64,000 nucleotides of DNA from positions 1 to 64,000 of the forward strand of contig SHZK01000001.1 in assembly GCA_009692305.1 (NCBI GenBank), in the 5' to 3' direction. Origin of the DNA: Gammaproteobacteria bacterium (lineage in GTDB: Bacteria; Pseudomonadota; Gammaproteobacteria; Pseudomonadales; Pseudohongiellaceae). This document shows positions 1 through 64,000 of this stretch, piece by piece (positions within the stretch are counted from its first letter, which is position 1; each line of letters begins with the position of its first letter). The notes under the pieces were generated by a model that saw nothing but the letters and a program-made list of their open reading frames with translations, had not been told where the DNA came from and ran no database searches. The position numbers were made by a program, and so were the translations under genes.

Positions 1-689
1 TCGGCTACCAGACCTGGGGTGACCAGTTCAGTTTTTCCGCGGCGACCTATACCCACGAGCCGAACAATCTGGAACGGGGTACCGGTAACGCGGCGCGTTT
101 CATCTATCACCCGACACTGGCCAATGGTGCACTGCTGCATCTGGGCGTGAATGCCTCCATCGAAAATCCGGATGACAATACTGCACGTCTGCGTTCACGG
201 CCGGAAATGCATCAGGACGATCATCGCATTGTCGATACCGGTACCTTGAAGAATGTAGATGACCTCAGGAAACTGGGTTTGGAAGCTGCTTACACTAAAG
301 AGCGTTTCTCGGCGCAAGGTGAGTATATCCGCAAGAGTATCAAGCGCGATGGTGCCTCAGATCATAGTTTCGATGGCTACTATGCCTACGTCAGCTACTT
401 CCTGACCAATGACACCCGTCCCTATACCAATTCAGAAGGCATATTTGGCACTGTCGCGCCTGCGTCGGACACCGGCGCTTGGGAAATCGCAGCTCGCTTC
501 AGTGATCTGGATCTGAATGATGGCACGATCAGCGGAGGCCAGGCTGATGCCATCACCTTGGCGGTGAATTACTACATGACTCGCGATCTGCGCTTTCAGG
601 CAAACTATGTATTCACCGATTCCAAGGGTGGCACAGTGCTGGGTGATGATCCGAACGGACTGCAGCTGCGCGTGCGACTTACCTGGTAA
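1..689 (+). CDS. Phosphate-selective porin O/P family protein, 5' partial
   Basis: The reading frame is open from base 3 to the TAA at 687-689, so the window holds the last ~228 codons of an outer-membrane beta-barrel. The translation shows alternating polar and aromatic strands, short turns, and a C-terminal strand ending in RLTW, where the terminal aromatic residue is the usual BAM recognition signal. The segment with FSFSAATY and the final NYYMTRDLRFQANYVF-type strands resembles the OprO/OprP (porin O_P) family, which passes phosphate, polyphosphate or other anions. The start lies upstream of the window, and an ATG at 147 is internal. It converges on the tannase gene with only 15 bp between the stops. 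The substrate cannot be read from the sequence. Confidence 0.75.
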   Translation, partial: GYQTWGDQFSFSAATYTHEPNNLERGTGNAARFIYHPTLANGALLHLGVNASIENPDDNTARLRSRPEMHQDDHRIVDTGTLKNVDDLRKLGLEAAYTKERFSAQGEYIRKSIKRDGASDHSFDGYYAYVSYFLTNDTRPYTNSEGIFGTVAPASDTGAWEIAARFSDLDLNDGTISGGQADAITLAVNYYMTRDLRFQANYVFTDSKGGTVLGDDPNGLQLRVRLTW

Positions 690-704
690 GTTTGAAGCTG
701 CAGT

Positions 705-2255
705 TCATGGCATTCGACAACTGAAATTTTCTGCAACATCCGTGCTGCCCGCGCCAGACCAGATCGCTACTTCCGGAAATGGACACAGCGGGCGCGCACG
801 ATCTACCACTCCCTGAGTGGAGTGGGTGGCGTTGATGCGCTCTGGTGCCACGCCATTCTCCACCCAGGCTTCCAGCGCGGAGACGGCGTCGAAACTGTCG
901 GTACCGGGACCGCCACCGCAATGCGCCATGCCCGGCACCATGAACAAACGGTAATCATCGTGGATCGCCGCGCGGCTGCCGAATACATCCAGCACGCTTG
1001 CGTAATATTGGGTGGAGCTCAGCGGTGATATCTGCGGATCACTCCAGCCATGGTACTGCAGCAACTTGCCACCGCGTCCGAAGAATGGGCGCAGGTCTGC
1101 GTTCAATGCATTAAGTGTATTGTTGTCTTGCTGTTCCGCCTTGACCACATCGATATCGAAATCAAACTGCTCGATACGCCAGTTCGGGTCCTGATAGACC
1201 AGATACTTCAGTTGTTCGTCACCGGTAGCGCGCGCCGATTCAGTCCAGCCGAGATCGGTCCAGCCGGGTTCGCTACCCGGAACCAAACCGGGGATGGTGC
1301 GACCCGTTGCCGGATTGATGGCGGAGCCATAGATCAAGTTCGCGGTAGTGACTTGTGCTTCGGTCAGGCATGCGCTGTCGCTGCCAGTACTGCAGCGCAG
1401 TGTGGCTGGTTCAACCTGGCACTGTTGGGGGCTGTCGATGACACCGTCTGCAACTCCATCACTGGCGTCACAGATATTCAGAGCGGCGCGGTGCAACAGG
1501 TCGCGTTCGCTTTCGCCCAGGCGTGCCGCTGGATCTGCTGCCAGCACCTGCGCGACCCGCAGTGCTGCCACTGCCCTGCCAGTCCAGTCCAGACCGGGTG
1601 CGCCGGCGATAATGCCATCGAAGTCTGCCGGAAAGCGCTGTGCCGCTTGCAGCGCCTGCCGCCCGCCAGCCGAACAGCCATTCCAATAGGAATAGCGCGG
1701 GCCTGACTGGTAATAAGTGGTGATAAGTTGCTTCGCCACCGCTGCCATTTCATGCACCGAACGCCAGCCGAAATCGATTACTTTCTCGGGATGCCCGAGA
1801 CCGAAACTGGCGGTATTGTCCTCATGTCCGGTATCAGTCGAACTGGTCGCATAACCGCGCAGCAGCGGATCGATCATGGCGGGGTGACGAATATTGCCGG
1901 AGAACGCGCCGTTGCCGATGGCGAGATATTTTCCATTCCACTGTGCGACCGGCAGCCACATTTCGATCTTGATGTCGGAATCAGCCGATGGACGCAAGGT
2001 AGCCGCGACCCGACAAAAAGCCGGCAGCGGTTGATACATGCGATTGCGCGCATCTCCGGCGGCGCCCTCTGGTGCGAAGCCTCCGGCTGTTATTACTTCG
2101 GCAAGTGTAATGCTGACTGCGGGCAGTTGCAGTGCAGTGAGTTCAGTGCAGACGCGCGGCGATTGTTCTGCGGCCCCAACAAATGCACTGAATCCAGCCA
2201 ATGCGGCAAGACCAACTGCAATGCGCAAAGACTGCGAGACAGATTTATTCAGCAT
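705..2255 (-). CDS. Tannase/feruloyl esterase family exported hydrolase
   Basis: 516 aa, the usual length for the tannase family (PF07519), which hydrolyses ester bonds of gallate or hydroxycinnamate esters, or mono-aryl esters as in MHETase. An N-terminal signal peptide (hydrophobic to about residue 28, then VGAAEQ) suggests export. The nucleophile motif is in WNGCSAGGRQAL (GCSxGG); the later HGWSDPQISP and MAHCGGG segments supply the acid and histidine regions. Paired cysteines, including CSAGG and the MAHCGGG region, fit the disulfide next to the active site seen in this family. The start has a GGGAG ribosome site about 8 nt upstream. The exact substrate is unknown; aromatic plant-type esters are an inference from the family. 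Confidence 0.88.
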   Translation of the reverse strand: MLNKSVSQSLRIAVGLAALAGFSAFVGAAEQSPRVCTELTALQLPAVSITLAEVITAGGFAPEGAAGDARNRMYQPLPAFCRVAATLRPSADSDIKIEMWLPVAQWNGKYLAIGNGAFSGNIRHPAMIDPLLRGYATSSTDTGHEDNTASFGLGHPEKVIDFGWRSVHEMAAVAKQLITTYYQSGPRYSYWNGCSAGGRQALQAAQRFPADFDGIIAGAPGLDWTGRAVAALRVAQVLAADPAARLGESERDLLHRAALNICDASDGVADGVIDSPQQCQVEPATLRCSTGSDSACLTEAQVTTANLIYGSAINPATGRTIPGLVPGSEPGWTDLGWTESARATGDEQLKYLVYQDPNWRIEQFDFDIDVVKAEQQDNNTLNALNADLRPFFGRGGKLLQYHGWSDPQISPLSSTQYYASVLDVFGSRAAIHDDYRLFMVPGMAHCGGGPGTDSFDAVSALEAWVENGVAPERINATHSTQGVVDRARPLCPFPEVAIWSGAGSTDVAENFSCRMP

Positions 2256-2297
2256 GAATGTAACTCCCGAATCAGTGGGGTGGCTGGAAAAAATGTA

Positions 2298-2927
2298 TTA
2301 AGGCGAGGCGAATACTCGCTGCATGGCTCTACCAACAGCCGGACGTGCGCGCATGGTCTGATACCACTTATAAAGGTTTGCATAGGGATCGAGTGAAATG
2401 CTCGTGTCGTCTGAAATAGTCAGATAGGCGAAGGTGAAACAATCCGCGATGCTCATGTCCGTGCCACACAACCAGGGTTGCTTGCTCACCAGATCATCCA
2501 GATACGGTAATTGCTTGTCGAGCCAGCCTTTCGCTTCCTCGAGCGCATCCGGATTCGCCACACGGTCGAGAAATTTTGGCGCGATCAGTTCTTCCCAGAA
2601 ATACACTGACAACCAGCGTCCTATGTGAATGGACATTACATCCATCAGCGCATCGATGCGCGCGGCTTGCAATGGATCTGCGCTGTATAATTTTTTGCCG
2701 TTGGTGTTGGCGAGGTAGCGACAGATCGCCGCGCTCTCATAAATGAAGTCACCGTTATGCTCCAGCACCGGTACTTTGCCGAATGGGTGTCGTAGTTTGT
2801 GTTCGGGTGCAAAATTTTCCCGTTTCGCCAGATCAACAAATTGATAGCGATAGTCAATGCCGAGCTCTTCAGCTGTGATTACCACTTTGAGGGGGTTGAA
2901 CGTGCTGTAACCGTAAATCGTATACAT
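2298..2927 (-). CDS. Glutathione S-transferase family protein
   Basis: 209 aa, normal GST length. The N-terminal thioredoxin-like domain (about residues 1-80) contains the cis-proline segment GKVPVLEHNG and the glutathione-binding YESAAICRYL motif (ES/A type). The all-helical C-terminal domain follows, with the N-capping box region CGTDMSIADCFTFAY. It would conjugate glutathione to electrophiles or act as a thiol transferase in the cytoplasm; the class is not certain. GGAG lies 7 nt upstream of the ATG. It is transcribed in the same direction as the tannase, 42 bp apart, so the two may share a transcript. Confidence 0.88.
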   Translation of the reverse strand: MYTIYGYSTFNPLKVVITAEELGIDYRYQFVDLAKRENFAPEHKLRHPFGKVPVLEHNGDFIYESAAICRYLANTNGKKLYSADPLQAARIDALMDVMSIHIGRWLSVYFWEELIAPKFLDRVANPDALEEAKGWLDKQLPYLDDLVSKQPWLCGTDMSIADCFTFAYLTISDDTSISLDPYANLYKWYQTMRARPAVGRAMQRVFASP

Positions 2928-3117
2928 GCAAAAACTCCAGACTCTTTATTTCATACCCAGTACTTCAATCCCAGTACTTCAAACTGGAATCGATTGTAGC
3001 GCAGGGGTTGCTTGAATAAAACGCGGGTATGCGCTATCAGGTATGCCTGATGCGATTGAGGGTACACAAAGTTAGCGCCGCCGCGAACAGCGTGATGACT
3101 TGCGATAGGGCAGTGGC

Positions 3118-3269
3118 TTCGAGCGGCCTTGGTACGCAGTATCGGCTACGCTGCAAACCGCGCCGCTCCGCGGTACCTGCTCTCCGCAAAATGCTCTGGA
3201 AAACGGTCATTTTGCTGCGCTCAGCGCGGTTTTTGATCGCAGCTCCATCCGATTCTGCATACCAAGGCC
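3118..3269 (+). repeat. Module A hairpin repeat, copy A1
   Basis: Intergenic repeat starting CTTCGAGC. The left arm GGCCTTGGTACGCAGTATCG pairs with the right arm ending GCATACCAAGGCC at 3269 (about 21 bp, two mismatches). The interior has a GC-rich mini-hairpin (CCGCG...CGCGG), a central hairpin GCAAAATG...CATTTTGC, and a GCGCTCAGCGC stem, then TTTTTGATCGCAG. It is nearly identical to copy A2 and matches the core of A3-A5, but with different outer arms. Any ORF across it is spurious. Together with its tail it fills most of the 500-bp gap 2928-3426. Confidence 0.85.
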
Positions 3270-3357
3270 TTGATGACTACACGCGATCTGGGTTTTGCTT
3301 TACTTGAAAGATACTCGGACTTATTCGGATATCCAGGGAGTCTGGCAGTGACTGCGA

Positions 3358-3378
3358 GTATCCCGGGGTATCAGAAAG
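3358..3378 (+). repeat. Tail motif downstream of A1
   Basis: The 21-bp string beginning GTATCCCGGGGTATC and ending AGAAAG recurs exactly at 4550-4570, at a similar distance (89 and 68 bp) after copies A1 and A2. It is a near-palindrome. It shows that the duplicated unit extends beyond the hairpin. Function unknown. Confidence 0.75.
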
Positions 3379-3426
3379 TATTAAGAATCAATTACAAATC
3401 CTGAATAAATCCAGGACAGATTTCCC

Positions 3427-4197
3427 CTAAGGCTGCACCACTTCAATGCGTACACCATCGGGACCTTCCACAAACGATATACGGATTTCGCGGAAATCCC
3501 GTGGCTCCATGGAAAAAACCGCGCCTTTTGCTTTCATCTCGACTGCCGCAGCATCCAGATCCGGAAAGTTCCAGCCCAGATGATCCATGCTGCGACCTAT
3601 CGTTGGTGCAATCTCTCCACTTGCTTGCGCAGCGAGCAGCCAGATGTTGCCGTAGTGAATGCCGGGCAGGGCGCCGCCGAACTGGGCTGCTTCGCCACCG
3701 AAAATATTCTGATACCAGGCGAGCGTGCCGGCAGGATCTGCAGATGACAGATGTATGTGATGCACGCCGCGCATGGCGCTGTCATCGATCAACTCGATCT
3801 TGGTGCCCCAGGGGTCTTCGACAAAGCCCAGGGTCATGCCGTTAAATGCGCGTAGCTCACCGAGGCCCTTGCCACCATCAGCAATGATGGCATTGAAGAC
3901 TGACTCCACATTGGGCATGGAGAATCCAATATGGTCTACGCCACTGCCAACCGAGCCTGCGCCCGGGTCGCGTTCATAGAAGATCACGTAGATATCACCC
4001 AGCTTGATCCGATCGATCGGCAGGCTGGTATCGCTTGAATTGCGGAAGCGGGTGGGAGTGCCGCCGAAATGCTTGGCGTACCAGTTGGCCGCTTCGAGCG
4101 CATTGTCTGCGGCCAGATGGAGGTGGTCGTAGGGTGTGGCAAAAAGCGAAGCTGGTAACAGGAACAGGGTAGTCAGTAATAATTCGCGCAGTTTCAT
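3427..4197 (-). CDS. Exported protein with two VOC (glyoxalase/bleomycin resistance) domains
   Basis: 256 aa from the chosen start. An upstream in-frame ATG at 4257 exists, but the ATG at 4197 begins a clean signal peptide (MKLRELLLTTLFLLPASLFA), so it is preferred. Two VOC-type halves follow: residues ~25-130, starting YDHLHLAADNALEAANWYAK, and ~145-255, starting HHIHLSSADPAGTLAWYQ. Each has the His near its first strand and a late Glu (KIELID, RIEVVQP) expected for metal binding in this fold. VOC enzymes include glyoxalases, extradiol dioxygenases and resistance proteins; which one this is cannot be told. A signal peptide on a VOC protein is less common. It is bracketed by repeats A1 and A2 in direct orientation. 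Confidence 0.82.
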   Translation of the reverse strand: MKLRELLLTTLFLLPASLFATPYDHLHLAADNALEAANWYAKHFGGTPTRFRNSSDTSLPIDRIKLGDIYVIFYERDPGAGSVGSGVDHIGFSMPNVESVFNAIIADGGKGLGELRAFNGMTLGFVEDPWGTKIELIDDSAMRGVHHIHLSSADPAGTLAWYQNIFGGEAAQFGGALPGIHYGNIWLLAAQASGEIAPTIGRSMDHLGWNFPDLDAAAVEMKAKGAVFSMEPRDFREIRISFVEGPDGVRIEVVQP

Positions 4198-4329
4198 ATT
4201 TAATTCCGGAGGCTGATAGTTATTATTAGTGTTGCGGTATTGTTTGAGTGTATCCAACCTTTATCTGATGTTAAAGGAGAGCATGATTGCTGAAATTGTT
4301 ATTTGGAAGTTGTGAATTGGAATTTGTGG

Positions 4330-4482
4330 CTTCGAGCGGCCTTGGTACGCAGTATCGGCTACGCTGCAAACCGCGCCGGTCCGCGGTGCCTGCTCTCCGC
4401 AAAATGCCCCGAAAAACGGTCATTTTGCTGCGCTCAGCGCGGTTTTTGATCGCAGATCCACTCGATTCTGCATACCAAGGCC
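4330..4482 (+). repeat. Module A hairpin repeat, copy A2
   Basis: Near-identical to A1: starts CTTCGAGC, left arm GGCCTTGGTACGCAGTATCG, right arm ending CATACCAAGGCC at 4482, central hairpin GCAAAATG...CATTTTGC. Differences from A1 are a few substitutions in the loops (for example CGGTCC for CGCTCC). Same orientation as A1, 1.2 kb away, on the other side of the VOC gene. Confidence 0.85.
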
Positions 4483-4549
4483 TTGATAAATGCATATGAT
4501 CTATTCAGCGGTTTTTTTTCAAAGTCGCTCTGTCTTGATCGTTTATCCA

Positions 4550-4570
4550 GTATCCCGGGGTATCAGAAAG
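4550..4570 (+). repeat. Tail motif downstream of A2
   Basis: Exact second copy of the 21-bp near-palindromic motif at 3358-3378, again preceded by TATCCAG. The rest of the 4483-4638 gap shows no gene. Confidence 0.75.
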
Positions 4571-4638
4571 AATCGATGTGGGAATTTTAATTCAGTAATT
4601 GTTATCGCAGGGTTTCGAAAATAGCAGAGACTGGTAAT

Positions 4639-4675
4639 AAAAAAAGGGCGTGTTCTTTATCAGAACACGCCCCTT
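4639..4675 (-). terminator. Rho-independent terminator of the 4699-5883 gene
   Basis: On the minus strand the hairpin GGGCGTGTTCT-gataa-AGAACACGCCC (11-bp perfect stem) is followed by a run of T. It lies about 25 bp past the stop of the Met-rich protein gene. An A-run on the other side would also let it work weakly on the plus strand. Confidence 0.85.
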
Positions 4676-4698
4676 TGTGTTTCGAGAGGGGGGAGAGC

Positions 4699-5883
4699 TT
4701 ACTGACCTTGTGACATGATCATCGCGTGTTGCATGTCCATCGCTTCGCGGGTGCGGTTGCGTTCGGACTGCATGAGTTCACCTACGGCTGGACCACCCTG
4801 GTTGTAGATACCGCCACGGAGGGCAAACAACAAATATTCCATGGGTTCGGCGGCGGATGCATCCTTGTTGGTGAACAGGGCAACGGCGGCGTCCATCTTG
4901 GCATCGCGATCTGGCTCGTCCGGATAGGAGAGCACGTCTGCGACCACAGTTTCCAGAATGTTCAGGTTATCGAGAATGGTGGCTGCTTCCGGAGATTGGC
5001 TGTACAGGTCAGGCGCAATTGCGGGCGCCATAGGCAGTTCGGTAGGAGCGGGGAACATGCTCATGCCGCCGGCAGAACCAATCTTGTTCCAGAAGCGCTC
5101 GAGAGCGACTTCCATGCCGCCGGCAAACTGGGGATCCAGTTGTTCGAGAATGACTGCTTCCAGCGCGGCGAGTTGCAGCCATTGCTGGGTCCACAGAAAG
5201 CCGCTGAGGCGGGGGAATGCGGTCTTGAAGCCATTAGCTTGGCCGTGAACTATCAGGTATTCGCTTTCCTTCGGCACCGTGGCGACAGAGTGCTGGTCAT
5301 CGCTGAGGTATTCGGTAATGGCAGCAGTAACAGCGGCGCGCTTGTCGCTGATGCGGTCATCAATATAAATCGCGAGCAGTGTGTTCTCGAACTCGCGACC
5401 GCGCTTGAGCACTTCGCCAGTGTGGCGATTGATGGCGGTACTTGCCTCATAGGCTGCACTAGCTTCGGCATCGGTGTGTTGGCCGCGCATTACTGCCAAC
5501 AGATTGATGCGGGATTCAACTTCCATGTCTGGATAGGGCCCGCTCGCGCTCATGTCCATATTCATGCCGCTATGGCTCATGGTGCCGGAATCCATCATCT
5601 CGCTCATGGTCATGGTCTTCATCCCCTCCAGATGCTCACGCAAAGCGGCGCGGGCTGCGGCATAGGACGGATGGGCATTGATGGTAGCGATGGCATCAAA
5701 GGTCTGTGCCTGGGTGACATCAAAGGCATTAAACAGGTCTGCCAATTGTGGATACTCTGCACGAATATCGCTGCGGGACTGCGCTGCGACCGTTGCTGGC
5801 AAGAGGCTGACGATTGCTGTGCAGGCGATCGCATTAACGAGAGTTTTTGCTGGTTTGATCCAGTTGAATTGACCGCGGTTCAT
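4699..5883 (-). CDS. Exported protein with methionine-rich segment, function unknown
   Basis: 394 aa; GGAGA lies 7 nt upstream of the ATG. A signal peptide is visible (hydrophobic about residues 17-34, ATVAAQ cleavage region). Residues 88-120 are extremely Met-rich (ten Met, with His and Ser between), and the last 13 residues are again Met-rich (MDMQHAMIMSQGQ). Such clusters bind Cu(I) or Ag(I) in known periplasmic copper proteins, so metal handling is a possibility, but no known metal-binding fold was recognised. The remainder is largely helical, with conserved-looking YLIVHGQANGFKTAFP and EYLLFALRGGIYNQGG stretches. The gene lies 215 bp downstream of the DUF5916 gene on the same strand and has its own terminator. 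I do not recognise the family. Confidence 0.7.
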   Translation of the reverse strand: MNRGQFNWIKPAKTLVNAIACTAIVSLLPATVAAQSRSDIRAEYPQLADLFNAFDVTQAQTFDAIATINAHPSYAAARAALREHLEGMKTMTMSEMMDSGTMSHSGMNMDMSASGPYPDMEVESRINLLAVMRGQHTDAEASAAYEASTAINRHTGEVLKRGREFENTLLAIYIDDRISDKRAAVTAAITEYLSDDQHSVATVPKESEYLIVHGQANGFKTAFPRLSGFLWTQQWLQLAALEAVILEQLDPQFAGGMEVALERFWNKIGSAGGMSMFPAPTELPMAPAIAPDLYSQSPEAATILDNLNILETVVADVLSYPDEPDRDAKMDAAVALFTNKDASAAEPMEYLLFALRGGIYNQGGPAVGELMQSERNRTREAMDMQHAMIMSQGQ

Positions 5884-6098
5884 TGCCCTGTCTCCGAGTG
5901 TGAACGATAGGAACTGAGTTACGCAGCGAGTATAAACTTATCGGTGAGATGGTGCCAATTTGGGAGCGCGCAGGAACGGACGGAATGGCGCCAGGTTTGT
6001 AATTTTGTGTGACACGAGGCTGCACTGACACAGCCATTGACTGTGGTGAATGGTCACCACAGTCGCTGTTAGTTTTGAAACCAGAGCTGGTTTTGAAA

Positions 6099-8381
6099 CT
6101 AGCGCTGGAACAGGTAGGAAAACTTCACGAAGAACTGATCACCATCCTGACGCAGATCGCTGGTCACCACCAGTTCGCGCTCGCCCTCGACTTCGATGAT
6201 GTCGAAGTTGCTCTGGTTGCTGTTGTAGCCCACGTAGAACGCTGACCAGGGATTGATCACGTAACGCAGCAGCAGGTCGAAGTTGAGGTTCTGGTCGTCA
6301 ATCAGGCGCGTAGCCGGTCCCGCATCAGTCTCTTCGTGCTGGGCGATGAAACGCAATGACAGCTCTGGAGTAAACTGGTAATTCCAGTTACTGCGTAAAA
6401 TTTGATTGCTGAATATTTTGGAGCCACCGTTCTTCGATTCCAGTTCGGTGCGCAAATAGGTATTGGAAACTCGCAATCGATCGAGAGGTCGCCACAATAC
6501 GTCGATGTCCAGACGGTTGGTGTCTGCAACAGAGGGCAGCAGGCCGCGCAAAGGCACACGGTTGATCGTAGTTCCGGCCTGATAGTTGCCTCCGAAGGTC
6601 AGAGTCTGCATTGAGGTATTGGAGTAATTAAAGCGCCAGGTGTCGGTGTCATAGACTTGATTGGTGATGATGCCGGCGAAATCCTGTGGTCTCAGGATTT
6701 CGGTGCGATCACTCCAGGACAGGCCGGCGTTTGATGTAGCGAAGCGCAGGTTCACGCTCGGGTCTACCTGCACATAAGTTCTGACGCCATGCTGATCGTT
6801 GAGATAGACCATCATCGTTGCAATGCTCCAACTGTTCAGGCTGGAGTCTTCCGGATAGAAGTTCAGGCCGACGCGATTGTGCAGTCCTGAAGTGTCTGCT
6901 GCGAAATACTGATTCTGGAATCCCAGTTCGGCTCGAAAATCTCTCGATGTTTCGATGAAGTGCGTATGGGTATTAAGTGTGCGACCGACCCGGTTGAGCA
7001 GGATGTTGCGCTGGTAGCCGGTCTTGCTGGGGCCGCCGGTAAATGGTTCACTTTCGGTGCCCACCAGCTGTACTTGTGTGAGCCAGCTTTCGTTGAGCCG
7101 GAACAGTCCATCGACACTCGCCACGCGATTGTAGCCATCGCCTAACTCACGATCCGTAAGCAGGAAGCCGATACGATCGCGCTCATTGATATCCCGATAG
7201 CCGCGCACGATGGCGATATTAGCCTTCTCGCCGTCAAGTGGATGTGAGGCCGCGCGATTCAGGCCTGGTGCCTCATCATTGATCATGATGGCGCCGAAGC
7301 CGTAATTGCCGGAGCGACCGGTAAAACGCAGGCCACCTTCCGGATCTACGATGCGACGCGTGAACACCAGTGTGGAATCAGTCTCGAAGAAGTCGGCATT
7401 TTCCACGAAGAACGGGCGGCGTTCCGGATACTGCACTTCGAAGCGTTCGTTGACCGTCACCTGTGGCTCATCCGATTCCACCTGACTGAAGTCAGGGTTC
7501 AGAGTGAGATCCAATACAAAGGCATCATTGAATACAAATTTTGCATCGACACCCAAATCCTGTTCTGAGGACTTGTCAAATTTGGGTCCGCCCACCGCGC
7601 CGGGTTTCAGTGCGTCAATCTCGCGCGCAAAGATAAAGGGAATGATCTGGGAATTATTGCCTGGAGACACATCGCGAATGCCTGACAGCAATGCCGTCTG
7701 ATTGAGGCGTCCTTCGATGGCGATGGAATAAGCCGGCCAGAACGTCTCCTCACTCAAGCGGGGAATCTGGCGGGCGAATTGCACGCGCCACAGTTGTTCC
7801 AAGGTGTCAGGGAAGCGCAGGCTGCGCAAAGGTACAGCCATTTTTACCATATAACCCTGCTCAGTTAATTCGCCTTCACTATCCCACACTGCTTCAAAGG
7901 TGGTGTCGAAACCGGCACGACGTGATGAACCTTCAGTCCAGCGCGCATCCCATTGCACACCAAGTGGCGTGGAACGGAAGGTGAGTGCAGCACGCTGGTC
8001 ATTGAAGGCATCGAAGGTCATTTCGACAGTATCATCGCCGCCGATATTTTCCCGCGGCGACATGTTGGCACGGATCAGGTTCGGTTCAGTGTCGAAAGCG
8101 AGGAAGATGGCGTACAGACGGCGCTGATCGTAACCAATATACACTTCGGTGCGCTGGGTGGCGGGACGCCCGTCAGAGGGCTCGCGCTGAATAAAATTTT
8201 CCACCTTGGTCATTGAGCGTGCCAACTCGGAACTGGGTTGCATGCTGGCGAAGTCTGCAAATGTCGGTTCACTGTCGATACGGGGAATGCTTATGCCATT
8301 CTCCGCCGCTACTAATAAAGTTGGAGTTAAAGCAGCTACTACTGTGCTGAGCGCGCACAACATCAACCTGGATACTCTCAT
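6099..8381 (-). CDS. DUF5916 outer-membrane protein with N-terminal CBM9-like domain
   Basis: 760 aa, with a signal peptide (to about residue 26). Residues ~35-210 resemble the DOMON/CBM9-like carbohydrate-binding beta-sandwich found at the front of DUF5916 proteins (VYIGYDQRRLYAIFLAFD, then DDTVEMTFDAFNDQRAA). The rest is the DUF5916 beta-barrel, with PEFSQVESDEPQV-type and RRPFFVENADFF hallmarks and a C-terminal aromatic strand (FSYLFQR). Family members sit in the outer membrane and are often encoded near hydrolases or peptidases; their role is not established. An AGAGAGA ribosome site precedes the ATG. No frameshift or internal stop was seen. Confidence 0.85.
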   Translation of the reverse strand: MRVSRLMLCALSTVVAALTPTLLVAAENGISIPRIDSEPTFADFASMQPSSELARSMTKVENFIQREPSDGRPATQRTEVYIGYDQRRLYAIFLAFDTEPNLIRANMSPRENIGGDDTVEMTFDAFNDQRAALTFRSTPLGVQWDARWTEGSSRRAGFDTTFEAVWDSEGELTEQGYMVKMAVPLRSLRFPDTLEQLWRVQFARQIPRLSEETFWPAYSIAIEGRLNQTALLSGIRDVSPGNNSQIIPFIFAREIDALKPGAVGGPKFDKSSEQDLGVDAKFVFNDAFVLDLTLNPDFSQVESDEPQVTVNERFEVQYPERRPFFVENADFFETDSTLVFTRRIVDPEGGLRFTGRSGNYGFGAIMINDEAPGLNRAASHPLDGEKANIAIVRGYRDINERDRIGFLLTDRELGDGYNRVASVDGLFRLNESWLTQVQLVGTESEPFTGGPSKTGYQRNILLNRVGRTLNTHTHFIETSRDFRAELGFQNQYFAADTSGLHNRVGLNFYPEDSSLNSWSIATMMVYLNDQHGVRTYVQVDPSVNLRFATSNAGLSWSDRTEILRPQDFAGIITNQVYDTDTWRFNYSNTSMQTLTFGGNYQAGTTINRVPLRGLLPSVADTNRLDIDVLWRPLDRLRVSNTYLRTELESKNGGSKIFSNQILRSNWNYQFTPELSLRFIAQHEETDAGPATRLIDDQNLNFDLLLRYVINPWSAFYVGYNSNQSNFDIIEVEGERELVVTSDLRQDGDQFFVKFSYLFQR

Positions 8382-8468
8382 CAGTTTTTCTCTCTCTTGA
8401 TTTGGACAGGACTTGGTTCGATTGGATATATTTTTTTTATAGGGTTACAAGATTAAGGCTTTGCTGGA

Positions 8469-9014
8469 TTACTGAATCTGACTCTGATCCATGAATCCGT
8501 CTTTATTCGGCATTTCTATCGTGAGCAGCGTGTCTTTATTAAGCACGGCGTATTGATTGATGATGCCATTGAGGTACAGCACATAGGCTACAACCTGATA
8601 TACCTCGTTGTTACTGAGGGATTTCGGCGCATCCGCGGGCATGGCGCGACGGATGAAATCGAACAAGGTGGTCGCGTGCGGCCAAAAACTGCCAACGGTT
8701 TTCACCGGTGTGGTTTCCGAGTGGATATCGCCACCGGCGAGCGTGGTGTTGTCGATCGTGCCTTCGCCATTGAGGCCGTGACAGGCCTGGCAACGAGCTT
8801 CGTAAATAATCTTGCCCTGTAACGGCGAGCCGCTGCCCTCCGGCAGGTCAGAACCGTCCGGACCAACAATCAAATCGAATGCTTGCAATTGGGCTTCAGT
8901 GACTGGAATGCCGAGACCGACAGATTGTGCCGTTGCCGACTGCAGCAATAGACTGGCAGTGAGGAGTGCGCAGGCGCCGAAAAATGTTCGCACAGATAAT
9001 TTATACATACACAT
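8469..9014 (-). CDS. c-type cytochrome, SoxD-like subunit of sulfite/sulfane dehydrogenase
   Basis: 181 aa with signal peptide (to about residue 29, SATAQ). One haem site CQACH at residues 75-79. The segments LGIPVTEAQLQAFDL, VGSFWPHATTLFDFIRRAMP and a late Met (EMPNKDGF) match the N-terminal haem domain of SoxD. The usual SoxD is larger and dihaem, so this is a short monohaem version, as in SorB-like partners. Its ATG overlaps the stop of the SoxC-like gene by 14 bp, so the two are translationally coupled; a second ATG at 9008 is also possible. It would pass electrons from the molybdenum enzyme to the respiratory chain in the periplasm. Confidence 0.85.
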   Translation of the reverse strand: MCMYKLSVRTFFGACALLTASLLLQSATAQSVGLGIPVTEAQLQAFDLIVGPDGSDLPEGSGSPLQGKIIYEARCQACHGLNGEGTIDNTTLAGGDIHSETTPVKTVGSFWPHATTLFDFIRRAMPADAPKSLSNNEVYQVVAYVLYLNGIINQYAVLNKDTLLTIEMPNKDGFMDQSQIQ

Positions 9015-10281
9015 TACTCACTGCGCCCGCGGCATCAATGCCCCAGCTTTGTATACCATGGTAGTGATATTGCGCCAGATTGCCGCGCTCTTCGAGAATC
9101 GCGGCACGGCTCGGTTGCACTGCTCCAGTACTGTCTGTGGCGCGACTCAATAGCACGGCGTCAGCGCCGGTCCATTGCCACGGAATGCGGAAGCGGGCGA
9201 GGGCTTTCTCGCTCTGATGTGATTCGATCTCGGCATCGGCCCAGCTGCGGCCACCATCGGCACTGACTTCGACCCTGCGAATGCTGCCGTTGCCGGACCA
9301 GGCGATGCCGGTTACCTGATAGAGTCCTTTGCGGGTCAATGCCATCTGCCCTGAGGGCGAGGTAATGACCGATTTAGCCCCCATCGGAAACGTAAATTGT
9401 TGACTGCGTCGATCTCGCATCGTGTCGGTGTACTTGCTGGTCTCGTCGCGGAACTGGCTGGGTTCACTGGTGAGTTTCAATTGCGTCAGCCACTTCACAC
9501 TGATATTGCCTTCCCAACCCGGCACGAACAGGCGCATCGGATAGCCCTGTTCGGGACGTATCGGCTCACCGTTCTGGTACAGTGCCAGCAGCACATCGTC
9601 CATTGCCTTGGTCAGGGGCACCGAGCGGCCCATGCTGGCGGCGTCAGCACCCACCGCACTGACCCAACGCGCATCGGCCTGCACACCGGCTTCTTCTAGT
9701 AACGTCGACAATCGAATACCGGTCCACTCAGCACAAGACACCAGTCCATGCAAACTCTGCACACTGCCGGCGGCGGCGTTGTTGCCAAACAGGCTGCCGC
9801 TGTTGCCAGAACATTCCAGAAAATAAATTTTACTGACCATCGGGTAAGCAAGCAGGTCTTCATAATTGAATACCAGGGGTTGCCTGACCAGGCCATTGAT
9901 GACCAATTTGTGTTGCGCAGGGTCGATAGCCGGTATGCCTGCATGGTGACGTTCAAAATGCAGACTGTTAGGAGTGATCGTGCCCTGCAGATGTTGCAGT
10001 GGCGAGCGGGAAGCGCCGCCGCCGGGATAAAGCGGATTCGGTGCGCCTGCCTGACGCTGCAAATTGCCCGCGTGACTCGAGGGCGCCCCATATCCTGAAC
10101 TGCCTGGTCCGGGTTGTTTTGACCAGCCTGGTATTTCAAATACGGCTCCGGCATCGGCGCCGAAGGCGGCAGTGGTCGCCGCAGTGCCGAGTCCGGCCAG
10201 ACCGACGCCTAACAGATGGCGGCGACTGAGCAGGCCGTTGCCTGCGACCTGTTCGAGAACAGCTGGAGGAGTTTTCTTCAT
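9001..10281 (-). CDS. soxC: Molybdopterin-dependent sulfite/sulfane dehydrogenase, SoxC-like
   Basis: 426 aa. It begins with a twin-arginine signal (SRRHLLG, Arg 20-21), so the folded molybdenum enzyme would be exported by Tat. The sulfite-oxidase fold follows: oxidoreductase molybdopterin domain from ~residue 95, with FLECSGNSGS and the SCAEWTGIRLSTLLEEAGV region expected to hold the cofactor-binding cysteine, then the Mo-co dimerisation domain from ~300 (VTGIAWSGNGSIRRVEVSADG). The sequence is closer to SoxC than to animal-type sulfite oxidase. No soxXAYZB genes are in the window, so it may act alone on sulfite rather than in a full Sox system. Paired with the downstream cytochrome. Confidence 0.88.
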   Translation of the reverse strand: MKKTPPAVLEQVAGNGLLSRRHLLGVGLAGLGTAATTAAFGADAGAVFEIPGWSKQPGPGSSGYGAPSSHAGNLQRQAGAPNPLYPGGGASRSPLQHLQGTITPNSLHFERHHAGIPAIDPAQHKLVINGLVRQPLVFNYEDLLAYPMVSKIYFLECSGNSGSLFGNNAAAGSVQSLHGLVSCAEWTGIRLSTLLEEAGVQADARWVSAVGADAASMGRSVPLTKAMDDVLLALYQNGEPIRPEQGYPMRLFVPGWEGNISVKWLTQLKLTSEPSQFRDETSKYTDTMRDRRSQQFTFPMGAKSVITSPSGQMALTRKGLYQVTGIAWSGNGSIRRVEVSADGGRSWADAEIESHQSEKALARFRIPWQWTGADAVLLSRATDSTGAVQPSRAAILEERGNLAQYHYHGIQSWGIDAAGAVSNVYV

Positions 10282-10519
10282 GGTGGGGCCTCGTGCGAAT
10301 GTATCTGCATTAGTGTATCTGCATTTGAGCCGGGCACGGCTGCAACCAGAATCATATCTATATAGGGACGCAACTTTGCCAACTCCCTGCCCTTATTGCA
10401 AACCTTGATTTGTGACTGTATGTAGCGGTCTGCTACCCTGCGGGCAGCGTACATTAGTGCGCTGTAGCGATTTCCCCCGCATCCTGTCGATGCCTGTTGC
10501 AAGTAATTGGAGAGAAGCT

Positions 10520-11428
10520 GTGAGAGAGCCAGTGCAATACCAGTGTTTCAAAGTCAGCGTGGAGAACCGGATTGCCCATGTCGTGTTGAATCGTCCGGCC
10601 AGGCGCAACAGCATGATTCCTGCCTTTTGGGATGAGCTGCCTGCAATTATTCAAGCACTGGATCGCGAGGCGCTGGCGCGGGTCATTGTGTTGTCCTCTA
10701 CCGGACCGCATTTTACTTCGGGTCTCGACACCTCCGTGTTTGGCAGCACTATTGATAACAGCGATAACAGCGATAACGGCGACAACAGCGATGACCCGAT
10801 CACCATGGAGCTGCTGAACCGCCAGCGCAGCGCGAAACTGTATGACACGATCACCTACATGCAGCAGACGTTTACCTGTCTGGAGGAGTGTCGCGTACCG
10901 GTGCTGGTGGCGATTCAGGGCGGCGCCATTGGCGGTGGTGTGGATCTGGTCACAGCCTGCGACATGCGCTTCATGACCGGAGATGCCTTTCTCACCATCT
11001 TCGAGATCAACATAGGCATGACGGCCGATGTGGGTACGTTTCCGCGCATTACCAAACTGCTGCCAGAAGGGATTGTGAAAGAACTCGCCTACACCGGACG
11101 TCGTATGTTGGCACCAGAGGCACAGGCGCTGGGTTTTGTAAATGCCGTTTTTCCAGATCAGGCGGCTATGCTGGACGGGGTGATGCGACTCGCTGAAGAA
11201 ATCGCCAGCAAAGCGCCACTGGCAATTTATGGTAGTAAGCGCATCATCAATTATTCACGAGACCATAGCACGGCAGATACGCTGGACTACATCAGCGCCT
11301 GGAGCGGCGGCATGTTGCAGTCAGCCGAAATCAACGAGGCGATTGCCGCAGCGACCGAGAAGCGACCGCCGGAGTTTGCGGATTTACCGGTGAAGCGGAT
11401 GCAGATGAGCAAGGATGGTATAGCTTAG
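10520..11428 (+). CDS. Enoyl-CoA hydratase/isomerase, dienoyl-CoA isomerase (ECH1)-like
   Basis: 302 aa from the GTG at 10520, chosen because GGAGAG sits 5 nt upstream; in-frame ATGs at 10490 and 10412 would add 10 or 36 residues. Crotonase fold: oxyanion-hole segments HFTSGLDTSVF and GGAIGGGVDLVTACDMRF. Acidic residues in FEINIGMTADVGTFPRI align with the catalytic Glu and Asp of delta3,5-delta2,4-dienoyl-CoA isomerase, and the ACDMRF segment also fits that subgroup, so isomerisation of odd-position double bonds in unsaturated fatty acids is the likely role. Between the two oxyanion segments is a tandem repeat of Asp-Asn-Ser units that looks like an expanded surface loop. Confidence 0.88.
   Translation: MREPVQYQCFKVSVENRIAHVVLNRPARRNSMIPAFWDELPAIIQALDREALARVIVLSSTGPHFTSGLDTSVFGSTIDNSDNSDNGDNSDDPITMELLNRQRSAKLYDTITYMQQTFTCLEECRVPVLVAIQGGAIGGGVDLVTACDMRFMTGDAFLTIFEINIGMTADVGTFPRITKLLPEGIVKELAYTGRRMLAPEAQALGFVNAVFPDQAAMLDGVMRLAEEIASKAPLAIYGSKRIINYSRDHSTADTLDYISAWSGGMLQSAEINEAIAAATEKRPPEFADLPVKRMQMSKDGIA
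10754..10795 (+). repeat. 9-bp tandem repeat inside the crotonase gene
   Basis: Units of GATAACAGC in near-exact tandem (about four and a half copies), encoding repeated Asp-Asn-Ser/Gly. In frame, so copy-number change would add or remove three residues at a time. Confidence 0.8.
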
Positions 11429-11454
11429 GGATACAAAGGCCAGATGTCAGAAAG

Positions 11455-11482
11455 AAAAGGTGTCAGATTTATTTACCTTTTT
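11455..11482. terminator. Weak bidirectional terminator candidate
   Basis: AAAAGGT at 11455-11461 pairs with ACCTTTTT at 11474-11482 around a 12-nt loop, between the convergent crotonase and anchor-protein genes. The stem is short and AT-rich, and it touches the stop codon of the minus-strand gene. Confidence 0.35.
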
Positions 11483-12017
11483 ATTTAAGACCGATCACTG
11501 AATAATTGCCTTTGGTCTTCAGGGTTACGGTGGCATCAGTCTCGGTGTCATTCCTGAAATACCAGCCATGGGAGCCCGCAAACGGAGTCGTGATGGTGCC
11601 GCGCATTTCGCTTAACTTGGCTTCTGCATAACTCTCGAAATATCCATTCGCATTGACTTCGGGCTCGCCGTGCAGATCGAAATAGACGGGGCCGGTACTG
11701 GTCCACTGATAGTTCAGGCTGGCGTATTGATTGAGGAAAAACTTGTACTCCAGGCCGTCGCGGGCAGGCAGCAGAATCTCAACGGTGTCTTCGCGGGAGG
11801 GAAGAACGCTGTCAACCGGGCGATTCACTATCTCAGGAACAAAATCTGCGGCCAGCATGTTCGTCAAACCTAGACGCGTTCCTAATCCAGTCGGATCAAC
11901 CCCAAATTCAATGGGTAACACGACTGTAACAAGCAGAATTGTGGCGACGATGAACGCCAACACAAAAGCCTTAAGCAAGCTGGCGATTGATTGAACTGGG
12001 TGGTCGATTTTACTCAT
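11481..12017 (-). CDS. Transmembrane anchor protein, single N-terminal TM segment
   Basis: 178 aa from the ATG at 12017; an upstream ATG at 12080 would add 21 residues that look like intergenic sequence. One strong membrane helix at about residues 15-37 (LLKAFVLAFIVATILLVTVV), then LPIEFGVDPTGLG, a stretch typical of proteins annotated as transmembrane anchor proteins in proteobacteria. The ~130-residue C-terminal part is a predicted periplasmic beta-rich domain that includes FAGSHGWYFRNDTETDATVTLKT. Function is not established. It is divergent from the M23-fold gene at 12217. Confidence 0.7.
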   Translation of the reverse strand: MSKIDHPVQSIASLLKAFVLAFIVATILLVTVVLPIEFGVDPTGLGTRLGLTNMLAADFVPEIVNRPVDSVLPSREDTVEILLPARDGLEYKFFLNQYASLNYQWTSTGPVYFDLHGEPEVNANGYFESYAEAKLSEMRGTITTPFAGSHGWYFRNDTETDATVTLKTKGNYSVIGLK

Positions 12018-12216
12018 GTGTACTCTCTGTGTATTGTTCTTGCTGCTGCTCCAACTGGGAGTACAGCAGAGCCTGACCAATTTAAATTACCAATTTATTA
12101 TAATGACAGGATAGAAGGACGCCAATAAGATAATAACCCAATACGTTCAACTTTTGGATTTATGACCCTTGCAAGAGAAAACCGGGCTCTATCATTCGAT
12201 CAGTAACATCCTGTGC

Positions 12217-13284
12217 ATGTCCCGAATCCGGTTGCTAACAGTGATGTTGTTGCTCGCGCCTGCAGCAGTTACCGCAGCCAGCTATGACCTGGAAAATCTC
12301 GGTGCACCGCGGTTTGTGAATACCAACTATATTGATGTTTCGAAAATATTCCTGCTCTCAAAATTTCGCTCCAGTGCCGGTCACGATTATTCCGACAATT
12401 TCGAATCCTGTCGTTCCATGAAGCACTACTTCATGGTGCCGGATACCAGCACTGTGATTGTCGCTCCAGTCTCCGGAACTGTAACAGCGTTGCTGAATGA
12501 CTTTATCGGGACACAGGTGCAGATCACTGCAGATGCGCAACCGGCTTTCACGCTTATTCTGTTTCATGTGCAGTTGCAGTCACCGCTCACGCAAGGGCAA
12601 CGAGTGGCAGAAGGACAGGTGTTAGGAGTGCATGCTGGTCAGGAAAATTTCTCGGACATTGCCGTGCGCGTGGACACTCCGCAAGGCTTGCGACTTGTGT
12701 CATATTTCGAAACCTTGACGGATGCCGCGTTTGCGGTATTCAAGGCTCGCGGCATTTCCAGTCCGGCCCAGCTCATCATCAGTAAAGCGCAACGGGATGC
12801 GGCGCCCTATCAATGCACAGGCCAGCCGCTGACAGTGCTGAAATTTGCCAACCTGAAATCCCCGCCTGATCTGGACTACATAAGTCTGACCGGAGCCGCG
12901 CCACCGACGGGTATGCCACTCGTCACCGGACCACTGCAGCAGCGCACGCTGAATCTGCTGGTGTCGCCACCACCACAAGTGCGAAATCTGATCGGCAGTA
13001 TCTTTGTAGCGGTGGTGTTGCCCGCAAGCCAAGGTGGTCACGCATTCTTGCGAACGCAATCCGGTAGCTGGGTGCCTGCGAGTGATTGCACTACGGCTCC
13101 GGCTGCCTGGCAGGGAATGCTGCTGACCGGGATTGGTTTTGACGTGTTCAGTCAGGCGGTCGATTTGTCAGCATACCGGGGCACTGTGTTCTACACCGGT
13201 TTTGGTATTGGCTCGACCTGGCAACTGGCCTGCAACAACATGTTGCAGAGCCAGAGTTTTACCACTGCGTATACGGTGCAGTGA
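12217..13284 (+). CDS. Exported protein with degenerate M23/LytM-like fold
   Basis: 355 aa from the ATG at 12217, which starts a clear signal peptide (MSRIRLLTVMLLLAPAAVTA); an ATG at 12169 adds 16 residues before it. Residues ~75-150 read APVSGTVTALLNDFIGTQVQ, then a LFHVQL segment and LTQGQRVAEGQVLG. This is the duplicated-hybrid-motif pattern of M23 peptidases, but HVQL replaces the usual HLS/HMS segment and the zinc HxxxD site was not found, so catalytic activity is doubtful. The C-terminal ~120 residues resemble repeated extracellular beta domains (TGFGIGSTWQLACNNM). Role unknown; cell-surface or carbohydrate contact is possible. Confidence 0.65.
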   Translation: MSRIRLLTVMLLLAPAAVTAASYDLENLGAPRFVNTNYIDVSKIFLLSKFRSSAGHDYSDNFESCRSMKHYFMVPDTSTVIVAPVSGTVTALLNDFIGTQVQITADAQPAFTLILFHVQLQSPLTQGQRVAEGQVLGVHAGQENFSDIAVRVDTPQGLRLVSYFETLTDAAFAVFKARGISSPAQLIISKAQRDAAPYQCTGQPLTVLKFANLKSPPDLDYISLTGAAPPTGMPLVTGPLQQRTLNLLVSPPPQVRNLIGSIFVAVVLPASQGGHAFLRTQSGSWVPASDCTTAPAAWQGMLLTGIGFDVFSQAVDLSAYRGTVFYTGFGIGSTWQLACNNMLQSQSFTTAYTVQ

Positions 13285-13316
13285 CAGGTCGAGCCAGCAA
13301 ATAAATCTGACAGCTT

Positions 13317-13772
13317 TTATTCGGTGCGGCGCTGGTACATCACGATGGGTTTGAATGACATTACCATCTCGTCTTTCTGGTTGAACACCTTGTTGTCGAG
13401 AAATATGCTGCCCATGTCCGGCCGCGAACGTGATTCGCGTTTATCGACTACATTGCTTTCCAGTCGCAATATATCGCCGGGATATACCGGTTTTTTCCAG
13501 CGCAATTCGTCGATGCCGGGCGAACCCAATGAACCGGAACCGGTGGTCACCATGCTATCTACCACCATGCGCATGACCATAGCACAAGTGTGCAAACCCG
13601 ATGCGCAGAGTCCACCAAAGTGCATGGCCTTGCCTGCTTCCTCAGTCAGGTGAAAAGATTGGGGATCATATTTGCTAGCGAATTCGATAATTTCCTCGGC
13701 GGTAACTTCATAGCGCCCGTATTTGCTCACCATGCCGATATCAAAGTCTTCAAAGTATTGCGGTTGTGTCAT
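13317..13772 (-). CDS. MaoC family dehydratase
   Basis: 151 aa from the ATG at 13772, which has AGAGG 5 nt upstream; the ATG at 13787 is an alternative that adds five residues. Hot-dog fold with the hydratase motif around FASKYDPQSFHLTEEAGKA (Asp and His of the R-hydratase pair) and the GLHTCAMVMRM helix. It would hydrate trans-2-enoyl-CoA to (R)-3-hydroxyacyl-CoA, or act on a dicarboxyl-CoA. Downstream of RecQ on the same strand, about 100 bp apart. Fits with the crotonase and FadE in acyl-CoA metabolism. Confidence 0.87.
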   Translation of the reverse strand: MTQPQYFEDFDIGMVSKYGRYEVTAEEIIEFASKYDPQSFHLTEEAGKAMHFGGLCASGLHTCAMVMRMVVDSMVTTGSGSLGSPGIDELRWKKPVYPGDILRLESNVVDKRESRSRPDMGSIFLDNKVFNQKDEMVMSFKPIVMYQRRTE

Positions 13773-13877
13773 CATTACCTCTGCCATATTAGCTGTTAAC
13801 TATTTCACATCTGCCGGTGTGTGCGCCGTGCTCTGCTGCTTTTTGCAGTCGCAGCCGGGATGCCGGCTTTAGCCTAT

Positions 13878-15695
13878 TTATGAATTAACTGAATTCAGCT
13901 GGTCACAGATCACCCGCACAAAGGCCGGCCCATATTTCTGCAGCTTGCGTTCGCCCACGCCGCTGATCAACTCAAACTGTTGCAAGTCCCGGGGCAGGTT
14001 GCGACACATTTCCTGCAGGCTGCTGTCATGGAAGATCACATAAGGCGGCACTCCCTGCTCCTCGGCGAACTGGCGGCGGCACTCACGCAACGCCTCCCAT
14101 AAGGCGATGTCGATGTCATCGGCAAGCTGCACCTGTGTGCGCTGTTTGGCTGTCTTGAGTTTGGTCTTGAGATTGATGTCGCGCCGCAGCTCTATCGTTT
14201 CTTCGCCGCGCAGCAAGGCCCGGCATTTTTCCTCAAGGCGCAGGGCGCCAAAGCGCTCCAGATCCACGCTCAGGTAACCTCGCGCGACGAGCTGACGGAA
14301 CACCGAACGCCACTGGTTGTTATCGAATTCCTTGCCGATGCCATGGAGCGACAGTCGCTGGTGATTGAACTGGATGATCTTGTCGGTATTGGCGCCACGC
14401 AGCACATCGATCAGATGGTTCACGCCGAAGCGCTGCTCGGTACGATAAGCCACGCTCAGTGCCATCTGCGCCGCTGCGGAGGCGTCCCAGGTTGCGGCCG
14501 GTTGCAAACAGGTATCACAGTTGCCACAGGGTTGGTCGCGAGTGTCACCGAAATAGGCGAGCAAGGCCTGGCGTCGGCACGTGGTGATTTCGCACAAACC
14601 GAGCATCGCATTCAGGCGCTGCTGTTCGGCGCGCTTGTGGGTATCGCTGCCCGCCGACCCCGCCATCATCTGGCGTAGTTTGATCACGTCCTGCAAGCCA
14701 TAAATCATCCAGGCATCGGCCGGATTGCCATCGCGACCGGCGCGACCAGTTTCCTGGTAATAGGATTCGATAGTCTTCGGCAGATCCAGATGGGCGACGA
14801 AGCGCACATCCGGTTTGTCGATACCCATACCGAAAGCTATGGTAGCGACAATAATGACGCCTTCTTCCCGCAGAAAGGTCGCCTGATTGCGCGCGCGCGT
14901 GCCGTTGTCGAGTCCGGCGTGATAGGGCAGTGCTTTAAATCCCTCGCCCTGTAACCAGCCGGCTATGTCCTCGGTCTTGCTGCGTGACATGCAATACACG
15001 ATGCCGGCATCACCGGCATGTTCGTGTTTCAGGAATTGCAGGAACTGCTGTTTCGCATTCTGCTTCAAGGCTATTCGATAACGAATGTTAGGGCGATCGA
15101 AGCCGGCGATGAACTGGTGGGCATTGCCGAGATCCAGTCGTTCGATGATTTCTTTGCGTGTGCGCTCATCGGCGGTGGCGGTGAGTGCGATGCGGGGGAT
15201 ATCAGGAAACACCGTGTGCAGCAGCGAGAGTTGCAGATAATCCGCGCGGAAGTCATGCCCCCACTGCGATACGCAGTGCGCCTCATCGATGGCGAACAGG
15301 CTTAACCGGCATTCTTGCAGCAGGGCAATGGTTTTTGCCTGGCTGAGTCGTTCCGGCGCGATGTAGAGCAGATCCAGTTTATTGTCGCGCAGCGACTGCT
15401 CAATTGCCTGCGCACTGTGCGCATCCAGGGTCGAATTGAGAAATGCGGCGCGCACGCCAAACACGTGCAGCGCGCTGACCTGATCCTGCATTAATGCTAT
15501 TAACGGCGAAATCACCACGGCGCAGCCTTCACGCACCAGCGCTGGAATCTGATAACAGAGGGACTTGCCGCCACCGGTGGGCATGATGACGAAGGCGTCT
15601 TCGCCCCTGATCAGGGCATCGATGATTTGATCCTGGGGTGGGCGGAAGGCGGGATAACCGAAGACTGTTTGCAGGATCTCTTGTGCACTACTCAT
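13878..15695 (-). CDS. recQ: ATP-dependent DNA helicase RecQ
   Basis: 605 aa from the ATG at 15695 (MSSAQEIL), which matches the normal RecQ N-terminus; a longer frame to 15818 adds 41 unlikely residues. Walker A is MPTGGGKSLCYQ, Walker B/DEAH is FAIDEAHCVSQWGHDFR, followed by helicase motifs IV-VI (TGRAGRDGNPADAW). The RecQ zinc site shows as the four-cysteine cluster from C-EITTC to CGNCDTC, then the winged helix, then an HRDC domain at the C-terminus (RDLQQFELISGVGERKLQKY). A 3'-5' helicase for recombination and fork repair. All motifs are intact. Confidence 0.95.
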   Translation of the reverse strand: MSSAQEILQTVFGYPAFRPPQDQIIDALIRGEDAFVIMPTGGGKSLCYQIPALVREGCAVVISPLIALMQDQVSALHVFGVRAAFLNSTLDAHSAQAIEQSLRDNKLDLLYIAPERLSQAKTIALLQECRLSLFAIDEAHCVSQWGHDFRADYLQLSLLHTVFPDIPRIALTATADERTRKEIIERLDLGNAHQFIAGFDRPNIRYRIALKQNAKQQFLQFLKHEHAGDAGIVYCMSRSKTEDIAGWLQGEGFKALPYHAGLDNGTRARNQATFLREEGVIIVATIAFGMGIDKPDVRFVAHLDLPKTIESYYQETGRAGRDGNPADAWMIYGLQDVIKLRQMMAGSAGSDTHKRAEQQRLNAMLGLCEITTCRRQALLAYFGDTRDQPCGNCDTCLQPAATWDASAAAQMALSVAYRTEQRFGVNHLIDVLRGANTDKIIQFNHQRLSLHGIGKEFDNNQWRSVFRQLVARGYLSVDLERFGALRLEEKCRALLRGEETIELRRDINLKTKLKTAKQRTQVQLADDIDIALWEALRECRRQFAEEQGVPPYVIFHDSSLQEMCRNLPRDLQQFELISGVGERKLQKYGPAFVRVICDQLNSVNS

Positions 15696-15851
15696 GGCGG
15701 GGCAGTATAGCGTATGCAGGGGATTTTCTGCGCATGCCAATAAGAGCAGGGGAGAATTGGTGTTATATCGAATTTTTTGGTGCATGGTTTCTGAGCCGTT
15801 CTTGGCTTCGAGCGGCACCCCCGGGGCCTGCGCAATTGAGATGTGGGTTGG

Positions 15852-15959
15852 GAATTCAACTTCGTTGACAGCCCGGATCGGAGGTGATCGTCACCGAGCA
15901 ATCAGACGCGCAGCGTCGCGAGGAGATGATTACCTGCGAGTCGGGCGGAAAGATGCTCG
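15852..15959 (+). repeat. Module B repeat, copy B1
   Basis: Starts GAATTCAACTTCG and ends GATGCTCG. An imperfect palindrome: CCCGGATCGGAGGTGATCGT near the start faces GATTACCTGCGAGTCGGGCG near the end, with a GC-rich centre (ACGCGCAGCGTCGCGAG). Copies B2, B3 and the truncated B4 are close matches. Preceded at 15806-15820 by an isolated module-A-like left end (CTTCGAGCGGCACC). No protein coding is supported. Confidence 0.8.
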
Positions 15960-15995
15960 ATTGGTTTGTATTGAGCTCGCTTTACGCAGGGGTCC

Positions 15996-16162
15996 CTTCG
16001 ATCGGCACCGGGGTGGTTTTGTGGTTCCGCTGCAGACCGCGCCGCTCCCCGTTTTAAACCCAGCGCTGCCCTCTCTCACGAAAAAGCCCTGTACTGCGGT
16101 CTTTTTCGCTCCTTCGGCGCTGGTCTTTGATCGCAGCTGAACCCCAATACCACCCCGATGCC
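15996..16162 (+). repeat. Module A hairpin repeat, copy A3
   Basis: Starts CTTCGATC; outer arm GGCACCGGGGTGG pairs with CCACCCCGATGCC at 16162. The core from CTGCAGACCGCGCC to TTTGATCGCAG matches A4 and A5, but the first mini-hairpin is altered by about 15-20 bp of extra sequence. The central hairpin is CGAAAAAG...CTTTTTCG. It is followed by a tail (16163-16238) nearly identical to that after A5, and then by B2. Confidence 0.83.
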
Positions 16163-16238
16163 TTACTGAATGCGATGTGGACTGGGGACTTGGCTTCGAA
16201 ACAAACCAGACGCCAACGTGAATGCGAAGTGGTTTGAG

Positions 16239-16345
16239 AATTCAACTACGATATCAGCCCGGATCGGAGGTGATCGTCACCGAGCAATCAGGCGCGCAGC
16301 GTCGCGAGGGGATGATCACCTGCGAGTCGGGCGGAAAGTAGCTCG
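16239..16345 (+). repeat. Module B repeat, copy B2
   Basis: Same organisation as B1: GAATTCAAC start, CCCGGATCGGAGGTGATCGT arm, GATGATCACCTGCGAGTCGG arm, end GTAGCTCG. Forms the 3' half of the A3-tail-B2 composite. Arms are better matched to each other than in B1. Confidence 0.8.
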
Positions 16346-16359
16346 CATGTGGTGCCGGC

Positions 16360-16580
16360 TTAGCCTTCGATATCGAAGCGTTTGAGGATTTTAGGGAGTG
16401 CCAGCAGGATGCTGCCAATGATGAGCATTAGTGTGGTATCTGTGATCGCGTAGGGAACACCATCAATGCGATACCGGTGTAATAGATAATTTTCTGTTTT
16501 TGTTTTTTGCCGTAGATGAAATAGCCCATTCCGATGGAGCTGAATACGAGGCTGAGTAGCAGGTATGAGGTCTCGAACAA
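16360..16580 (-). pseudogene. Frameshifted small membrane protein (amino acid transport-like)
   Basis: From a TTG at 16580 (AAGGAAG ribosome site upstream) one frame reads two-thirds of a small two-helix membrane protein (LLLSLVFSSIGMGYFIYGKK, then ALMVFP) and stops at 16428. The +1 frame continues the same family (YAITDTTLMLIIGSILLALP, then KILKRF) to the stop at 16360. Joining them gives ~74 aa, matching a known family of short proteins. The switch lies at a GGG (CCC on the coding strand) at 16453-16455: one more base restores the frame. Homopolymer sequencing error cannot be excluded. Confidence 0.7.
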
Positions 16581-16842
16581 GTGGCTTCCTTTTGCGATTA
16601 AACAGTAGTGTTTTAGCCGCCGGCAATGGCGCCCAGGATTATGAAGGGTTCGCAGCCACCCAGTATGGCATTGGCAAGCGGAATGTCCATGTTGTCATGG
16701 GAAATGTCATGCTGCCAGGAATGCCTTATAGAGGCTACATACGATCAAGGTTTTCCTGATAGTAGTGGCTGGCATTGCGTTCTCCCGTGGAATGGCTAAT
16801 CTTGATGGTAATTAACTATCAATTATTGATCGGAATCAGACG

Positions 16843-17352
16843 ATGCAGAGTGAATCAGGTGATAATAGCGCCATGCCATCAATCAAAAATGATAATCCCA
16901 AAGGACCTGGAGTCAGGTTTCCACCGCCGCTGATAATGCTGTTCTGCCTGCTCGGGGCCTTTGGCTTGCATTATCTGCTGCCGCTTGGCATAGGATTCGA
17001 TGCGCCGACGAACCTGATCGGCTTGTTTTTTGTTTTCGGTTCCCTCGTTATTCTGGTGATCTGCGCGCTGGATTCTCGACGTGCAGGAACCGCGATTGAA
17101 CCGTGGAAGCCTACATCGAGCATTGTATATAGTGGGTGTTATGTCTTTTCGCGAAATCCAATCTATCTGAGTTTTTGCATGTTTCTGTTCGGTGTGGGGA
17201 TTACCGCGGACAGCCTGTGGTTGTTGCTCAGTTGCATTCCCTGTGGCGTAGCAATTTATTACGTGGCAATCGTCAAGGAAGAGGCCTATCTGGAGCAGAA
17301 ATTCGGCGCGGGCTATCTACAGTACAAACAGCGTGTGCGGCGCTGGTTCTGA
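16843..17352 (+). CDS. Isoprenylcysteine carboxyl methyltransferase-like membrane protein
   Basis: 169 aa with about four hydrophobic segments. The C-terminal motif runs from VYSGCYVFSRNPIYLSF to EEAYLEQKFGAGYLQYKQRV, which is the PEMT/ICMT signature (RNPxY and EExxLxxxFGxxYxxY) of integral membrane methyltransferases that use S-adenosylmethionine. The bacterial substrate is unknown; lipids or other small hydrophobic molecules are candidates. An internal ATG at 16873 could also be the start. It lies 66 bp upstream of gap on the same strand. Confidence 0.82.
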   Translation: MQSESGDNSAMPSIKNDNPKGPGVRFPPPLIMLFCLLGAFGLHYLLPLGIGFDAPTNLIGLFFVFGSLVILVICALDSRRAGTAIEPWKPTSSIVYSGCYVFSRNPIYLSFCMFLFGVGITADSLWLLLSCIPCGVAIYYVAIVKEEAYLEQKFGAGYLQYKQRVRRWF

Positions 17353-17418
17353 GTGCGCTGTCCGAATCCACCAGCTTGAGCTGCCTGAAATCACTACCAG
17401 TATGCAAGGATAACTACC

Positions 17419-18447
17419 ATGTCATTACCCAAGATCGCCATTAATGGCTTTGGCCGCATTGGTCGCACCATCATGCGCATCGCGAAATTGCGCCGTCATT
17501 ATGATGTTGTGGCCGTAAATGATCTGGCTACCGCCGACCAGCTCGCCTATGCCTTCAAGTACGACAGCATTCATGGCACTTATCCGGGCAAGGTGACACT
17601 GGCTGACAACTGCATGGAAATAGATGGCGACCCATTCCTCGTGCTGAACGAGAAAGATCCGTCCCGCTTGCCGTGGCGCGAGCTCGGTGTGGATTACGTG
17701 ATTGAAAGTTCAGGCGTGTTTCGCACATTGGAAATGCTCAACAAGCAGCTTGAGGCCGGCGCCAAACGTATTATTTTAACCGTGCCCAGCAAGGATCCGT
17801 TGTCTGCCACCGTGGTGGCTGGTGTCAATGACCACGTGGTGACGATGGACAGTCGCATCATCAGCAATGCCAGCTGCACCACGAACTGTGCCGCGCCATT
17901 AGCGAAAGTGTTGCATGAAAATTTTGGTATCCGGCATGGATTGCTCACAACTGTACATGCCTATACGTCCGATCAGCGCTTGATCGACGCGACACACAAG
18001 GACAATCGTCGCTCGCGTAACGCCGCGACCAATATTGTGCCAACCTCCACCGGCGCCGCGAAGGCTATTGGCCTGGTAATACCGGAGTTGGCCGGCAAAC
18101 TGGATGGACTCGCCATACGGGTGCCGGTGCCGGATGGCAGCCTCGTTGATCTGGTAGTGGAGCTGGAGACAGACGTCACCCGCGAGCTGGTGAACGCGGC
18201 CATGGCAGCGGCGGCGAACGGTGCGTTGAAAGGTATACTCGCTTATAACACTGAGGATATTGTCAGCAGTGACATCATCGGCAACTCCCATTCCAGCATC
18301 TTTGACGCGCAACTCACACAGGTGATAGGCAAGCGTATGGTAAAAGTCGTGAGCTGGTATGACAATGAATGGGGTTACAGCACGCGCGTTGAGGAATTGA
18401 TCGGGCGTCTGGCAAAGATGGATGGGATGCTGTCTACTTTAAAATGA
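17419..18447 (+). CDS. gap: Glyceraldehyde-3-phosphate dehydrogenase, type I
   Basis: 342 aa. NAD-binding GFGRIGR at residues 9-15, Asp in AVNDLATA (NAD rather than NADP preference), catalytic Cys in SNASCTTNCAAPLAKVL, phosphate-binding TGAAKAIG, and the SWYDNEWGYSTRVEEL C-terminal hallmark. Converts glyceraldehyde-3-phosphate to 1,3-bisphosphoglycerate in glycolysis and gluconeogenesis. AAGGA lies 9 nt upstream of the ATG. It stands alone, without pgk or tkt. Followed by a good terminator. Confidence 0.96.
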   Translation: MSLPKIAINGFGRIGRTIMRIAKLRRHYDVVAVNDLATADQLAYAFKYDSIHGTYPGKVTLADNCMEIDGDPFLVLNEKDPSRLPWRELGVDYVIESSGVFRTLEMLNKQLEAGAKRIILTVPSKDPLSATVVAGVNDHVVTMDSRIISNASCTTNCAAPLAKVLHENFGIRHGLLTTVHAYTSDQRLIDATHKDNRRSRNAATNIVPTSTGAAKAIGLVIPELAGKLDGLAIRVPVPDGSLVDLVVELETDVTRELVNAAMAAAANGALKGILAYNTEDIVSSDIIGNSHSSIFDAQLTQVIGKRMVKVVSWYDNEWGYSTRVEELIGRLAKMDGMLSTLK

Positions 18448-18470
18448 GCAGGCAGGCTGCTCCGGTTTTT
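18446..18470 (+). terminator. Terminator of gap
   Basis: GAGCAG at 18446-18451 pairs with CTGCTC at 18457-18462 around a 5-nt loop, followed by CGGTTTTT. It overlaps the gap stop codon region and sits between two convergent genes. Confidence 0.7.
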
Positions 18471-18472
18471 GC

Positions 18473-18877
18473 TTATTGCAAAGCGTCGATGCGGGCAGCG
18501 GTAATTTCCCCATCGGCGTGTGCGAGGGTAGCGCGCACATAGTTGATGATGGATGCCATGTCGGCACTGGACAATGCGCCCTTGAAGGAAGGCATTTCTC
18601 CGCGCCCAATCAATAACACATAGGCGACATCCACTCCGCTGCCGCGCACGACCTCACTGGTGACCAGAGACGGGTACACCTTCGGTATGCCCTGGCCGTC
18701 CTTCTGGTGACACGTCGCGCAGTTTTCCAGGAACAGCTTTTCCGACGCCAACGTGGCTGGAGTCAGAAACGATCCGAGTATTAATCCAGAAAACCAGAAT
18801 AGTGCTATTGACTGCTGCAAGGCTGAACCCGGCCCTTTAGTTTGAAGTTGATAAAATATAGCATTGTTGCCGTCCAC
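18473..18877 (-). CDS. Small c-type cytochrome, monohaem
   Basis: 134 aa with an N-terminal hydrophobic export segment (about residues 22-45) and one haem site CATCH at 53-57. A Met in GEMPSFKGALS is placed as the distal ligand, and the fold ends with the SADMASIINYVRATLAH helix of class I cytochromes. A soluble or anchored periplasmic electron carrier; the partner is unknown. The 5' end lies 19 bp from the start of the divergent esterase gene, so the promoters overlap. Confidence 0.83.
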   Translation of the reverse strand: MDGNNAIFYQLQTKGPGSALQQSIALFWFSGLILGSFLTPATLASEKLFLENCATCHQKDGQGIPKVYPSLVTSEVVRGSGVDVAYVLLIGRGEMPSFKGALSSADMASIINYVRATLAHADGEITAARIDALQ

Positions 18878-18896
18878 AGAGAAAATGGAATTATTG

Positions 18897-19907
18897 ATGA
18901 TTACACGAAACTTGCTGCGAATGTGGCTACTGGCAATACTGTTTTATGCCGTAGTAACCAGTGCGCAAGAGCCGCTGGAATTGATCCCCGAGGCCGCGCC
19001 AATACCGCCCGGTCTCGAGACTGTTGAATTCTTCAGTCCCGCCGTGAATCGCACCATGAAGTTCGACATCGTATTGCCGGAAAACTACCCTGCAAGCGAT
19101 GCGCGTTACCCGGTGCTGTATCTGTTGCACGGTTTTATGCAGAACTACACGATCTGGGGCCGCAACTTGGCGGCAGCGTTTTATGCGCGCAATGTAGAAG
19201 GGCTCATTCTGGTATTGCCGGATGGTGGTAACAGCTGGTTTGTGAATTATGCACACAGTGATGATGGCCAGACGAATAACTGGGAAGACCACATCATTAA
19301 AGACGTAATAGGGTACGTGGATGCGAACTATCGCACCGAGGCGCGCAGGGAAGGGCGTGCGATCGCAGGGCTCTCAATGGGCGGATTCGGGGCTTACGCG
19401 CTGGGCTTGCGCCATCCCGACATGTTTGTCTCGCTCGGCAGTACCAGTGGCGCACTCAGTTATGCGCGCACAGCGGCAACGACGCTTAGCGCCGGTATAG
19501 AGCGCATTCCAGCACCGCGCGACCCGGTACGCCAGGCGCAGATCGATGCAGCCGATGCCTTTATTTCGCAGATTGTAGCCATACCCGGTTTCAGCACCCA
19601 GGATGAGCGCACACCCAAGGGCAAGGACTTCCTGACAGCGGAGCAAGCCACCGCTTACGATCCATTCGCTATTATTTATAACGTGCCGAGAAGCCAGATG
19701 CCGCATCTGTATATGGATGCGGGCACAGATGACGGTTTGATCAGCGAGGCGAGGGAATTGGCGCAGCTATTAATGGTGAACAACGTGCCATTTGACTACA
19801 TGCAGAGTAGAGGCCGCCACAATTCCGAGTACTGGCGCCGCTCGATCGGCCATATGCTGACGATTCAGCACGAGGTCATGCAACGCGCCCTCGACAAGCG
19901 ACCCTGA
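18897..19907 (+). CDS. Exported esterase, alpha/beta hydrolase (esterase D/PF00756 type)
   Basis: 336 aa from the ATG at 18897; ATGs at 18885 and 18864 are alternatives. Hydrophobic signal segment, then SAQEPLEL. The lid-less esterase fold shows YPVLYLLHGFMQN (oxyanion region), the nucleophile GLSMGGFGAY (GxSxGG), the acid region MDAGTDDGLI, and the catalytic-His region SRGRHNSEYWRRSIGHML. The family includes S-formylglutathione hydrolase, mycolyltransferases and feruloyl esterases; the signal peptide argues for an extracytoplasmic ester substrate. Confidence 0.85.
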   Translation: MITRNLLRMWLLAILFYAVVTSAQEPLELIPEAAPIPPGLETVEFFSPAVNRTMKFDIVLPENYPASDARYPVLYLLHGFMQNYTIWGRNLAAAFYARNVEGLILVLPDGGNSWFVNYAHSDDGQTNNWEDHIIKDVIGYVDANYRTEARREGRAIAGLSMGGFGAYALGLRHPDMFVSLGSTSGALSYARTAATTLSAGIERIPAPRDPVRQAQIDAADAFISQIVAIPGFSTQDERTPKGKDFLTAEQATAYDPFAIIYNVPRSQMPHLYMDAGTDDGLISEARELAQLLMVNNVPFDYMQSRGRHNSEYWRRSIGHMLTIQHEVMQRALDKRP

Positions 19908-19973
19908 TGTGACGCGATACTGTTCTATCGCAATACAGCAGTACTCCGCTTCATGCTAGAATGAAGGGGCAAT

Positions 19974-19997
19974 GCGAGCCGGGAAGGCTCGTATAAT
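19974..19997 (+). promoter_or_regulatory. Hairpin abutting a perfect -10 box upstream of the phyH-like pseudogene
   Basis: CGAGCC-gggaa-GGCTCG forms a 6-bp stem that runs into TATAAT at 19992-19997, 36 bp before the ATG at 20033. A dyad beside a -10 box is a possible operator. No good -35 was found at the usual distance, so this is tentative. Confidence 0.35.
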
Positions 19998-20032
19998 TCG
20001 CACATATGAATAGGTTGGATGGTAAAAGGAAG

Positions 20033-20866
20033 ATGGCAAAGAATGAGAAAGTGCAAACCGAAACTGGATTAACCCCACAGCAAATTGACAGCTTTCATGC
20101 GCGCGGCTTTGTGGTCGCAGACTTTGGTCTGGATCTGGCCATGCTCGATCGCATAGTAGCGAACGTGCATCCCTAGTACGGCGAGGCCTATGAACAGAAT
20201 CCGACCGCGCCCGCCCGGGTACAGGATGCCCTTAAACAGGTGGAAGAGGTGCGCCAGCTCGCCCACAATAGTTCAATAGCGTATGCTCTGGAACAATTGT
20301 TTGGGCGTAAACCGCTGCCTTTCCAGACGCTTAATTTTCCAGTTGGTACCCGGTAATGGGCGCACTCGGACACGATTCATTTCAATTCCCAACCAGCCGG
20401 ATATATGGTCGGGGTGTGGGTGGCGCTGGAAGACATCGATACGGACAACGGCCCGTTAATCTACTATCCCGGCAGTCACAAGCTGCGGGAATACTCGATG
20501 CAGGATTTCGGACTCGAACCAGGCTATGCCAATTACAAGCATTATGAGGCGCACATTCAGGAACTGATTACAGCGGAAAAGCTGGAGCCCGAATATGGCA
20601 CCATCAAGAAGGGCGAGACGTTGATATGGCACGGAAACCTGTTGCACGGCGGGGCGCCGCAAAAGGATTCAAGTCGCAGTCGTCACTCCCAGGTTACCCA
20701 TTTCTATTTCGAGAATTGCCGTTATTACACGCCGATGACCAGCAAGGGCGACAAGCTTTTTTACCGTTATCCGGAATGGATTCCCGCGGCTGCGTTTGGC
20801 AAATACAGACCCAGACGCAACCTGTTTAAACGGGTACTGCGCAAACTGGGCCTCGCCCGAACCTGA
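20033..20866 (+). pseudogene. Phytanoyl-CoA dioxygenase family protein, two in-frame stops
   Basis: One continuous frame of 277 codons from ATG 20033 (AAGGAAG just upstream) is interrupted by TAG at 20174-20176 (codon 48) and TAA at 20354-20356 (codon 108). Both sides read as a PhyH Fe(II)/2-oxoglutarate dioxygenase: PFQTLNFPVGTR-stop-WAHSD carries the HxD iron ligands (His 111, Asp 113), and NLLHGG (His 205) the distal ligand. From memory of the family, both stops fall at positions where Gln is common (HPQYG, GTxQxxHSD), so CAG to TAG and CAA to TAA are the simplest events. The 3' part alone (from ~20405) lacks the HxD motif and would be inactive. Confidence 0.85.
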
Positions 20867-20908
20867 TTCGCAAGCAGTTGCTTCTTCGATTATTGAGTTG
20901 AGGATTTT

Positions 20909-23332
20909 ATGAGCGGTTTGTTACAAGTAGTCATCTCGTTGGCGCTGGTCTGGGTATTCGCTTACCGCCGCGCCCATATGTACACAATTTTGGCATTCCT
21001 GTTGGTGGCGATGCTGTTGATGAGTTATTTCGATTCGATCCCCTGGTTGCCCTCGATCGTGCTGATCATTGTCGGGTTTTTCTATCTCGCCAATGACATG
21101 CGCAGGCAAAAACTCACCCTGCAGCTGTACAGTTTTTTCCAGCGTGTATTGCCACCGATCAATCGCACCGAATCCGAGGCGCTGGAAGCGGGCGATGTGT
21201 GGTGGGAGGCAGAACTGTTTCAGGGGGATCCAGACTGGAAGGAACTACTCAACTATCCGCGTCCGCAACTGACGGCGGCAGAGCAGGCCTTTATCGACAA
21301 TGAAACCGAGACTCTGTGCGGCATGCTGAACGATTGGCAGATCGTGCAGCACGACAAGGATCTCAGCACCGCGGCCTGGCAATATCTGAAAGAGGCAGGC
21401 TTTCTCGGCATGATAATCCCGAAACAATACGGTGGGCTCGGATTCTCTGCCTTTGCCCATTCCTGCGTCGTCACCAAGATCGCGACCAAGAGCAGCAGTG
21501 CGGCCGTGTCGGTAATGGTCCCCAACTCGCTGGGTCCGGCTGAATTATTGATGAAATACGGCACTGAAACCCAGCGCCAGCGCTATCTGCCTGGGTTGGC
21601 TAAAGGTACCGAGATTCCCTGTTTCGGATTGACCAGCCCGGAAGCGGGCAGTGATGCCGGTGCCATCATCGACCGTGGCGTCGTGTGCAAGGGTATGCAT
21701 GAAGGCAAGGAATGCATCGGACTTAAACTTACATGGAATAAACGTTATATCACGCTGGCACCGATTGCCACCGTGCTCGGGTTGGCCTTCAAGATGTCCG
21801 ATCCGGATCACTTGCTCGGTGACGAAGTGGATCTGGGAATTACCGTCGCGCTGGTACCCAGTAATCATCCTGGCGTTGTACATGGTCATCGCCATTACCC
21901 GATGGGCATGGCGTTCATGAACGGGCCCACGCAGGGTAAAGACGTTTTCATTCCGCTGGACTGGATCATCGGTGGCGTTGAATACGCCGGTCGTGGCTGG
22001 CAGATGCTGGTCGAATGCCTGTCAGAAGGGCGTGCCATTTCCCTGCCAGCGCTCGGTACCGCGACCGCGAAGATGAGCTATAGACTTACTGGTGCCTATG
22101 CGAAATTGCGCCGGCAGTTCAACCTTTCCATCGGTAATTTCGAAGGTATCGAAGAAGCACTCTCCCGCATCGCCGGTTACGCCTATCAACTCGAAGCCGC
22201 GCGCATCATGACTGCAGGTGCAGTTGACCTGCATATCAAGCCTTCAGTGGTGTCGGCCATAGCCAAGTACCACATGACCGAAAATTCGCGCAAGGTGATT
22301 CAGGATGCGATGGATGTGCATGGTGGTCGTGGGCTCATACTCGGTGATCGCAACTATCTCGCCTGCGCTTACATGAGCACACCCATAGCGATTACCGTCG
22401 AAGGTGCCAACATACTCACCCGCAACCTGATCATCTTTGGGCAAGGTGCGATACGTTGTCATCCATTCATCTTGCGCGAGATGCAGGCTGCCAAGAATCC
22501 GGATGCCGCCGCTGGCCTGGTGGAATTTGACAGCCTGATATTTCGTCACATCGGTTATACGATCAGCAATTTCGTACGCACGCTGAGTCTCAGCCTGACA
22601 TGGGGCGTGTTCCATCGCGCGCCGGTGACGGACAAGACAGGGCGCCACTATCGACAATTGACGCGCATGAGTTCATCGCTCGCGCTGGTGTCAGATATTT
22701 CCATGATGCTGCTCGGTGGGGCATTGAAGCGCAAAGAGCGGCTGTCGGCACGGCTCGGCGATGTGCTCAGTAATCTCTATCTCGCCTGCGCTGTATTGAA
22801 ATATTACCGTGACAGCGGCAGTCATGCCGAAGACCTGCCTTACGTGGACTGGAACCTGCAGTTGGCGCTGTACAATTGCCAGCAAGCGTTCCAGGAATTC
22901 TTCGAGAACCTGCCGCATCGCCCGATCGCGTGGCTGCTCCGGCTGATCGTATTTCCCTTCGGCAGGCCCTATACCCTGCCTGATGATCGGCTGGAACACG
23001 AATTGGTGCAGACCATGTTCACCGACAATGAGTTGCGCGATCGCATCACTGCACTGATGTATATAGGCAAGGACGACTCGGACCCGGCATTTGTGATCGA
23101 GGATGCCTTTCTGAAAGTGCTCGCGACCAAGGACACGCGTAATCAGATTCGACAAGCAGTCAAAGACGGTCGGCTGGCCAGTGCCACCGATCCACAACTA
23201 TTGGGCGACGCGGCCAGTGCCGCAGGGATATGCACCAGTGCAGAGGCGCAACTTTTCATAGCGGCTGAGCAGGCACGTTCGAAGGCAATTCAGGTGGATG
23301 ATTATCCGCCAGCCTTCTTCGCGAAGACTTGA
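20909..23332 (+). CDS. fadE: Acyl-CoA dehydrogenase FadE, long membrane-anchored form
   Basis: 807 aa, the size of gammaproteobacterial FadE (about 815) rather than the ~380 of typical acyl-CoA dehydrogenases. Two N-terminal membrane helices (residues ~2-60) precede the dehydrogenase. Substrate and FAD motifs: FGLTSPEAGSDAGAI and the QDAMDVHGGRGLILGDRNYL segment; the C-terminal ~250 residues are the DUF1974 extension seen in FadE. First step of fatty-acid beta-oxidation at the inner membrane. GAGG lies 6 nt upstream of the ATG. Only 42 bp follow the PhyH pseudogene, so they may have formed an operon. Confidence 0.95.
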   Translation: MSGLLQVVISLALVWVFAYRRAHMYTILAFLLVAMLLMSYFDSIPWLPSIVLIIVGFFYLANDMRRQKLTLQLYSFFQRVLPPINRTESEALEAGDVWWEAELFQGDPDWKELLNYPRPQLTAAEQAFIDNETETLCGMLNDWQIVQHDKDLSTAAWQYLKEAGFLGMIIPKQYGGLGFSAFAHSCVVTKIATKSSSAAVSVMVPNSLGPAELLMKYGTETQRQRYLPGLAKGTEIPCFGLTSPEAGSDAGAIIDRGVVCKGMHEGKECIGLKLTWNKRYITLAPIATVLGLAFKMSDPDHLLGDEVDLGITVALVPSNHPGVVHGHRHYPMGMAFMNGPTQGKDVFIPLDWIIGGVEYAGRGWQMLVECLSEGRAISLPALGTATAKMSYRLTGAYAKLRRQFNLSIGNFEGIEEALSRIAGYAYQLEAARIMTAGAVDLHIKPSVVSAIAKYHMTENSRKVIQDAMDVHGGRGLILGDRNYLACAYMSTPIAITVEGANILTRNLIIFGQGAIRCHPFILREMQAAKNPDAAAGLVEFDSLIFRHIGYTISNFVRTLSLSLTWGVFHRAPVTDKTGRHYRQLTRMSSSLALVSDISMMLLGGALKRKERLSARLGDVLSNLYLACAVLKYYRDSGSHAEDLPYVDWNLQLALYNCQQAFQEFFENLPHRPIAWLLRLIVFPFGRPYTLPDDRLEHELVQTMFTDNELRDRITALMYIGKDDSDPAFVIEDAFLKVLATKDTRNQIRQAVKDGRLASATDPQLLGDAASAAGICTSAEAQLFIAAEQARSKAIQVDDYPPAFFAKT

Positions 23333-23355
23333 GCGAAACGCAGAATTTTCAGATC

Positions 23356-24102
23356 CTATTTGAATGTGATCTTTTCTTCGTCGTTGACGTTGGATGACAT
23401 TCTGGCGCTGGCCAGCGCCTTCAGCGAACTGGACAGAAACTCGCGGCGATATAACACGTACACAGTAACCGCGCAGGCGATCATGAAGATCCAGTCGTTG
23501 ATAAACCAGGCCAGTGCCGCCATCGCGAAATAATAGGCCCGGATGCCATAGTTATAACTGTGCGCCGCCCGGTCCAGTAACCGCGCCATCGCCTCATAAT
23601 CCCGATTCGGCAGCAGGGCACGATAATTATCATCATCTTTATAATACTTCACGGTCTGGAACGAGGAGCCAAACATGATGAAGCAGAAACCGTACTGACG
23701 AATCGACCAGGTAAACGTGAAGAAGCTGTATATAAAGATGCAGATCATCACCAGCATCTTCATCTGCACCTCGCCCTGCGTCGCCTCAGCTACAAACCAC
23801 AGACTCGACGCATTCATAAATACATCGCTGGCAGTGCCGAGTACAGTCACGAGACTCGCCAGGATAATGAGTGAAGTGGACGCCAGAAACGACACCTGCC
23901 GCTCCAGACTTCCCAACAACTCCGAATCCACCTCGCTCATGCCACTAGTGCTCAGTTTCTTCACCCACTCCTGCCGATAGCGGTACAACACGCTGGACAG
24001 ACTATTGCGCTTCTTCGCCGCAGATTTGGCAAATATGGCATAGCCCACCCACGTGGACATGAACCAAACAAACGCGATGATATCAAGCAACTCTACACTC
24101 AT
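23356..24102 (-). CDS. DUF599 family integral membrane protein
   Basis: 248 aa with four hydrophobic segments (about residues 5-25, 72-95, 115-140, 190-225). The pattern RNSLSSVLYRYRQEW followed by LGSLERQVSFLASTSLIIL and the GIRAYYFAMAALAWFI stretch is characteristic of DUF599, which has no established function. The C-terminal tail is charged and cytoplasmic-looking. Converges on fadE with 23 bp between the stops. Confidence 0.83.
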   Translation of the reverse strand: MSVELLDIIAFVWFMSTWVGYAIFAKSAAKKRNSLSSVLYRYRQEWVKKLSTSGMSEVDSELLGSLERQVSFLASTSLIILASLVTVLGTASDVFMNASSLWFVAEATQGEVQMKMLVMICIFIYSFFTFTWSIRQYGFCFIMFGSSFQTVKYYKDDDNYRALLPNRDYEAMARLLDRAAHSYNYGIRAYYFAMAALAWFINDWIFMIACAVTVYVLYRREFLSSSLKALASARMSSNVNDEEKITFK

Positions 24103-24264
24103 GCGCCGCAGCTTACTAAAATTCAGCGTACGAGTAAAAATACATTTTGAATAAGTGAGAAATATCTCTGGTTTTACAATTCAGAACTGATTATGTGTGT
24201 CATTTTGATGACTCAGCAATATTTCCTGCTCCCAATCAGTGCTCCTTCAATCTTCGACAAATCA

Positions 24265-24373
24265 GAGCACCTTTCCGCCCGACTCGCAGGTAATAGTCAC
24301 CTCACGACGCTGCGCGTCTGATTGTTCGGTGACCATCACCTCCGATCCGGGGTTGAATCGAAGTTGAATTCGA
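24265..24373 (-). repeat. Module B repeat, copy B3 (reverse orientation)
   Basis: Reverse complement of B1/B2: on the plus strand it reads from CACCTTTCCGCCCGACTCGC to CGAAGTTGAATTCG. The two arms (GACTCGCAGGTAATAG and GACCATCACCTCCGATCC) pair imperfectly. Read on the minus strand it follows A4, preserving the A-tail-B order. Confidence 0.8.
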
Positions 24374-24422
24374 TGAAACTCATTGAATGAAATTGCGTTC
24401 GTTCAATTTGGCACAATGTGAA

Positions 24423-24573
24423 GGCAACGCATGATTGATTGGGTCAGCTGCAATCAAAGACCAGCGCCGAAGGAACAAAAATGACCGCTTTACAGGGCAT
24501 TTTTGCGAGGGAGGGCACCGCAGAGCGGCGCGGTCTGCAGCGGAACCAAACAGTCATGCGGTACCGATCGAAG
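24423..24573 (-). repeat. Module A hairpin repeat, copy A4 (reverse orientation)
   Basis: On the minus strand it starts CTTCGATC. Left arm GGTACCGCATGACTGTTTGG pairs with right arm CCAATCAATCATGCGTTGCC (about 20 bp, four mismatches). The core is CTGCAGACCGCGCC through TTTGATTGCAG with central hairpin GCAAAAATG...CATTTTTG. The arms share little with those of A1/A2 or A3/A5 yet still pair. It lies about 100 bp upstream of modF. Confidence 0.83.
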
Positions 24574-24670
24574 TCTATGCAGTGTTTAACCTCAATGCTC
24601 AAAGTACATCCTTCACTTAAGCAGCCCCAGTGCACTGAAAGAGGCATACTAAGGTAGAATCCAACCCCAT

Positions 24671-26191
24671 ATGACCACGCTAGCCACCATTCACAACGCA
24701 AGGTGCCGAATCTCCCCCCGCACTCTGCTCCAGATCGACCACTTCGTCATCAACACCGGCGAACACTGGTGCGTATTCGGTCCCAACGGCGCCGGCAAGA
24801 CCAGTCTCGGCAAATTGCTCGCAGGTCACATGCGCGAAGCCAATCTGTATGTAAAGTACAGCGCCACCTTCGATGTGAAACGCGACGTACATCTGGTGTC
24901 ATTCGAGGAGCAGCAACGCCTGTGGCAGCGTGATGATCGCTTCGATATCAGTGAGTTCAGCGCGTCCGCACAGGATCAGGGCACCACAGTAGAAACATTG
25001 ATCCGCTCCTCCAGGATACCTGCGCAACAATCCGAACAATTGTTAAGGAAATTAATCCTCGAGCTGGCACTGGAACCACTGCGCTCGCAGGGCATTCGTT
25101 ATCTGTCATCAGGACAAATGCGCAAGGCCATGCTGGCGCGAGCGCTGTATGCACACCGGGATGAGGCGCCGCAGCTGATCGTGCTGGATGATCCGCTGGA
25201 GAGCATCGACAAGGATTCACGGCAACGCATCGAAGCCTGCATCGGGCGCTTTCTCACTGCCAGCAATGCGAGTCTGCAGCTCAGTCGGCGCCAGCGGGAT
25301 ATTCCTGCCTATGCCACCCATATGCTGCTCATGCAGGAGTTGCGCAGCAGCGCACAGGGACTGCGGCAGGATATTGAGCGTGGACCACAATACGCTGAGA
25401 TGGTGGCGCGCCGGCCGGCGGCATTGACCACACTACCGGCGGCTCCGGCCCACAAGCTGGCAGCGGAATTCACCGGGCAGCCGCTGATCGAGTTACGCAA
25501 TGTCAATGCGAGTTATGGCGAGAAACACATACTCAGCAACATCAACTGGCAGATGCTGCCGCACCACCATGTATTGATTGAAGGGCCTAATGGCTGTGGC
25601 AAGTCAACGCTGCTGAGCCTGATCGATGGCGAGAATCACAAAGGATATGGGCAGGAGTTGTACCTGTTCGGGCGCCGCAAGGGCACGGGCGAGGCGGTGT
25701 GGGATGTGAAGGCACGCTTCGGTCTGGTGTCCAACGAATTGCATAACAGATATGTGAAGGGCTGGCGTGTACTGGAAGTGGTGGTCTCCGGCTTCTTCGA
25801 TTCAGTAGGACTCTATGATAACAGTGGCAGCAGCGAGACCAATCAGGCCCTTGCCTGGTTAAAGGCATTCGACATGGCTGCGCTTGAAAAATATTTCTAT
25901 CACGAATTGTCGTTCGGGATGCAGCGGCTGGTGTTGCTGGCGCGGGCGATGGTGAAAGCGCCGGCGATATTGGTGCTCGATGAGCCCTGCGTCGGGCTGG
26001 ATGACTACCATCGGCAATTGGTGTTGCAGACGCTGGACCTGATTGCCGCCCAGACTTCGACCAGACTGATTTATATCAGTCACGTCGAAGGCGAGCAGCC
26101 AGATTGCATAAACCAGCGTCTAAGTTTTGTGCCCACTACAGACGGTGCTCACACGCTCATCGAAGACACGGGCGGTACCGACACTCTTTAG
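24671..26191 (+). CDS. modF: ModF-like double ATP-binding cassette protein
   Basis: 506 aa with two complete ABC domains: Walker A GPNGAGKTS (residues ~37-45) and GPNGCGKST (~305), signatures LSSGQMRKAML and LSFGMQRLVLL, Walker B IVLDDPLE and LVLDEPCVGLD. No membrane part. The arrangement and length match ModF/PhrA, which is linked to molybdenum and photorepair regions, although its exact job is unsettled. The first signature is LSSGQ rather than LSGGQ, as in the family. The window also carries MoeA and two molybdenum enzymes. Its stop overlaps that of the convergent CBS gene by 4 bp. Confidence 0.87.
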   Translation: MTTLATIHNARCRISPRTLLQIDHFVINTGEHWCVFGPNGAGKTSLGKLLAGHMREANLYVKYSATFDVKRDVHLVSFEEQQRLWQRDDRFDISEFSASAQDQGTTVETLIRSSRIPAQQSEQLLRKLILELALEPLRSQGIRYLSSGQMRKAMLARALYAHRDEAPQLIVLDDPLESIDKDSRQRIEACIGRFLTASNASLQLSRRQRDIPAYATHMLLMQELRSSAQGLRQDIERGPQYAEMVARRPAALTTLPAAPAHKLAAEFTGQPLIELRNVNASYGEKHILSNINWQMLPHHHVLIEGPNGCGKSTLLSLIDGENHKGYGQELYLFGRRKGTGEAVWDVKARFGLVSNELHNRYVKGWRVLEVVVSGFFDSVGLYDNSGSSETNQALAWLKAFDMAALEKYFYHELSFGMQRLVLLARAMVKAPAILVLDEPCVGLDDYHRQLVLQTLDLIAAQTSTRLIYISHVEGEQPDCINQRLSFVPTTDGAHTLIEDTGGTDTL

Positions 26192-26619
26192 CTGCGAATA
26201 TAGTTTTCCAGTTGTGCAATCGTGGACTGCTGGTCGTCGATTACATCCTTCACCAGATCCCCTAATGAAACCACGCCGACTACCACATTATTGTCTACTA
26301 TTGGCAGATGCCGAATGTGGTGGCGAGTCATCAGTGTCATCGATTCCTGCACGCTGTGGGTGGAAGGCGCCGAGATCACCTTGTTGCTCATGATCTCGCC
26401 GACCAGTCTAGTGCGTGAGGCGCGCCCCTTGAGAATGACTTCGCGGGCATAGTCGCGCTCAGAGATGATGCCTTTCAATATAGCCCCTTCCATTACCAGC
26501 AAGGCACCGGCGCGGCGATCAGCCATCACCTGAATGGCTTCATACACGGTGGCATCAGGTGGTACCGACCAGATTTCGTTATTGCTCTTCTGTTTCAATA
26601 TCTGCTGCATGGTATGCAT
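26188..26619 (-). CDS. CBS domain pair protein
   Basis: 143 aa made of two CBS motifs: residues ~18-70 (PPDATVYEAIQVMADRRAGALLVMEG, shortened here to the core VYEAIQVMADRRAG) and ~82-135 (THSVQESMTLMTRHHIRHLP). The GIISERDYAREVILKGR turn is the typical adenosyl-ligand loop. A sensor of adenine nucleotides or similar ligands; the partner is unknown. AGGAG lies 7 nt before the ATG. Confidence 0.9.
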   Translation of the reverse strand: MHTMQQILKQKSNNEIWSVPPDATVYEAIQVMADRRAGALLVMEGAILKGIISERDYAREVILKGRASRTRLVGEIMSNKVISAPSTHSVQESMTLMTRHHIRHLPIVDNNVVVGVVSLGDLVKDVIDDQQSTIAQLENYIRS

Positions 26620-26664
26620 CGTTCACTCCTTTTGTGCTGTTGTTATTCAAAGGAGTGGCGACAA

Positions 26665-27219
26665 TCAATTTACCCTGGTCAGAACGATACTCGCATAGCC
26701 GACATTGTTGCTGTAAAAACCGTGGCTGTCGTTTATAAACAGGGTGAGGTTGCCGTCACAAGTTGCGACGAAGTTGTAACTACCACTAGCTTCATCAAGG
26801 GTTAAATCAGAAACGCCCTGCAGACTGCCCGACTTGCAGTTCGGTTGCATCAACATCAGTTCAAACCAGTTGTGCGAGCGCGAGCGCCGCAGCAAGCCTT
26901 CCCACGGCGACCGCCGCAGGCTGTTGTCGAATCCTTGCTCATCCAGCTTGACGCCAGCTTCGTTGCGCTCGATGGTGCTATCGATCCAGTAGCTGAGCTG
27001 ATTTATATGCAGCTGATAGCTCAAGCCAGATTGCAGACTAACACCAGTGTCAAACGCCGGATCTTTGGTAAAGAAATGCACGGTGACCGGTTCCCCTTGT
27101 GTAATCGCCTGACCAACAGTGCTACTGCCAAAGGGCAACCATGCAGGCGTGGCGCATGCGGACAGCGTCAGCGCGGATAAAAAGAATAATGCGAGTTTCA
27201 AGATTGCTGATTTTTGCAT
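26665..27219 (-). CDS. Putative lipoprotein, function unknown
   Basis: 184 aa from ATG 27219; a TTG three codons upstream is less likely. Lipobox LSAC with Cys 22 after a hydrophobic stretch, so it should be lipidated; the +2 residue Ala does not signal inner-membrane retention. The body is beta-rich (QSGLSYQLHINQLSYWIDST; SGSYNFVATCDGNLTLFIN), with two Cys that could form a disulfide. No family recognised. Confidence 0.68.
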   Translation of the reverse strand: MQKSAILKLALFFLSALTLSACATPAWLPFGSSTVGQAITQGEPVTVHFFTKDPAFDTGVSLQSGLSYQLHINQLSYWIDSTIERNEAGVKLDEQGFDNSLRRSPWEGLLRRSRSHNWFELMLMQPNCKSGSLQGVSDLTLDEASGSYNFVATCDGNLTLFINDSHGFYSNNVGYASIVLTRVN

Positions 27220-27295
27220 GTTTACCAAACCCTGTATGAGAAATATTCCAGCGCAACTTGATTGGCAGTCTACCCTTACAGATGCACAAGCTCAA

Positions 27296-28720
27296 TTACT
27301 TGAGTTGCCAGCCGTCTGCGGGTGCCAATACCGAACGGACTGCATTCGAATCCAGCCATCGGCGCGCGGCAACATCGTTACGCAAATAGCTGTCCCAGAA
27401 TGCGGTGCTGATGGCCTTGATAGCAGGATGGTGAGCCGGATTACGGGGATTCTGCAGCACCGAGACCGGACGCTCGGTAAAAGCATGATGCTCGCCTTCG
27501 AACAACACGAGTTCATATTTATTACCGGGCGGTAAGGCAGGGAATACTGCCAGTCGGTCCGCCACGGTCGTGTCGTTGATGGGTGACACATCCCGCGTGC
27601 CGGTCATCAGCAGCCAGGGAATATTCACGTTGCCCAGTAATTGCGCGGCGGTTGCGATGTTGGTGACGCTGCCGCTCAATGGCATGGCCGCCTTGATGCG
27701 TGGGTCGCGCGTAGGGTAGTTCAGCCAGGGCACAATTTCGCCGCTTGTGGTTTGGGTGGTGCGCGCCCCAAAAGAGTGTCCGGCCATACCGATACGGTCC
27801 AAGGCCAGGCGCTTACCCAAAATATGTGTGGTGTCTGCATTCCACAGCTGCAGCTGGTCGATGATGGCACTGACATCAGCAATGCGCGCCACCAGATTTG
27901 CGGTGCTCGAGGCTGCTTGCATAACGGCTAGTATCTGGGAGGCCGGCACGCCTTCGAGAATCTTGCCATCACTTCCAGCATGTTGCATGAACACAACCAC
28001 ATAGCCGCGCGCCGACCAGTGCTGACCAAGATACACGGCGGTCTCATAAGTACCGCCCAGACCATGACTGAACAGTACTATCGGAGCCGGCGTCGTTGTC
28101 TGGGGCAGGAAAACCAGCAAGGGCAGCTCACGGTTGCGAGTGCTGTCCAGCATCGTGGTGGTGAAAGACTGGGTAGTGGCAGCGGTAATCTGCAATGGGT
28201 CGTAGTTGGAGATGGAGATCTGCAAGGGCGAGCCACTGTAATAAATTTCCCCAGGTTCCGCGGTGACATTATAGGCAAGATAAAAAGCCAGATTGCTGCC
28301 AGCCAGACCGAGTGCACCCAACGCGATGTTGTCGATGATTGGAAGTTCCTTGCGTGCCGGCAGTGGCGCATTCGGCACGGTGGCGAGCAGGCTGGCTGGA
28401 TTGCCATTCCAGGGCTGAAAATTGCCACTGGCATTGCGCATAAACAACTGGCCATCGAGACTGAGCAACAAGAACAGATTGGCAGTCTGGTTGGTATGTA
28501 TAGGATCGACTTCGATTTGCGCCCGAATGGTAATCGCGTCAGCAGCGAGGAAGTCATTGCGAAACGCGGCGCCAGCAGTATTCGCGCCGATGCGGAAAAT
28601 TGCTGCAGTGGGTTTGCCACTGGCGGCGGTGGCATTGGCCAGCGCAGGTAGCTCTGCCGCCGCGGCGAATATTGGCAGTAACCAGGCCAGGATCAAGCCT
28701 AGCAGCAACAGCCTCGGCAA
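27296..28720 (-). CDS. Exported alpha/beta hydrolase, PAF-acetylhydrolase/dienelactone hydrolase-like
   Basis: 474 aa from a TTG at 28720, the best start because it opens a signal peptide (MPRLLLLGLILAWLLPIFAA). An N-terminal ~165-residue beta domain precedes the hydrolase. Hydrolase motifs: PIVLFSHGLGGTYETAVYLG (oxyanion), nucleophile GMAGHSFGARTT (GHSFG), acid TGTRDVSP, and His in FEGEHHAFTE. The GHSFG and late GEHHAF are reminiscent of PAF acetylhydrolase-type lipases. Substrate unknown. It has its own strand context with the lipoprotein gene 76 bp downstream. Confidence 0.82.
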   Translation of the reverse strand: MPRLLLLGLILAWLLPIFAAAAELPALANATAASGKPTAAIFRIGANTAGAAFRNDFLAADAITIRAQIEVDPIHTNQTANLFLLLSLDGQLFMRNASGNFQPWNGNPASLLATVPNAPLPARKELPIIDNIALGALGLAGSNLAFYLAYNVTAEPGEIYYSGSPLQISISNYDPLQITAATTQSFTTTMLDSTRNRELPLLVFLPQTTTPAPIVLFSHGLGGTYETAVYLGQHWSARGYVVVFMQHAGSDGKILEGVPASQILAVMQAASSTANLVARIADVSAIIDQLQLWNADTTHILGKRLALDRIGMAGHSFGARTTQTTSGEIVPWLNYPTRDPRIKAAMPLSGSVTNIATAAQLLGNVNIPWLLMTGTRDVSPINDTTVADRLAVFPALPPGNKYELVLFEGEHHAFTERPVSVLQNPRNPAHHPAIKAISTAFWDSYLRNDVAARRWLDSNAVRSVLAPADGWQLK

Positions 28721-28884
28721 TACTGACTTGTAGGCTATGGGATTAATGGGTATGTTCTCTTGGTCGCGATTAGTGGGACCCCAGTGTAAACGCCAAGTAG
28801 TCTCTCACAAGCTCCAGCACGGAATCCTGTAGCAGAACGCATAAGTGGCTAGTGCGTTGATCGGCACATCAAATTCAGCAAATT

Positions 28885-28946
28885 GGACATCCACAAATTA
28901 GATACAAGAATTCAATAGGTTAGGTCAGCATATTATGCGAGTGTCC
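28885..28946. repeat. Short GGAC...GTCC element, copy C1
   Basis: 62-nt element beginning GGACATCCACAAATTA and ending TTATGCGAGTGTCC. The ends resemble those of C2 (29648-29710) on the other side of the site-2 protease gene; the inverted arms here are degenerate. Confidence 0.55.
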
Positions 28947-28978
28947 GGTTACTTCTATGCCTGCCGCAGTGAACACAC

Positions 28979-29617
28979 ATGTTGCAGCTAATCTATGCTG
29001 GGCAGTATTTCCTGTTCACCGCTATGCTGCTGGCGATTATTTTTTCACTGACCCTGCATGAATACGGCCATGCTGCCAGCGCCTGGCTCTTGGGTGACAG
29101 CACCGCCCAGCAACAGGGACGGCTGACGCTAAATCCCGTGGCCCACATCGATCCGTTGGGCCTGTTGATGGTGATCTTTATCGGCTTTGGTTATGCCAAG
29201 CCCGTTCCCACCAATCCGAGTCGGATTCGCCATAGTTGGGGTAATGCGGCGGTAGCGGCGGCCGGTCCGGGCATGAATCTGCTGCTGGCGGTGGTGTCCA
29301 TCAATTGGTTGCAGTATCTGGTTATGGGCAACAACCCCGGCGAGTCCACTCCAATCATCCTGTTTTTGTCATTGATGGCGCAGATCAACCTGCTGTTGAT
29401 GCTGTTTAACCTGTTACCGTTCGGGCCCCTGGACGGGCATTACATCATGTCTTGGCTGCTACCGACCAGCATGCGCTATCAATATGACTATTACAATAAT
29501 CGCTATGGTGCCCAGCTATTTCTGTTGCTGATCATTCTCAGTATCTTCGGCGTTCCCATTTTCAGTTTCGTCATGAATCTCAGTCAGACTTTGCTCCCCT
29601 ACCTGTTGATTTTCTAG
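28979..29617 (+). CDS. Site-2 protease family (M50) membrane protein
   Basis: 212 aa with about five hydrophobic segments. The zinc site HEYGH (HExxH) lies at residues ~23-27 in SLTLHEYGHAASAWLLGD, and the third ligand Asp is in the late LLPFGPLDGHYI motif (NxxPxxxLDG type). This is the compact M50 architecture without a PDZ domain, close to the YwhC/SpoIVFB-like branch. It would cleave substrates within the membrane; targets are unknown. Flanked on both sides by the C1/C2 repeats. Confidence 0.87.
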   Translation: MLQLIYAGQYFLFTAMLLAIIFSLTLHEYGHAASAWLLGDSTAQQQGRLTLNPVAHIDPLGLLMVIFIGFGYAKPVPTNPSRIRHSWGNAAVAAAGPGMNLLLAVVSINWLQYLVMGNNPGESTPIILFLSLMAQINLLLMLFNLLPFGPLDGHYIMSWLLPTSMRYQYDYYNNRYGAQLFLLLIILSIFGVPIFSFVMNLSQTLLPYLLIF

Positions 29618-29647
29618 AACTTTGTAGAGAACTTTGCACAGAACTTT

Positions 29648-29710
29648 GGACGCCCACAAATTAGGACAAGTAGCTGCCAGAGGCTGAATCTTGAAATTAT
29701 GTGGGTGTCC
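29648..29710. repeat. Short GGAC...GTCC element, copy C2
   Basis: 63-nt element: GGACGCCCACAAATTA pairs with AATTATGTGGGTGTCC (15-bp arms, few mismatches). The left part matches C1 at 14 of 16 positions, the right part at about 12 of 14. REP-like in form. Between 29620 and 29650 there is also a short imperfect 12-bp tandem (AACTTTG units). Confidence 0.65.
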
Positions 29711-29853
29711 TTCTAACCGTGTTCTAACCGTCTTTCTAACCCGTTCTATCTAAAGGGGCCATAACGCCGGAAAATGCCATGAACAGCGCAATCAGTTGCA
29801 AAATGACGTATCCTTAGAGCTCCAATTCTGGATGTATTTTGAGGAGAGTCGGT

Positions 29854-30018
29854 GTGGTCAAGCCCAACTATGCTTTCGATAAGCGCCAGAAAGAAATAGC
29901 CAGAAAGAAAAAGAAGGAAGATAAGCGCTTGCAAAAAGCGGGAGTAGACGACAGTAAGTCGCAGGATCATCAAGCTTTGTCAGGAAGTACTGATAAAGTA
30001 GTTGCAGCCAGCGACTGA
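29854..30018 (+). CDS. Small, very basic conserved-type protein
   Basis: 54 aa from a GTG at 29854 with a strong GAGGAGA ribosome site 6 nt upstream. The protein begins VVKPNYAFDKRQKEIARKKK and is Lys/Arg-rich for its first 30 residues; the tail is polar. Short proteins with the MVKPNYxFxKRQ start occur widely in gammaproteobacteria and are often annotated as hypothetical; nucleic-acid or ribosome contact is a guess from charge. It lies 70 bp upstream of the cold-shock gene on the same strand. Confidence 0.75.
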   Translation: MVKPNYAFDKRQKEIARKKKKEDKRLQKAGVDDSKSQDHQALSGSTDKVVAASD

Positions 30019-30088
30019 TTCAAAGTAAGCCAGTTGTAGTCAGTGAATGTTAGCTATTGAAATTTAATAACGTAAAGGAAAGTACGAC

Positions 30089-30295
30089 ATGAGTTCAGGT
30101 ACAGTAAAGTGGTTCAATGCAGACAAAGGTTTTGGTTTCATTACTCCAGATGATGGTGGCAAAGATCTGTTTGTGCATCATTCAGAAATCCAGAGTGGCG
30201 GCGGGTATTCCAAGCTTAGCGATGGCCAGAAAGTAACATTTGAAGTTGGGCAAGGCCAGAAAGGTCCGTGTGCCAATAAGGTTAAACCTCTCTAG
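30089..30295 (+). CDS. Cold shock protein, CspA family
   Basis: 68 aa single cold-shock domain. RNP1 is KGFGFI and RNP2 is DLFVHHSEI (FVHxS type), after the GTVKWFN start. It binds single-stranded RNA/DNA and melts RNA structure. AAAGGA lies 9 nt upstream of the ATG. The Gly-rich loop SGGGYSKL is typical of the stationary-phase or constitutive CspD/CspC-like members. No long CspA-type 5' leader with a cold box was recognised. Confidence 0.95.
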
Positions 30296-30327
30296 TTCTA
30301 GCAATTGGTCGGGTCTGAGTCAGCGTT

Positions 30328-31131
30328 TTGCGCATAACTCTATTGTGTAACAAGGACCTAGCCAGCTGCGTGGCACTGAATTATCTGGTGCCGGCGCTGA
30401 GTGAGCACGAGCTGACTGTGTTCGTCTCATCCAGCGTCGGTAATCAGACCCCAGCATCTGCAGATCTGTTGCTGCTGAAGTTTTATGAGCAACAGTTGTT
30501 CAACGATATTCTGTTTCCCCTGCTCGATGAAAGTCACGCCTATAAAACACCGCGCCTATTGAGTTTTTCGCGGCTGTCCAAATTGATCGGTAAACCCATA
30601 GAAGTCCTGCAAGGCATCAATCAACCGCAGGGATTGCAACGGTTCGCGACGAGTGCGCCGCAACTGGTGCTTTCTATCCGCTTCGGTTCGATTCTAAAAG
30701 AAGCTGCTCTGGCCATACCCGAACTCGGCGTGCTGAACCTGCATTCTGGTCTGTTACCGAACTACCAGGGCGTAATGGCTACCTTTCGTGCATTATTAAA
30801 CGGTGACAAGGAAATTGGCACGACCCTGCACTGGATCGACGACAGCAGCATCGACACCGGCCGCATCATCGCCACCACTGCCATGCCAGTAACTACAGGC
30901 AAATCTTATTTGTGGCATGTGCTCGCGCTGTATGAGCAGGGTTGCAAGACCATGCTGGCGGCGGTGGCGCAATTGGCACAAGGCACCACACCTGTTGCCA
31001 GTCCACAACCATCAGGCGGTAACTACTTCAGCTTTCCCTCTCAGGCCGAACTGGACGCGTTCCACGCTGCCGGCTGGGAACTGGTGATTCCCCGGGAAAT
31101 TGACCATATCGCGAAGCAGTTCATGGGATGA
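30328..31131 (+). CDS. Formyltransferase family protein
   Basis: 267 aa from TTG 30328, which is where homologues begin (xRITLLCNKDLASCVALN); a stop lies just upstream, so no longer form is possible. The catalytic N-H-D set of formyl transferases is visible: NLHSGLLPNYQG (Asn and His) and the TTLHWIDDSSIDTGRI segment (Asp). It lacks the C-terminal domain of methionyl-tRNA formyltransferase, so it more likely acts on an amino sugar or small amine, with 10-formyl-THF as donor. Substrate unknown. Confidence 0.8.
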   Translation: MRITLLCNKDLASCVALNYLVPALSEHELTVFVSSSVGNQTPASADLLLLKFYEQQLFNDILFPLLDESHAYKTPRLLSFSRLSKLIGKPIEVLQGINQPQGLQRFATSAPQLVLSIRFGSILKEAALAIPELGVLNLHSGLLPNYQGVMATFRALLNGDKEIGTTLHWIDDSSIDTGRIIATTAMPVTTGKSYLWHVLALYEQGCKTMLAAVAQLAQGTTPVASPQPSGGNYFSFPSQAELDAFHAAGWELVIPREIDHIAKQFMG

Positions 31132-31274
31132 ATTGTCACTATTAACAATGGTAATCTGCCTGCCAGTTTTGAGTAATCGGAAGCGCGCGTAAGTGTCATG
31201 CAACGCAGATGTTGCAGTCGCAACAGCTGCTTGTAAAGGAAGCAACAAGGAACACTAACCGGGATAGACCATCA

Positions 31275-31895
31275 ATGAGCGAACTTGTTTTTTATACCAA
31301 TCCGCTTTCACGTGGCCGCATCGTGCACTGGATGCTGGAAGAATTGGGCATGCCGTACAAGACTGAGTGGATCAACTACGGCGAGCAGATGAAGTCGGCG
31401 GCCTATCGCAAGATCAATCCGATGGGAAAAGTTCCGGCAATCAAACACAACGGCGCCGTAGTTACCGAAACGGCCGCGATTTGCACGTACCTCGCATTAC
31501 AATTTCCCCAGAAGAAATTGATTCCGCCAAAAGGCGATCCGCGGCTTGCAGATTTCATGCGCTGGATGTTCTTCGCCGCCGCACCATTGGAGCTGGCAAC
31601 CACGGTGCGCGCCATGAACTGGGAAGTGCCAGCCGAACGCGAAGGCATGGTTGGTTTCGGCACGCAGAACGATGTGCTGAATACGCTGGAGCTGGCGCTT
31701 GGCAAGGGTCCGTTTATTTGCGGAGAATTGTTCACCGCTGTGGATGTGTATCTGGGTTCTGCCCTGATCTGGGGTATGCAATTCGGTACACTGGAGAAGC
31801 GCCCCGCGTTTGCAAAATACACGGCACGATTGGTGCAGCGACCGGCGTCGGTACGTGCGCTCAAGCTGAACGAAGACCAGCTCGCGAGTGGATAG
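31275..31895 (+). CDS. Glutathione S-transferase family protein
   Basis: 206 aa from ATG 31275 (MSELVFYTNPLSRG), the normal GST start; the frame is open 22 codons further up. Thioredoxin-like N-terminal domain with Ser in NPLSRGRIVHW (candidate catalytic residue), GKVPAIKHNG (cis-Pro) and TETAAICTYLA. Helical C-terminal domain with GPFICGELFTAVDVYLGSAL. It differs clearly from the GST at 2298-2927, so it is not a recent duplicate. Confidence 0.88.
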   Translation: MSELVFYTNPLSRGRIVHWMLEELGMPYKTEWINYGEQMKSAAYRKINPMGKVPAIKHNGAVVTETAAICTYLALQFPQKKLIPPKGDPRLADFMRWMFFAAAPLELATTVRAMNWEVPAEREGMVGFGTQNDVLNTLELALGKGPFICGELFTAVDVYLGSALIWGMQFGTLEKRPAFAKYTARLVQRPASVRALKLNEDQLASG

Positions 31896-31966
31896 TCTTA
31901 GCAGGATGCAGTGGCTTACGCGATTGCATAGATTAAGTATCGTTTGAATACGAGCGCAGTTTGAAT

Positions 31967-32500
31967 ATGAGTGCAGTACAAATAAGAGAAGCTACCATAG
32001 AAGACGCCAATGCCGTTTTTAATTTGTATCGGGCCGTCGCCAAAATCCCCGGTGGTCTGGCGCGACTTGAAGCAGAAATAAGTCACGACTACATCGCCAA
32101 AATTCTGCAGCACTTAGCTCTTTCCGGCCTCATGTTGCTCGCTACCAACAACAGCAGTGGCGAGCAACGCGTCGTGGGTTGCATCCACGCCTATACACCA
32201 GCGTTATATTGTTTCTCCCATGTTCTGTCTGAGCTCACGATTGCCGTGCATCCAGAACAGCAGGGGACAGGAGTGGGACGTTTGCTGTTCTCCGGGTTCA
32301 TGCAAAAAGTAGCGACTGGTTTGCTACACATTGATCGAGTGGAATTGATTTCAAGGCAATCAAATCGCAAGGCGATCGAATTTTATACTTCGATGGGCTT
32401 CGTGCAGGAAGGGGAAATGCGGGGACGGATCAAGAATATTGATGGCAGTCTGGAGAGTGATATCCCCATGGCGTGGACCAGATCGTCACTCACTAAATAG
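31967..32500 (+). CDS. GNAT family N-acetyltransferase
   Basis: 177 aa from ATG 31967. Acetyl-CoA-binding motif A is HPEQQGTGVGRLLFSGFM (Q/RxxGxG/A), and motif B is RQSNRKAIEFYTSMGF. Length and layout are those of a single-domain GNAT. Acetyl-group acceptor unknown. Neighbours give no pathway hint. Confidence 0.88.
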   Translation: MSAVQIREATIEDANAVFNLYRAVAKIPGGLARLEAEISHDYIAKILQHLALSGLMLLATNNSSGEQRVVGCIHAYTPALYCFSHVLSELTIAVHPEQQGTGVGRLLFSGFMQKVATGLLHIDRVELISRQSNRKAIEFYTSMGFVQEGEMRGRIKNIDGSLESDIPMAWTRSSLTK

Positions 32501-32532
32501 CGCGAGTTCGCGCCAGACCAGGAGACAGTATT

Positions 32533-34876
32533 ATGAGCAATATGAAAGCAATGCAGTGTCTGTGCGTCATTGTCACTATGGGCTCGGGTGCGCTCACATT
32601 GGCGCAGGAAACTACCAGTCTTGGCGTGCCGGGACTGGAGCAGCCGGTGGAAATTCTCAAGGACAAATGGGGCATCTCCCACATCTACGCCCAGACTGAA
32701 CATGACCTGTTCTTTGCGCAGGGCTATAGCGCGGCCCGGGATCGCTTGTTTCAATTTGAAATCTGGCGCGCGCAAACCACCGGCACCACGGCAGAGATTC
32801 TCGGTCCCAAGGCGCTGCAGCGCGATCACGGCACGCGCCTGTTCAAGTTTCGCGGTGATATGACCGCCGAGATGAATCATTACCATCCGCGCGGCGCCGC
32901 CATCATCACCGCGTTTGTGCAAGGCGTGAATGCCTACATCAATGTGGCGCTGCAGAATCCGCAAGAATTGTCCCTACCATTCAAGCTGCTCGGCATACAG
33001 CCACAGCATTGGACGGAGGAAGTCGTGATCTCCAGACACCAGGGTTTGCTCGGCAATATCGGCACCGAATATAACATCGGGCGTGCGGTGTGCACGATCG
33101 GCGCGGACAAGGTGAAAGAGCTGCAATATTTTCATCCGCACGATCCTGATCTCACACTGGACCCCATGATCAATTGTGACTCACTCGTCAGCAATGACAT
33201 CTTGGGTTTGTATAATGCTTATCGCGCGCCGCTGCGTTTCGAGCCGGACGATGTGGTGCTGGCCGCGAATCGCAATGCCGACGAATTGTTTGCGGAAATA
33301 GCCGCTCTGGTGTTGCAGGAAGATCAGGAACTGAACAAGCGTCACAAGTCGGATATTGGCAGTAACAACTGGGTCGTCAGTGGTGATCTCACACAGGATG
33401 GCTGGCCCATGATGATGAACGATCCCCATCGCGCCATATCGGTGCCTTCACTGCGTTATTGGGCGCATCTGGTGGGGCCGGGATGGAACGTGATTGGTGG
33501 TGGTGAACCGGAGATTCCCGGTATCTCTATCGGCCACAATGAACAAGCCGCCTGGGGCCTGACTATATTCGAAACTGATGGTGAAGATTTGTACGTGTAT
33601 GAGACGAATCCAGCGAACCCGAACCAGTATCGTTATCAGGGTCAGTGGGAAGACATGCGCATTCTCGAAGAGACGATCAACATTAAAGGAGCTGCATCGG
33701 CAACTGTGCAATTAAAGTACACTCGCCATGGCCCGGTCACATTTGAAGATGCAGCAAATAATCTCGCCTATGCCATTCGCCCGGCGTGGATGGAGATTGG
33801 GGGGTGCGCCGTATCTCGCGTCCCTGCGCGTGAACCAGGCGCAAACCTGGGAAGAGTTTCGGGAAGCAACGAACTACAGCCATATTCCCGGCGAAAATAT
33901 GGTGTGGGCAGATCGGGACGGCAATATTGGCTGGCAGGCGGTGGGCATCGCGCCACTGCGGCGCAATTTTAGCGGCATGGTGCCAGTACCAGGTGATGGA
34001 CGTTATGAATGGGATGGTTATCTGGAAATCAATCAGAAACCAAACTCTTTCAATCCGGCGCAGGGCTTCATCGAAACTTCCAACAGCAACTACACACCCC
34101 CGGATTTTCCCCAGCTGGACGCGATTGGCTATACCTGGACCGACCCGTACCGCTGGTCACGGGCGAGTGAAGTACTGGGTAGTGGTCGCAAGTTCAACAT
34201 GATGGACATGATTCAACTGCAACACGATTATTTGTCGATCCCGGCGCGCACCCTAGTGCCATTTTTCAGAAGCCTCAGCGCGACTGATCCACAAGTCGAG
34301 CAAGCACGCCAGATGCTGTTGAACTGGGATTTTGTGCTGGATCAGGATTCCATCGAGGCGGGTATCTATGTCGCGTTCGAGCGGCAGTTGCTGGAAAACA
34401 TCGAAGACTTGAAGGTGCCAGAGGCGGCAAGCGCATACTTGAGCGTCGGCATGAAAACCACCATCGATATGTTGTTAGCGCCCAATGGTGATTTTGGAGC
34501 AGACCCGATTCAGGGGCGGGACCAGTTTCTGCTGGATACTCTGGCGCAGGGAGTCGCCACTCTGCGGGAAAAGCTGGGCGACAATATCCAAGACTGGGTC
34601 TACGGCCAGGAAGCCTACAAGCACGCTTTGATCCGCCATCCGCTGGGTGGCGCGGTTAATGAAGAAATGCGCGAGTTGCTGGAAGCGGGGCCGGCGCCCC
34701 GGGGTGGCAATGGCTTTACGGTCGGCGCCAATGGCAGTGGCGATAACCAGTCTGGGGGCGCCTCGTTTCGTATTCTGGTGGATACCCGGGACTGGGACAA
34801 CACGCTCGGCATGAATACGCCAGGTCAGGTAGATGATCCCGCGAGCCCACTGTATGACAACCTGTTTGAGTTATAG
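32533..34876 (+). pseudogene. Penicillin acylase family protein, frameshifted
   Basis: AGGAG and ATG 32533 start a signal peptide and the first 419 codons of a penicillin/quorum-quenching acylase (N-terminal nucleophile hydrolase). At 33799-33804 a run of six G shifts the frame; with five G, reading continues as EIGGAPYLASLRVNQAQTW to the stop at 34876, giving ~780 aa, a normal length. The autocatalytic cleavage site and nucleophile are present (GSNNWVVSG, Ser 277), and the beta-subunit motifs continue after the shift (NMVWADRDGNIGWQ; GGNGFTVGANGSG). As written the frame stops at 33972. Either a real mutation or a G-run sequencing error. Confidence 0.85.
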
Positions 34877-34987
34877 GCGAACGACAAATTGTTTCCGGCA
34901 TTCTATTCACGTGCCAAAATAGAATCGGTGTTATACGAGTCCTTGCAACTAACACCCGCGAATTAATAGAAGCACAATGCAAAGGCT

Positions 34988-36463
34988 ATGGGAATGAAAA
35001 AATTGGACAGACAGGACAAGGATGGAACGCGTTTACCAATCAAGATTGACAGCACGTCCAATGGTGAATATGCACCCATAGCTATTTCTCCGGTAAACGT
35101 ACGGGCAAATCAACTTGCCTTGCAACTCGCCACCGAAAACGCAAAACACAAGGGGCAGACCCGCCGCAAGTTTTTGGTGTCCAGTTGCGGGGCAGCGAGC
35201 ACGCTGCTCGCTTTCAATCAGGCCAATGCATATGCCGGCAGGCGTGGCGGCTTTTTTGACTTGCGGCATGAGAGTGCGCTGGATGCCGGTTCTGCTGCCG
35301 CGCAAGTAGAAGGTAATGAATTTATTCTCGATGTGCAGGGTCACTACGTAAACCCGCAAGGTAGCTGGCTGGGAAACATCCCGCTGTTCGCTCGACCCTA
35401 CGCGACCATGGATAAAGCCAGATGCGACGCCGATTCCGACGGCTTTTACTACTCTTACCTTCACTGCCTCGCCGAGAACGAATTCATCAAGGATATTTTT
35501 CTGGATAGCGACACCGACATCATGGTGTTGTCCTTCGTGCCATCGGCGCGGGAGAGTGAACCAGTAACGATTGAGGACGCCGACCGAACCCGTAAAATCG
35601 TCGAGCAATTGCAAGGAGCCAAGCGCCTGATGATTCACGGCAGGGTCAATCCGAACCAGCCAGGTGATCTGGAAGGCATGGATGAGCTGGCGCAGAACTG
35701 GGACATATCAGCTTTCAAAACCTACACCCAGTACGGCCCTGATGGCGTTGGCTTCTATTTGCATGAAGATCCGGGTCTGGCCATGATCGAGCGCGCGCGG
35801 CGCCTCGGTGTGCGCAATATCTGTGTGCACAAGGGATTGCCGTTCGGACCGCAGACTTACCAGCACAGCCAGTGTCAGGATATTGGCATAGTCGCGAAAA
35901 TGTTTCCGGACATGAATTTTCTGGTGTATCACTCCGGGTTTGTCGCCGAGGTGGAGGAACAGGATTTCGTGGCCGGCGCGGGACGCGATGGCATCGACAC
36001 ACTGATTCAGTCCTTGCTGGACAATGGCGTAACGCCCAATTCCAACGTCTATGCCGAATTGGGCAGCACCTGGCGCTTCCTGATGCGTGATCCGAACAAT
36101 GCCGCGCATGCGCTGGGCAAATTATTCAAATATGTCGGTGAAGATAATGTGTTATGGGGCACCGATTCCATCTGGTATGGCTCACCGCAAGATCAGATCC
36201 AGGCCTTCAGGACCTTCCAGATTTCCGCCGAATACCGGGATCGGTTCGGCTACCCGGAAATTACCCCGGAGCTGCGCAAGAAAGTATTCGGATTGAATGC
36301 GGCAAAGCCATATGACATCAGCACTGTTGAAATTCGTTTGCTCAATGGCAATGACCAGGTCGCCCAGGAGAAGCGTTCTTATCAGGAGAATCCGCAGCCT
36401 TCATTTCTCACCCATGGTCCGAAGAATCGGCGTGAGTTCCTCAATTTCCTGAAGTGGAGCTGA
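34988..36463 (+). CDS. Tat-exported amidohydrolase (amidohydrolase_2 type)
   Basis: 491 aa. A Tat signal sits unusually deep: TRRKFLVSSCGAASTLLAF begins near residue 58, after a polar leader; the start could therefore be later, and the ATG at 34994 is better spaced from AAAGG than 34988. The catalytic domain shows LDVQGHYVNP near its beginning, KGLPFG, LVYHSGF, and the C-terminal LWGTDSIWYGSPQDQIQAF motif (Asp-containing last strand), as in the amidohydrolase_2 TIM barrel (ACMSD-like). Likely a metal-dependent decarboxylase or hydrolase in the periplasm; substrate unknown. Confidence 0.8.
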   Translation: MGMKKLDRQDKDGTRLPIKIDSTSNGEYAPIAISPVNVRANQLALQLATENAKHKGQTRRKFLVSSCGAASTLLAFNQANAYAGRRGGFFDLRHESALDAGSAAAQVEGNEFILDVQGHYVNPQGSWLGNIPLFARPYATMDKARCDADSDGFYYSYLHCLAENEFIKDIFLDSDTDIMVLSFVPSARESEPVTIEDADRTRKIVEQLQGAKRLMIHGRVNPNQPGDLEGMDELAQNWDISAFKTYTQYGPDGVGFYLHEDPGLAMIERARRLGVRNICVHKGLPFGPQTYQHSQCQDIGIVAKMFPDMNFLVYHSGFVAEVEEQDFVAGAGRDGIDTLIQSLLDNGVTPNSNVYAELGSTWRFLMRDPNNAAHALGKLFKYVGEDNVLWGTDSIWYGSPQDQIQAFRTFQISAEYRDRFGYPEITPELRKKVFGLNAAKPYDISTVEIRLLNGNDQVAQEKRSYQENPQPSFLTHGPKNRREFLNFLKWS

Positions 36464-36467
36464 TGTT

Positions 36468-37490
36468 TCAGTTGCGCTCCAGGACCCCCTGATCGTCGCC
36501 TTCATGGTAGGCGTGTACTTCGATGGTGACGTGATCCAGTTGTATGTGTTGCGCCAGCCGGGTTTTGTAATAACCCGGTGATCTGGGTGCGCGCGACACG
36601 ATGGTTATCGTCGCCGCATGCACATTCGGACCTACAGTCCATACATGTAAATCAACGACGCGATCAAGCTGGTCCTGCTCCATGAATGCCCGAATCTGTT
36701 GCCGCATTGACCCTGACACCTGCTCATCCAGCAGCACAGCACTGGAGGAGCGCAACAGGCCGATAGACCAACGTGCTACCAAAATCGCACCGACGATGCC
36801 CATTAATGGGTCCATCCAGATGGCGCCGGTATATTTGCCTGCCAGCAAGGCAAAGATGGCTAACAGTGAAGTGAGAGCGTCAGCCAGCACGTGCAGATAG
36901 GCCGACCTGAGATTGTGGTCTTGTTGTTCATGATGGTGTTCATGATGGTGCTCATGGGCATGAACGTGCGGCTCAGTTTCAACGTGAGCGTGATTATGCT
37001 CATGACTGTGATGATGATCGTGCTCGTGGCTATGATCGGCCCCGAGGATAAACACAGAAGCGCCATTTACAAGCAGGCCAAATATCGCCACCACGATGGC
37101 CTGATTAAAGGCAATGCTGACGGGATCTAGCAATCGTAACAGGCTCTCCCAGGCCATAAGGGCGGCGAACACGGCCAGCAAAATAGCGCCGGTGTAGCCG
37201 CCCAAAGTATTCACCTTGCCCGTGCCAAAGCTATATCGCATGTTATGGGCATGACGGCGGGCGTACACATAGGCAAAGGCATTGATGCCCAGTGCCACAG
37301 AATGGGAGGCCATGTGCAAACCATCGGCGAGCAAGGCCATGGAGCCATAGATTATGCCGGTCGTGATTTCCACCACCATCATCGACGCCGTCAGAGCGAT
37401 GACGATAAAGGTTCTAAATTCGCCCGGTCGCTTTTGATCCTGGCCAAAGCTGTGGCTGTGGCGCCAGCGCTCCAGCAATTCTTCCTTCAT
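36468..37490 (-). CDS. dmeF: Cation diffusion facilitator, DmeF-like, with His-rich loop
   Basis: 340 aa from ATG 37490 (MKEELLERWRHSHSFGQD), which fits the DmeF N-terminus with its WxHSHxF motif; a frame to 37535 is open. Six TM helices with the metal-site residues in ALLADGLHMASHS (DxxHM) and HVLADALTSLLA (HxxxD). Between TM4 and TM5 lies a long His-rich loop (DHSHEHDHHHSHEHNHAHV, and more), typical of Co/Ni/Zn exporters. The C-terminal cytoplasmic domain is present. It exports divalent metals, with Co2+ or Ni2+ most likely by family. Confidence 0.9.
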   Translation of the reverse strand: MKEELLERWRHSHSFGQDQKRPGEFRTFIVIALTASMMVVEITTGIIYGSMALLADGLHMASHSVALGINAFAYVYARRHAHNMRYSFGTGKVNTLGGYTGAILLAVFAALMAWESLLRLLDPVSIAFNQAIVVAIFGLLVNGASVFILGADHSHEHDHHHSHEHNHAHVETEPHVHAHEHHHEHHHEQQDHNLRSAYLHVLADALTSLLAIFALLAGKYTGAIWMDPLMGIVGAILVARWSIGLLRSSSAVLLDEQVSGSMRQQIRAFMEQDQLDRVVDLHVWTVGPNVHAATITIVSRAPRSPGYYKTRLAQHIQLDHVTIEVHAYHEGDDQGVLERN

Positions 37491-37678
37491 ATAGCAAATA
37501 TCCTTAATTGCAGCGATTTTTATAGCACGAACCACCGGGTCAATCCACGCGGCTGTTTATGCGACATTATGACACAGCGGGATTGCATGGTTTATTGCGC
37601 CCGAGCTCTGTTATATTAATCGTCATCGCTACGCCCTGAAATCATATCAATTACTGCCATCAGAGACTGACCCCCCCC

Positions 37679-38257
37679 ATGAAACAACTAATGACCTGCG
37701 CCGCACTACTGCTCACGCTTTCTCCTTTTGCAAATGCCGTCGAAGAAGTTGACCCAGCCCTGGCTGCCATTACCAACTTCCGCCAATACAGCCCGAATTT
37801 CGCCAGCGCCGGGCAGCCGACCCTGGAACAATTAACCACCGTCAAGGAAAACGGCTTTGAGCGCGTCGTCTACATCGCGTTTACCAACAATCCTAATGCC
37901 CTAGCCGACGAAGATCAGGTCGTGAAGGGGCTCGGCATGGAATACATGCAGATTCCGGTAGACTTTAACAAACCGTTACCCGATGACTTCTATGCGTTCG
38001 CCGATTCCATGCGTCGCAATACCGACAAGAAGACCCTGTTGCATTGCCAGGTGAATGCACGCGCCACGGCCTTCAGCTTTCTGTATCGGGTAATCTACGA
38101 GAATGTGCCAGTCGCGGAAGCAAAAGCAGACATGAATTCGGTGTGGCAGCCAAATGAAGTGTGGCGCGATTTCATCTTCACCGTGTTGGCGCAGAATAAT
38201 ATTTCTCCGGAATGCCCGGAGTGCGATTGGGCGCCACCGCCGCCACGGGCGCAATAG
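37679..38257 (+). CDS. Exported protein tyrosine phosphatase-like protein
   Basis: 192 aa with a signal peptide (to about residue 20, FANAVEE). Residues ~35-150 resemble the DUF442/beta-lactamase-hydrolase-like phosphatase fold (FASAGQPTLEQLTTVKENGF; later LLHCQVNARATAFSFLY). The P-loop reads HCQVNAR, spacing Cys and Arg by four residues rather than the five of classical CX5R phosphatases; related proteins share HCQxNxR, so activity is uncertain. Eight consecutive C directly precede the ATG with no Shine-Dalgarno sequence. Confidence 0.75.
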   Translation: MKQLMTCAALLLTLSPFANAVEEVDPALAAITNFRQYSPNFASAGQPTLEQLTTVKENGFERVVYIAFTNNPNALADEDQVVKGLGMEYMQIPVDFNKPLPDDFYAFADSMRRNTDKKTLLHCQVNARATAFSFLYRVIYENVPVAEAKADMNSVWQPNEVWRDFIFTVLAQNNISPECPECDWAPPPPRAQ

Positions 38258-38285
38258 ACGACGTTGCTGCTGGTTGACCGTGTCT

Positions 38286-38322
38286 TGAAAAAATGAAATG
38301 GGCGTCCCTTCAGGGAACGCCC
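38286..38322 (-). terminator. Weak minus-strand terminator candidate
   Basis: GGGCGTTCCCT-ga-AGGGACGCCC on the minus strand, followed by ATTTCATTTTTT. The loop is tight and the U tract interrupted. It could back up the stronger terminator at 38384-38425. Confidence 0.4.
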
Positions 38323-38383
38323 GCTAGCGAACGAGTTGGTTAAGATTCGAGCGGCATAATTACTCCATGGAATTGGCAGGCAT

Positions 38384-38425
38384 AAAAAAAGGTGAGTCCA
38401 TTACTGGACTCACCTTTTTGTTTTT
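38384..38425. terminator. Bidirectional rho-independent terminator
   Basis: GGTGAGTCC-attact-GGACTCACC, a perfect 9-bp stem flanked by an A-run and a T-run, so it works in both directions. It lies between the PTP-like gene and the convergent copper-monooxygenase fusion gene. Confidence 0.88.
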
Positions 38426-38453
38426 CTAGCTGGACTAACTGTTCAGTCGAGTA

Positions 38454-40307
38454 TTAATCAGAACCGGTCTGGTCTGTGTACTTCCACTCGTAGAAACCCA
38501 TGAACATTTCTTCCCAGCTTTGTTCGCCCCAGATTACTTCAGCATTTGGATCCGGGCTGAAATGATTCTGGGAAGAGTTGTCGTATGCACCTGTGGCTAT
38601 GATTTGGGTGCCAGCAGGAACACGCAGGGGCTCTGCCAGTGCGTGAGACAACTGCCAGTTGAATGAATAGGCGGGTACTGATAACAGAGTTTCTTCGCTG
38701 CCGTCAGGGTACTTCGCTACAAACTTCATGCGCTTGCCACGGAAATGCATATGGGGCATGAGGCTGTAAATCTCTGCTTCCTCAGGTACATTCAGCGTAA
38801 TCTGCATTTCATGATCTTTTGCTTGAGCAGGGATCTTGATCTTGAAATCGTTGGCAACGCCGCCAGCCATACGTTCTTTCGGCACTTCGCCTGCTGCGTA
38901 GAAGTAGATACCGATTTCAGTCGCATCCACTGCTTCCTTGCCGGAAGTTGTGTAATGCATCTGCAGGTTCAATTTGGAACCGGCTTTCAGCAGGCCACCA
39001 ACACCGGGAGGATACAATGAGATGCTATTGCCTGGTGCATAACCAGCGACTGAGGCTGAATCAGGATCAGAGCCGCCACCGATAAAGGAGCTGATATCAA
39101 TTTCAGGGAAGTCATTGAAAATTTCCACGATGCCACTGGAACCGCCAGCGACGCCCGCAGCAAATAATTTGGAACGCAGTGCCTGCGCTCTTTCCGGTGA
39201 CAGCTTGGCCATCGCGTCCATCAGGAGTTGATTCATGTCGGGGCCGCCTTCCGGTGGTACGACAGTGGTGATGATATGGTGCAACACTGATGGCTCACCG
39301 GGAACCACTTCGCTGCCGCGAATCCATACATCTTTTTCCAGACCCAGATCGATCGGGATGGTCATGTAGTCTACGACACCAGTCGCTGGAATTGACTGTG
39401 GTGGAACAGTCACAATCAAGTCAGGTTCGCCGAGTGACCATTTTGTATCCGGCCATACCAATGCAGTCAGGGGATCGTTTTCGCTGTCTACAATCGCGCC
39501 AGCATTGATCCAGTGCACGAGCTTCTGCATTTCTTCATCGCTAAGATTCATTTCATTCTTCATCTTGCGACCGACCTTATTGTCGATTTGGCCTGGAGGC
39601 ATACGCTTGGTCAGTACCACTTCGCGAATCATTGGTGACCAACCTTGCACAGCCAGATTGTTATTCATGGCGAAAGGAGCGATGCCGCCTTCGCGGTGAC
39701 ATTGGGCACAGTTATCCGCGATGATCGGGGCGATGTCTTTTTCGTAAGACAGATTGCCGTGTGCGGCTGCGGCCTGGAATGCAATAGCAGGGCCGTTGGC
39801 CGCTACGGTTTGCAATTCGGGATTGGCGCCACCCAATACTGCCTTGATGGTGTTTTCCAGCTCAGTGGAGACGGGGCCGCGGTAGAGCACTTCAAAGTTC
39901 TTGGGATTGTATACAACAGCTTGATCCAGCTGGCTGATACCCAGCAGCTCGGTAACAAGTTGGGTGTCATCCATCAGCACCGGCAAGTTCAGGGTACCGA
40001 TATCACTGGCTACCGCCGCACGGTCGGTCTGCAGACCCGGATTCATCAGGAAGAAGGTGATGCCTTGCTCGGCATAGCGAGCATGCAGGTCCTGGATTGC
40101 GGCAACGGCAGTGGCAGCAGTCGCGCCATTGGCCTGAGGCAGAATCACGATGGCATTCTGGTCGTCGTACCAGGCCATATGGTGAAACACACCTTGATGA
40201 TCGATCAGCGCAAAGTCACCGACTCTGTCGCCGGCCATTACGGCATTGGTCAGCAATGCGCACCCTGCGGTTAATATAGACAGAACTGCAAATCTGGAAT
40301 TTTTCAC
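38454..40307 (-). CDS. Redoxin-like / cytochrome c / copper type II monooxygenase-like fusion protein
   Basis: 617 aa from a GTG at 40307 that has AGAGGGA 7 nt upstream; an ATG at 40358 is possible but weaker. Signal peptide to about residue 25. Residues ~27-160 have an AhpC/redoxin-like fold without an obvious CxxC. A haem site CAQCH is at 200-204. The C-terminal ~330 residues carry the copper-ligand pattern of peptidylglycine/dopamine monooxygenases: HH (VLHHIITT), a lone His (LQMHYTTSG), HxH (PHMHFRGKRM) and a late Met (EEMFMGFYEW). Such proteins are annotated as ascorbate-dependent monooxygenases. The haem could feed electrons to copper in the periplasm; the substrate is unknown. Confidence 0.82.
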   Translation of the reverse strand: MKNSRFAVLSILTAGCALLTNAVMAGDRVGDFALIDHQGVFHHMAWYDDQNAIVILPQANGATAATAVAAIQDLHARYAEQGITFFLMNPGLQTDRAAVASDIGTLNLPVLMDDTQLVTELLGISQLDQAVVYNPKNFEVLYRGPVSTELENTIKAVLGGANPELQTVAANGPAIAFQAAAAHGNLSYEKDIAPIIADNCAQCHREGGIAPFAMNNNLAVQGWSPMIREVVLTKRMPPGQIDNKVGRKMKNEMNLSDEEMQKLVHWINAGAIVDSENDPLTALVWPDTKWSLGEPDLIVTVPPQSIPATGVVDYMTIPIDLGLEKDVWIRGSEVVPGEPSVLHHIITTVVPPEGGPDMNQLLMDAMAKLSPERAQALRSKLFAAGVAGGSSGIVEIFNDFPEIDISSFIGGGSDPDSASVAGYAPGNSISLYPPGVGGLLKAGSKLNLQMHYTTSGKEAVDATEIGIYFYAAGEVPKERMAGGVANDFKIKIPAQAKDHEMQITLNVPEEAEIYSLMPHMHFRGKRMKFVAKYPDGSEETLLSVPAYSFNWQLSHALAEPLRVPAGTQIIATGAYDNSSQNHFSPDPNAEVIWGEQSWEEMFMGFYEWKYTDQTGSD

Positions 40308-40603
40308 GGAATAATCCCTCTGGTTTGAATGCAAAAATGAATGCAATCGGTCAGACATAAAACTGCTCGCAAGTGTACTGATCTAAAGTAAGAATGCAGC
40401 ATTTTTCTTAACTATTTGTTACCAACCTACCCAAAATCAATGCGACCCAGTATTCAGCAGGGTTAACGAGGATTGTGTTGGGAATTTAGTTTTTGAGAAG
40501 GATTAAAACGCTGGTGAACTTAGTTACTGACTATTGCAAGCCAACGTTAAGACAAGCAATGTCCCCTTTAGGTATGCTTGCACTAACACCAATATCGATT
40601 GTC

Positions 40604-40609
40604 TATAAT
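40604..40609 (+). promoter_or_regulatory. Perfect -10 box upstream of the antiporter gene
   Basis: TATAAT at 40604-40609, with TTGCAC 20 nt further upstream as a poorly spaced -35. Transcription would begin near 40616, which argues against a TTG start at 40609. The gap 40308-40603 shows no gene or clear repeat. Confidence 0.4.
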
Positions 40610-40626
40610 TGATTATAAAGGCAGTT

Positions 40627-42417
40627 ATGGAAACAGTTATGGAAACGGAAAGTCTGCTCGTGAATACGCTGTACTACCTGTCCGCAGCAGTTATTGCTGT
40701 ACCACTTTTCAAGAAGCTGGAGCTGGGCTCTATTCTCGGTTACCTGTGTGCAGGCATGGTGCTTGGGCCGCATCTGCTTGGCGTCATTGATGATCCCGAT
40801 GAAGTTCTGCACTTCGCTGAACTTGGCGTAATCCTGCTGCTGTTTATTATTGGTCTGGAGCTGGCGCCAGACAAATTGTGGGATATGCGCGTCAATATTT
40901 CAGTTATCGGCGGCAGTCAACTGCTGCTCACGGCAAGTTTGCTCGGTCTGATTTTCTGGCTATTCGATCTCACTCCTGCCCAGGCCGCGATCCTCGGGTT
41001 AACTCTGGCGCTATCTTCGACTGCCTTCACCATACAACTGATGAGCAAAGAACATATTCTGGCGCCACCGCTGGGCCGCAAAGGCTTCGCCATCCTGTTA
41101 CTACAAGATCTGGCGGTGATACCGATTCTGATCCTGGTCGAAGCACTGGCTCAGAGCAACGGCAGTGAGGCTGCGGCGCTACCCTGGTATGTCGGAGTCG
41201 GCGCCGTACTACTGTTATTGCTGTTTAACCGTTACGCTCTAAATCGGTTGCTAACACTGGTGGCGCAGACCAATACCCATGAAATTATGACAGCGGCAAG
41301 TCTGTTGATTGTCATCGGTGTTGCTGCCCTGATGGATGTTATCGGGTTGTCGATGGGACTCGGCGCATTCATCGCGGGCATCATGCTGGCGAATTCAAAT
41401 TTCAGGCATCAGCTGGAATCAGACATCGAACCCTTCAAGGGTATTTTGCTGGGACTATTCTTTATTGCGGTGGGCATGACCCTGAATCTGTCATTGCTAC
41501 TGGAACGGCCATTGCTGATGCTCGGAGCCGCGATTGCGCTGATCGCCATCAAGGCGCTTGTCATCGTCGGTATCCTGCGTGCACAAAAAGTGCCGTTCAA
41601 GGAAGGCTTTCAGTTGGGTCTGATGCTGTCCCAGGGTGGTGAGTTTGCGTTTGTGGTCTTGTCGTTGGCCGCCCAGCTCAGTTTGTTTTCTACAGAACTG
41701 GCGCAGCAGTTCACACTCATCGTTGGCTTGTCGATGGCTCTCACTTCGCCGCTGGTGATGTTGCATCGCAGGCTGTGGGGTTGCCGCAGTGAGAAGGTGC
41801 CCGAGCAGGACGCGCATTGGGACACTCATGATCCGGAAGTCATCATCGCCGGATTTGGCCGTTTCGGTCAGATCATAGGACGCATGTTGCAGGCGCGCCA
41901 CGTGCCATTCACTGCCATGGACAAGGATCCAGCGCATGTTGAATTCGTGCGGCAGTTCGGCAACAAACTATTCTTTGGCGAACTCTCGCGCCTGGACTTG
42001 CTGAAGTCCGCCGGTGTGGCCTTGGCAAAAATCCTGGTGGTCGCGATCGACCACGCAGCCGAGTCCTTGCAGATGATAGGCATGGCGAGAGAGCAGAATC
42101 CAGATATCAAGATCATCGCGCGGGCCATTGATCGTTCACATGCCTATCAGCTGCATCGGATTGGTGTCGATAGTGTGATTCGCGAGACTTTTGCCAGCAG
42201 CATTGAGGCCGCTACCGATACGCTGAAGAAGCTTGGTTACAGCGAGGGTCAGGCGCTGCAGACGGCGCAGATGTTCAGGAAACACGATGAGGCCTTGCTG
42301 CTGAAATCCATAGAACATATGGATGATTTTTCCGAGCTGCAGAATTTGACCAAGCAGGGACGGCTCGAGCTCGAAAAATTATTCGAGGCTGACAGCAAGA
42401 ATCAATTTGCTGCCTGA
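40627..42417 (+). CDS. CPA2 monovalent cation:proton antiporter, KefB/KefC-like
   Basis: 596 aa from ATG 40627 (AAAGG 5 nt upstream); the ATG at 40639 (METESLLVN) matches the KefC start equally well, and the two lie in a 12-bp tandem repeat. About 12-13 TM helices (residues ~5-385) with GYLCAGMVLGPHLLGVI near the start and the LSQGGEFAFVVLS motif. A cytoplasmic RCK/TrkA-N domain from ~400 (IIAGFGRFGQIIGRML). Glutathione-gated potassium efflux in Kef; the KefF/KefG partner is not adjacent. Confidence 0.92.
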   Translation: METVMETESLLVNTLYYLSAAVIAVPLFKKLELGSILGYLCAGMVLGPHLLGVIDDPDEVLHFAELGVILLLFIIGLELAPDKLWDMRVNISVIGGSQLLLTASLLGLIFWLFDLTPAQAAILGLTLALSSTAFTIQLMSKEHILAPPLGRKGFAILLLQDLAVIPILILVEALAQSNGSEAAALPWYVGVGAVLLLLLFNRYALNRLLTLVAQTNTHEIMTAASLLIVIGVAALMDVIGLSMGLGAFIAGIMLANSNFRHQLESDIEPFKGILLGLFFIAVGMTLNLSLLLERPLLMLGAAIALIAIKALVIVGILRAQKVPFKEGFQLGLMLSQGGEFAFVVLSLAAQLSLFSTELAQQFTLIVGLSMALTSPLVMLHRRLWGCRSEKVPEQDAHWDTHDPEVIIAGFGRFGQIIGRMLQARHVPFTAMDKDPAHVEFVRQFGNKLFFGELSRLDLLKSAGVALAKILVVAIDHAAESLQMIGMAREQNPDIKIIARAIDRSHAYQLHRIGVDSVIRETFASSIEAATDTLKKLGYSEGQALQTAQMFRKHDEALLLKSIEHMDDFSELQNLTKQGRLELEKLFEADSKNQFAA

Positions 42418-42552
42418 AGTGACTGCGTGCAATGACCAAGTGCGACAGCGCGAGCAACGATGGCCCGCAGTATGCAGGCCAGCAGTAAAAACGGGCACTG
42501 GCATTCACCCCAGGCCCAGAATAAAACCAATAGCTACGAGGCTTAGACCACA

Positions 42553-44172
42553 ATGCGCAATGCTTGCCTACCGGCAGTGACCAAATTCAGCAGCTACTCC
42601 AGCGCTCTAGCTGCCGGCTGCGCGCTCGCAGCGAGCGTGCTGATGGCAGTACCAGTGCAGGGACAAACTGAAGCCTGGTTTGGTATACAACTGCCACCCG
42701 CTACCGCGCCCGGAGGTCTGCCGGTGGCTATAGGCGACCGCGGCCCGGCGCCCGCCGTGGTGCCCGTCGGTGAGGCCGGCTTCAGGGAATTGGAGGGTCG
42801 CCGTATTGCCTATGATCTGGATCGGATCGTGGATTTTTCACGCCAGAGTTTACAGAGCAAGGAACTGGGTGGTGACCAACTGTGGGGTCGCGTCAGTGGC
42901 TTCTATTCTGGCGAAACCACGGTGCGTTGGGCGGAAGAACGCCTGCTGGATGCCGGCATCAAAGATGTGCGTTTCCAGCGTTTCGATCAGGCTGCCGATG
43001 CATCCTTGTGGATTCCCGAGCGCTGGGAAGTGCGCTTGCTGGGCAATGCCGCTTTTGGCGAGGGCAGCAACGACGTTATTCTGGAAACGGCCATGGCCTT
43101 GGCGCCTTCTACCATTGCCGGCGGTGAGCTGACTGCGCCTGTGGTGTATGTGGGCAAGGCAAGCAGTGCGGAATTGATGCATATAGATGTTGCCGGCAAG
43201 ATTGCCTTGCAACATGTTACCCCACAGGCACATCTGGTTTTCGAACGAGACAGCGCCGTGCCAGCCGCGCGCGACTTGTTTGCCCGTGGCGCTGTCGCCG
43301 TAATTACATTGGTGGATCAGCCCGGCAATGAACGGGTGCGCGATTTCAGCGATTGCGGTGGACCCTGTTTCAATCTTGGCGGCAGGGACAGCTGGTTCCT
43401 GCAGCGGGTGCTGAATGCCGCCGCCAATGCTGGCAATGCGGCCCAATTGAGCATGCGTCTGCAATTGCAGAGCAAACAGCATAGCGGGCTCACGGCGACC
43501 AATGCAGTAGCAGTCATACCAGGGCGTGGCAGCAATGAGACGATTGTGATAAATGCCCATGCCGACGCCTGGTTCGATGGTGCCGGTGACAATGCCGATG
43601 GTCTGGCGGTACTGCTGGCCTTGGCGCGTCATTTCGGCAAGGAAGAACATCAACTTACTCGCACCCTGGCTTTTGTCGTCAGCGCCGGACATCACACACC
43701 TGGATTAAATGGCCCGAGCAATGCTGTGCGCATGAATCCCGATGTATTTCAGAACGCCTTGCTGGTGTTTAATCTGGAACACGTGGCACAGCGCAATATC
43801 GTGCCCGCACGCTTCGAGTTCGAAGACGGCTATCGCGAATTCACCGCGGATTCCACCGAGGCACCGATCGTTGCCGGAATTACCAACGAAGCACCGTACC
43901 TGCAGGATTTGTTTACCCAGGGCGTAGCCCGTTATGGCACCAATTTTATGTCCAGCAATTCCACCATGGCCAGCGGCGAAGGCGGTGGTTATCGCGCAGC
44001 CGCTGTGCCGATTGTGACCACAATGCAATCTCCACCCCTGTATCACACGAGCGGTGAAGTCACTGCAGTGATCTCGGTACCCGGATTGGAGCGTATGGCA
44101 AGATTCATGGCGTTTTTTATCGAGCAGGTAGACAGGGCGGATCAAGATTTGATAAACCCTCCTGCGCGTTAG
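42553..44172 (+). CDS. M28-like exported peptidase with PA domain and altered active site
   Basis: 539 aa with signal peptide (to about residue 38, VPVQGQTEA). A PA-type insert lies around residues 190-270. The M28 core shows the metal-binding HAD (336-338) and the GAGDNADG region (Asp 346), but where M28 enzymes have the catalytic GAEE, this protein has SAGHH (377-381). The usual NLDM is NLEH (Glu 409), and the last His is in PPLYHTSGEV. So most metal-ligand positions are plausible, but the general-base Glu is absent. It may be a variant peptidase or a non-catalytic binder. Confidence 0.8.
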   Translation: MRNACLPAVTKFSSYSSALAAGCALAASVLMAVPVQGQTEAWFGIQLPPATAPGGLPVAIGDRGPAPAVVPVGEAGFRELEGRRIAYDLDRIVDFSRQSLQSKELGGDQLWGRVSGFYSGETTVRWAEERLLDAGIKDVRFQRFDQAADASLWIPERWEVRLLGNAAFGEGSNDVILETAMALAPSTIAGGELTAPVVYVGKASSAELMHIDVAGKIALQHVTPQAHLVFERDSAVPAARDLFARGAVAVITLVDQPGNERVRDFSDCGGPCFNLGGRDSWFLQRVLNAAANAGNAAQLSMRLQLQSKQHSGLTATNAVAVIPGRGSNETIVINAHADAWFDGAGDNADGLAVLLALARHFGKEEHQLTRTLAFVVSAGHHTPGLNGPSNAVRMNPDVFQNALLVFNLEHVAQRNIVPARFEFEDGYREFTADSTEAPIVAGITNEAPYLQDLFTQGVARYGTNFMSSNSTMASGEGGGYRAAAVPIVTTMQSPPLYHTSGEVTAVISVPGLERMARFMAFFIEQVDRADQDLINPPAR

Positions 44173-44215
44173 TCCGCGTTTCCTCAACCATTCAGGCAAT
44201 TGAGATAATTTTTAA

Positions 44216-45241
44216 ATGACCAAAGCTGTACTTTTGCTCAACCTCGGTACGCCCGCAGCACCCACCACGAAAGGATTGCGTGATTTCTACAAATATTTTT
44301 TTGCGGACCCATACGTGTTTGACATGAATCCACTGGGCAGGTGGATGTTGCGCAATCTGATCATTCAACCGTTTCGTGCACCGAAAACTGCGAAGGCTTA
44401 TGCCAGTATCTGGATGGAGGGTGGTTCTCCTTTAAAGGTATATGCCGATCGTCTGCAACAGAGTGTGCAGGCAGCCTTTGCAGCGGCTGGTGATGATGTC
44501 GTGGTGTTAAATGGAATGGCCTATAGTGCGCCATTTATTGGCGAGTCGATGCAGGCGCTGGAAGCGCAGGGTGTGAGCGATATCCTTGTATTACCGTTGT
44601 TTCCCCAATATTCCACCGCAACCACTGCCTCGGTATTTCATGGTGTAAAGCAGGCCGCTGCACGCTGGCGGGTCGCGCCCCAGCTGCGTTTTGTAAATGA
44701 TTTGTATGCGGAGCCGGAGTTCATCGCAGCCTGGGCACAATTAATCAGGCAACACCTGCAGCCTGGAACGGTGGATCATGTGATCTTTAGTTATCACGGG
44801 CTGCCTGAGCGGGCGATTACCAAGATTGATACAGCGGGTGTGTGTCAGTTTGGAAACTGTTGTCAGCGTATCTCGGACCAGAATCGGCTCTGTTATCGAG
44901 CGCAGTGTGTGGCAACCACAAACGGCGTCGTCGATACACTGGGCTGGAACAGTGATTTTTATTCGCTGGCATTTCAGTCGCGCTTTGGGCGCCAGGTCTG
45001 GATTCAACCTTACCTGGAGCAACACATACTCGAACAAGTGCAACTCGGTCGAAAAAGAATCGCCATAGTTACTCCGTCTTTTGTGTCTGATTGTCTCGAA
45101 ACAATCCACGAAATCGGCATCGAATACCGGCATCAGTTTGAACAGGCCGGGGGAGAATTTTTTCAACTGCTGCCGAATCTGAATGACGATGCGCAGTGGC
45201 TAGCCGCTGTGCACCAGATTGCCCGCAAACGTCTGGTTTGA
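44216..45241 (+). CDS. hemH: Ferrochelatase
   Basis: 341 aa. Inserts Fe2+ into protoporphyrin IX, the last step of protohaem synthesis. Start AVLLLNLGTPAAPTTKGLRDF, the PLFPQYSTATTASVF motif, catalytic His in FSYHGLPERAI, and the C-terminal TPSFVSDCLETIHEIGIEYR with the conserved Glu. Cysteines in CQFGNCCQRI may relate to the iron-sulfur site seen in some ferrochelatases. It serves the many c-type and haem proteins in the window. 43 bp after the M28 gene. Confidence 0.96.
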   Translation: MTKAVLLLNLGTPAAPTTKGLRDFYKYFFADPYVFDMNPLGRWMLRNLIIQPFRAPKTAKAYASIWMEGGSPLKVYADRLQQSVQAAFAAAGDDVVVLNGMAYSAPFIGESMQALEAQGVSDILVLPLFPQYSTATTASVFHGVKQAAARWRVAPQLRFVNDLYAEPEFIAAWAQLIRQHLQPGTVDHVIFSYHGLPERAITKIDTAGVCQFGNCCQRISDQNRLCYRAQCVATTNGVVDTLGWNSDFYSLAFQSRFGRQVWIQPYLEQHILEQVQLGRKRIAIVTPSFVSDCLETIHEIGIEYRHQFEQAGGEFFQLLPNLNDDAQWLAAVHQIARKRLV

Positions 45242-45381
45242 CGGTCATCCCTCAAATTCAATCAAATTGCTCTGGTTATGTATGCTATCGTACATCCCCT
45301 GAACGTTGCCGGGTGCCCGTCGTACTGCATCATCATGACACCTTCAGCAGCCCTGGATGGCATGAGTTATAGCAAGATTCG

Positions 45382-47157
45382 ATGTTTTTGATTAACCATA
45401 TAAAATTTCTGTGGAATGGCGGCCTGAATCCGGAACTGGCTAATGCAACGCTATTGCGTGAGCGCCGTACACTCGCCTCTACGATCTTCCTCGTCCTGCC
45501 TGTCGCCATCGGTTTGTTTATATCCAACTATTACACTGGCGGTGAACGGGACAATCTCTACATCGCAGTCGCCACCCTTATCGTTATATTCGGCCTGTAT
45601 TTGCAGGCGTATTTCAATCAGCAGTTACTGGCCTCCCAGATTCCAATCTTTTCCTTCTGGACGGTAATGTGTCTGGCCATGCTCACGGTAGGCGTGTCTG
45701 GCAATACCTGAGCATGGTTGTTATGCCTGCCTGCCATAGCCTCGCTGGTGGCAGGGCGTAGGGCAGGAGTGATCTGGGCGGTCATCTGTGCTGGTACCTT
45801 GTGGGTGTTCGCCTATCTGCAAGCAACCGGTTTTGAATTCAATTACGCTAGACAGGCTGCTGTTTCCCAACCATTGACCCTGGCGTTTGAAGCGACACTC
45901 GTGCTGATCATGTTAACGACAGCCACCTTTGTGTTTCGCAGTGGCCAGGTGAACGCCGAACGCAGACTCAATGCAACCGGGAAACAGCTGGAGAAAGAAG
46001 TACATGAGCGCACCATCGCCGAAAACGAGGCGCGGCAATCAGAGCAGGCAAAGGCAAGTTTTCTCGCTGCAATGAGTCATGAATTGCGCACTCCGCTGAA
46101 TGGAGTCATTGGTGCATCCCAGTTGTTAATGGACGGGGAATTGTCTAGCAAGAAGAAAGAATTGGTGGATGTGGTGTTGCAGAGCAGCGAAACATTGATG
46201 GAACTTATTAACAATGTGCTGGATCTGTCACGACTGGATTCGAGTACGATTGAGCTGGAAGTGGTGCCGGTCAAGCTGCGCGAACTGCTGACAACTACGC
46301 TGGCTCCACTGGGCTTCGCGGCGAAGGCGAAGGGAGTTAAGTTCAGTATCGTGGTGGAAGACGATGTGCCCGAATACGTAGCGGGTGACCCAACCCGGCT
46401 GCGGCAGATACTGTTAAATCTCATTGGTAATGCGGTTAAGTTCACGAATACGGGTGAAATTGCAGTGGTGCTGGACACTGCGTTGGAACGCCTGCGTCTC
46501 AAAGTGTCCGATACCGGTATAGGTATTTCCAAGGCAGCTCAGGCGAGTATGTTCGAACCTTATGTACAGGCGGACTTGTCCACGATGCGCAGATTCGGCG
46601 GCTCCGGACTCGGCCTCACAATCGTCAAACGCTTGGTGTCTGCCATGCAGGGCAAGATTGTGGTGCAGTCGGTGCCCGGGCGTGGATCAACCTTTACGGT
46701 ATTCCTGCCGCTTAAAGCCACGGCTGCGCCAAAAATCGCGATAACGAAACGCAGCGATATCAAGTTGCCGCGCTTGCTGATTATTGTAGCTGATGACAAT
46801 GCAGTGAACCGGATGGTGTTGTCACGCTTGCTGGAAGAAGATGGGCACAGCTTGGTGACGCTTGCGAATGGCAAGGAAGTAATTGAGTATCTTGCCAATC
46901 ACGATGTGAATCTTATTTTGATGGACTTGCAGATGCCGGTACTCGATGGCATGTCAACAGTGCGCAAGATTCGCGCGATGCCGGGGCCGCGGTCAACCAT
47001 CCCGGTCATCGCCGTAACTGCCCACGTGATTCCACAGCATCGGCAGGAAATCATGGATGCGGGTATGAATGCCTTCCTGAGCAAACCGTTTCGCAAGGAA
47101 GAACTGCGCGATGCCATGCAACAGGCGCTGGCACCGAATCCGGCTGCGCTCGCTTAA
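45382..47157 (+). pseudogene. Hybrid histidine kinase with in-frame TGA
   Basis: A 591-codon frame with a TGA at 45709-45711 (codon 110). Before it, three or four TM helices; after it, further TM helices in the same frame, a coiled stretch, HisKA (MSHELRTPLNGVIGASQLL with the phospho-His), HATPase_c (N box LIGNAVKFTN, G boxes DTGIGIS and GGSGLGLTIVKRLV), and a receiver domain (DDNAVN; phospho-Asp in ILMDLQMPVLDG; late Lys in FLSKPFRKEE). The membrane sensor spans the stop, so it once was one gene. The codons after the stop could still make a truncated kinase from an internal start such as TTG 45718. Confidence 0.82.
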
Positions 47158-47241
47158 GCCTGGTGTATTGATCCACTACAACCGGGCATCGCATACTTGT
47201 GCTGCTGCACTTGTCCATCCAGAGCGCGCAATACCGACTAC

Positions 47242-48123
47242 TCAGGGACCCATCACCGAGCGCGCCTGCACCTTCCACTCCCCATCGCGCTGGGTTACCA
47301 GAAACAGAGCCTCATACTCACTCAATTCACTGCCCTCGGCACCGAGCAGGGTATAGCGCAGTGTGACATTGGCGGAGTTGGCACTGGCCTGAACTACTTG
47401 CAAGTTTTCAAATCGAGTTTCTTGCTAGGTGCGCTGACGGCCTGCTTCAGTGGCGTTCATAAAATCTTCCTGCGTCTGCCAATATTCCACATCGATGCCG
47501 GCAATGCGCACATGGGGTATATGGATTGCGTCGGCGAGACGCTGCGGATCATGGGAATTGAATGCGGCGAAGTAGGCTGCTACGGCAGCCGTTACCTGCG
47601 CGGCAGTCGCGCTTACTAACGCGCTATCATCAGAGAATTGGCCTGCGCCAAAGCGCGACTGCAAACCCCAGTATCCATCCCGATTCGTGATCACATATGT
47701 GACCAGGCTGCTGATCGTGGGATTTTCGTTTTCATCAAAGCGGATCCAGCGTCCCGCAATGTGCACCTTGTCTTGCCCCACCTGCAACACCTCACGGCTG
47801 TGCTAGCGGGAGTAGCGCCAGCCGGTGGCAAGCGTCTGCTTGAAATCAGTATTGGCGGCGTAGTCCTCGGCGCTGTCGAATAAATCGAAGCGGGGAGTGG
47901 AGCTGGGGCGCACGTGGGGATAGTTCAGGGAACTGGCCCAGACAAGTGAGTCCCGCGTGTTCCAGGTTTCCATGAACCGGTCATGGGCTTGCAAGGCCAT
48001 ATGAGAATTGTATTCAATTTCGGCATCAGTTAATGGCGTTTGCGCGGAGAGCGGTGCCGGCAACAGCATGAAAATTGTTGTCAGCAGGAACATTGAGTAA
48101 GAGCTGGTTGAACGAGTATGCAA
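47242..48123 (-). pseudogene. Exported SnoaL/NTF2-like tandem-domain protein, two in-frame TAG stops
   Basis: One 293-codon frame from ATG 48123 (signal peptide ending PAPLSAQ) to TGA at 47242, broken by TAG at codon 107 (47803-47805) and codon 233 (47425-47427). Sequence on both sides of each stop is coherent: two NTF2-like halves, each with an AHDRFMETWNTRDSL- or FAAFNSHDPQRLADAIHIPH-type helix and cone strands (GRWIRFDENENPT; YEALFLVTQRDGEWKVQARS). A Gln codon at each stop (CAG to TAG) would restore it. Role unknown; many such proteins are small exported binders or isomerases. Confidence 0.83.
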
Positions 48124-48231
48124 ATAGAGATGCCTCTTTGGGGACGAATGCCATCCTGGTAATTACGCATGGAGCGAAATGAAGTAACCGGAACTCTGCA
48201 TCAAGTAATTGCAGGGAGCAACTGCATATTC

Positions 48232-48266
48232 AAAAAAAGGGCAAGTCGCGAGACTTACCCTTTTTT
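48232..48266. terminator. Rho-independent terminator
   Basis: GGGcAAGTC-gcga-GACTTaCCC flanked by A7 and T6, so usable in both directions. It ends the xanthine dehydrogenase-type operon from the right. Confidence 0.82.
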
Positions 48267-48317
48267 CCGGAGCGTATAGCTGTATATGCCCGGCTGTTTG
48301 GCTTTATTTCCGGCTAA

Positions 48318-49307
48318 TTACGCACTAATCGCACGCTTCACCAGATTTTGCATCAATGGAATCTTGAAACCATTGTGCGCCAGTGCGCGCGCACCGATTG
48401 TCGCCATGCTACCCACTGAGTCTGCGGTGGCGGCATTCTTGGCTTGACCACGAATGGCATTTTCCACGTTCGTCACGCGGCGTGGTGTGCACTGAACGGC
48501 ACCACATACTATGCGTGAGTCTTCGATCATGCCGCCGCTGACCTTGAAGGCAGCTGCAACGTTCACGAGTGAGAAATCCCAGACATTGCGGTCGGCTATT
48601 TTCTCGAAATAAAAAGTGGCATTGGCCCAGGCGGCAGGCAATCTGACCGCGGTCAGAATCTCGCCGGGACGCAGCACAGTCGTATTTTCGATGTCGTTGG
48701 CAGGACCGACAAAATAGTCTTGCGCAGCGACAGTACGTTCACCGGCGGCACTGCGAATGACCATGGTGGCATCCAGCGCGACCAGGGCTGGCGCGGTATC
48801 GGAGGCACTGGCCGCGACACAACGACTTGCTTCAAACAGCGCGTGTTCGCGGTTCATGCCTTGCGGCGTATCCGCGTAGCACAGGTTGCCGCCAGCACGG
48901 TAGCAGGACAGTCCGCGGCGATAGTACCAGCAGCGCACGTCTTGCGAGATGTTGCCGCCAAGCGTGCCGATGTTGCGGATCTGCGGGCTGGCAACGACGC
49001 CGGCTGCCTGTGAGAGCAGGGCGTAGCGTTCCTGGATCAGTGCGTTGGTGGCGACTTCTGTCAAGGTCGTGAGGGCGCCGATTTCGACGCCGTCAGCCGT
49101 TTCCCGCACACCGCGCAGTGATTCAATGCCGCTTAAATCAATCAGGGCATCTGCCGATTTGGCGCGATCTTTCAGCCAGCCGTAGGTGTCCTGTCCACCA
49201 CCTACCAACCAACCTCTTTCTGCGAGGCGATCAGCAATGGCAAGCGCATCTTCTACCTGTACCGGTTGGTACAGTTCCATATTTGGCATTACGTCATGAG
49301 ATGGCAT
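48318..49307 (-). CDS. Xanthine dehydrogenase family, FAD-binding subunit
   Basis: 329 aa. FAD-binding PCMH-like domain with the first flavin loop in GWLVGGGQDTYGWLK, and second loop IRNIGTLGGNISQDVRCWYYR; the CO dehydrogenase flavoprotein C-terminal domain follows (KIADRNVWDFSLVNVAAAF). Transfers electrons from the iron-sulfur subunit to an acceptor. It lacks an own signal peptide and would be carried out by the Tat signal on the 2Fe-2S subunit, as in PaoABC. Third gene of the operon, 11 bp after the molybdenum subunit. Confidence 0.9.
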   Translation of the reverse strand: MPSHDVMPNMELYQPVQVEDALAIADRLAERGWLVGGGQDTYGWLKDRAKSADALIDLSGIESLRGVRETADGVEIGALTTLTEVATNALIQERYALLSQAAGVVASPQIRNIGTLGGNISQDVRCWYYRRGLSCYRAGGNLCYADTPQGMNREHALFEASRCVAASASDTAPALVALDATMVIRSAAGERTVAAQDYFVGPANDIENTTVLRPGEILTAVRLPAAWANATFYFEKIADRNVWDFSLVNVAAAFKVSGGMIEDSRIVCGAVQCTPRRVTNVENAIRGQAKNAATADSVGSMATIGARALAHNGFKIPLMQNLVKRAISA

Positions 49308-49318
49308 AGTGATTTACC

Positions 49319-51763
49319 CTAGAAAGTATTGGTTGTCATATTAGTAGCGGGATACAGACCTGCCACATGGTCAATGATCATATCTGTTGTAATCGGGGCG
49401 CGATTAAACAGGAAGCCATCCAATGCGTTGCTTATAGCACTGGCAAGGGCGGCTGCTGCCGCACCCTGGGTGGGTTCGCCGATACCGCGCGCGCCCACCG
49501 GGTTCTCCGGATCCGCAATACCGACGGCACCGCTCTTCGTTACCGAGGGAATGTCGAGGTAAGTGGGTGGTTTGCTCTGGTACAGGCCGGTATTCGCCGG
49601 CAGACCGTTTTGCGGGTCATACACGTGGCGTTCCAGTCCTATCATGCCGAAGCCCCACATGGCACCGCCACGCATGGAGTTGCTGAAGTTCTTGGGATGT
49701 ACTACGACACCGCAATCGGCCACGGCGGCATAATCCATGATTTCAAATTTGCCAGTGGCAGGGTCCAGTTCAATTTCGCAGTAACCGACCAGGATGCCCG
49801 GAGGCTGTCCGTTGCCTGAAATATTGTCGCGCGCCACACCAATCAGGCCGGTGCCAGCGAGACCCTGCACGGAGCGCACGGTGATGTCGTTAATGTCCTC
49901 CGGATATTCCTGACCACTGTACTTGCCGCCCATTTCGATGGCGCGTTGCGCGGCGCGGGCATAGGTCATGCCGATGCTGGAATCGGATGTACGGAATACG
50001 CGTTCACCACCGATGTCGTAATCAGCCGGTGCGCCGCCGAGATCGGCAGCCGCGATTTCTTTCATCTTGTTCACAGCATCTTCTGCCGCGAGCCAATTGG
50101 TCTTGGTGTGGGTGAAGATCGTGTTACTGCCACCCTGGCCAGAACTGTTAGGCAGGTGCCGGTCAGTGCGGCCGCGCACAATCTCACAATTCTCCCAAGG
50201 CACTTGCAAACGCTCTGCAGCAGCGCGACAGGTACCTGCATACGAATAGGTACCCAGATTGCCGACGCCGCTGTGGATGTAGAGCTTGCCGTCAGTACCG
50301 ATGCGCACCAGGCCGTCATAGCCGCGACCACCGGCACCGTGATAACCGGAGCCGACGCCAATGCCGCGGATTTTGCCATTTGGTAACTGTTTCGGTAAGG
50401 CGAGCTTGGCTTGCCAGCCGAATAACTCAGCTCCCTGGGTAACGGCTTCCTTCATGTAAGCGGAAGTTACCGGGCCGGATTGATTACCGTACCAGCCGTT
50501 GTTGTCCACCGCATTCAGGTGACTGAAGGCGACTCGATCCATGCCCAGCTGGTTTGCCACCTTGTCCATGATCGGCGCCAGCACCGCTGCCATTTCATTC
50601 TGGCCGGGGCCCCGTTGGGCACCACGTGGAGTGGTGTTGGTGTATACAGAAATCCCGCGATAGCGCATGGATTCTGGCTGGTAACAAAGCGATACGTGAC
50701 CGGCAGAGGAGTTACCGCTGCCGCCGCCATTGGCGCCACCATCATTGACGATGACCAGATCGACGGCGCAGACCTTGCCATCAGCTTTCGCGCCGACCTT
50801 GATCCAGCCTTGCATACCAGAACGGGCGGAGCCGATATAAAACTCCTGCTCGCGGGTGATGCGCAACTGCACCGGACGATTCAATACTCTGGCGAAATTG
50901 CCGGAGATCGCCATGAACGGGTAAGGCCCGATCTTGGAACCGAAACCACCACCGGTTGCTTCGTTGATAAATACCAGGTCACCCGGCTCGATGTTGAGCA
51001 TGCGTGCCAGGCTGATGTCGTTCGCGCTCTGGCTCTGTGAGGAACCGTGGAAAAAGCATTTGCCATTTTCCCAGTAGGCCATACAGGTGCGGGCTTCCAG
51101 TGAATGGTGCGGATAGCCGACGGTGACGAAGGGTTCTTCGACGATAACTGTGGCGGCGGCGAAGCCACCCTCAAGATCACCAAATTGCCAGTTGTCCGTG
51201 AAATGCTCTTCAGCGGTACCGACAGGACCTTTGCCACTATGCATGCCTTCGATGGCAGACATTGGCCATTTAATATCGCGGATTTCCGCGCCAATGATCG
51301 GCGCACCATCCGGACCTTGTTCGCGGGTACGCACCAGCACGTTACCCTGCGGGTAAGGGGTGGCACCGCCGGGCGTGAGGCTGGTTAATGGATCAACCAC
51401 AAATGGGCGGCGCTCGTAGTCGATGCGAATCTTCTGGATCGCTGATTCGGCAATTTCTTCAGTCAGGGCGGCCACGGCCAGAATCGGCTGTCCGACATAA
51501 GTGATGTATTCGCCAGCCAGCGCCGGATTACCCGGAGGGGCTACTGGCGGCAGATCATCGGCCGTAAAAATACCGACCACGCCATCCATGCGCAGCGCTT
51601 CTGTGGCATCGATGCCAACGACGCGGCCGCTGGGCATAGGGCTGGTGAGCAAACGGGCGAACACCATGCCTTCGCGTTTGTAGTCTTCGGCGTACTTGAT
51701 CTCGCCAGTTACTTTGCCCGCGATATCGGGCGGCGTGAAATCGAATCCTATATGAGTACTCAT
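49319..51763 (-). CDS. Xanthine dehydrogenase family, molybdopterin-binding subunit
   Basis: 814 aa, the usual size. Fumarylacetoacetate-like 'hammerhead' N-terminal domain (GEIKYAEDYKREGMVFARLL), then the molybdopterin domains: GGGFGSKIGPYPF, the RGAQRGPGQNEMA loop (arginine next to the active site) and the catalytic Glu in VGARGIGEPTQG. An aldehyde or N-heterocycle hydroxylase; the substrate is not readable. The ATG overlaps the stop of the 2Fe-2S gene (ATGA, 4 bp). No N-terminal signal of its own. Confidence 0.92.
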   Translation of the reverse strand: MSTHIGFDFTPPDIAGKVTGEIKYAEDYKREGMVFARLLTSPMPSGRVVGIDATEALRMDGVVGIFTADDLPPVAPPGNPALAGEYITYVGQPILAVAALTEEIAESAIQKIRIDYERRPFVVDPLTSLTPGGATPYPQGNVLVRTREQGPDGAPIIGAEIRDIKWPMSAIEGMHSGKGPVGTAEEHFTDNWQFGDLEGGFAAATVIVEEPFVTVGYPHHSLEARTCMAYWENGKCFFHGSSQSQSANDISLARMLNIEPGDLVFINEATGGGFGSKIGPYPFMAISGNFARVLNRPVQLRITREQEFYIGSARSGMQGWIKVGAKADGKVCAVDLVIVNDGGANGGGSGNSSAGHVSLCYQPESMRYRGISVYTNTTPRGAQRGPGQNEMAAVLAPIMDKVANQLGMDRVAFSHLNAVDNNGWYGNQSGPVTSAYMKEAVTQGAELFGWQAKLALPKQLPNGKIRGIGVGSGYHGAGGRGYDGLVRIGTDGKLYIHSGVGNLGTYSYAGTCRAAAERLQVPWENCEIVRGRTDRHLPNSSGQGGSNTIFTHTKTNWLAAEDAVNKMKEIAAADLGGAPADYDIGGERVFRTSDSSIGMTYARAAQRAIEMGGKYSGQEYPEDINDITVRSVQGLAGTGLIGVARDNISGNGQPPGILVGYCEIELDPATGKFEIMDYAAVADCGVVVHPKNFSNSMRGGAMWGFGMIGLERHVYDPQNGLPANTGLYQSKPPTYLDIPSVTKSGAVGIADPENPVGARGIGEPTQGAAAAALASAISNALDGFLFNRAPITTDMIIDHVAGLYPATNMTTNTF

Positions 51764-52350
51764 GCTAGTTGCCCCGAGGCGCGCATCACGCCATTCAAAT
51801 AGTGTTCATAGGCACCGCATCGGCAAAGATTTCCAGACATTGCCTGACGCACTTCGTCTCTGCTTGGACGCGGGTTGTTGTTCAGCAGTGCTACTGCTGA
51901 CATCACCTGACCCGGTGTGCAGAAACCGCACTGCGGCGCGTTCTCTGCAATGAATGCTTGCTGGACTGCATGCAGGGTTCCATCAGCGGCTTTGACGCCT
52001 TCGATAGAAATCACGGCCTTGTCCTTCACGTTGTGCGTCAGCACAGAACAGGAATAATTCGGCACTCCGTCGATGAGTACTGTGCACGCGCCACATTCGC
52101 CCCGGTTGCAACCAATCTTGGTGCCAGTGAGGTCGAGTTTATAGCGCAGGGTATAAGCGAGAGTTTCGGTTGGGTATACATCTACCGGACGGCTGCGTCC
52201 GTTGATGTTGAGTGTTATCAAGCGTTCCGCGGCGGATGATCCCGACTGGGCATTGCTGAGGTAAAAACCAGTGCCGGCAGTGGCGGCCGCACCGGAGAAA
52301 ATTACCCCCTTGATAAAACGTCTGCGTGTGAGTTGAGGATTCACTGACAT
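51760..52350 (-). CDS. 2Fe-2S subunit of xanthine dehydrogenase family, Tat-exported
   Basis: 196 aa. Tat signal TRRRFIKGVIFSGAAATAGT at the N-terminus, then a plant-type ferredoxin domain (GCNRGECGACTVLIDG...SC) and the helical 2Fe-2S domain (CGFCTPGQVM...CRCGAY). It passes electrons between the molybdenum and flavin subunits. First gene of the three-gene operon; its Tat signal likely exports the whole assembled complex. The order here is Fe-S, Mo, FAD, whereas paoABC has Fe-S, FAD, Mo. Confidence 0.93.
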   Translation of the reverse strand: MSVNPQLTRRRFIKGVIFSGAAATAGTGFYLSNAQSGSSAAERLITLNINGRSRPVDVYPTETLAYTLRYKLDLTGTKIGCNRGECGACTVLIDGVPNYSCSVLTHNVKDKAVISIEGVKAADGTLHAVQQAFIAENAPQCGFCTPGQVMSAVALLNNNPRPSRDEVRQAMSGNLCRCGAYEHYLNGVMRASGQLA

Positions 52351-52590
52351 TGCTCCGTCTTGTGGTAATGGAAGCCTCCCGGCCGATTGCTCCGGACAAG
52401 CGCTTTTTACTGAGTTTTATCGCATATATAACTGACATCGAAGATATAGATTTTGCCCCTGAAAAGCAACCGATTCACAGTGTTACCCTTCGCTACAGCC
52501 CAGTAAAATCGGGCATTCTGGGCATAAGCTCGTTAAAATTCACACACTGTCACAAAATTCAGCCATCGTTCTGGAAATCTCGCAGGTTAA

Positions 52591-52686
52591 AAGCACAAAC
52601 CGGGGACAGACCCCAATTTCCTTCACGGCGAGTGCAAGTAGCTCGCTTCCATTTGGGAAATTGGGGTCTGTCCCCGGTTTGTGCTT
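52591..52686. repeat. Large perfect hairpin with GGGGTCTGTCCCC core
   Basis: 31-bp perfect inverted arms at 52591-52621 and 52656-52686 (CACAAACCGGGGACAGACCC facing GGGTCTGTCCCCGGTTTGTG), with a 34-nt loop that holds a smaller stem (GGCGAG/CTCGC). The GGGGTCTGTCCCC motif recurs in REP-like palindromes of many proteobacteria. The remaining gap 52351-52740 shows no gene. Confidence 0.85.
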
Positions 52687-52740
52687 CTAATTTGCTATCG
52701 CAACACCCCGCAGATGTCTTCAGCCAGCTGGGCCGACAGG

Positions 52741-53040
52741 TTAACCAATGGCAGCGTCCAGGCGCTGTTGAATTTCTGAAGGAGAGAGGCCATACACTTC
52801 GCAGATTTTGTTCGGAGAGGTTTTACCGCGGACGATTCGCACATCCCGGCTTGCTAATTTCAGAGCCTGACAAAGCACAGCTTCTACTGCCTGATTCGCC
52901 TTGCCCTTTTCCGGCGGAGCCGCAACCCTGATTTTCAATGTATCACCCAGCCAGCCGGAGACTCCGGAGCGGGATGCGCCGGGAACTACCTTGATCTTAA
53001 GGGTAGTCACGTGGCCTGATGGAGTAGTGGTGGTCGACAT
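52741..53040 (-). CDS. DUF167 (YggU-like) family protein
   Basis: 99 aa from ATG 53040; a frame to 53076 adds 12 unlikely residues. Family hallmark ISP: KIKVVPGASRSGVSGWLGDTL and VAAPPEKGKANQAV, followed by IVRGKTSPNKICEV. A small conserved alpha/beta protein of unsettled function, often encoded near proC/yggT, which is not the case here. Cytoplasmic. Confidence 0.92.
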   Translation of the reverse strand: MSTTTTPSGHVTTLKIKVVPGASRSGVSGWLGDTLKIRVAAPPEKGKANQAVEAVLCQALKLASRDVRIVRGKTSPNKICEVYGLSPSEIQQRLDAAIG

Positions 53041-53267
53041 GCTCAAACTCCGGCACGCTGCTCGAGGCAGGTGCAATAGTTGCTTATCTGGCAGTTACAT
53101 TTAACAGGTCCGGAAAAGCGCACACGATACTTTCATCTTGGAATAACGGCTGGAATCGTCATGACTTGCGAAGGACGCACAAATTGCATAGGAAGAGTTC
53201 ACTCGGTTCATTCGGGACACCCACAGTGTTGCTCGTTATACTTCGAGCTCGAATTTGGATACCTGTT

Positions 53268-54890
53268 ATGACAAGAATACTTCTGGCCTGCTTATGGTTT
53301 TCGCTCTGCGATCTTGTCATTGCCGCAGAAAGCTCCGGCACTTTTCCCGCGTCAATGATGACGATACCGGAGCGTACTGCGTATCAGCGCACGTCGACTT
53401 TTGCCGAAGTGTTGGCCGTGATTGATGCGCTGCAGGCAGATACTGACCTGATGCATCGTGAGGTGTTGCTGGAAACGGTCGAAGGCAGGCAGGTGCCGCT
53501 ACTCGTTATTGCCAACCCGCCGGTGCGATCACCGCAAGCGGCGCAGGCCAGCGGCAAGGTGGTGATTTACATTCAGGGCAATATTCATGGCGGGGAAGTG
53601 GAAGGCAAGGAAGCGTCGTTGATCTTGCTACGAGATATTTTGTATGGCGACAAGCGGCACTTGCTGGAGAACCAGATACTGGTGATGGTGCCGATTTACA
53701 ATGCCGATGGGAATGACCAGATGTCGGCCGACTCGCGGCCATCGCAGGAAGGCAGTCCGTTGCTCGCTGGCGAGAGATTTGCCCATGGCTATGATTTGAA
53801 TCGGGATGGCATCGCGCTCGAGGCGGCGGAGACGTCAGCGCTGTATCGCAATGTGATTCAGCGTTGGGACCCGGACTTGTTGATTGATCTGCATACGACG
53901 AACGGCAGCTGGCATGGCTATCCGTTGACCTATGCGCCTTCGTATCGCACAGCAGGCGATCCGCAAACTTCTGACTATACCGCGTCTGTGCTGCTGCCCG
54001 CCGTCACTCAAGCCGTACAGGAAAAATATGCCTTAAGCTTCAGTTGGTACGGCGATTTCGATGCGCAGAGCTGGCCGCCCACGGAGTTTCGTACCTTCCA
54101 TCACGGACCGCGCTATATCACGAATACTATGGCGCTGCGGAATCGGATGGCGATCCTGAGCGAAGCGTTTGCCCACGATCGTTTTTACATGCGCATGCAT
54201 GCCACGAAAGTATTTGTGGAAGAGGTCCTGGAATTTACCCGGGTGCATGCCGCCGAAATTTATGCGATGAATCGTGCGGCGGATGCCCGCACGATCGAGA
54301 AAATTCGGGAACAGGGTGGGCGCTTCGAGAATGGCGTGCAGTATGCGATGGTGCCTTTGCCTGAACCCTTGGCATTGCTCAGGTATACCCATATTCCCTA
54401 CCAAGCCCCAGATGGCAGCATTGGCATAACGCGCACCCCGGAACTGGTTACCATAGAAGGCGTGTTGAATTATAACCAGTTTGTCCCTGCCAAAATGGCG
54501 ACGGTACCGCGGGCCTATGTGTTTCCGGCACAGCTCAAGACCGTGGCAGACAAGCTGGAAGAGCATGGCGTGCAAGTGACGATCCTGTCACAGGCGACTG
54601 AATTTACCGGCGAGGAATTTATGGTGAATGCCGTCGGCAAACAGGCGTTTATGCAGAACGGGCATAACAACTCACTGCTGCAAGGGGTGTTTCAGACCGG
54701 GCGCAAGACTTTTCAGCCCGGAGACTATCTGGTGTCTATGGAGCAGAGGCTCGCCAACCTGATCTTTTATCTGCTCGAAGCCGAAGCGGATGACGGCCTG
54801 GCCTACTGAAATTTCTTTGACGCCTATCTTGAGTCAGGTATGGCGAATGGCGCCAGCACGGTATTTCCCGTGTTCAAGGTGCTGGAATAA
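53268..54890 (+). pseudogene. Exported M14 zinc carboxypeptidase-like protein with late TGA
   Basis: From ATG 53268 (signal peptide MTRILLACLWFSLCDLVIAA) 513 codons run to a TGA at 54807-54809; the same frame then continues NFFDAYLESGMANGASTVFP to a TAA at 54888-54890. Related peptidases read DDGLVxW in place of DDGLAY-stop, so TGG (Trp) to TGA is likely and the last 26 residues are lost. The zinc site is intact: HGGEVEGKE (HxxE, about residue 106) and LLIDLHTTNGSWHGY (second His). Because only the tail is missing, the product may still fold. Annotators would usually call an intact 53268-54809 CDS. Confidence 0.8.
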
Positions 54891-54908
54891 TTGCACAGGC
54901 TTCAACAC

Positions 54909-57737
54909 CTACTTCAACACCTTCTTCAAGAACTCGCCGGTGAATGACCGCTTGTTTGCGGCCACTTGTTCAGGAGTTCCCTCGGCGATGATCTGACCGC
55001 CGCCACTGCCACCTTCCGGTCCGAGGTCCACAATCCAGTCAGCCGTCTTGATCACATCAAGATTGTGTTCGATGACGACGATGGTATTGCCTTGGTCGCG
55101 CAGGTGATGCAGCACGGCCAGCAGTTGCTTGATGTCGTGGAAATGCAAACCGGTAGTGGGTTCGTCCAGAATGTAAAGCGTCTGGCCAGTGTCTCGCTTG
55201 GATAATTCACGGGATAATTTTACGCGCTGCGCCTCACCGCCAGATAGTGTGGTGGCGGCTTGGCCGAGACAGATGTAAGACAGGCCCACATCCATCAGAG
55301 TCTGCAATTTACGGGCGATGACCGGAATCGCATCGAAGAAAACCCGCGCATCTTCAATTGTCATCTCCAGCACCTGGCAGATATTCATCCCCTTGAATTT
55401 TACTTCGAGCGTCTCGCGGTTGTAGCGCTTGCCGCGGCAAACATCACAAGCGACATAGACGTCAGGCAGGAAATGCATCTCTACCTTCACCACGCCATCG
55501 CCCTGACAGGCTTCGCAGCGACCGCCTTTGACGTTGAAGCTGAAGCGACCCGGTTTATAGCCGCGACTGCGCGCTTCTTGCGTGCCAGCGAACAAATCCC
55601 GCACAGGCGTGAAAATGCCAGTGTATGTCGCCGGGTTGGAGCGGGGTGTGCGGCCGATCGGGCTCTGGTCGATGTCTACCACCTTGTCCAGCAGCTGCAA
55701 GCCTTCGATCTCGGAGTATGGCGCGGCGGTCAGGGTGGTGGCGCCATTGAGTTTGGTTACTGCTAGAGGGAATAGCGTATTGTTGATCAGTGTTGATTTT
55801 CCTGAACCTGAGACACCTGTTATGCAAGTAAACAGGCCGATCGGTATACACAAGTCAACCGCTTGCAAATTGTTGCCGCTCGCTCCGCGCAATTGCAGCA
55901 TTTTCTTCGGATTCACCTTGCCGCGGGTTTTGGGTACAGCGATGGATTCGGCTCCGGAAAGATATTTTCCCGTGAGTGATTTTTTGGAGGCGAGTATTTG
56001 TTTGAGACTGCCTTCTGCCACGATCTCACCGCCGTGTACCCCGGCCCCGGGGCCGATGTCGATAATGTGGTCGGCGCTGCGAATCGCTTCCTCGTCGTGT
56101 TCCACTACGATCACAGTGTTGCCGAGGTCGCGGAGATGGAACAGTGTATTCAACAGGCGCGCATTGTCGCGCTGATGCAGGCCAATGGAGGGCTCGTCAA
56201 GAATATACATCACACCCACCAGGCCCGCGCCGATCTGGCTGGCGAGCCGAATGCGCTGCGCCTCGCCCCCTGACAGCGTGTCGGCACTGCGATTCAAGGT
56301 GAGGTAGTTCAAGCCTACATCCACCAGGAATTTCAGCCGGTCCTGCAATTCTTTCAAGACCTTCTCGGCAATCTTTGCGCTCTTTCCCGCGAGCTTTAAT
56401 TTGCTGAAGTAATCAGCCGACTGCAATACGGTCATCGCCGTCACGGTCGGTAAATTGATGCCCTTGATCAGCACATGGCGCGCGTCTTGCTTGAGCCGGG
56501 TGCCTTCGCAATCCGGACAGGATTGTGAACTGAGATACTTCGCCAGCTCTTCCCGCACATGATTGGATTCTGTTTCCCGATAACGGCGATCCATATTGGG
56601 CAGAATTCCTTCGAAGGGATAACTGCGGATATAGGTGTCGCCACGGTCATTCACGTAGTGAAAATCAATCACTTCCTTGCCACTGCCATACAGGATCAGG
56701 TTGCATTGCTTTGGCGTAAGTTTGTTGAAGGGCGTATCGACGTTGAATTTGTAGTGCGCTGCCAGTGAGGTGAGCATCTGAAAGTAATAGAGGCTGCGCC
56801 GGTCCCAGCCGCGGATGGCGCCTTCGGACAGGGCGAGTGAGGCATCGGTAATGATGCGCGACTCGTCGAAGAACTGTTTCAGCCCCAAACCATCACAACT
56901 CGTACAGGCTCCTGCCGGATTATTAAATGAGAACAGGCGCGGCTCCAGTTCGGAAATGCTGTGGCCACATTGTGGGCAGGCAAACAGGGCGGAGAACACC
57001 AGGTCCTGTTCCTTCTGCTGCGTATCTGTAACGCTGACGACGGCGAGGCCATCTGCTAACTGGATTGCTGTCTCAAAACTCTCTGCCAGGCGCTGCTCGA
57101 GTCCTGCCTTGATCTTGAGTCGATCGATAACCACTTCAATCGTGTGTTTCTTGTTCTTCTCCAACTCCGGTGGGTAATCGATCTCACAGACCAGGCCATT
57201 GATGCGGGCGCGGATAAAGCCGCTGCCGCGCAATTCATTGAACACATGCAGATGCTCGCCCTTGCGTTCCCGGACGATCGGCGCCAACACCATGATGCGC
57301 GTGTCCACGGGCAATTCCATGACCTTGTCCACCATCTGGCTGATGGTCTGTGCCTCCAGTTTGATGTGATGGGTTGGGCAGTGGGGTTCGCCGACGCGGG
57401 CGAACAGCAGGCGCAGGTAGTCGTAGATCTCGGTAATGGTGCCGACAGTGGAGCGCGGGTTATGAGAGGTGGACTTTTGTTCGATGGAAATAGCGGGTGA
57501 CAGGCCCTCAATATGGTCGATATCCGGTTTTTCCATCATCGACAGGAACTGTCGGGCGTAGGTGGATAGTGACTCGACATAACGGCGCTGGCCCTCGGCA
57601 TAGAGTGTATCAAACGCCAGCGAGGATTTGCCGGAGCCGGACAGGCCGGTGATTACTACCAGTTTGTCGCGAGGGATGGTGATATTGATGTTCTTTAGAT
57701 TATGGGTGCGGGCACCACGTACTACTATCTTGTCCAT
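54909..57737 (-). CDS. uvrA: Excinuclease ABC subunit A
   Basis: 942 aa, full length. Start [19 protein letters not shown]; Walker [15 protein letters not shown] and [14 protein letters not shown]; two ABC signatures [15 protein letters not shown] and [15 protein letters not shown]; zinc finger cysteines [20 protein letters not shown] with the later CEACQGDG...[10 protein letters not shown]. Damage recognition in nucleotide excision repair with UvrB. It is divergent from ssb, the usual gammaproteobacterial pairing; no CTGT-N8-ACAG LexA box was found between them, where repeat A5/B4 sits instead. Confidence 0.97.
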
Positions 57738-57881
57738 GTATTCAGTCCAAGCTATCCCTTCGCGGGATGGGGAAACCGGACATTATCTTCATTTATGGCG
57801 CTTTGGGCAAAGTGAACCTTGGTTTGAGTTTTTATTCGGGCTGACATTGATAGAAAGAAATACCAGTTATCGATATTGCGA

Positions 57882-58034
57882 CTTCGAGCGGCACCGGGGT
57901 GGCATTGGGTTTCTGCTGCAGCCCGCGCCGCTCCGCGGTTCCCTCCATCACGAAAAAGCCCTGTACTGCGGTCTTTTTCGCTCCTTCGGCGCTGGTCTTT
58001 GATCGCAGCTGAACCCCAATACCACCCCGATGCC
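57882..58034 (+). repeat. Module A hairpin repeat, copy A5
   Basis: Starts CTTCGAGC; left arm GGCACCGGGGTGGCATTGGG pairs with right arm CCCAATACCACCCCGATGCC (20 bp, few mismatches). Core CTGCAGCCCGCGCC to TTTGATCGCAG, mini-hairpin CCGCG/CGCGG, central hairpin CGAAAAAG...CTTTTTCG. Followed by a ~75-bp tail nearly identical to that after A3. Lies between uvrA and ssb. Confidence 0.85.
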
Positions 58035-58109
58035 TTGCTGAATGCGATGTGGACTGGGAACTTGACTTCGAAACAAACCAGACGCCAACGTGAATGCGAA
58101 GTGGTTTGA

Positions 58110-58155
58110 GAATTCAACTACGATATCACCTCCGAGTCGGGCGGAAAGGTGCTCG
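58110..58155 (+). repeat. Module B repeat, truncated copy B4
   Basis: Begins GAATTCAACTACGATATCA like B2, then jumps to the last part (CGAGTCGGGCGGAAAGGTGC). About 60 bp of the palindrome centre and left arm are missing, as expected from hairpin-mediated deletion. Confidence 0.75.
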
Positions 58156-58314
58156 CTTTTAAGCTTGCAAAAGGTGCTCGTTGTTAAGCTTACAATTGGG
58201 CATTCAGGAAATTGGTAGAGAGGATCTCTGCAAATATAGAGGAAAGTTTCTCAAGCTGCTGAGCATGGTATAGACTTACGCACTGGATAAATTGGTTTAG
58301 ATGCGGAGGCAAAA

Positions 58315-58785
58315 GTGGCAAGTCGAGGTGTAAATAAGGTAATTCTGGTAGGTAATCTGGGAAATGATCCAGAAGTGCGCTATATGCCTAACGGCAATGC
58401 CGTTGCCAATGTGTCGCTCGCGACCAGTGACAGCTGGAAAGACAAAACTACCGGCGAGCAGCAGGAAAAAACCGAGTGGCATCGGGTTATTTTCTTCAAT
58501 CGCCTGGCGGAAATAGTCGAGCAATACGTGAAGAAAGGTTCCAAGTTATACATCGAGGGTCGTTTGCAGACGCGCTCCTGGGAACAGGATGGCGTCAAGC
58601 GCTATACCACTGAAATTGTAGCCAGTGAGATGCAGATGCTGGATTCCCGCGGCGCCGGTGCTGGCGACAGTTCGTTTGGGCAGGATCGCCCGTCTTCGAA
58701 TGCTCCATCAGCACGCAGCGCTCCTCCGGCGCAGCAATCAGCGCCTGCCAATTTCGATAATTTCGACGACGACATACCGTTTTAG
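58315..58785 (+). CDS. ssb: Single-stranded DNA-binding protein
   Basis: 156 aa from GTG 58315 with a perfect GGAGG 5 nt upstream. OB fold (residues ~4-110: [48 protein letters not shown]), a Pro/Ser/Ala-rich linker and the acidic DDDIPF tip that recruits repair and replication proteins. Divergent from uvrA. Intact. Confidence 0.97.
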
Positions 58786-58923
58786 CCTATCCGTGCTCTA
58801 GCTAGCTCGTCATTGCCGCCGGAGCAGGGCGCATATGATGAGCCAGTTGGGTCGACGTGACTTCAATTCGGGTTTGGTCAAACTTCAGGGTCGATAGGTG
58901 AGGCAGGCAGGATATATCCAGGT

Positions 58924-59871
58924 GTGAAACTCTTTCTGGTTGGTGCCAATAGTCCCACAGGTAAAAGCCTGGTTGAGATTTTGCGCAATCGCAAAATTCG
59001 CTATCTTGCACCTCCAGATAAACACTTCGATCCGAATAAGCCAGCCGTGATCAGCAAGCTCGTCACGGATTACGCCCCCACGCAACTGATTAACATGGCG
59101 GATTTTATCTCCGGCAACCACAGCGCGTTGAAGCGTGCCGAGAATTCCGACGTCCGCTGTCGCCAGATCAACCAGCAGTTACCTGCGAAGCTCGTCGATA
59201 TCTGTCGTCAGCGTGCCATCCCCATGCTGCAACTTTCCAATAGTTATGTATTCGATGGGGAAAAGCGCCTTGGCTACAACGAAAATGATGAGCCAGATCC
59301 ACAAGGAGTCTATGGACACTGCTCTCTGGCCGGCGAGAATGCCGTCAGGAAGCATGCGGAACATGTGATCTTGCGATCCGGCTGGCTGTTCGGAAAATTC
59401 AAGAAGGGTCTGATCAAGTCCTGGATTCGCTCCGCCAAGAAAAACGCAGGTGAGATTGCCGTGTCACGTCGACATTTCAGCCCAACTCCAACCGAAGATG
59501 TCGCGGCGGCAATACTGGCGGTGTGTCTGCAGGTGGATTGCGGCGCCGATGTCTGGGGCACGTATCACTACAGCGGGCTTGGTTCAAAGAAAGAGAAAGA
59601 GTTTGCCGAACAGGTACTGAGGTATGCGGCAAATCATGATGAGGAAATATATCAGTTGCTCGATAGCATTAAATTCCTGGAGCAGGAAGTGCGCGCGCCC
59701 GAAATTCGCAACTCGTCTCTGGTCTGCAAGAAAATCCTCGATACCTTCGGCATCAAACAGAAGTCCTGGCATGGTGATCTGCAAGAAGCCATCAAGGCCT
59801 TATACGGAGATCGTTATCGCACTGCGGCTGCAAAGCTGGAAGCGACCCGGTCTGCTACCCATGTTGCCTGA
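58924..59871 (+). CDS. RmlD-like NAD(P)-binding sugar nucleotide protein, altered catalytic motif
   Basis: 315 aa from GTG 58924. Extended SDR/RmlD-substrate-binding fold: GANSPTGKSLVEIL in place of the usual GxxGxxG start, SNSYVFDGEKRLGYNE (the conserved YVFDG), and RSGWLFGKFKKG. The catalytic YxxxK appears as YGHCS: Tyr 130 is present, but Lys is replaced by Ser 134 in an otherwise typical YGxSKLAGE segment. So dTDP-4-dehydrorhamnose reductase activity is doubtful. It stands apart from other rml genes. A C-terminal ~70-residue extension is helical. Confidence 0.75.
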   Translation: MKLFLVGANSPTGKSLVEILRNRKIRYLAPPDKHFDPNKPAVISKLVTDYAPTQLINMADFISGNHSALKRAENSDVRCRQINQQLPAKLVDICRQRAIPMLQLSNSYVFDGEKRLGYNENDEPDPQGVYGHCSLAGENAVRKHAEHVILRSGWLFGKFKKGLIKSWIRSAKKNAGEIAVSRRHFSPTPTEDVAAAILAVCLQVDCGADVWGTYHYSGLGSKKEKEFAEQVLRYAANHDEEIYQLLDSIKFLEQEVRAPEIRNSSLVCKKILDTFGIKQKSWHGDLQEAIKALYGDRYRTAAAKLEATRSATHVA

Positions 59872-59888
59872 CACCCGGAACTGACAGA

Positions 59889-61118
59889 ATGAGCCAGCGC
59901 ACGGGCAGTATGCTTACACCGATTGATGCCGCACTCGATATGCTGCTCGCCGCCATGCAACCAGTGGCGGAGTCAGAATTGGTTGCGCTCAGTGCAAGTT
60001 CTGGTCGCGTGCTTGCTCAGGCAATTCAAGCCAGCGTCGCAGTACCACCCCATAACAATAGTGCGATGGATGGTTTTGCAGTGCGTGCCAGCGACCTCAG
60101 CAAAGTGCCGGTTACTCTGCGCGTATCGCAGCGCATAGCTGCGGGCCAGGTTGGCACGCCCTTGCTTGCTGGCGAAGCGGCGCGGATTTTTACCGGTGCG
60201 CCTTTGCCTGGCGGTGCTGATGCCGTAGTGATGCAGGAAAATTGCCAGTTTGCCAGCGATGCTGTGACTATCTTGCAAGCAGTAGGCAGTGGCGAGAACG
60301 TTCGCAGTATCGGTGAAGACATCGCCATTGGCGCAGGCTTATTTCTCCAGGGGCATCGATTGCGTGCGCAGGATGCAGGCGTGCTCGCATCTGTGGGGCT
60401 AACCGCAATAAACGTGAGGCGCAAGTTGCGCGTTGCCCTGCTCACCACCGGCGACGAACTGGTGCCGCCTGGCACCGCGCTGCAGCCGGGGCAAATCTAC
60501 AATTCCAATTTTTACACGCTGTCGGTTTTGCTGCAGGCGCTTGCCTGCGAAGTGATTGATCTTGGCATCGTCAAAGACGAGTTGCAGGCGACACGCAGCG
60601 TGTTGCTGGAAGCGGCGCGCCGCGCTGACTGTATTATCAGCACCGGTGGCGTATCTGTTGGCGACGAAGATCATGTCAAGGCGGCACTTACTGAGTTAGG
60701 GACACTGGACTTGTGGAAGCTGGCCATTAAACCAGGGAAACCACTCGCTTGCGGCAGCCTGCAAGGCACCCATTTTTTCGGCCTGCCGGGAAATCCGGTG
60801 TCGGTCTTCGTCACTTTCTGCCTGCTCGTGCGTCCCTGCCTGCTACGGTTGTCCGGTTGCAACCAGATCGCACCATTGCGACTGCGCATGCCAGCCGGAT
60901 TTGACCAGCCAGAATCCGGCGACCGGCAGGAATATTTACGCGTGGTAATTCAGGCCGATGCCAGCCAGGCGCCCGTGCTCATGCCGATTCGCAACCAGAG
61001 TTCCGGGGTTGGCTCCTCCTTGAGTGCTGCTGCCGGTCTTGCCATAATTCCTCCCTATACTTCGGTCGCCATCGGCGATAGGCTTGAGTTCATTCCATTC
61101 TCTGAACTTATCAATTAG
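59889..61118 (+). CDS. moeA: Molybdopterin molybdotransferase MoeA
   Basis: 409 aa. Inserts molybdate into adenylated molybdopterin, the last step of cofactor synthesis. Motifs: NNSAMDGFAVRASD, GAPLPGGADAVVMQE, TGDELVPPGTALQPGQIYNS, STGGVSVGDEDHVK and FGLPGNPVSVFVTF. It serves the SoxC-like and xanthine dehydrogenase-type enzymes in this window. It is 17 bp after the RmlD-like gene and 14 bp before the lipoprotein gene, so an operon is likely; no moeB or mob genes are adjacent. Confidence 0.95.
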   Translation: MSQRTGSMLTPIDAALDMLLAAMQPVAESELVALSASSGRVLAQAIQASVAVPPHNNSAMDGFAVRASDLSKVPVTLRVSQRIAAGQVGTPLLAGEAARIFTGAPLPGGADAVVMQENCQFASDAVTILQAVGSGENVRSIGEDIAIGAGLFLQGHRLRAQDAGVLASVGLTAINVRRKLRVALLTTGDELVPPGTALQPGQIYNSNFYTLSVLLQALACEVIDLGIVKDELQATRSVLLEAARRADCIISTGGVSVGDEDHVKAALTELGTLDLWKLAIKPGKPLACGSLQGTHFFGLPGNPVSVFVTFCLLVRPCLLRLSGCNQIAPLRLRMPAGFDQPESGDRQEYLRVVIQADASQAPVLMPIRNQSSGVGSSLSAAAGLAIIPPYTSVAIGDRLEFIPFSELIN

Positions 61119-61132
61119 GAAATCCAGCCAGC

Positions 61133-61891
61133 GTGATCCATAGATTTCTGACCATTGTGTGTCTGACTGGCTTGCTTTCGGCCTGTGAGAATATGTTGCT
61201 GACCGGCAGGGACCGAGCCGCCAAGACGAACACGGAAGCTGATGCTGGAGATGATCCATTCACTATCAGTGGCTTGACTGGGGCCGATGTGGTTGCAGGT
61301 GACCAAAACCTCGACAATGAGCAGCGGCAGTTCATTGCAGACATTCTGTTTGAGGGATTGCAGGCGCTGGATGCTGATCGCCTGCTGACACCGATTGAGA
61401 ACAATGCCTACGATCGCTTCCGCCGCGTACTGACTATTGATCCTGATAACGCGCTCGCTCTGCAGGGATTGGCCGATGTCGCGGCGCGCTATCTGGAGTT
61501 GTCGCTGCAAGCGAGCTGGCGTGGACTGTTTGCTGAAGCGGCGACGATGCTGGAAAATGCCCGCTTCGTGAATCCCCAGCACCCGGAGCTGGCAGCTGTG
61601 TCGATGACTCTGCAGGCAGAACAGAATTCCGGGGATTTATTCTTTGATGTGAATAATAATGAAGTAAGCAACCGCAGCGAGACTGCGAGATCGAGGTTGT
61701 TTGACATTGCACGCCAGGCGCGGGAATTGTCGGCTAATGTCCTTATAACGGCTCCCAATGATGACAATGCGCGCTGGATGTTTAACACGATGCGAGACGG
61801 AGTTGAAGGTTATCGACTGCGCGGGACCATTGAGCTGGCCAGTCGCACCACAATCCGCCTGCGCCTGCCACGTACCGGTTTGAGCGATTAA
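61133..61891 (+). CDS. Putative TPR-like lipoprotein
   Basis: 252 aa from GTG 61133. Lipobox LLSAC with Cys 18. Residues ~75-145 resemble helical repeats (AYDRFRRVLTIDPDNALALQ; EAATMLENARFVNPQHPELA), the spacing and NPxxPELAxV pattern of tetratricopeptide units. A role as an outer-membrane assembly or cell-envelope scaffold would be in line with such proteins, but nothing specific is recognised. Precedes the DUF2333 gene by 49 bp. Confidence 0.7.
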   Translation: MIHRFLTIVCLTGLLSACENMLLTGRDRAAKTNTEADAGDDPFTISGLTGADVVAGDQNLDNEQRQFIADILFEGLQALDADRLLTPIENNAYDRFRRVLTIDPDNALALQGLADVAARYLELSLQASWRGLFAEAATMLENARFVNPQHPELAAVSMTLQAEQNSGDLFFDVNNNEVSNRSETARSRLFDIARQARELSANVLITAPNDDNARWMFNTMRDGVEGYRLRGTIELASRTTIRLRLPRTGLSD

Positions 61892-61940
61892 ACCCTCACG
61901 GGTCATTCTTAGTTGGGATTGATCAATCAGGAACCCAAAC

Positions 61941-62993
61941 ATGCGGTTTTCACTCTTCAAGAATCGTCGCAATGAGACTCCTGACCTGACACAGGATGCA
62001 AGTCCTGCCAATGGGTTGCGTCGGGTGCTATTCGTTGCCATTGGCAGCCTCTGTGTCCTGGTCATTGCCCTGGGAATTTACTGGAGCAGGGAACCGGCAC
62101 AGTTCACTGTTACGCAAAATGTGAATGACAGACTCGCTGCAGTTGGCTACAGCTATGTCGTCGGCAGTGCAACGGCGGCGGCGTTGATTCAGGTGACGGA
62201 AACCTTGCTGGAAAAACCAGGCGGCTATCTCAGTAATGACAAGATGCCACCTGGCCTGTATCTGGACAATATTCCGAATTGGGAATTCGGTGCGCTGGTG
62301 CAAGTGCGCGATTTTGCGAAGGCATTTCGCGAAAGTTTTAGTCGCTCCCAATCACAGTCCGTCGAAGACCCTGACCTGATCGTCAGCGATCCGAAATTGA
62401 ATATAAGCAACGATAGCTGGATATTTCCGTCCGCTGAGAATGAATACCGGGAAGCTATCGTGCGCTTGAATTCATATATGATACGCATCTCTGACGCCAA
62501 CAATGCTGACGCGCAGTTCTATGCGCGGGCCGACAATCTGTCACGCTGGTTGTTGAACGTGGAGTCACGTCTTGGCAGTCTGTCCCAGCGTCTTAGTGCA
62601 AGCGTGCGGCAGGGACGCGTAAATATCGATGTCGCAGGCGAGCCGGCAGCTACTCAATCCACACCTTCAAGCAATGAAACATCAGTCAAGACACCCTGGT
62701 TACAAATCGACAATAACTTTTATGAGGCACGCGGCGCCACCTGGGCCCTGATTCATTTCCTGAAAGCGGCCGAGCTGGATTTCAAGCAAGTGTTGGATGA
62801 CAAAAATGCGAATGCCAGCCTCCGCCAGATTATTCGCGATTTGGAATACAGTCAGCGTATGGTGTTTTTTCCGATCATTTTGAATGGCTCAGGATTCGGA
62901 GTCTTTGCCAATCATTCCCTGACTATGGCCAACTATATTTCCCGTGCCAATGCCGCCATCAGTGATTTGCGAGAACTACTGGCGCAGGGATGA
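61941..62993 (+). CDS. DUF2333 family membrane-anchored protein
   Basis: 350 aa with one TM helix (~27-46, LRRVLFVAIGSLCVLVIALG) and a large periplasmic part. Matches DUF2333: NDRLAAVGYSYVVGSATAAA, KPGGYLSNDKMPPGLYLDNI, DNNFYEARGATWALIHFLKA. Conserved in gammaproteobacteria, function unknown. AGGAA lies 7 nt before the ATG. Confidence 0.88.
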   Translation: MRFSLFKNRRNETPDLTQDASPANGLRRVLFVAIGSLCVLVIALGIYWSREPAQFTVTQNVNDRLAAVGYSYVVGSATAAALIQVTETLLEKPGGYLSNDKMPPGLYLDNIPNWEFGALVQVRDFAKAFRESFSRSQSQSVEDPDLIVSDPKLNISNDSWIFPSAENEYREAIVRLNSYMIRISDANNADAQFYARADNLSRWLLNVESRLGSLSQRLSASVRQGRVNIDVAGEPAATQSTPSSNETSVKTPWLQIDNNFYEARGATWALIHFLKAAELDFKQVLDDKNANASLRQIIRDLEYSQRMVFFPIILNGSGFGVFANHSLTMANYISRANAAISDLRELLAQG

Positions 62994-62999
62994 GTCTGT

Positions 63000-64000
63000 T
63001 TGATAACGCGTAAGTCAATTGCCGACTATCTTCCCATCCTGCGCTGGAGTCGACAGTACCGCAAAGCGTTGTTCATGGATGATGCGCTGGCTGCCACGAT
63101 CGTTGGCATCATGATAATTCCCCAGGCCCTAGCCTATGCTATGGTGGCCGCCATGCCGCCATGCCGCCGGTCGCCGGCTTGTATGCGAGCATTATCGGAC
63201 TGGTCGCGTACTCCCTGTTTGGTACCAGCAATTCACTCTCGGTCGGACCTGTCGCAGTCATATCGCTGATGACGGCGGCCGCGTTGGGCAAGTTATCGCT
63301 GAATGGGCCCGCAGAATATGCAGCCGCGGCGCTGACATTGGCGTTTCTTTCCGGGATGTTCTTGCTGATTATGGGCATCGCGCGACTCGGTCTCATGGCA
63401 AATTATCTATCCCATCCGGTAATCTCGGCGTTTATCACGGCATCCTGTCTGGTCATTGCAGTGAGTCAATTGCGGTATCTGCTGGGCGTTTCCGCCAGCG
63501 GGGGGCAGCGTGCCTGAGATGGTGTTTTCCCTTTACTCTGCTCTGGGAGATACCAACTTCATCACATTTGGTATTGGTGTTGGGGCCATTGTATTTTTGG
63601 TCTGGTGCAGGACCGGCTTGGAAAAATTATTATAGTCGTTTGGCCTGAGCGACACCCTTGCCCTGCTCGCTATGCGTACGAGTCCATTATTCGTCATCAT
63701 GGTAGTGACTTTGTTTACACAATGGTTCCAGCTTGATAGCAAAGGTGTGCAGCTGCTGGGTGTCGTGCCAGCCGGTTTGCCTGAGTTATCGTTACCGAAT
63801 TTTTCCAGAGAGCTACTTTCGAGCCTGGTGGGTTCAGCGCTGCTGATTTCTATAATCGGATTCGTTGAATCGATTTCAATCGCCCAATCGTTGGCGGCCA
63901 AACGCCGTGAGCGCATCGATCTGAACCAGGAACTGGTGGCACTGGGCGTCAGCAATATCGCGGTGGCCTTCACCAGCGGTTATCCGGTTACCGGCAGTTT
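63000..64000 (+). pseudogene. SulP family anion transporter, multiply disrupted, 3' partial
   Basis: A SulP permease starts at TTG 63000 (DYLPILRWSRQYRKALFMDD; PQALAYAMVAAMPP). An 8-bp tandem duplication (ATGCCGCC at 63153-63160 and 63161-63168) shifts the frame, after which VAGLYASIIGLVAYSLFGTS follows. A second shift lies in a six-G run at 63500-63505; with five G, reading continues VPEMVFSLYSALGDTNF. An in-frame TAG at 63633-63635 follows, after which the frame continues SFGLSDTLALLAMRTSP and GFVESISIAQSLAAKRRERI to the window end. At least three lesions make function impossible without repair. Confidence 0.88.

What the first reader, a model, noticed from the sequence alone, without database searches (positions are those of the whole stretch)
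57882..58034. Dispersed hairpin repeat whose outer arms differ between copies but still pair within each copy
Five intergenic copies of module A (3118-3269, 4330-4482, 15996-16162, 24423-24573 reverse, 57882-58034) share an outer CTTCGA(G/T)C flank, a core from CTGCA to GATCGCAG and three internal hairpins. The outer arms fall into three unrelated sequences (GGCCTTGGTAYGCAG, GGCAYCGGGGTGG, GGTACCGCATGA), each paired with its own partner. The central hairpin also covaries: CGCAAAATG/CATTTTGCG, GCAAAAATG/CATTTTTG, CGAAAAAG/CTTTTTCG. Changes on both sides of a stem point to a structure under selection (RNA, or a folded single-stranded DNA intermediate). Mobile-element ends would normally be conserved rather than varied. 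Template switching at palindromes, which makes arms match, is the rival explanation. I know of no named family that fits.
Basis: partly seen in the sequence, partly recalled or inferred. Interest (0 to 1): 0.75.

Follow-up and report, generated by a model that had tools for sequence, protein, structure and literature searches.

The report
Mobile hairpin repeats folding as RNA
A family of about 155-base DNA repeats scattered between the genes of some Gammaproteobacteria keeps an elaborate hairpin shape while its sequence changes freely, and small mismatches show that the strand opposite to the one first read is the one that folds, most likely as RNA.

Summary
Five copies lie in the window and about 40 in the genome. 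Covariance searches found the family in 19 of 84 genomes of the genus, 12 of 390 sampled in the order, and 57 places in the cultured Pseudomaricurvus alkylphenolicus. Rfam has no match. Covariation exceeds a tree-based null in three sets: 9/43, 18/46 and 19/45 pairs. New: stem mismatches are strand-asymmetric. Of 33 close neighbour pairs, 30 are inverted so that the folding strands point outward. Copies are patchy between genomes, absent from the short uvrA–ssb spacer of relatives, and often flanked by genome-specific direct repeats. In Pseudomaricurvus orientation follows the replichore rather than the genes. I read them as non-autonomous mobile repeats carrying a structured RNA. The mobiliser is unknown. 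The kind is known; I did not find this family described.

The parts
57882..58035 (-). Hairpin unit, the copy of the finding; strand given is the strand inferred to fold
   Evidence: R1 match 169.5 bits on the + (reader) sense; fold-strand inference from A.C/G.T asymmetry and RNA folding energy
57890..57914 (.). Outer arm, 5' side on the + strand (GGCACCGGGGTGGCATTGGGTTTCT)
   Evidence: pairs with 58010-58034 (L001: 2 A.C, 0 G.T, 2 other mismatches)
58010..58034 (.). Outer arm, 3' side on the + strand
57915..58009 (-). Conserved core: GCTGC/GCAGC stem, GCGCCG/CGGCGC stem and two inner hairpins
   Evidence: Alignment A1 and covariation counts
57951..57980 (-). Central hairpin (CGAAAAAGCCC...CGGTCTTTTTCG)
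   Evidence: Helix 5; pairs 89/118, 90/117 and 95/112 of A1 significant against the tree null
57882..57887 (.). CTTCGA box at the outer boundary
58066..58071 (.). Second CTTCGA box, about 30 nt beyond the hairpin; with 57882-57887 a short terminal direct repeat
   Evidence: 12 of 20 copies with the outer box have a second one, 11 of them at 29-32 nt; 0.2 expected by shuffling
3117..3270 (-). Hairpin unit, copy 2
   Evidence: 141.0 bits
4330..4483 (-). Hairpin unit, copy 3
   Evidence: 133.1 bits
15996..16163 (-). Hairpin unit, copy 4, with enlarged apical loop
   Evidence: 159.6 bits; alignment
24422..24573 (+). Hairpin unit, copy 5
   Evidence: 157.3 bits
15806..15828 (.). Apparent remnant of a copy with nearly the whole hairpin lost (CTTCGAGCGGCACC joined to CCCGGGGCC, followed by the usual downstream sequence)
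   Evidence: Read; judged by eye only

Best explanation
The finding is one copy of a non-autonomous interspersed repeat. The unit is about 190 bp: a leader of about 30 nt, a branched hairpin of about 155 nt and short genome-specific direct repeats at the two boundaries. Selection keeps the fold and not the stem sequence, so the outer arms drift into unrelated sequences while staying paired. The unit spreads between intergenic sites with the help of an unidentified enzyme. In this genus two units often lie head to head with their folding strands pointing outward; in Pseudomaricurvus mostly single units are inserted, or retained, in one orientation relative to replication. Shown: structure, covariation, strand asymmetry, patchy distribution, absence from one orthologous spacer in relatives, orientation bias in one genome. 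Inferred: transcription, RNA rather than single-stranded DNA as the folded form, and mobilisation in trans.
For: Covariation beyond a tree-based null in three sets: 9 of 43, 18 of 46 and 19 of 45 pairs. In opposite-strand neighbour pairs, plus-strand members 71:9 and minus-strand members 64:5. Complementary strand more stable as RNA in 139 of 147 and 27 of 30 copies, mean about 8.8 kcal/mol. Conserved loop bases are purine-rich on that strand in 45 sequences of 17 genomes. 19 of 84 genus genomes, 12 of 390 order genomes in 6 of 142 genera, 57 matches in P. alkylphenolicus. uvrA-ssb spacer about 570 bp in G000 with the copy, at most 290 bp in 18 of 28 measured relatives, 200 bp in G008. Boundary direct repeats.
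Against: No transcript was seen; no RNA-seq was available, and no promoter was shown. G.T is also the mildest transition mismatch in DNA (recalled), so single-stranded DNA is not excluded, and a strand-biased C-to-T mutation process on the folding strand could add to the asymmetry. The folding energies are not independent of the wobble count. With correction over all column pairs only 1, 8 and 5 structure pairs stay significant. The orientation bias was found in one genome; elsewhere the model-sense flank is G-rich in 26 of 42 (G000; 14 of 19 singles), 0 of 5 (G022), 6 of 9 (G101), 6 of 8 (G181), 2 of 4 (G209), 6 of 10 (G130) and 4 of 4 (G039). Several orthologous intergenic regions carry copies in different species, which fits old insertions or hot spots as well as recent mobility. 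No linked mobiliser gene was found.
Confidence: 0.55

Rival explanations
1. The hairpins act as single-stranded DNA: they are the ends of REPIN-like miniature transposons, cut and rejoined in trans by a Y1 HUH transposase at the replication fork.
For: Inverted pairs with a free spacer, like REPINs; orientation follows the replichore in G466; Y1_Tnp found in 13 of 13 sampled genus genomes that carry the element against 30 of 48 without (Fisher one-sided 0.006).
Against: No R1 match beside 20 Y1 loci of the genus or the 3 of G466; GTAG/CGTC tags rare; genome size and completeness confound the co-occurrence; the strand asymmetry is stronger than I would expect from DNA pairing; the folding strand is the C-rich, lagging-sense strand, whereas IS200/IS605 elements (recalled) use structures on the lagging-strand template.
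Confidence: 0.25
2. Template switching between the arms of a palindrome copies one arm into the other; there is no selection on structure.
For: Several arms are nearly perfect, and what looks like palindrome-mediated loss is seen at 15806-15828.
Against: Strand-asymmetric mismatches; covariation in inner stems, including the GGA-loop stem in the Pseudomaricurvus set.
Confidence: 0.05
3. A bidirectional intrinsic terminator or insulator cassette: the central AAAAAGCCC...CGGTCTTTTT hairpin ends transcription from both sides.
For: The A-tract/GC stem/T-tract layout; in G466 only 4 of 30 examined copies lie between divergent ORFs.
Against: Two of the five window copies (24422, 57882) lie between divergent genes, and 15996 does too if ORF 16360-16626 is not a gene; a terminator needs neither a 25-bp variable outer stem nor conserved junction bases.
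Confidence: 0.1
4. An RNA retroposon, a bacterial SINE: the RNA is copied by a reverse transcriptase and inserted.
For: RNA-like strand signature, boundary direct repeats; G466, the genome with most copies, has two RVT_1 matches.
Against: RVT_1 in only 9 of 84 genus genomes, in 4 of the 19 carriers, and none found in G000 (94% complete) with its about 40 copies; no significant co-occurrence (0.11); no R1 match beside the 16 fetched reverse-transcriptase loci.
Confidence: 0.07

Closest known systems
REPIN / BIME, inverted REP doublets linked to RAYT genes (PMC3116915, PMC2817692, PMC8266576: passages seen)
   Same: Extragenic, many copies, inverted pairs with variable spacer, compensatory changes
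   Different: Unit is about 155 nt and branched instead of 20-40 nt; GTAG head rare; RAYT genes not flanked by it
bcr1-bcr18 repeats of Bacillus cereus (PMC3446304: passages seen)
   Same: Dispersed intergenic repeats; bcr1-3 described there as MITE-like, bcr10 and bcr18 as having conserved secondary structure; 84 of 165 and 62 of 155 copies transcribed in two strains
   Different: No sequence relation was tested; different phylum; no strand-asymmetry evidence in the passages seen
MRSC-65-2 mobile/repeat sequence candidate (PMC11109978: passages seen)
   Same: Covarying structure, often dozens of copies per genome, RNA or DNA form left open by its authors
   Different: Single long stem with a UYCCGG repeat; ours is branched with other conserved bases
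TIRs of TIRYT elements (PMC3733652: abstract and two sections read)
   Same: Some are self-complementary long repeats, dispersed as dimers
   Different: Defined by flanking a tyrosine transposase gene, which was not found here
BRE, Betaproteobacterial repeat element (PMC3110155: passages seen)
   Same: About 90-bp intergenic repeat of unknown function found in an sRNA screen, up to 29 copies
   Different: No sequence or structure comparison made; other class of bacteria

Membership tests
REP/REPIN with RAYT | GTAG (or CGTC) tag at the hairpin foot | tested here: not met
   GTAG near the foot in 3 of 30 G466 and 4 of 141 genus copies on the folding strand, 0 of 30 and 6 of 141 on the other; CGTC in 0, 0, 1 and 2
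REP/REPIN with RAYT | Y1 transposase gene flanked by the repeat | tested here: not met
   No R1 match in the 20 genus Y1 loci fetched or 3 of G466; loci reach at most 1.5 kb to each side, and only the best genus matches had loci
REP/REPIN with RAYT | Inverted doublets | tested here: met
   Of 33 neighbour pairs within 600 nt among 147 genus hairpins, 30 are + then - (59-197 nt apart), 2 same-strand, 1 reversed. Not general: in G466 53 of 57 are single, and G181 has direct pairs
MITE with terminal inverted repeats | Conserved terminal inverted repeats and target duplications | tested here: inconclusive
   Boundary boxes are direct repeats with a genome-specific sequence; one pair carries CTTCGATCGG-like ends in inverted order
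Integron attC site | RYYYAAC ... GTTRRRY boxes at the hairpin foot (motif recalled) | tested here: not met
   0 of 30 and 0 of 141
Any Rfam 15 family | Covariance-model match | tested here: not met
   0 at gathering score in the window; in 8 loci with copies only one match, outside the hairpins, at E 0.94
Transcribed structured RNA | Transcript of the folding strand | not testable with these tools
   No RNA-seq held

The most novel reading that the evidence does not exclude
A bacterial SINE-like parasite: a self-promoted, branched non-coding RNA that is itself the mobile agent and inserts at replication forks in a fixed strand sense, leaving short direct repeats, with no protein of its own.
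Probability: 0.1. Interest if true: 0.88.

Novelty: new variant of a known kind. Interest (0 to 1): 0.58.

Why it matters
Bacterial interspersed repeats are usually treated as DNA palindromes. Here the residual mismatches say which strand folds, which turns an old ambiguity (RNA or DNA?) into a test that can be run on any repeat family. A cultured host with 57 matches makes the question of what moves such elements experimentally accessible, and the replichore bias in that host suggests that replication forks take part.

Tried and rejected
Y1/RAYT genes as linked mobiliser: 20 genus loci and 3 in Pseudomaricurvus, no hairpin beside them. Reverse transcriptase as mobiliser: none found in G000, present in 4 of 19 carriers and twice in Pseudomaricurvus, no hairpin beside 16 fetched loci. 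Autonomous element with cargo: one pair in G075 lies 3.4 kb apart, but reading it showed a truncated second hairpin, three ORFs without Pfam match and another hairpin, so not one clean element. Neighbouring ORFs of 26 of the 30 fetched G466 copies (75 of 85 ORFs, plus 3 from G075; 78 scanned): only metabolic, regulatory and similar families among the 25 of 118 families shown, so a mobility gene matched once could be hidden among the 93 not shown. attC: not met. Plasmids and phages: no match. A 26-letter exact pattern in 84,980 genomes: 0. Target-derived arms: rejected because copies in one genome often share arms. Class-wide search of 369 genomes with a broader model: own genome plus one weak match outside the order, whose sequence does fold as a long-armed hairpin.

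Dropped rows: the mismatch count used 105 of 111 matches (five partial and one weak dropped) and 42 of 56 (13 weak opposite-strand self-matches and one weak partial dropped); 29 of 31 of the other-genus matches (two weak opposite-strand dropped); 30 of 57 for G466 (those with loci). The C-like set was chosen by a motif in the central hairpin. The tree null is my own imitation of R-scape, 40 null alignments each; over all column pairs instead of structure pairs only 1, 8 and 5 structure pairs pass, with 1, 3 and 0 pairs outside the structure. Gene neighbourhoods rest on a simple ORF finder, not on annotation.

Full report
What was checked. They lie between the longer ORFs; short unscanned ORFs of 85-148 codons overlap four of them. 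The copy at 57882 sits between uvrA (54909-57737, minus) and ssb (58315-58785, plus), both confirmed by Pfam. Genome-wide, 42 of the 52 listed matches reach 36 bits, one of them an opposite-strand match and one partial, so I say about 40.

Covariation. On a sequence-only alignment (A1) RNAalifold proposes 43 pairs, 22 with double changes. Controls by shuffling and by sliding are far below the observed values. Because related copies can mimic covariation, I also simulated columns on a FastTree tree with the same number of substitutions. 9 of 43 structure pairs remain significant in A1, 18 of 46 in 30 of the 57 Pseudomaricurvus copies and 19 of 45 in 48 C-like hairpins of the genus (C-like is the type that forms the second member of most pairs in G075, chosen there by a motif). 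With the stricter correction over all column pairs, 1, 8 and 5 structure pairs remain, and 1, 3 and 0 pairs outside the structure.

Which strand folds. A transition in a paired stem leaves either G·T or A·C on a given strand, with equal chance if neither strand matters. I aligned each 5' arm to the reverse complement of its 3' arm with a scoring that does not know about wobble. A·C on one strand is G·U on the other. The sign is the same in 23 of 27 genomes, reversed in 1 and tied in 3; Pseudomaricurvus gives 46:2 in 30 copies. Plus-strand and minus-strand members of opposite-strand neighbour pairs both show it (71:9 and 64:5), so the property belongs to each hairpin and not to one strand of the composite. 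Folding energies agree (166 of 177), although they are not independent of the wobble count. The bases conserved in loops are purine-rich on that strand (by eye in the 45-sequence alignment of 17 genomes: ATNAAAGA, GA..GAG, GAGGGNA, GGA loop).

Anatomy and arrangement. Among the 147 genus hairpins, 33 neighbour pairs lie within 600 nt: 30 are inverted (+ then -, 59-197 nt apart), two are same-strand and one is reversed. In G075 all 20 matches form ten such pairs, nine of them 85-197 nt apart and one 3.4 kb. In Pseudomaricurvus 53 of 57 are single, and in G181 four direct tandem pairs were read. The boundary is outside the variable arms. In G000, 20 of 34 hairpins examined (of 42) have CTTCGA at the outer boundary, and 12 of these 20 have a second CTTCGA beyond the other end, 11 at 29-32 nt and one at 58, against 0.2 expected. 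In Pseudomaricurvus the box is GAGGCA: 18 of 30 upstream (14 of them at -32), 23 of 30 downstream, 12 of 30 both, against 0.4 expected upstream. I call these genome-specific terminal direct repeats; whether they are target-derived is open.

Mobility. Matches per genome run from 0 to 57. At uvrA-ssb I measured 28 of the 29 best-matching relatives' loci (81 of 84 genomes had a match to the query): 18 have at most 290 bp, two have 343 and 414, and eight are longer. The eight long ones hold other giant hairpins that R1 does not recognise. G000 has about 570 bp with the element, the close relative G008 200 bp without it. The empty-site boundary is not exact, because the spacers are diverged. Some intergenic regions carry a copy in two species (for example L003 and L106), which means old insertions or hot spots exist as well.

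Orientation. Of eight 20-kb stretches with copies, the six whose copies share one strand all agree in skew sign; two hold one copy of each strand. Neighbouring ORF orientation is mixed: 9 convergent, 17 codirectional, 4 divergent; 4 of 30 copies are covered by ORFs of 117-162 codons, the rest by none of 110 or more. The simplest reading is strand-specific insertion or retention at replication forks. This is one genome; others are mixed.

What it is not. Rfam has no match. REP tags and linked RAYT genes fail, attC boxes fail, reverse transcriptase genes are neither linked nor significantly co-occurring, and plasmid and phage collections have no match.

Literature. The REPIN, REP transposase, bcr, BRE and MRSC papers were seen in passages, the REP/TIR paper in its abstract and two sections. 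Eight full-text searches did not list a paper describing this family; subscription papers are mostly missing from the library, so this is no proof of novelty.

Verdict. A new family of an established kind, interspersed structured repeats, with an unusually clear signature that one particular strand folds as a single-stranded nucleic acid, most likely RNA. Mechanism of spread and cellular role are inferred only.

Noticed in passing
L202, L203, L204, L214, L217, L218, L222, L225 (uvrA-ssb spacer of eight relatives): Other giant hairpins, often in pairs, around different conserved cores (GGACACGCCGTGAACCC.., GGGCCATCCCTGGCCC..), several with near-perfect arms that differ between copies; the same spacer is hit by several hairpin families.
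   Followed up: partly
window 15852-15958, 16238-16351, 24258-24371, 58125-58158: A second dispersed hairpin repeat (CCCGGATCGGAGGTGATC..GAGTCGGGCGGAAAG) that often follows the element.
   Followed up: no
window 52582-52695: Inverted repeat with GGGGACAGACCCC, resembling (recalled) repeats seen near Y1 transposases.
   Followed up: no
L137 1529-3866: Three ORFs with signal-peptide-like starts (by eye) and no Pfam match between a truncated and a complete hairpin.
   Followed up: partly
L017, L023, L029: The GGA-loop hairpin of some C-like copies carries a related insertion of about 50 nt in its loop.
   Followed up: no
L400 (G556): A single long-armed hairpin of similar layout in a genome of the same class but another order.
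   Followed up: partly
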